Part shown: one piece after another, positions 1-20,100 of the stretch
How positions within the stretch are numbered: the stretch's first letter is position 1
How the letters are laid out: each line of letters begins with the position of its first letter
Source of the DNA: a virus
DNA: 20,100 nt
Strand: one strand, 5' to 3'
IMG/VR virus record: IMGVR_UViG_3300033571_008550
Location: 1-20,100 of that record
Translations under genes and position numbers: made by a program
The notes under the pieces: model-generated
Database searches by the model: none
What the model was told of the DNA's origin: nothing
What the model saw: the letters and a program-made list of their open reading frames with translations, nothing else

Positions 1-908
1 GGAGACATCTTCAATGCCCACTTCTGAGGCAGGGCATGCATTGCCCACAGTATGTTAAGGTCATCAGTCCTAAACAGCACTTCATTCCATGCCGGAAGGC
101 AAGGAGCAAGCACCGAATCATAGACTAACTTACCATCTTCTTCTTCGTAGATAATGTTGCCCACTTTACAAGCAGGCAGATAGCCAAATTTATATGGCAG
201 AATAAATACCTGGAAAGGCTGGTCATAGGTGTACTCATTGACTTGCCTAAATAGCATTAGCCCTTCGGTGGTGATGCAGAAGAACTGATCCCACTTCTTG
301 CGATTCATGTCTACATACTCCTCTGCCTTGGTGATGACAAAACTCTCATCCTCCCAAATTAAATCCTCTGATTCAATAATCTGTGGGTAAGGTCTTGACC
401 AATCCAGAGTAGTAGTGCTTGCTGGGTCTTCAATGAAGTCCTCATAGTCTGGTAGTGTTAGCACTACCGCATTGGCATCCATTAGATAGGTCTTGAGAAA
501 CACATTAAAAAGCCATGTCTCAAGACTTCCAGTCTTTGGAAGCTCATCTTCGACATAATACTTTAGAGTGTTATTCTGCAAGCCTATGCGCTCTGCTATG
601 CCTGTCTTTTGAAAGTCTGATTCAAAGCTAATCTTAAAGTCATCAGCCTGCTGAATCTTTTGCAGGAAGGTATAAACTCTTCCTGTGGCAGTGGTAGTAG
701 GTGCTTGCCATCTGCGCCTTCTGTACTCCTTCATCCAAGGTTCTTCACTCGGATGCTGAGTGTGCAAGAGCTTTTCGGGATACTCGTTCTCGAAGTGATA
801 CTCCAATTCTTCGGCTTTTTCACGAGCATATTTAATATAGTCGTGCCTGCCTTCCCGGATTTCCCGATCGAGCAACTTAGATAGGAGCATCCCGATTAAC
901 TCTTCCAT
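1..908 (-). CDS. Probable portal protein, N-terminal part (gene runs off the window)
   Basis: An open frame starts at ATG 908-906 and runs without a stop to position 1, giving about 302 residues; the C-terminal part lies outside the window. It starts 10 bases after the stop of the 919-1794 gene, behind an A/T-rich leader. The N-terminus is charged and helical. It is followed by FLQKIQQADDFKISFE, a segment ETWLFNVFLKTYLMDANAVV, a YPQIIESEDLIWED stretch, and near the window edge SVLAPCLPAWNEVLFRTDDL followed by MHALPQKW. This order (early helical arm, 'DANAVV' strand, 'P-x-I-x-S-x-D' segment, 'SD ... H-x-x-P-x-x-W') is how I recognise portal proteins of Bacteroidota phages, which form the dodecameric DNA gate at the capsid vertex. 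The call rests on pattern only. Its place after the tail genes is unusual. It could be another large structural protein. Confidence 0.58.
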   Translation of the reverse strand, partial: MEELIGMLLSKLLDREIREGRHDYIKYAREKAEELEYHFENEYPEKLLHTQHPSEEPWMKEYRRRRWQAPTTTATGRVYTFLQKIQQADDFKISFESDFQKTGIAERIGLQNNTLKYYVEDELPKTGSLETWLFNVFLKTYLMDANAVVLTLPDYEDFIEDPASTTTLDWSRPYPQIIESEDLIWEDESFVITKAEEYVDMNRKKWDQFFCITTEGLMLFRQVNEYTYDQPFQVFILPYKFGYLPACKVGNIIYEEEDGKLVYDSVLAPCLPAWNEVLFRTDDLNILWAMHALPQKWALKMS

Positions 909-918
909 AATTATTTAA

Positions 919-1794
919 TTAGCAATCTGAAACGGTTAATGTAACTGTCTGCTGACCGAACACACATCCGTATGCATTGGTAACAGTCACTACAAAGATA
1001 TAAGTGCCAGCACTATTTGGTGTCCATGTAACCTCACCAGTTTCAGAATCTATAATGATACTATTATCATTTAATGGATCACTTTCACTGGTGGCCTCTA
1101 TTGACCAAACTAAATCAGGCGCACCTGAGATAGCACCTACATTTAGAACAGCAGTCAAATAAGCTGTTTCACCACTGCCACCTACACAGCTACTCCACTC
1201 AAATCCACTATAAGGTGATGCAGCAGAGATGATGTAATACAAGCCAGTAAGGAAAGTGTCAGTATCAAATTCATAAGGCAGAGGATTGACCTTGCTCACC
1301 CAGTTTACTGTTACTTCAGCCATCTGGTAAGTGTTTAAGTCAGCAGTGATAATAGGATCACCGATAACAGTCACATAATATCCAGAAGCATCCCAGATGC
1401 GACCAGGAGTGAAGTAATAGAAATCAAAGTTCTGAGCAGAAGCAAGAATGTCATTATAGAACTGAATGTTGTTCTGAGTGACTTGCATGTCCTGATAGGT
1501 CAGTGTATGAGTCTTTGCAAGAGCTTTAGTGTTCTGCATACCTCTACCAGCAACAGTAGCTGTCTCAGGCTTTGGCTTTTCACCGGAAGTATTAAACACC
1601 AGATAAGCCTCGCCATTAAGGTAGCGGTCATAGAGCGCACCTATCCAAAGGTCAGCAGTTGATTTCTCCTGAGCAGTCAAAGCAGCAGACTTACGAACAT
1701 AAGCCACCGCCACGATCTTATTCTGAAATTCAGGATCGCACAGATAATTCTGATAGCACCCTACATCGGGGCATGTTAATGAAAATATAGACAT
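919..1794 (-). CDS. Virion structural protein with C-terminal Ig-like domain
   Basis: This 291-aa protein has two parts. Residues 1-190 contain a few cysteines near the N-terminus (C8, C13, C19) and a beta-rich body that I cannot place in a family. Residues about 215-290 form an Ig/cadherin-like sandwich, recognisable from IDSETGEVTWTPNSAGTY followed by the alternating V-V-T-V-T-N strand and the end TVTLTVSDC; this is the pattern of 'putative Ig' domains that bind cell-surface polymers. Tail tube and head decoration proteins of several siphoviruses carry such a C-terminal Ig domain, so a tail-tube or decoration role is possible. Position supports a virion part: it lies 6 bases after the 987-aa structural gene and 10 bases before the putative portal gene, all in one direction. 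The exact role is not shown by the sequence. Confidence 0.6.
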   Translation of the reverse strand: MSIFSLTCPDVGCYQNYLCDPEFQNKIVAVAYVRKSAALTAQEKSTADLWIGALYDRYLNGEAYLVFNTSGEKPKPETATVAGRGMQNTKALAKTHTLTYQDMQVTQNNIQFYNDILASAQNFDFYYFTPGRIWDASGYYVTVIGDPIITADLNTYQMAEVTVNWVSKVNPLPYEFDTDTFLTGLYYIISAASPYSGFEWSSCVGGSGETAYLTAVLNVGAISGAPDLVWSIEATSESDPLNDNSIIIDSETGEVTWTPNSAGTYIFVVTVTNAYGCVFGQQTVTLTVSDC

Positions 1795-1800
1795 TGTTTT

Positions 1801-4764
1801 TTAGCAAGTTAAGCAACTTGAGTTCCTGGGCTGAAAGCCCTGAATGAGTGCCTGAAACTTCATTTGTGATAAAGTTTCAAATGAGCTTTGTGTAGTGTAA
1901 TCCTGAGTGGTGGCTACCTCAATATCACCCTTAACAAAGATAGACTTCCCTTCCCAAACTAAGTTCGGATGCCGGGTGGCATCGGTCATCGCAAGCTGTG
2001 TGTCCAAGTCGAAGAAATCAGTATGCAAATCTAACGATAAATCCTGCTTGTTCTGTGGCCTTCTGTGAACGCCATTTGATTGCCTGTATAGGTTCTCCTC
2101 AATGACTGGTTTTTGCCCTCCACCGTTAAGTCCAATCCTTATCCGCTGCTTCCAGTTGTTAAAGTATTCGAATCCTTGTGCAACTGAATCTGATGCTGCC
2201 CAGAATTCAAGCATAGTGCTGAAGCAATCAGAGGCATCAATGTTTACTATGTTGCTGAGTGAATAAAGAGCAGTTTCTATGTCAGTAGGCACAAATGGGT
2301 CAGGACAGTCACAACTTGCATTGGTGCTTGTTTCAATAGTTGTCAATGTTCCTTCAAAAGCATAATCTGCACCTGCAAGAATCATGTTGAGATTCACTCC
2401 GCATGGTGTAGTAGTAGTGAGTGTCAGACTAAGGATTGTGCTTTCTGAGTCATAGACAGCAGTCATTCCAGGGATGCTATTGAAGAACAATAAGACCTCA
2501 TCATAAATAAATGGATTGATATAGGCCGGAGTCTGGAATGTAAAAGCAGAAAAGATGGTAGTTCCATCGGTGATGTAGAGAGTGTAAAGTGGGTATTGCA
2601 GAGTAATTATATTATCAAGCCATCCCCATGCATTTTCGCCCTCAAGCTCAATGACAAAGGTGGATTCACAATTGGAATCACACTCACATGAAGTAGCATC
2701 AAGTGGATTTGCTCCAATGATAGCACTGGTAATGTAATTGTCATCTATATCAAAAATTCCAAAATCCCAATAGTATTCAGTACCGCAAGGCACTTCAACT
2801 TCGTAGGATGCAAAAACTTGACAATTGCCCTCAATATCAGGTGACTGATAGAAGTACATGCCAGGGATTGAGTTTATCCAAGTATAGAATTGACCAGGTG
2901 CAAGTATTGTTGAGCATTCAATCTTGTGAAGTATTGTCCTCTCCAGTGTAATTGGGTCAATAATAAATAGACCTAAATATTCAGTAGGATTATCGCTTAC
3001 ACTTTCAAACCATGCACCACATTGCCCATCATAATATGCTGTTTGCCAAATAGTACACTTAGGCTCACAACTACATGCGTACTCTGGAGTCTCCCAGATG
3101 CCATTTAAAAAGCCTCCAGCAGAATCAGAGTTGAAGCATGACATTGTATAGCCTTCACTGCTGCATGGATAGGTCTTAGTCCACTTCCACAGCACCATGT
3201 TTGAATCTGATGCTGAAGAGGCTATCATGCCTGGGATATTAAGATTACACCAAGCAACAATCTCCTCAATAGTTTCTGTTTCTGTTACCTGATGAACATA
3301 AGGATTGCCACCAGATAGCTGAAAGGTTATGTACGGATTAGGCCCGGCTGCTATGGTATGGATGTAGATTAAAAAGTTGGTATAATCCTCTCCTTGAAAG
3401 TCTGTTAATAACTTAGTGAAGGTAATCTGGCAATCAGTGGTTGGCCCTTCTGGAGTGATTACATTGTATAGGCCCATCCGATAGCATCCATTGAGTGCCG
3501 GAATAGTTACCTGTCCTGTGTATTGATAGGGAGTGTAAAGAGGCTCAATGCAATCAGTAGTAATCAGGTTAGACTCTCCAATCTTCTGGATAAATGAGCC
3601 TGACTCCGTGAATAGGCCAATGTTGGCTTGCTCAATCCCGGTTAGGTTAGCATCTACTATATTGAACTGAAACTGGTCTCCTGGCTTTGCAGGCATTGGG
3701 TAGAATTCATTGGATATATAGCATCCTGATGTAAACTCTACAAACTCCAGATCATAGGTGTCCGAATTATAAAGCCACCTTCCTGCCTGGTTAGGCTCAT
3801 AAGGAAGAGCCGTAGATTCGCTGTAAGTGGCTAAGAAGTCAAAGGATGAACTCATGTATGCATCACTTACAAACCTCTGCCAGAGCCATGCACCGCCTAC
3901 TCTCCTACCAACTAAAATTAACTTCCTTCTGGTAGCATCAACAAAGTCAAACTGGACTCGCTCATAGGTGGTGAATACCGGGTGATTGATGTAGGCTACC
4001 CATCCATCTGGCAATGTAAAGCTATCATAGGTCGCAATGATTGAGTTAGTGTAGTCACTATCCACAAACGATGCCTGTATGATGCGCTCCATGATGCTGA
4101 TGATGTAACTATCATCTCCACTCAATTGAGGCAGTTCAAATGTCCTTTGGTTTTCCAGTGGCAAGGTCGCAGCAGGGAATCGGCTAATTACTTGGTCATC
4201 CAGTTTCCAGTTCTTACCTCTGGCTAATCCTGAAGTAGCGACATTGGTTAGTGGGTCAAACCTATAAGTGATTGGGAATATGGCACTCCCATTCAATTTA
4301 ACGCAATAAAGTGCCTCCTTAACCTTATCCTCCTCTGCTATTGCCGGAGCATCAAAAGAGCCTATGTAAGCACCTGGAATGAATGTGCCTGCTGTTGCAG
4401 AACTAACAATCTTAGCAGGATTGCTTGCTACTCCGGTAATTTGGAATTCCTGAGTGCTATCAATGTTAAATAGGTCTTGATCCTTAATGGTAATGGTAAA
4501 GTTGTAATTAGGTAGAGCAGAAACTAAATCTAAACTCACCGAAAAGTTACCATAGTATGGATAGGCATTGAATGCCTCCACCATTAGCTTAATCTCATTT
4601 ACCAATTGCGACAAGTGAGTTACCCCTGCCGTAAATAGGGTAGGTAATGCCGTAGTAATGTCCTGACTTAACTCATTGAGAAGGTCAGAGACAATCTGAT
4701 TATCTGGATAAAACCCGGCATTCCATGCCTGTTTGAATCGGTAAAATGGATTAGGATTAGACAT
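1801..4764 (-). CDS. Large Cys-rich modular virion protein (987 aa), probably tail-associated
   Basis: I do not recognise a named family. Residues 1-70 are helical and residues 70-450 are beta-rich. Residues about 455-820 look like three diverged tandem modules of roughly 120 residues. Each has a helix ending in an IPGM turn (I510-M513, I633-M636, I764-M767) and closes with a short C-x-C motif (C564/C566, C693/C695, C818/C820). Modules 2 and 3 also share a PCG (659-661, 787-789). The C-terminal 130 residues contain an arginine-rich stretch and end in CLTC. The cysteine content suggests metal binding or disulfides formed outside the cell, which suits a receptor- or surface-contacting tail protein. 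The start ATG (4764) overlaps the stop of the 135-aa gene by 8 bases, so translation is probably coupled. The structural role is inferred from position and composition. Confidence 0.55.
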   Translation of the reverse strand: MSNPNPFYRFKQAWNAGFYPDNQIVSDLLNELSQDITTALPTLFTAGVTHLSQLVNEIKLMVEAFNAYPYYGNFSVSLDLVSALPNYNFTITIKDQDLFNIDSTQEFQITGVASNPAKIVSSATAGTFIPGAYIGSFDAPAIAEEDKVKEALYCVKLNGSAIFPITYRFDPLTNVATSGLARGKNWKLDDQVISRFPAATLPLENQRTFELPQLSGDDSYIISIMERIIQASFVDSDYTNSIIATYDSFTLPDGWVAYINHPVFTTYERVQFDFVDATRRKLILVGRRVGGAWLWQRFVSDAYMSSSFDFLATYSESTALPYEPNQAGRWLYNSDTYDLEFVEFTSGCYISNEFYPMPAKPGDQFQFNIVDANLTGIEQANIGLFTESGSFIQKIGESNLITTDCIEPLYTPYQYTGQVTIPALNGCYRMGLYNVITPEGPTTDCQITFTKLLTDFQGEDYTNFLIYIHTIAAGPNPYITFQLSGGNPYVHQVTETETIEEIVAWCNLNIPGMIASSASDSNMVLWKWTKTYPCSSEGYTMSCFNSDSAGGFLNGIWETPEYACSCEPKCTIWQTAYYDGQCGAWFESVSDNPTEYLGLFIIDPITLERTILHKIECSTILAPGQFYTWINSIPGMYFYQSPDIEGNCQVFASYEVEVPCGTEYYWDFGIFDIDDNYITSAIIGANPLDATSCECDSNCESTFVIELEGENAWGWLDNIITLQYPLYTLYITDGTTIFSAFTFQTPAYINPFIYDEVLLFFNSIPGMTAVYDSESTILSLTLTTTTPCGVNLNMILAGADYAFEGTLTTIETSTNASCDCPDPFVPTDIETALYSLSNIVNIDASDCFSTMLEFWAASDSVAQGFEYFNNWKQRIRIGLNGGGQKPVIEENLYRQSNGVHRRPQNKQDLSLDLHTDFFDLDTQLAMTDATRHPNLVWEGKSIFVKGDIEVATTQDYTTQSSFETLSQMKFQALIQGFQPRNSSCLTC

Positions 4765-5164
4765 TGAAATAGAATGGTTCTAAAACCTCTGCTACATTCT
4801 CCCAGAGATTTTGTTTTGCGAACTCAACAGGAAGTACCTGGCACAATTCTGAATAACTTAATGGAGTAAAGTCAAAACTCACTTCTTTGTTAAGCAATTC
4901 CTTATGTGCCTTTTTGAATGCCCTTTCACCTTCTGCCGTGAATTCATAATTACCCTGGGCATCTCTGGTGATTTTATTATTATCCTTGTGGCAATGCTCA
5001 ATTCTTAAATCATCAATCTCATCATTCAATTGCTCATAAACGGATTGCAATTTTTTGACAAGTTTACCTAATTGAATAACAGGAGCATAATCAGTTATGT
5101 CAGGAATTGACTTGATGCCATCATGGAAGTTTTTTAAAAAAATCGCCTTTTTATACTGAATCAT
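4757..5164 (-). CDS. Hypothetical small phage protein, helical (135 aa)
   Basis: This 135-aa protein sits between the fiber-side genes and the 987-aa structural gene. Residues 28-60 form a likely amphipathic helix (LGKLVKKLQSVYEQLNDEID), followed by a basic loop KDNNKITRDAQG, another helix (GERAFKKAHKELLNKE) and a C-terminal part rich in leucine and aromatic residues. The order 'long helix, hydrophilic turn, helix, LSYSEL' reminds me of small DUF1617-type phage tail proteins, but I cannot confirm this. It has no signal peptide, membrane segment or catalytic motif. It starts 3 bases after the 104-aa gene and overlaps the next gene by 8 bases, so it is in a tightly packed tail operon and may help assemble or cap a fiber or baseplate component. 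Confidence 0.5.
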   Translation of the reverse strand: MIQYKKAIFLKNFHDGIKSIPDITDYAPVIQLGKLVKKLQSVYEQLNDEIDDLRIEHCHKDNNKITRDAQGNYEFTAEGERAFKKAHKELLNKEVSFDFTPLSYSELCQVLPVEFAKQNLWENVAEVLEPFYFNV

Positions 5165-5167
5165 AAA

Positions 5168-5482
5168 TTAATTGAATTTGCCTTGCTGATCTGCTTCCTC
5201 AATCTTAGCCACAACTAAATCTTTAATAATTACAGTTTGATCAAGTAGACTCATATAGTAATCAAACTCTGCTCCTTCTGCAATTAAACTAACAGATTTT
5301 GAAGGGATAATTGTAATAGGAGCATCTGTTATTTGATCAAAGTAATCTACTTGAACCAATAAATTGATGCACTCTCCAGTAAATGGCACTGCATTAATTT
5401 GTAAGGATGCCATTGTTGCTGTCCTTTTGAAGCCATACACAGGCTCGTTGCTGATGGGGACGATTATGTTATAATTACTCAT
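5168..5482 (-). CDS. Hypothetical small phage protein (104 aa)
   Basis: This 104-aa protein has no family I recognise. It begins MSNYNIIVPISNEPVYGFKR and is mostly short beta strands (ITIIPSKSVSLIAEG) with a helical C-terminus (VAKIEEADQQGKFN). There is no membrane segment and there are few charged clusters. It lies 4 bases downstream of the fiber gene and 3 bases upstream of the 135-aa gene, all on the same strand. That spacing suggests one translationally linked cluster of tail-tip parts. A role as a minor tail or fiber-associated protein is inferred from position only. Confidence 0.5.
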   Translation of the reverse strand: MSNYNIIVPISNEPVYGFKRTATMASLQINAVPFTGECINLLVQVDYFDQITDAPITIIPSKSVSLIAEGAEFDYYMSLLDQTVIIKDLVVAKIEEADQQGKFN

Positions 5483-5486
5483 GTTA

Positions 5487-8045
5487 TTATGATATTAGAC
5501 CTAAATTTCTTAACGCAGAATAAGCTCTATTAAGCATTGTTTGTTCATTACTTCCATATGTTGCAGCAGCAGTAAGTGCGCCTCCTGTTTGTTGCGCTAC
5601 TGGAGTGGCATTAAAAAATCCAAGCAATTGGTTTGTTGCTGTTCCTATTTTAGTTCCAGTTGTTGTAGACAAATTAATATTTGCTCCGCCAGCAAGTGTT
5701 ATCCCCGAAGTACTTAATCGAACAGATAAAGCAGCATTACCTCCAAACCAAAAATCTACATTTGTTGGGCTTGAAATCCACATTCCAACAGTTGTTGCGA
5801 TAGTAGCAGTATTATAAGCTCCAAATCCACAATCATATACTATATTTGAGCTTTGAGTCAATGTAGGAGATAAAACAATCCTTGTTGTATTTGAGCGAGA
5901 AACCAAACTTGGACCAGTAATATTTGTTGGTGCATTACCCCATGCTTGATACCCAAATGAAATACCTAATGTTGCATTTATTGCATTAAAAGCCAATGGT
6001 AAAGAAAGTCCATTGGCATTAAATGAACCTACAGCAGATGTTGTATTTCCTGGATAAAAATCAATTTGATTTTGTGCGCTTATCCAAAGGCTTTCTGTCG
6101 CACCAACATTACCAGATGTACCCAAAGCACACTCCGTATTTCCAGTTGTTACAAGAGGTGATAATACTATCTTAGTTCCTGCGCTTCTTGCCCCAACAGT
6201 TGGTGTATTAAAAAATCCACCACCACAATTTATCCATCTTATAGTTGTTCCTGCAATAGACAATTGTGCAGCAGAGAAACTTCCGGCAGTACTTAAAGTC
6301 TTATAACCTGCCCATGTCTGATTTCCTGTGCTTACCATACCTGGATTAGTTGTATCAGCAGGGCCAAAGGTTATTACTGATCCTGTTATGCTTGCTCCAT
6401 TGGTTTGAGATGTTGCACTAAATGCACCAACTGTACTTACACCAGTAGTAGTTCCTGATGTCCATTGAAGAACTCCACCTGATCCAGTAGATTGTAAATA
6501 CTGTGCGCCTGTTGGAGCAGCAGTAGGCAATGTAATTGAATAAGATGCAGATGTTGAACCAGATTGCAAGGTCAGTTGATTAACATTTGCAGAATTATTA
6601 AATACTATTGTTCCAGAAGTTCCACTTGGCCCTGGCACTCCAAGGGTAATTGAAGAGGTTGATGCAAGTGAACTAAAAGAAGCAGGATTAGCAAGCAATG
6701 CAACTGTTCCAGATAAGTCTGGGAATGTATAGGTCTTATCTGATGTAGTAGCAGCAAATCTAAAATAACTCTCAAAGGCATCTGTTTCAAACCTAAAACC
6801 AAGGTCTTTATTGGTTTGATTCCAGAAGACAGTTAAGTAATCAGTTGCTCCTGTTGGAGTACTATTAGATTTGTGAAAGCTAAAATGCCCATTACCTAAA
6901 GACTGTCCAAATCTGGGAGTGTTAAAGGTTAAGTTCGTGCCATCCCATGTGGCATTAGGTACTCCACCGAATACACCAGAGTTATTGAATTGAAGTTCTG
7001 TGTTAGAACCACCAGGAGTGCCTCCTCCTCCAGTACCATTGCTTGCCAAAGTAATTCTACCTTGAGCATCAACGGTAATGTTAGCATTGGTATAAGCACC
7101 CGGTGTGACAGCAGTATTAGCTAAATCAACTGTTACTGCTCCACTTGTTCCTCCACCACTCAATCCAGTTCCGGCAGTTACTCCAGTAATAGTTCCCACA
7201 GAAACATTGCCAGAACCAAGTAATGAATTAGAATTTACAGTCTTTATGTTAGTGCCACTAACTAAGGCATCCTGTTTTGCGCTAAATGTGATAAAATCAA
7301 GACTATCCAAATAGCCATCCTGTGTGGCATCTGCTTTTTGAATGCTTATGTCTGGAGTGCTTCCACCAGAGGAGGCCAAAGGAGTGGTAGCAGTTACTGA
7401 TGTTACTCCACCAGGAGAACCATTAGAAGCAACAGTTACCTGACCTTGAGCATTGACTGTGATATTAGCATTGGTATAGCTTCCAGATGGATCAGGACTA
7501 ATGCTTGCAATGCTTATTGTGCCTGTGGTAGTGATTGGGCCTCCGGTCAGACCAGTGCCTGTATCTACTTGAGTAACTGTTCCAAGACCTACTCCAGATG
7601 ACTTGTAGTAGTTTACTATTCGCCAATTACCTCCACCCTCACTAATTATCATTGCCGTGTCATTGGTAGCAGTGGTAAGGTCTGTTGAGCCTGGAATAAT
7701 CAGAGAGACTGCATTATAGGTTAATGTGCAAGCACCATCAAAGACAAGGACAAATCTTGCTCCTGCTGGACAAATGCCAAATGAGTTAATGGTAGCAGAG
7801 CCAGTGATGTGCAAGAAGTTGCCAGTCGCACTTGCCAGGTTTACGGTAGCAGAGGCCGCTAATGCTCCTCCTTCTGCCTCATACAAGGCATTCTCAAGAG
7901 TGCTTTTGTCCTTCTGGGTCACAAAGCTATCAATGGCATCACTTAGCCATGCTCTTAAGTCAGCAGGGGAAATCTCCTGGGTGGTATTATCTGGAAAGTT
8001 GGTACTACTTAAAGCACTTAGTGCGCTCCTGTTTACATTAGACAT
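5487..8045 (-). CDS. Tail fiber / receptor-binding protein (852 aa)
   Basis: The N-terminus (residues 16-50, NFPDN...EISPADLRAWLSDAIDSF) and the WRIVNYYKSSG segment near residue 141 are typical of the virion-anchoring part of Bacteroidota phage fibers. The shaft is rich in Gly, Thr, Ser and Asn and has two diverged copies of a TNANITVxAQGxxTxASNG unit (residues about 189-209 and 317-337), each preceded by a TGTGL(T/S)GG or AGTGLSGGG turn. This is the pattern of trimeric beta-helical fibers. Residue 349 onward has the common ELQFNNSGVFGG motif. The C-terminus (LLGFFNATPVAQ ... AYSALRNLGLIS) is a helical end that often trimerises fibers. It should recognise the host surface and set host range. 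No separate chaperone domain or variable-region signature was seen. Confidence 0.85.
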   Translation of the reverse strand: MSNVNRSALSALSSTNFPDNTTQEISPADLRAWLSDAIDSFVTQKDKSTLENALYEAEGGALAASATVNLASATGNFLHITGSATINSFGICPAGARFVLVFDGACTLTYNAVSLIIPGSTDLTTATNDTAMIISEGGGNWRIVNYYKSSGVGLGTVTQVDTGTGLTGGPITTTGTISIASISPDPSGSYTNANITVNAQGQVTVASNGSPGGVTSVTATTPLASSGGSTPDISIQKADATQDGYLDSLDFITFSAKQDALVSGTNIKTVNSNSLLGSGNVSVGTITGVTAGTGLSGGGTSGAVTVDLANTAVTPGAYTNANITVDAQGRITLASNGTGGGGTPGGSNTELQFNNSGVFGGVPNATWDGTNLTFNTPRFGQSLGNGHFSFHKSNSTPTGATDYLTVFWNQTNKDLGFRFETDAFESYFRFAATTSDKTYTFPDLSGTVALLANPASFSSLASTSSITLGVPGPSGTSGTIVFNNSANVNQLTLQSGSTSASYSITLPTAAPTGAQYLQSTGSGGVLQWTSGTTTGVSTVGAFSATSQTNGASITGSVITFGPADTTNPGMVSTGNQTWAGYKTLSTAGSFSAAQLSIAGTTIRWINCGGGFFNTPTVGARSAGTKIVLSPLVTTGNTECALGTSGNVGATESLWISAQNQIDFYPGNTTSAVGSFNANGLSLPLAFNAINATLGISFGYQAWGNAPTNITGPSLVSRSNTTRIVLSPTLTQSSNIVYDCGFGAYNTATIATTVGMWISSPTNVDFWFGGNAALSVRLSTSGITLAGGANINLSTTTGTKIGTATNQLLGFFNATPVAQQTGGALTAAATYGSNEQTMLNRAYSALRNLGLIS
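7036..7481 (-). repeat. Diverged direct repeat within the fiber gene
   Basis: Two copies of about 62 bases, at 7036-7097 and 7420-7481, are 384 bases (128 codons) apart in the same reading frame. Shared cores on the plus strand include ACCTTGAGCAT and TTAGCATTGGTATA. They encode the two TNANITVxAQGxxTxASNG units of the shaft. They are probably an old internal duplication and could recombine to shorten or lengthen the fiber. Confidence 0.7.
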
Positions 8046-8047
8046 AT

Positions 8048-10426
8048 TTATTCGACTACATAGCCAGTGTCATAACCTTCATCAAATGCTCCACCAGGTT
8101 CAGACTGCTGATTGGAGACTAACAATGTGAATTTAGTTGTACCTCCGGAAGCATTCTCTGGTTGATTAGTAGCATTGAGGATAAAGCCTTCAATTGCTAA
8201 ACTTCCAGAAGTGAGCTTAACTTTCCGGTACTGCTCATCCTGAGACAAAGTTAAGAAATCGCACAGACTTTGTGGATATTCAAATTCTACCTGAATAGGT
8301 TTGAATAGGTAGTCTTGATATTCTGGCTTTAAAATAGAGGGAGAAATATTCCAATTCTCAATTATTCCACCATTGAATGGCTCAATACATGACTCTTTTT
8401 CTTCAGGATAGTTTATTGTTGATGAATAGGTAACCTGATACTCTCCAGTTTGAAATCTTAAAATAGGATTAACCATTCCAAATGTGTGCATGCCAAGCAC
8501 CTTCCACCACCTACAAGCAATCCGAGCAGGAGTGTGATAAATGTTGTACAAGCCTTGCATTGGACTACCTGAGTAACTAATATAATTAGATGGCATGCTT
8601 ACTGTTCCTGGAGCAAATGAATAAGCTCCTGTTTCAGTCTGAATTTGAAAAGGTGTATCAGCAATGTCACTTCCAGAATAAGTTATGCGATTCATCCAAA
8701 TGATGAATGTATCATAGTCATTGGGCCTATCACTACTGATTGCTCCACTTTCATAAAATTGTAACCTTCTACTGAATTCAATTGCATAGCCTTCAGCAAC
8801 AATCTCTGATCTTAAATCCAGAAGATTTGATGAATTATTGCTCATTGCTCTATTATCAATGAAATAATCCCTCTCAGTCATTATTGCCCAAGCTCCACCA
8901 GTATTTCTATTTTTCCAGTTGTCAGTATAGCCAATTTTAATGTGGTTAATTAACTTATCAGATAAGGCTATCTGATTAAGTTCACCTACATTTTCAAATG
9001 TTTGAGAAACAATGTTCTGGTAAAAGTATTCTCTTGATTCTACCCTGATCTTCCATTCGCTTCCAGTCCATTCAAATGCCCATCCCAAGCAAAAGATTTT
9101 ATCCAGCGAATCAAATGCCTTATCCCATGAAGTGTTAAATATGCTTTGGTTCTGATTTGCTGCTGGAGTGTCTCCGCATCCAGTTTCAGCTTCTTGAATC
9201 GTGATGGCATTTCTAATTCTCAAACCATTGGTTAAAGCATTATTCCAATAGCACCCATCTCCAGTTTTGCTAAATGTATCTGATAGCAGTTTGTTATTGC
9301 TTCCAGTTAGTTTTTGAATAATTCGTTTAAAGAAGTTTTCAACCCTCAAAACATCACAGAATGAGGCATACTCACCGCTGTTTAGCTCCGATGCAACAAT
9401 GCATAGATTTTCAACATTAACTTCAAGAGTAGATTCGCATAGGAATGGAAAAGTAGTTGTCGGTACTTCTCTCTGGATAGTCCCCCCAGTTCCCCAGTAG
9501 CATAAGAATGCGACTACATAACCAGGTGGGACATAAATATCGAGTGAAAAATTAAAACTATAAGGCTGTAATGGAGTACCATTGCCGTAGGCTGGAGAAG
9601 TGTAAACAGTGTAAAAGGTATTAATTCCTCCAGAACCTTCATGCACTCTAAATACTGCCTCCCAGTTAGCAGTGCCTCCACAGTTTCTGTCAAATGGCCT
9701 CCATTGTCCATTTACATTGCCAGCAAATTTGATTGTTCTGGCATAGGCAGTATTGTTTTTAAAAATGACATTGCTATCTCCATAAGTAATGCCTTGTGTG
9801 TCAGATGTTGAGCCAACTGGATTGGCAAAGTCACTACTGCTCCAATAAACTGGAAAGGTCTGAATATAGTCTGGGTAAAGCCAATCATATGGAGGCAGAA
9901 TATCAGAAGAATTATATTCTGGCAAAAGAGAGACTTCTGCTAAGTTTCTTCCTGACCCAACTATGTATAAATCACTCCGATGAAGTCTTATGTTTTCCCA
10001 ATCAGCATCTGGAATAGTATTGCCATCTAAATCTTTATTTTCTAAAATATTAATCTGAACATCCCCTCTTGATTTAAACTTCTCCCTGAACTGATCATCA
10101 ATAATTCCTACTGTGATCTCCCAGGTGTCAGTGTCGCACACATTATGCTCCTGATAAATGGCTAAATTCAGGAATCCATCAAATTGATATGGAGCATTAT
10201 TATATCCAACATCTGAAGTGATTGTTATAGCGATGGGTTGGTTGATGAAATACTGGTCATAAATTGACTTAATATACTTTGCGCCTTCAGCATAGAACTT
10301 TACTTCGGTGCTGAATGGTTGGTCAATTCCATGACTTTCCATCCGAACAGCAGTAAACTCAATAGCATCCCAGCCAATAGGCTCTTCAACCTCATTGCCA
10401 TCTAAATAGAATCTCCAGTTTGACAT
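8048..10426 (-). CDS. Baseplate / minor tail protein (792 aa)
   Basis: This 792-aa protein follows the tape measure gene by 2 bases and precedes the fiber gene by 2 bases. That is where siphoviruses encode distal-tail and tail-hub proteins. The N-terminus (WRFYLDGNEVEEPIGWDAIE, then HGIDQPFSTEVKFYAEGA) is the opening of a conserved Bacteroidota phage protein that I know only as a tail component. The remainder alternates beta-rich segments with short helices, for example NHIKIGYTDNWKNRNTGGAW and EFSRRLQFYESGAISSDRP. No peptidase, lysozyme or glycosidase motif is evident. The leader before the ATG (10426) is TAATTAATTATG, with no Shine-Dalgarno sequence. It probably forms the ring or hub joining the tail tube to the fiber. 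The family name cannot be settled by eye. Confidence 0.65.
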   Translation of the reverse strand: MSNWRFYLDGNEVEEPIGWDAIEFTAVRMESHGIDQPFSTEVKFYAEGAKYIKSIYDQYFINQPIAITITSDVGYNNAPYQFDGFLNLAIYQEHNVCDTDTWEITVGIIDDQFREKFKSRGDVQINILENKDLDGNTIPDADWENIRLHRSDLYIVGSGRNLAEVSLLPEYNSSDILPPYDWLYPDYIQTFPVYWSSSDFANPVGSTSDTQGITYGDSNVIFKNNTAYARTIKFAGNVNGQWRPFDRNCGGTANWEAVFRVHEGSGGINTFYTVYTSPAYGNGTPLQPYSFNFSLDIYVPPGYVVAFLCYWGTGGTIQREVPTTTFPFLCESTLEVNVENLCIVASELNSGEYASFCDVLRVENFFKRIIQKLTGSNNKLLSDTFSKTGDGCYWNNALTNGLRIRNAITIQEAETGCGDTPAANQNQSIFNTSWDKAFDSLDKIFCLGWAFEWTGSEWKIRVESREYFYQNIVSQTFENVGELNQIALSDKLINHIKIGYTDNWKNRNTGGAWAIMTERDYFIDNRAMSNNSSNLLDLRSEIVAEGYAIEFSRRLQFYESGAISSDRPNDYDTFIIWMNRITYSGSDIADTPFQIQTETGAYSFAPGTVSMPSNYISYSGSPMQGLYNIYHTPARIACRWWKVLGMHTFGMVNPILRFQTGEYQVTYSSTINYPEEKESCIEPFNGGIIENWNISPSILKPEYQDYLFKPIQVEFEYPQSLCDFLTLSQDEQYRKVKLTSGSLAIEGFILNATNQPENASGGTTKFTLLVSNQQSEPGGAFDEGYDTGYVVE

Positions 10427-10428
10427 AA

Positions 10429-12837
10429 TTAATTATTAATGCCGAAGCGATTGTTTAGGATTTTAGTTGTGCGCCTTGGTGTCCTTATGAATTTCTCAAA
10501 ACCTCTCTCATCCATGTTGAGCTGAGTGATTGGCAAAGACTTTAATACATTGCTTAACTCATCCAACTTGCCCACAACTGGAGAGGATGAACTGCTACCT
10601 CTGCTTGCGTAATGATTAGCCAGGAATAGCTCCTGCCTGCTCAATGAATGATTAGGAATAACCTGAGAGCCTTTAGGAAGATCAACCAGAGTAGCAGTTG
10701 GTGGAGTGAAATACACCTTGCCAGATTCAGTCACTACCTTTTCAACTCCTCGCTCACCGACAATGGCCTTACCTCCTTTGAATGGCTTGCCTTTAGTTCC
10801 CTCTGCAAATTCAGGCACAGGCTGGGCAGCAATAAGGCCAATCTGAGCAGCTGATAGGCTAATGATGTATGGAATCAAGGCCGGTTTCAAGGCCGATGAC
10901 ATCAATTGCTCCGCAGTGGAAAAGATAACCCTGGCCGTTGCCGCTAATTGTTCTGCCCGGAATTGCTTAATCTTTATTTCTTTTTCTTTTGCTGCCTTTT
11001 CTTCATTCAATTGGTCAATCTTCTGCTGGTTGCCATCTGCTAACCTAATTTCTTGATCATATCGTTTTTGCAATGATGTCATCTCATTGCTAAGATTAGC
11101 CTGGTATAAATCGAATCCACCTTGTACAAGAGTTTGAGTAATTTCACTAACCTTTGCTTCAATTGCTTGCTTTCTTTCCTCTGCCTCCTTCTTTTTCTTA
11201 ACTTCCTCATCTAATCCTGCTTGATATTGCTTCTGCCACTCCTTCATTTGAGCCAGTCGCTTATCATAAATGTTTTTGTCCTCTGCAACAATTTGCACCT
11301 TGGCTTCCTTGGTTGCAAGTAACTCTCTCCTGGCAGCATCTTCGTATGCCTTTGCCTTCAAATCAGCAGTTAGTTCTGCTACCCTTACCTCTTCCTGTGA
11401 TAAGCCTATATTTTTAGCTAAGTAATCTTTTTTAAGGTTATAAACCTTTTCGGCAAATACTTTTTCAGCTCCAACTTCACCTAACTTATCATTTCTAATT
11501 TGAGCCATAAGAATTTGCTGTTGCTTCTCAAGCTCCAGAAGTTTAAGTTTCGCATCATAAGCTGCCTTATCTTGTTTTTCAGTTGATTCTGTGGCTGCTT
11601 CAGTTGCCTTTCTACGCTTTTCAATCTCATCAATCGCTGCTTGATTCTGAGCGATTAATGCCTTTTCAAGTTTTGTGCTTTGCTCAAGTCTGGCTTTGGC
11701 AGCTTCCATTTCCTGTTTCTGCCTAAAGGTGAAGCCACTACCTTTTTCATCCATCTGCTTGCTCTGAGCTATACTATATGCAAGTGCTTGCTTGTCATAT
11801 TCTTCTTTTAGCTTTTTAGATTCTTCAGAGACTACCTTAATGCGTTTTGTTGAATTGGCAACAATATTTTTTAGGGCATTATCCGATGTCTTGACAAAAA
11901 ATTCAGAGTAGGCAGTATATTGTTTTCCCTCAAATTCTTTTAGTATTTGCTGATCACCCTTAAATAAGTTATTAAGTGCCGATAAAAAGTTGGCAGTAAG
12001 TGAAAGTGCCTTACTAAATATTGGAGCAAGGTTAGTTCCAATCGTATTTAGCAGCGAATCCCAGGCATCTCCAAGGTTACTTATTTGACCTCCCAAAGTC
12101 CCAGAGATAGCAGCCATTGACCCACTTACACCTTGCAAGTCTCCAAGGGAAGTTATATACTCCCTAATGGCAGTATTGGTGAACTTGGTCTGCGTTTGAA
12201 CACCCTTAAATGTAAATGTTACATTATCCCCAGCCTTACTTGCCCGGATGCCAAACTCCTTTAGTCTTTCAAACTCTCCGGTCTGTGCATCAATGATGGC
12301 CTCAGTAAGTTGGTCAAAGCTCTTTCCTGTTGAGCTTGCAAGGTCACCAAGTTTTCGCAGTTGCTCATTTGTAGGTGTGAATCCTTGATTGGCTAATTTG
12401 ACAAAGGATTGAGTCAGTTCTTGAACACTAAAAGGAGTTTTTGAAGCAAACTCCTGAATCCTGGTTAATGCTCCAAGTGCTGCACTATTACTGCCAAGTG
12501 TATTCTTTAGGACAGCACCGAGCTTTTGAAATTCAGCAGTTACTGCAATAACTTCTTTGGCAAAGCCCATTATCTTATCGGCAGCAAAAATGCCTGCTAT
12601 AATTGGGCCTACCTTGGTGGCAACTTGCGCCAGGCCACCCATTGAATCGCCTGCATCTTTGCCAGCTTTTTTAGCCTTATCGCCTACATCATCAAATTCC
12701 TTTTTTAGTTTGCCTAATTCTTTCAATAAGGCTCTCTCCTCTGCTGTGATTTTATCAAACTCACTTGTAGCTTGTTGTAGCTTACTCAGGTCAATGTCAT
12801 ACCTGATTTTGATGTCATTGGTTGATAATGTTGCCAT
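10429..12837 (-). CDS. Tail tape measure protein (802 aa)
   Basis: The N-terminal 300 residues match the tape-measure N-terminal domain: a helical start, a hydrophobic segment (VGPIIAGIFAADKIMGFAKE, residues 77-95), then FQKLGAVLKNTLGS, IQEFASKTPFSVQEL (127-141), FVKLANQGFTPT, LRKLGDLASSTGKSFDQL and a 'LKEFGIRASKAGD' strand. Residues about 320-650 are long, charged, K/E/A/Q-rich coiled coil. A second hydrophobic segment (about 655-685) and a Gly-rich tail with KAIVGERGVEKVV follow. It spans the tail lumen and sets tail length; at about 0.15 nm per residue this predicts a tail near 120 nm (estimate). The gene follows the chaperone gene after a 95-base gap with a terminator-like hairpin. The ATG at 12837 has a GAGG just upstream, one of few Shine-Dalgarno-like sites here. 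Confidence 0.93.
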   Translation of the reverse strand: MATLSTNDIKIRYDIDLSKLQQATSEFDKITAEERALLKELGKLKKEFDDVGDKAKKAGKDAGDSMGGLAQVATKVGPIIAGIFAADKIMGFAKEVIAVTAEFQKLGAVLKNTLGSNSAALGALTRIQEFASKTPFSVQELTQSFVKLANQGFTPTNEQLRKLGDLASSTGKSFDQLTEAIIDAQTGEFERLKEFGIRASKAGDNVTFTFKGVQTQTKFTNTAIREYITSLGDLQGVSGSMAAISGTLGGQISNLGDAWDSLLNTIGTNLAPIFSKALSLTANFLSALNNLFKGDQQILKEFEGKQYTAYSEFFVKTSDNALKNIVANSTKRIKVVSEESKKLKEEYDKQALAYSIAQSKQMDEKGSGFTFRQKQEMEAAKARLEQSTKLEKALIAQNQAAIDEIEKRRKATEAATESTEKQDKAAYDAKLKLLELEKQQQILMAQIRNDKLGEVGAEKVFAEKVYNLKKDYLAKNIGLSQEEVRVAELTADLKAKAYEDAARRELLATKEAKVQIVAEDKNIYDKRLAQMKEWQKQYQAGLDEEVKKKKEAEERKQAIEAKVSEITQTLVQGGFDLYQANLSNEMTSLQKRYDQEIRLADGNQQKIDQLNEEKAAKEKEIKIKQFRAEQLAATARVIFSTAEQLMSSALKPALIPYIISLSAAQIGLIAAQPVPEFAEGTKGKPFKGGKAIVGERGVEKVVTESGKVYFTPPTATLVDLPKGSQVIPNHSLSRQELFLANHYASRGSSSSSPVVGKLDELSNVLKSLPITQLNMDERGFEKFIRTPRRTTKILNNRFGINN

Positions 12838-12841
12838 GCCT

Positions 12842-12849
12842 CAAAGATA
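12842..12849 (-). promoter_or_regulatory. Candidate Bacteroidota -7 promoter box (TATCTTTG)
   Basis: On the minus strand TATCTTTG matches the Bacteroidota -7 consensus TAnnTTTG. It lies between the terminator-like hairpin (12856-12880) and the tape measure ATG, so it could restart transcription for the tail genes. No good -33 TTG box is evident, and the expected start would fall almost on the ATG, so this is weak. The same bases also carry the GAGG Shine-Dalgarno-like site. Confidence 0.25.
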
Positions 12850-12855
12850 TGAAAT

Positions 12856-12880
12856 AAAAAAGCCACCGAATATCAGTGGC
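12856..12880 (-). terminator. Rho-independent terminator-like hairpin before the tape measure gene
   Basis: Read on the minus strand, GCCAC and GTGGC arms (12876-12880 and 12862-12866) enclose a 9-base loop and are followed at once by a run of six T (12861-12856). The hairpin lies after the end of the chaperone frame-shift product (12933) and 19 bases before the tape measure ATG. It probably ends or attenuates transcripts from the packaging/chaperone block. A weaker GTGTT/AACAC hairpin lies just upstream (about 12889-12912). Confidence 0.65.
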
Positions 12881-12932
12881 CCTTTCCAGTGTTCAATCTA
12901 AACCAAAACACTCATAATTATTCAAGTATGTT

Positions 12933-13729
12933 CTACCTCTTTACTTTTTTCTGGTCGGCAATATAGCTACTAACGATTAAATAATACTCGTAGATTGGCC
13001 TTTCGACCAAGAACTTAATTCGCTGAGCATCTCCACCTGAGACTCTAAACTGCTCATCAAAGCGAAGTCTGTGCTGTCTGGTAATTGTAGTCCAATAATG
13101 TGCTTCAGGTTGTTTAGGCTTTGGAGAGTTTCGGCCTGCAAATAGGTCGGAAAATTCGTGCTGTATTCTGTCAAAGAGGGCAGATAGGCGTACTCCGGCA
13201 GATTCAAAAAAAAACCTTGGACATCATTATGCTTCATCCAATGCTCCAGCTTCTGCTTGTTGTATGGATACTGGTAGTCGAGCGGATTCTCTTGCTCATC
13301 GAAGTAGATGACAGTAGCCAGCTTTAGCTGCCTGACTAAGCTCACAGACATATCCATCTGCTCCTTTAGCCTGGAAGCCAGAATGCCAATCTCATAGAGC
13401 TTCTTATCATCCTTCTTCTTCTTGTCCATGAGCAGGTTAATCAGTCCATTATTCCAGCTTCTAAGGAAGTCTGGGTTGATTTGCCAAAGCTCTTCGGTGA
13501 ATATGTCCTTGGCAGCGACTGCCCTCTGGAATGGCACATTTACCTCTGCGCTAAATTTAAAGTAATTGATGCCTCCAGAAGTGAAGGCATATTCAATTTG
13601 ATCCCAGCGGTCTTGAGGAGCTACTCCCCGGTAAAGTATTCTGCTACTTTGTTCTTGAAAAGTGCCTTCTTCTGCCACTTGTTGAACAGGAGCAGGAGCA
13701 TGTGGTTTACGCCTAAAAAGATTGAACAT
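12933..13729 (-). CDS. Tail assembly chaperone, -1 frameshift product (265 aa, GT-like)
   Basis: Residues 1-175 are those of the 250-aa protein. If ribosomes slip -1 at U UUU UUG (13211-13205), reading continues through 90 open codons to a TAG at 12935-12933, which is 44 bases past the zero-frame stop. The added segment begins ESAGVRLSALFDRIQHEF, passes QPEAHYWTTITRQ, and ends FLVERPIYEYYLIVSSYI plus a basic tail. It has the helical, aromatic look of the 'T' half of phage chaperone pairs. The -1 frame has a TGA at 13226-13224, just 12 bases before the T run, so this is the first place where the shift could work. In siphoviruses such G/GT pairs, made by frameshifting directly upstream of the tape measure gene, coat the tape measure during tail assembly. 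The extension has no start codon of its own. Confidence 0.7.
12977..13729 (-). CDS. Tail assembly chaperone, unshifted form (250 aa, G-like)
   Basis: This is the zero-frame product. The N-terminus MFNLFRRKPHAPAPVQQ is basic and proline-rich, followed by FKFSAEVNVPFQRAVAAKDI, a lysine-rich turn (MDKKKKDDKK, 101-110), and a helical core with LKLATVIYFDEQENPLDYQY (136-155). I recognise this as a conserved but poorly characterised Bacteroidota phage protein. The chaperone call comes from position: it is the last gene before the tape measure and contains a slippery T9 run at codons 172-175 leading into a long open -1 frame. Its first 109 bases overlap the end of the membrane-protein gene in another frame, and no later start fits the conserved core. 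Confidence 0.6.
   Translation of the reverse strand: MFNLFRRKPHAPAPVQQVAEEGTFQEQSSRILYRGVAPQDRWDQIEYAFTSGGINYFKFSAEVNVPFQRAVAAKDIFTEELWQINPDFLRSWNNGLINLLMDKKKKDDKKLYEIGILASRLKEQMDMSVSLVRQLKLATVIYFDEQENPLDYQYPYNKQKLEHWMKHNDVQGFFLNLPEYAYLPSLTEYSTNFPTYLQAETLQSLNNLKHIIGLQLPDSTDFALMSSLESQVEMLSELSSWSKGQSTSII
13205..13214 (-). promoter_or_regulatory. Probable programmed -1 ribosomal frameshift site (U UUU UUG)
   Basis: On the minus strand GG is followed by nine T and then G. In the zero frame the codons are GGT TTT TTT TTG, so T_TTT_TTG is an X_XXY_YYZ heptamer in the correct phase, and T_TTT_TTT one codon earlier also fits. A -1 slip opens a 90-codon frame. I see no strong stimulatory hairpin or pseudoknot just downstream. 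A T9 run could alternatively cause transcriptional slippage or a sequencing length error. Confidence 0.65.
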
Positions 13730-14016
13730 AAATAAAATGGATAGTCAAACATAAGCCAGGAGATAGCCAGAAATTGCCATGCTCCAGAGCAGAAAGGACA
13801 CTCACCGAGTGGCTTCGCCCAGTTCATGGGCAGCCTCTGAATCTGAGACAGATACCACTGCCCAAGTGGGTGATCCTCCAGAAAGTAATCCATAAACAAA
13901 GAGAAAGTTGCACTGATCAGTGCTACCAAGGTGAGCAATAGAAGGCTCGGAATCGTGTGGTAGTTCGATAAGGCAACAGCCTCTGCGCTTGCCTCCACAA
14001 CTTGCATCAAAATCAT
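13621..14016 (-). CDS. Small membrane protein with CPFC motif (DUF1360-like), 131 aa
   Basis: A hydrophobic segment (SLLLLTLVALISATFSLFMD, about 24-43), a polar loop, the motif GECPFCSGAW (72-81) and one or two further hydrophobic segments (FLAISWLMF, FYLCSIFLGVNHMLLLLF) suggest a protein with two or three membrane passes. The 'C-P-F-C-x-G-x-W' motif at the start of a membrane helix resembles DUF1360 proteins. The ATG at 14016 overlaps the upstream stop as ATGA, a translational-coupling arrangement that supports this start. The C-terminus is basic (FNKWQKKALFKNK). The last 109 bases overlap the chaperone gene. A holin-like or envelope role is possible, but neither is shown. The cysteines could bind a metal or form a disulfide. 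Confidence 0.6.
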   Translation of the reverse strand: MILMQVVEASAEAVALSNYHTIPSLLLLTLVALISATFSLFMDYFLEDHPLGQWYLSQIQRLPMNWAKPLGECPFCSGAWQFLAISWLMFDYPFYLCSIFLGVNHMLLLLFNKWQKKALFKNKVAEYFTGE

Positions 14017-14414
14017 AAGGTTGGTTGGTCATTATTGATAGGATTGATAATTAAATAAGATGAGCCAATGTTACTGATAGTCTGGATGAATGTGATGCAT
14101 ATGCTATCATACTCTTCCCCATCCATTGCTACAAATGGCAATGGCTTTTTTGTAAGGTAATTCATAAAGCTGATGGTGTACTGACCTCCGTAAGCATTGA
14201 AGAAGCCTTCTGGCAGTCCTTCCAGGTCAATCTCAACGAATCCATCTGGCCTAATATTTAGCAACTGCTCACCTCGAACATTGACTCCTGGCTTTAGCAC
14301 ATTAAGGATTAAGCTACTGCCATAATCACCTGGAGGAGCATAGACAAGAACAGATGCCGGGCAGCTTGCCATTGGTTGGCAGATAGGGTAGCATTTATTG
14401 CAGCATAGTGCCAT
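14013..14414 (-). CDS. Hypothetical Cys-rich phage protein (133 aa)
   Basis: The start at ATG 14414 gives MALCCNKCYPICQPMASC, overlapping the end of the terminase gene by 20 bases; an in-frame ATG at 14525 would run deep into the terminase and adds low-complexity RTRTRT residues, so it is rejected. Six cysteines lie in the first 19 residues (C4, C5, C8, C12 and two after), possibly a metal-binding knuckle. The remainder is beta-rich (LVYAPPGDYGSSLILNVL, DGFVEIDLEGLPEGFFNAYG, YTISFMNYLTKKPLPFVAMD). I know no function. Lying between the terminase and the chaperone, it could be a head-tail joining or minor head protein. The ATGA overlap at 14013-14016 couples it to the next gene. Confidence 0.55.
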   Translation of the reverse strand: MALCCNKCYPICQPMASCPASVLVYAPPGDYGSSLILNVLKPGVNVRGEQLLNIRPDGFVEIDLEGLPEGFFNAYGGQYTISFMNYLTKKPLPFVAMDGEEYDSICITFIQTISNIGSSYLIINPINNDQPTL

Positions 14415-15729
14415 ACTTTTCGAGATTAAAGTTGCTTGTGATTTCGGCAAAGTTAGAGAAAATAAAATAGCGGAATGCATCAAGGGCATGGCTCTTGTCC
14501 GGGTTCTTGTTCTTCCAGGCATCAAGGCTTCCCTGGCGATCTACCTTGGCCTCCTTTAGGTCGGTTATTAAGTTGCTGCACTCCTTCTCACCTATTTTAA
14601 TCTTTGCCTTCTGGAGGATAAGAATTGTAATTAGCCTGCTTGCAATGTGACTTGGATTAACCTTTGGCACTTGTAGCTGCATGTCCACTACATTTAGGTA
14701 GTTCTTGATCATTAGATATGCGCTGATGTTGCCTTGAGTGAACGCATTGCGAGCAGCACCAGAGGCATCGCCATTGATGACATAGGTCATGCCTGGAAAC
14801 TCTTGCTTGATAGTCTGGCAGAGAGTGCTAAGATCGCCTACCCTGTACACCTTGATGATGTTTATGTTGGCATAGTAGTCAGCCTCATAGCCATACTTGA
14901 TGTATTGACACACTACGCAGGTATTGGTCACATTGAAGTCAAAGGCAAGGTAAAGATTGTGGTGTGGATTAGCCTTGATGTAGCCACCATAAACATGCTT
15001 AGAATAGTCAAAGGTGTAGGCAAACAATGACTCCCTATCCCAGATTCCCCATTGACCAAGGGCATAGACTTCATAATAGGTTTGATTAACATTCTTGAGT
15101 GCCTCCATCCTGGTGACATACTCATCATCAAGGAAGTTAAGAGCATCCCGGTAAGTGCCATGTAGCCTGAGTATCTGATTCTGCTCCTTGGCTGGCACAT
15201 CATCAAAGAATCGCTTCTTAATCCAGTGGCTGTCTGAGACCGGGTTAAAGGTCAGGAAGAATCGCTTTGGCTGCTCTGACTTACCTCTTAGGCGCAGAGT
15301 AATCTGGGTGAAGTCCTCAAGGCTTAGTTCGGTGGCTTCCTCAATCCAGATGTACTTTGCCTGGGAGAGCGACTTGAGCTTCTCAGGATCATCACAGCCA
15401 AGGAAGACAATTTTGTTAGTGCCGGACTGAAGCTCCAAATAGCCAGTCTTAGCCTTTACCAGCTTCTCAAATCCCCATTGGCTAATCTTGTTCCGAAAGT
15501 CAGCAAAGACTGAGTTACGCAGAGTGCTGGCTACCTTTCGGATGACAAAGTAAGTCTGGAACTGGTTTGCCTTGTGGTTGCATATCTCAGCCAGCAGAAG
15601 CTGAATCATGGTCTGGCTCTTGCCTGATCCTGCTCCACCCCAGAGGATGTTGTAGGTTTTAGGCTGAGTAATAGCAGGAAGATACTTTCCTGTCCAGAGT
15701 GCCTGGTTACTTAGGTCAATCGTTGCCAT
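14395..15729 (-). CDS. terL: Terminase large subunit (packaging ATPase and nuclease)
   Basis: This 444-aa protein has both terminase domains. The ATPase part has a Walker A GGAGSGKS (31-38), Walker B YIWIEEA (126-132, with catalytic E at 130/131) and the coupling segment FFLTFNPV (157-164). The RNase H-like nuclease has acidic residues at D264 (AFDFN), D321 (INGDASG) and D417 (SHALDAFRY). The layout and length fit the PBSX/phage-family large terminases. It pumps DNA into the prohead through the portal and cuts the concatemer. TerS is encoded just upstream, overlapping by 14 bases, which points to coupled translation. All key residues are present and I see no sign of decay. The packaging type (cos or pac) cannot be told from this. 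Confidence 0.96.
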   Translation of the reverse strand: MATIDLSNQALWTGKYLPAITQPKTYNILWGGAGSGKSQTMIQLLLAEICNHKANQFQTYFVIRKVASTLRNSVFADFRNKISQWGFEKLVKAKTGYLELQSGTNKIVFLGCDDPEKLKSLSQAKYIWIEEATELSLEDFTQITLRLRGKSEQPKRFFLTFNPVSDSHWIKKRFFDDVPAKEQNQILRLHGTYRDALNFLDDEYVTRMEALKNVNQTYYEVYALGQWGIWDRESLFAYTFDYSKHVYGGYIKANPHHNLYLAFDFNVTNTCVVCQYIKYGYEADYYANINIIKVYRVGDLSTLCQTIKQEFPGMTYVINGDASGAARNAFTQGNISAYLMIKNYLNVVDMQLQVPKVNPSHIASRLITILILQKAKIKIGEKECSNLITDLKEAKVDRQGSLDAWKNKNPDKSHALDAFRYFIFSNFAEITSNFNLEKYGTMLQ

Positions 15730-16036
15730 GCTCCGATGCTGGCTGGATTGGCTTTGGCATTATAACTGTGTTTACATTGGCCTCAAGCTCAATGTTTAAA
15801 GCAGCCTTACCATAGGCTCGATCAAGAAGCAACTCTGCTGCCCTGACATCTCCCTTAGTGGCTTTGGCTCTAAGAGCCATCAGAATAGCCTCTGCTGCTG
15901 TCTTGCCATCCTTCTCATCGCCAAGGACATTGGCAAGTAATTCCCTTAACTCAGGGATTTTTTTTGGCCTGCCAGCAGGATTTCCTGTCTGTCCTTTCTT
16001 CCATTTATGCGGTATGACATTCTCTGGCTTCGGCAT
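15716..16036 (-). CDS. Terminase small subunit-like protein (DUF5681-type)
   Basis: This 106-aa protein opens with KWKKGQTGNPAGRPKKIPEL (11-30), the DUF5681 signature, a basic DNA-binding start found in many terminase-associated proteins. Two helical segments follow (LRELLANVLGDE and AAEAILMALRAKATKGDVRAAELLLDRAYGK, roughly 31-76), then an acidic/hydrophobic C-terminus. It overlaps the terL start by 14 bases, the usual neighbour relation for TerS and TerL. TerS would bind packaging sites and recruit TerL. Its start (ATG 16036) lies 30 bases downstream of the tRNA-like sequence and inside the end of the mom frame (32-base overlap), with no Shine-Dalgarno sequence. If the tRNA-like segment is processed, terS would sit at the new 5' end of the message. 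Confidence 0.75.
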   Translation of the reverse strand: MPKPENVIPHKWKKGQTGNPAGRPKKIPELRELLANVLGDEKDGKTAAEAILMALRAKATKGDVRAAELLLDRAYGKAALNIELEANVNTVIMPKPIQPASEHGND

Positions 16037-16829
16037 CGGTGTTTTTTCGCTGTAAAGTACCTTTGAGCGATGGGGTGGAATCGAACCCCTCCTGACTGCT
16101 GGATGCAGCCTGTGCTACCTTTAACACTTCCATCGCTTGTTTTCTTTCTTGCAAAGTTATTTTTTTTCCTTTATACATTCCTGCATCTAATTTATCGATT
16201 TCTGAAAAGGGAATTGATTTACATAATAAATCGCAATTTTTATTTATTAAATAAATATACCTTAATTGATATCCAGTAGATGGATAATAACCTATCTGTC
16301 TTAAAAATTTTCTATGCCCAGTTTTTCCATCGTGATTTAATCTTTTTCTAATTTCCTTAGAAGTTCCAAAACCAATTACACTAATTACTTCTTTTCCATT
16401 AGTAAAAAGATTAAAATTCTTTTTTATATCAGTTAAATAAAAACCTGATGCTCTATAAATACAACCGTCTCCACATTGGGTTGCATCACTAAAACTTATA
16501 ATCCAGTCAATGTGTGGAGCATTTTTTTTTATTAGTTTAATTGCAATTGAAATACACCTACTTTCTGAGTTTTTTGGTAAATAGTCATCAAATGCCATTC
16601 TATTTAACTCAATAAAATTATTCCATGATGAATTACTTACCAAATTCATTAGTGATTTTTTTATTATTGGATCTCCAAATGATAACACACCATGAAGTTT
16701 ATTATCTAAGAAACATCCAAAATATAATTTACTAAGTGTTGATTTTTTTGAATAATGATGCTTTTTAATAAACTCATTTCCAATTTTAGATGGAATTACT
16801 TTAACAATTATATCTTTTGCCCTGCCCAT
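16005..16829 (-). CDS. Mom-family DNA modification protein (adenine hypermodification)
   Basis: The 274-aa frame carries the Mom-family blocks: KKHHYSK (22-28), HGVLSFG (46-52), ELNRMAFDDYLPKNSESR (74-91) and WIISFSDATQCGDGCIYRAS (109-128), with GMYKGKK (217-223) near the end of the core. Phage Mu Mom, a GNAT-fold enzyme, puts a glycinamide-type (methylcarbamoyl) group on adenine N6 and protects phage DNA from many restriction enzymes; this protein should do the same. The start overlaps the ParB-like gene by 22 bases. The core ends at about residue 231. Residues 232-255 are the in-frame translation of a tRNA-Gly-like sequence, and 256-274 read into the terS start, so the true C-terminus is uncertain. 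The gene is near 25% GC in the stretches I counted, well below its neighbours, which suggests acquisition by transfer. Confidence 0.88.
   Translation of the reverse strand: MGRAKDIIVKVIPSKIGNEFIKKHHYSKKSTLSKLYFGCFLDNKLHGVLSFGDPIIKKSLMNLVSNSSWNNFIELNRMAFDDYLPKNSESRCISIAIKLIKKNAPHIDWIISFSDATQCGDGCIYRASGFYLTDIKKNFNLFTNGKEVISVIGFGTSKEIRKRLNHDGKTGHRKFLRQIGYYPSTGYQLRYIYLINKNCDLLCKSIPFSEIDKLDAGMYKGKKITLQERKQAMEVLKVAQAASSSQEGFDSTPSLKGTLQRKNTDAEARECHTA
16066..16136 (-). tRNA. tRNA-Gly(UCC)-like sequence embedded in the mom 3' end (atypical)
   Basis: Read on the minus strand, the acceptor stem GCGATGG/CCATCGC is a perfect 7 bp, with T at discriminator position 73. A D arm (GTGT/GCAC, loop with GG), an anticodon stem GGCTG/CAGTC (one G-T pair) with loop CATCCAG, and a T loop TTCGATT closed by G-C follow in tRNA order and spacing. 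The anticodon would be UCC (glycine). G1:C72, C2:G71, G3:C70, U73, C35 and C36 are the known bacterial glycine identity elements, and all are present. Unusual points are A8 and A33 (normally U), two mismatches in the T stem, a 3-base variable loop and no encoded CCA. It could be a non-translational or decaying tRNA. It begins exactly at a mom codon boundary (Ala232), and the frame stays open through it. Confidence 0.6.
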
Positions 16830-17395
16830 TGCACAATAATTAAATATAAAGCATTTCCATTAGAGTTTTCATTACCCATTGTTTCTACATACTTATATTC
16901 TTTTGTTGTTTTTATGCTTGTAATTGCATTTTGAATTTGTATAGCTTGTTCATCAGCTAAAGTAAATGTTATTTGTTGAAACGGTGGTTTATCTCCATCT
17001 GGTAAACTAAATTCATCCTGTCCTATTTCAATGCCTTCAAATTGTGGCACATCTAATCCCCACTTATCAAGTTCTTCTGCATCCCAATTGTTTGCGAGAT
17101 CATCCCAATCCCACTCTCCAAATCCAACATTATCCTTGATGATGAACTCTCGCTGCTTGGCCTCATCCCAATCAACTATCTCCACAGGCACTTGCTTCCA
17201 CTTGGCCTCTTTCATGGCCTTGAATCGCATGTTGCCTCCCAGGATAACCATGTCCTGATTTACTACTATTGGCCTGACATTAGCCATCTCTGGGAAATCC
17301 TTGAGCGATTGAACGAGCTTCTTGAACTTATCATCCTTGATAAGTCTTGGATTGCTTGGATTAGGCTTGATTTCTGCGATTGAAACTACTTGCAT
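16808..17395 (-). CDS. ParB-like N-terminal domain protein (195 aa)
   Basis: Residues 1-100 are a ParB/Srx-type domain: IAEIKPNPSNPRLIKDDKF (6-24), VRPIVVNQDMVILGGNMRFK (40-59, containing the conserved GG-N-x-R block) and a DEAKQREFIIKDN helix. The following DWDDLANNWDAEEL is the usual acidic linker in phage ParB-like proteins next to terminase or methyltransferase genes. Residues about 140-195 are a separate region (FTLADEQAIQIQNAI ... ALYLIIVQWAGQKI). Such proteins bind or nick DNA or bind a nucleotide in phages; partition is unlikely with no ParA here. It is followed by mom with a 22-base overlap. The last ~60 codons belong to an AT-rich stretch continuous with mom, so the 3' end may have arrived together with it. 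Confidence 0.82.
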   Translation of the reverse strand: MQVVSIAEIKPNPSNPRLIKDDKFKKLVQSLKDFPEMANVRPIVVNQDMVILGGNMRFKAMKEAKWKQVPVEIVDWDEAKQREFIIKDNVGFGEWDWDDLANNWDAEELDKWGLDVPQFEGIEIGQDEFSLPDGDKPPFQQITFTLADEQAIQIQNAITSIKTTKEYKYVETMGNENSNGNALYLIIVQWAGQKI

Positions 17396-17401
17396 GCAGG
17401 C

Positions 17402-17572
17402 TTATTTCATTTTTGGCTTCATGCTTGGCATCTTAGGTTTTGCTGCCTTCTTAGCCTTCTTAGCCACAGACAGAGCAATGGCTACTGCCTGCTTCTGAGG
17501 CTTGCCTCGCTTCATTTCGGCTTTGATGTTGCTGCTAACTGTCTTGGCAGAGTAACCTTTCTTGAGTGGCAT
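17402..17572 (-). CDS. Small basic DUF6496-like protein (56 aa)
   Basis: I start this at ATG 17572, giving MPLKKGYSAKTVSSNIKAEM, followed by a KRGKPQKQAVAIALSVAKK segment. This matches the DUF6496-type small basic protein seen in many phage genomes (K-K-G-x-S, T-V-S-x-N-I, G-x-P-Q-K-Q-A-V-A-I-A-L). The earlier ATG (17620) would overlap the neighbouring gene and adds residues foreign to the family, so it was not used. The C-terminal half is lysine- and alanine-rich (KKAKKAAKPKMPSMKPKMK), typical of nucleic-acid binding. Its function is unknown. It lies between the helicase block and the ParB/mom block. Confidence 0.75.
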   Translation of the reverse strand: MPLKKGYSAKTVSSNIKAEMKRGKPQKQAVAIALSVAKKAKKAAKPKMPSMKPKMK

Positions 17573-17576
17573 GGCT

Positions 17577-17834
17577 TTACAATTGTTTTCGCAAAGATAA
17601 GTAATAAAGGATTGCCTCATACATGTCTCGCTGATTCTGCCAGCGACTCATGTGCCTGGTAACTCCACCTTCTTCAATTTTAGCATTAAGCTGCTTAATT
17701 TTTCGCTGAAGGTAGTCCTTGCATTCAAGGAAGTTAAAATTGTTGGGGATGTGTTCGTACATAAGATCATTCGTATAGGTAGCTGTTCCTTGCCATGTTT
17801 GTGGCACTTGGCTTACATGTATTGGATTATTCAT
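17577..17834 (-). CDS. Hypothetical small phage protein (85 aa)
   Basis: I do not recognise this 85-aa protein. Residues 1-35 are polar and aromatic (PIHVSQVPQTWQGTATYTND). The second half is an amphipathic helix pair (KDYLQRKIKQLNAKIEEGG and RDMYEAILYYLSLRKQL), so a small helical or coiled-coil protein is likely. There is no membrane segment or catalytic motif. It overlaps the helicase stop by 8 bases and is followed 4 bases later by the DUF6496-like gene, so it probably belongs to the replication operon. A role as a helicase partner is possible from position only. Confidence 0.55.
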   Translation of the reverse strand: MNNPIHVSQVPQTWQGTATYTNDLMYEHIPNNFNFLECKDYLQRKIKQLNAKIEEGGVTRHMSRWQNQRDMYEAILYYLSLRKQL

Positions 17835-19158
17835 TATAGTCTTTAAGGCGCATTAGTGGCCCATCGAAGCGCAAAGGTACTATGCCTGTGCTTCCAGAGC
17901 GCATCTTAACCTGGTCAATCAGACAAAGGTCTTTGTTAGGCAATTCAGCACTGCCTACTTTGGTAGTGGCTGATGGCTCAAAGTAATACTCTGGTCTTAT
18001 CATCATCCAGATGACATCAGCATCCTGCTCAACTGATCCAGACTCACGAAGGTCACTCATGAGTGGCATCTTGTCGCTGCGCTCATCTACTCTCCGGCTA
18101 AGTTGCGATAAGGCTACTACCGGAATCTGAAGTTCTTTTGCAAGCAGCTTTAGACCTCTGCTTATCTCGCCTATGATGTTTACTCGGTTTGTCTCCTTTG
18201 GATTGACTGAGTTGATTAGGCCTATGTAATCCACAAATAGCACTTGCATCTTGTGCTTATTTTTCCACATGGTGGCCTTGGTTCGGATTTTTGACATGTT
18301 TAGGTAACCTTCATCGCTGATCTTGATGGGCCATTGCTTCATCCGGTGTACTGCTTCATAAAGGGCAGTCTTATCGTACTGGTTCATGTCACCTTGTTTG
18401 ATTTTATAGGCGTAAATGTTGCTCTCCTGGGAAGCTAATCGCTGCACCAGCTCGTGCTTGGTCATCTCAAGGCTGAACAGACCACAGCCAATTCCTTGCT
18501 TGGCTAAGTTGCGAATCATGGTCACAGCGAGGGCAGTCTTACCCTGTCCTGGTCTTGCGCCTATGATGGTAAGCTCTCCATTGACCAGACCTCCGCAAAG
18601 TTTATCCAAGGCAGCCAATCCTGTTGGATAGCCAGAGATTTCGCCAGGCTTTGAGTTAAGCCACATCTTGGCTGATATATCCAGCTGCTTATGAAAGTCA
18701 TCATCCGAGCGAGTAATGGTACTGGCAAGGATGTTGTCAAACTTGGACTGATACTCGGAGAATAGGTCGAAGATGTCACCGGAGTCTGACTGCGACTTCT
18801 GGAGTAGTTCCAGGCTAAAGGTGTATAGCTTGGCCTTCAGAAAGTGTTCGATTAGAAGGTGGCTATGGCTTTCAATGTGGCCTGGTGACTTCAGGCAGGC
18901 AAAGATGTTGGCTATGGCCTTAGTGCCTCCAACTTCTTTTATTAGACCAGACTTCTTGATGGTGGCAACTGTTGTTTCTAAGTCTACTGGTTCTCCGGCA
19001 TCCTGAAGTGCTTGGATTGCCTTGGCTATGATCTTGTGCTGCTCTATTTGAAAGCAGTCAAGTGTAGGTAGGATAGAGAAAGCTGTTAGTCTATCCTCTG
19101 GGGAAAGCATCATTGCGGAAAGGACTTGCCTCTCCAGTTCTGAATTTTCGAATTGCAT
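17827..19158 (-). CDS. Replicative DNA helicase, DnaB-type
   Basis: This 443-aa protein has the two DnaB parts. The N-terminal helical domain (about 1-110) carries LERQVLSAMML and ILPTLDCFQIEQHKIIAKAI. The RecA-type C-terminal domain begins at the linker GYPTGLAALDKLCGG (176-190) and has Walker A GARPGQGKT (200-208), the catalytic glutamate of FSLEM (E231), Walker B VLFVDYIGLI (306-315), and the SQLSRRVDERSDK to DLRESGSVEQDADV block (351-382) that carries the sensor and arginine-finger residues. It loads onto single strands and unwinds the fork as a hexamer. The gene follows the DUF6291-like protein by 12 bases. In such phages that protein probably opens the origin or loads the helicase. No DnaC-like loader was identified. 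The length and motifs suggest an active enzyme. Confidence 0.96.
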   Translation of the reverse strand: MQFENSELERQVLSAMMLSPEDRLTAFSILPTLDCFQIEQHKIIAKAIQALQDAGEPVDLETTVATIKKSGLIKEVGGTKAIANIFACLKSPGHIESHSHLLIEHFLKAKLYTFSLELLQKSQSDSGDIFDLFSEYQSKFDNILASTITRSDDDFHKQLDISAKMWLNSKPGEISGYPTGLAALDKLCGGLVNGELTIIGARPGQGKTALAVTMIRNLAKQGIGCGLFSLEMTKHELVQRLASQESNIYAYKIKQGDMNQYDKTALYEAVHRMKQWPIKISDEGYLNMSKIRTKATMWKNKHKMQVLFVDYIGLINSVNPKETNRVNIIGEISRGLKLLAKELQIPVVALSQLSRRVDERSDKMPLMSDLRESGSVEQDADVIWMMIRPEYYFEPSATTKVGSAELPNKDLCLIDQVKMRSGSTGIVPLRFDGPLMRLKDYNE

Positions 19159-19170
19159 ACTTGTTTTGGT

Positions 19171-19773
19171 TTAGGGAGTAAATGTATAGGATTCATGCAT
19201 CCGGTGCGACCGTGCGCCCGGAACATCATGTGTTTGCTCGTTTTTTTTGTTTTTAGAGAAATTCGATTGATTTCTTGCCCATGTTGCCAGCCTTCTGCTA
19301 ATGTCAAAGAACTTCTCAGCCTGATATCTCATCTTGCCTTTTGCATCCTTCTCCATCCAATAGCCTTGAAACTCTTTAAGCATTTGCTTATCATATTTTG
19401 GCTCAAATGATGAGAGGTCTGATATATCTAATTTAACATCTACATCTTCATTTTCATCCTCATTTACATCTACATCTACATCTACATTAGCTTCGGGTTT
19501 GCTTACCTTTTGCTTCCGCTTTGCTTCAGTCTTGCTTATGCTTTGCTTCTGCTTTGCTTTACATCCGCTTTCCCATTTAGTCCTATTTGCCTGAAGATTA
19601 GGCTTAATAAGTAACCAGAATGGTTTAGCAATAGGTGACAATTCAGGCTCAATACCATCAAGACCGAACTCAAAAATTGCCTTAAAAATCTCCAATTGAA
19701 TGGCATCTGGGAGCAACTTAATTGCATCGTAAAAGCTTCTGTAAAGGATCATGCTATCTCTACTTTTTTCCAT
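19171..19773 (-). CDS. DUF6291-like phage replication protein (200 aa), gene contains candidate origin
   Basis: Residues 1-70 match the DUF6291 pattern (SMILYRSFYDAIKLLPDAIQ ... IFKAIFEFGLDG ... PFWLLIKPNLQANRTKWE), a domain common at the start of replication blocks in Bacteroidota phages. Residues 70-95 are lysine-rich and low-complexity (KAKQKQSISKTEAKRKQKVSK), then comes an acidic run of alternating V/D/N/E (about 95-112), both produced by DNA repeats. The C-terminal part has YDKQMLKEFQGYWMEKDAK and FFDISRRLATWARNQ, the kind of DnaD-like/primosomal ending that recruits helicase. I infer an origin-binding initiator because DnaB follows 12 bases later and the 11-bp repeats lie within the gene, as in lambda O. 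The last 15 codons look unusual (GARSHRMHESYTF) and may not be conserved. Confidence 0.72.
   Translation of the reverse strand: MEKSRDSMILYRSFYDAIKLLPDAIQLEIFKAIFEFGLDGIEPELSPIAKPFWLLIKPNLQANRTKWESGCKAKQKQSISKTEAKRKQKVSKPEANVDVDVDVNEDENEDVDVKLDISDLSSFEPKYDKQMLKEFQGYWMEKDAKGKMRYQAEKFFDISRRLATWARNQSNFSKNKKNEQTHDVPGARSHRMHESYTFTP
19436..19489 (-). repeat. Nine hexamer repeats encoding an acidic V/D/N/E tract
   Basis: On the plus strand nine 6-base units lie in unbroken register: ACATCT twice, TCATTT, TCATCC, TCATTT, ACATCT three times and ACATTA. On the minus (coding) strand they read GATGTA-like and give the alternating V-D-V-D, N-E-D-E-N-E-D run. The unit keeps frame, so it can expand or contract without breaking the gene. 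It borders the 11-bp repeat array and may be an easily melted neighbour of an origin. Confidence 0.8.
19498..19563 (-). repeat. Six tandem 11-bp repeats (TTTGCTTCNGC), iteron-like, candidate replication origin
   Basis: Six consecutive units of exactly 11 bases begin at 19498, 19509, 19520, 19531, 19542 and 19553: TTTGCTTACCT, TTTGCTTCCGC, TTTGCTTCAGT, CTTGCTTATGC, TTTGCTTCTGC and TTTGCTTTACA. A seventh, weaker TCCGCTTTCCC follows. Five of six keep a perfect TTTGCTT. Because 11 is not a multiple of 3, the repeat falls in all three codon frames, so the DNA, not the protein, is what repeats. The 11-bp period is about one helical turn, so sites would face the same side, as in initiator-binding iterons. 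Confidence 0.75.
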
Positions 19774-19792
19774 AAAATAAAATATTAATTAA

Positions 19793-19816
19793 TGGCACAA
19801 GTGACATTTGTGGCAC
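19793..19816. promoter_or_regulatory. Operator-like repeats upstream of the replication gene
   Basis: In the 42-base gap between the 66-aa gene and the DUF6291-like gene there is a direct repeat TGGCAC (19793-19798 and 19811-19816, 18 bases apart) and an inverted pair CACAA/TTGTG (19796-19800 and 19808-19812). They could bind a regulator at the head of the replication genes. Neither a clear -7 nor -33 box is visible here, and such short repeats can occur by chance. Confidence 0.25.
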
Positions 19817-20016
19817 TATAAACAAGGGTACTCAATGGTAGTTAAATGATGGTCATCAAAAAGCTCAACAAGGTCTATGTCAATCCAGTCCTCGTAAGTT
19901 GATGTTCCTAAACATTGGTCTTCATCCCAAATTGATACTTCAGTAGGATGTAGATATGCACCTGATTGATATTTGATTGTAATTACAACCTGAATCTTTT
20001 TTTCATTTTTTGACAT
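19816..20016 (-). CDS. Hypothetical small phage protein (66 aa)
   Basis: This 66-aa protein is not recognised. It has a lysine-rich start (MSKNEKKIQ), a beta-rich middle (VVITIKYQSGAYL, EVSIWDEDQ) and an acidic C-terminal half (YEDWIDIDLVELFDDHH). Net acidity and small size fit an early regulatory or anti-defence peptide, but nothing shows this. The ATG at 20016 follows a U-rich run at the foot of a large folded leader, with no Shine-Dalgarno sequence. The next gene starts 42 bases after its stop. Confidence 0.5.
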   Translation of the reverse strand: MSKNEKKIQVVITIKYQSGAYLHPTEVSIWDEDQCLGTSTYEDWIDIDLVELFDDHHLTTIEYPCL

Positions 20017-20023
20017 AAAAACA

Positions 20024-20096
20024 AAAACCCCATCCGGCTTTCCCTGTTGCGAACAGCCGGAACATAGGCTGACAGGTACTGACCGAATGGGGCTTT
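20024..20096 (-). terminator. Branched, terminator-like structured leader before the 66-aa gene
   Basis: On the minus strand a 10-bp outer stem (AAAGCCCCAT at 20096-20087 with ATGGGGTTTT at 20033-20024, one G-U pair) encloses at least one strong inner hairpin: CTGTT/AACAG (20056-20052 with 20048-20044) extended by CCGG/CCGG (20060-20057, 20037-20034). A weaker GGU/GCC and CAG/CUG arm lies at about 20068-20084. The outer stem ends in a U-rich run reaching to 7 bases before the ATG. The G-U pair would be an A-C mismatch on the other strand, so the minus-strand RNA is the likely folded form. It may end an upstream transcript or act as a regulated leader. Confidence 0.55.
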
Positions 20097-20100
20097 AATA

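Follow-up and report, generated by a model that had tools for sequence, protein, structure and literature searches.

A phased array of 11-bp direct repeats inside a phage DUF6291 gene, a candidate replication origin

Introduction

Why would a short DNA unit be repeated, at a spacing that is out of step with the codons, in the middle of a gene that appears to encode a replication initiator, and which protein would read it? This question is raised by a gene of the DUF6291 family in a 20.1-kb virus record, of which all 20,100 nucleotides were analysed and are referred to here as the window. The initiator region of the window is identical to a region in a 35.5-kb virus contig. The initial annotation of this DNA, made from its letters, had regarded the repeats as a candidate origin comparable to the iterons in lambda O. 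The encoded protein belongs to DUF6291, as judged from a score of 79.7 bits against a Pfam gathering cut-off of 27.2 and a match that covers profile positions 1-73 of 79. The Pfam entry for this family (PF19808) assigns no function to it, and a literature search found no paper naming the family.

The array and its host gene

The features of the region, all of which lie on the minus strand, are collected in Table 1. Read on the coding strand from the domain towards the C-terminus, the array consists of the units AAGCGGATGTA AAGCAAAGCAG AAGCAAAGCAT AAGCAAGACTG AAGCAAAGCGG AAGCAAAAGGT AAGCAAACCCG AAGCTAATGTA, after which it passes into a (GATGTA)n tract. The tetranucleotide AAGC recurs eight times at exact 11-bp steps, from 19570 down to 19490, and the units are thus helically phased direct repeats. 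The six tandem 11-mers with a TTTGCTT core that the initial annotation had placed at 19498-19563 are real, and their exact 11-base spacing was borne out over a register of eight units that is longer than claimed; TTTGCTT itself is exact in five of the six, the remaining one reading CTTGCTT. Because the first unit, AAGCGGATGTA, codes for part of a conserved WESG motif, seven units are secure and the eighth may be driven by the protein. As 11 is not a multiple of three, the AAGC core is translated in all three codon phases. A chance origin of the array can be ruled out, since dinucleotide shuffles of the window yielded no chain like that of eight AAGC at 11-bp steps, and at none of the other periods of 7 to 23 did the window have a chain of at least five AANC.

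Table 1. Location of the array, its host gene and the adjoining features in the window.
Feature	Position	Strand	Basis or remark
Iteron array, eight 11-bp units each starting AAGC (putative iterons)	19483..19570	-	Seven secure units and one (19560-19570) inside conserved WESG codons
6-bp (GATGTA)-type tract beside the array, candidate melting or spacer region	19436..19487	-	TRF
DUF6291 replication-initiator gene, 200 aa	19171..19773	-	ORF; PF19808, E=1.8e-22; relatives
DUF6291 domain, residues 7-79, three helices, the last entering the linker	19537..19755	-	Pfam range; AlphaFold2 pLDDT 91.5
Predicted disordered linker, residues 71-115, with most of the array and the 6-bp tract	19429..19563	-	AlphaFold2 full-length model, pLDDT under 50
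C-terminal region	19171..19428	-	Relatives have other C-terminal types in its place
DnaB-type replicative helicase, encoded immediately downstream	17827..19158	-	PF03796, E=2.8e-79

The host gene lies right before dnaB, and its assignment in the initial annotation as a putative initiator is backed by relatives of the gene. The gene adjoining DUF6291 encodes DnaB in L010, L044 and L071, a primase-helicase in L070 and a loader of the DnaC/DnaI/IstB type in L039 and L129, and DUF6291 is fused to a DnaD/DnaB_2 domain in L100 and to Phg_2220_C in L014. In the AlphaFold2 model, the third helix of the DUF6291 domain runs into a basic linker. No solved relative of this fold that shows DNA binding was found by sequence search, which returned no solved relatives of the domain, by Foldseek against solved structures, which gave no significant match, or by VIA-align, which gave common helical arrangements only, a known fold being still possible. 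Some of the viral models that are similar to the domain bear the names replisome organizer and DnaD-domain protein. A DUF6291 protein is also encoded at 45238-45444 of NZ_OY725926.1, a 51-kb Bacteroides finegoldii plasmid record that may be a phage-plasmid.

The 6-bp tract beside the array has a codon bias of its own in relatives, in which valine is encoded by GTA at 195 of 230 positions (against 76 of 347 in the domain) and codons are also biased to AAT. The tract of the window is about 67% AT, the same as its flanks, and melting at this place is therefore a guess, which weakens the earlier suggestion that the tract could melt easily.

Conservation of the array as DNA

A search of genome contigs with the single window protein produced no matches, and a search with an alignment of the family produced 72 loci. 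In the window and in its relatives, the repeated sites lie within the initiator gene. Close relatives have AAGC in 162 of the 163 units that make up 20 distinct arrays, and the bases between these tetranucleotides vary. The codons that fall in register with the array are locked: serine is encoded there by AGC in 60 of 60 cases, compared with 52 of 269 in the rest of these genes, and lysine by AAG in 41 of 41 cases, compared with 144 of 381. One relative, L007, has exactly three extra units, and as this gain of 33 bp corresponds to 11 codons, both the register and the reading frame are kept.

To what extent such a pattern exceeds the needs of the protein was assessed from the match of each linker with itself at a lag of 11 bases, which was set against shuffles of synonymous codons and of codon order; a linker was considered to pass when at most 4 of 400 shuffles reached its match in both. 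In relatives from the window's clade, the match was reached by 0 to 4 of 400 shuffles. Of 104 distinct DUF6291 linkers, taken from phages, virus contigs and bacterial genomes, 61 passed the test; among the 83 that lie outside the window's clade, 40 did so. The remaining 43 of the 104 linkers failed the test for period 11, some of them having other repeats, and arrays are absent altogether from a Bacteroidota DUF6291 clade with a different C-terminus, which constitutes a natural negative. For many genes the score at lag 22 equals that at lag 11; since the units show no alternation by eye, this is read as a harmonic.

With the synonymous nulls rejected and the array codons locked, the repeat is conserved as DNA beyond what the protein needs, in agreement with the initial annotation, which had argued that a unit out of step with the codons is kept at the DNA level. 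The comparison with related phages that it had suggested as a check also came out in its favour, in that period and place are the same and the register test is passed, the core differing by clade. From these sequence comparisons it is evident that the window carries about seven to eight direct asymmetric sites of one helical turn (11 bp) each, which are kept by selection on the DNA.

Repeats of other kinds also occur in DUF6291 linkers. The linker at about 5200-5400 of L063 has long repeats with inverted AACCATAGGTT / AACCTATGGTT elements and no 11-bp array. Most of the clostridial DUF6291 genes L092, L095, L097, L098, L099 and L117, which fail the 11-bp test, have linker repeats of a TGF/LGF type that possibly represent a different type of site.

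Core sequences and the occurrence of arrays in viral contigs

The window's clade and several Clostridia have the AAGC core, and AACC is the core in elements of Riemerella, Bacteroides, Lachnospiraceae and others. ACCCC occurs in three genes from separate parts of the tree, and AACG in one gene. One supported clade mixes cores, with AACC in L014, L070 and L071, AAGC in L072 and ACCCC in L074. A GGRP-like motif directly follows the domain in 23 of 26 AACC genes and in all 3 ACCCC genes, the latter also having a GxxYG insert, and in none of the 33 AAGC genes; five imperfect arrays were classed by hand prior to this count. These figures are suggestive of covariation between the array core and the residues adjoining the DUF6291 domain, which is not proven because the independent changes are few and the tree is poorly resolved, a tree-based test of independent pairs for core versus GGRP having too few supported pairs for significance. 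The changing core and its adjoining residues nevertheless provide a recognition rule that can be tested.

Viral contigs were also scanned by DNA alone for five AAGC or five AACC at 11-bp steps, the only two cores covered, and at least 120 loci were found for each. For AAGC, 93 of 116 host ORFs among the matches listed are initiator-like (70 DUF6291 and 23 others), and for AACC, again among the matches listed, 85 of 116 are (31 DUF6291 and 54 others), the others being on-strand ORFs with an N-terminal stretch of at least 60 residues before the array. Many of the listed hosts that are not DUF6291 match DUF1376 or PHROGs for DnaD-like helicase loaders, replication initiation (O-like) and primosomal proteins, and a match to such an initiator family was found for nine out of ten of these hosts picked by hand. 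With the spacing of AAGC set to 10 bp, 95 loci were obtained, and 25 of 81 host ORFs were DUF6291 or on-strand ORFs in which 60 or more residues precede the array; initiator-like genes with AAGC at 10-bp steps include L409, L433, L435, L440, L459 and L466. At 13 bp, none of the hosts of 29 AAGC loci was initiator-like. A 48-base DNA pattern alone finds initiator genes, so that the sequence itself could reveal the origins of many uncultured phages and prophages.

Translation offers a reason for the form of these cores. On the sense strand, AAGC and AACC encode hydrophilic residues only, in all three phases and save for a TAA stop in one context, and their complements encode mostly hydrophobic residues. 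This would account for the fixed orientation of AANC and for its recurrence in unrelated initiators, and we infer that AANC suits a disordered linker. The binding-site array and the protein linker would then use the same bases, which gives a simple reason for the cores that are allowed. A broader reading, the case for and against which we judge to be evenly balanced, is that one-turn 11-bp sense-oriented AANC linker arrays mark phage replication origins in general, whatever the initiator family. DUF6291, DUF1376, DnaD-like and O-like proteins would on that reading have converged on cores translatable in three phases into a disordered linker, and the core would be set by the basic motif adjoining the DNA-binding domain, according to whether this motif is GGRP-like and whether it has GxxYG.

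Comparison with known origins

Rep2009 of phage Tuc2009 and ORF13 of phage TP901-1 bind direct repeats in their own genes, and these repeats act as ori (PMC8965321). The window resembles both in having direct repeats inside the initiator gene, for which binding and origin roles are proposed here. The record of Lactococcus phage Tuc2009 annotates rep as containing the origin, and in the middle of this gene there are four AACC at exact 11-bp steps. However, the Tuc2009 protein is a DnaD-like replisome organizer and not a DUF6291 protein, and its array has four units only. TP901-1 was rejected as a second precedent for AANC at 11 bp, as its rep has 15-bp repeats instead.

The ori of lambda is situated within gene O, which is longer in relatives that have extra iterons (PMC7466680), the lambda iterons being 19-bp near-perfect inverted repeats for O dimers (PMC5043065). 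The earlier analogy with these iterons stands as far as location and logic are concerned, since both loci have the presumed or known origin in the middle of the initiator gene and a helicase-recruiting gene adjacent, and the 11 residues gained by L007 parallel the longer O. It does not hold for the type of repeat, which is an 11-bp asymmetric direct repeat in the window and a 19-bp inverted repeat in lambda, and the window protein has no match to O-like Pfam and PHROG families. Plasmid iterons, in contrast, are helically phased direct repeats bound by monomers (PMC5043065). The array thus shares with iteron plasmids such as P1, F, RK2 and R6K the direct repeats phased with the helix. Plasmid iterons are longer, about 17-22 bp, and sit outside the initiator coding sequence, in both of which they differ from the array, and a Pfam search of the window protein gave no match to a Rep_3 or RepA-type domain. 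The window array combines the placement of the lambda origin with the repeat type of plasmids. The best explanation is that it resembles the lambda ori and the lactococcal rep origins in its working, the DUF6291 protein not being a lambda O homologue.

Proposed function and alternatives

The array probably represents a set of one-turn iterons that are bound by the DUF6291 protein of their own gene and form a phage replication origin inside the initiator gene, and a function is hereby proposed for a family that has so far been without one. In the mechanism that we envisage, DUF6291 monomers would occupy one face of the DNA in a head-to-tail row, binding through the long third helix and the basic stretch that follows it. 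The array would in this way wrap or strain the DNA, a neighbouring stretch, perhaps the 6-bp tract, would open, and the C-terminal domain would recruit the phage DnaB or its loader. GC skew was considered as a general test for such an origin and was discarded because its outcome is mixed and confounded by gene direction. In NrS-3 and GRNRAP2, both recorded as circular complete phage genomes, the cumulative GC-skew minimum lies 124 bp and 347 bp, respectively, from the end of the domain, where the array starts, the array of NrS-3 being imperfect in that steps of 11 and of 12 bp both occur. Nine linear records have their minimum at a distance of 0.9 to 12 kb from the array, in a position that tends to go with the orientation of the genes.

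It is unlikely that the array is an origin whose reader is not the DUF6291 domain but the helicase loader of the phage, a host protein or a C-terminal part that is shared. A single reader for all arrays can be imagined because AACC arrays occur with several unrelated N-terminal families, but the recurrence of AANC may merely reflect that it is tolerable in all codon phases, and within DUF6291 the core goes with the residues that adjoin the domain. The C-terminal region of the window is also found in initiators with a different N-terminus. Three such genes (L011-L013), which have the C-terminal regions of the window's clade behind a different N-terminal domain, carry linker arrays of 12 bp and not 11 bp, and these arrays beat the synonymous null, that of L013 less strongly. 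A different array period in genes that share the C-terminus and differ in the N-terminus points to the N-terminal part as the one that reads the array.

Distinctly unlikely is a role of the array as an operator for the replication operon, at which the DUF6291 protein or some regulator of the phage would bind while replication begins elsewhere. Tandem one-turn sites would fit cooperative repressors, and binding in iteron systems is often accompanied by autoregulation; however, the array lies in the middle of the gene, about 200 bp past the start codon and away from recognised promoters, and a promoter scan found a single promoter-like match, on the opposite strand, where three are expected by chance. 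An operator would also leave unexplained the association of the pattern with initiator genes from several families. Very improbable is a low-complexity linker, repeated for the sake of the protein or made by slippage and with no function as DNA. The linker is indeed predicted to be disordered, an 11-aa protein repeat coexists with the array and the adjacent 6-bp tract looks slippage-like, yet the synonymous-codon null is rejected in many genes, which rules out a pure protein repeat, the array codons are locked, and the period remains constant while core and peptide vary. A partition (centromere-like) or packaging site is highly improbable too: although 11-bp direct repeats are known in plasmid parC sites, the repeat length resembles that of ParR-type centromeres and a ParB_N-domain protein is encoded at 16808-17395, the gene for this protein adjoins a Mom gene and not the array, more than 3.5 kb lies between the array and the large terminase gene, and the pattern tracks initiator genes rather than par or terminase genes.

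Other features of the region

The Mom DNA-modification protein (PF25680, E=2e-41) is encoded at 16005-16829 of the window, on the minus strand like the ParB_N-domain protein beside it. No known RNA element was found in the array region by Rfam at gathering scores, and the leader described here has no Rfam match either. This 87-nt structured leader lies upstream of the initiator at 20014-20100 (minus strand) and is formed by a 15-bp outer stem and two inner stems, followed by a U-run. The same leader is found at 2717-2803 of L003, 1821-1907 of L007, 1945-2031 of L029 and in others, with one copy per record, and in many relatives it ends exactly at the ATG. Seven of its base pairs have compensatory changes, and 99.7% of cells are paired. 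Hairpin variants of 67 nt, with weak scores against the leader model, abut the initiator start codon at 4934-5000 of L010, 1537-1603 of L023, 4931-4997 of L030 and 2585-2651 of L034. The leader might regulate the initiator, as an attenuator or in some other way. At 4142-4227 of L013 it precedes an initiator whose N-terminal domain is a different one, and the leader thus belongs to the module and not to DUF6291.
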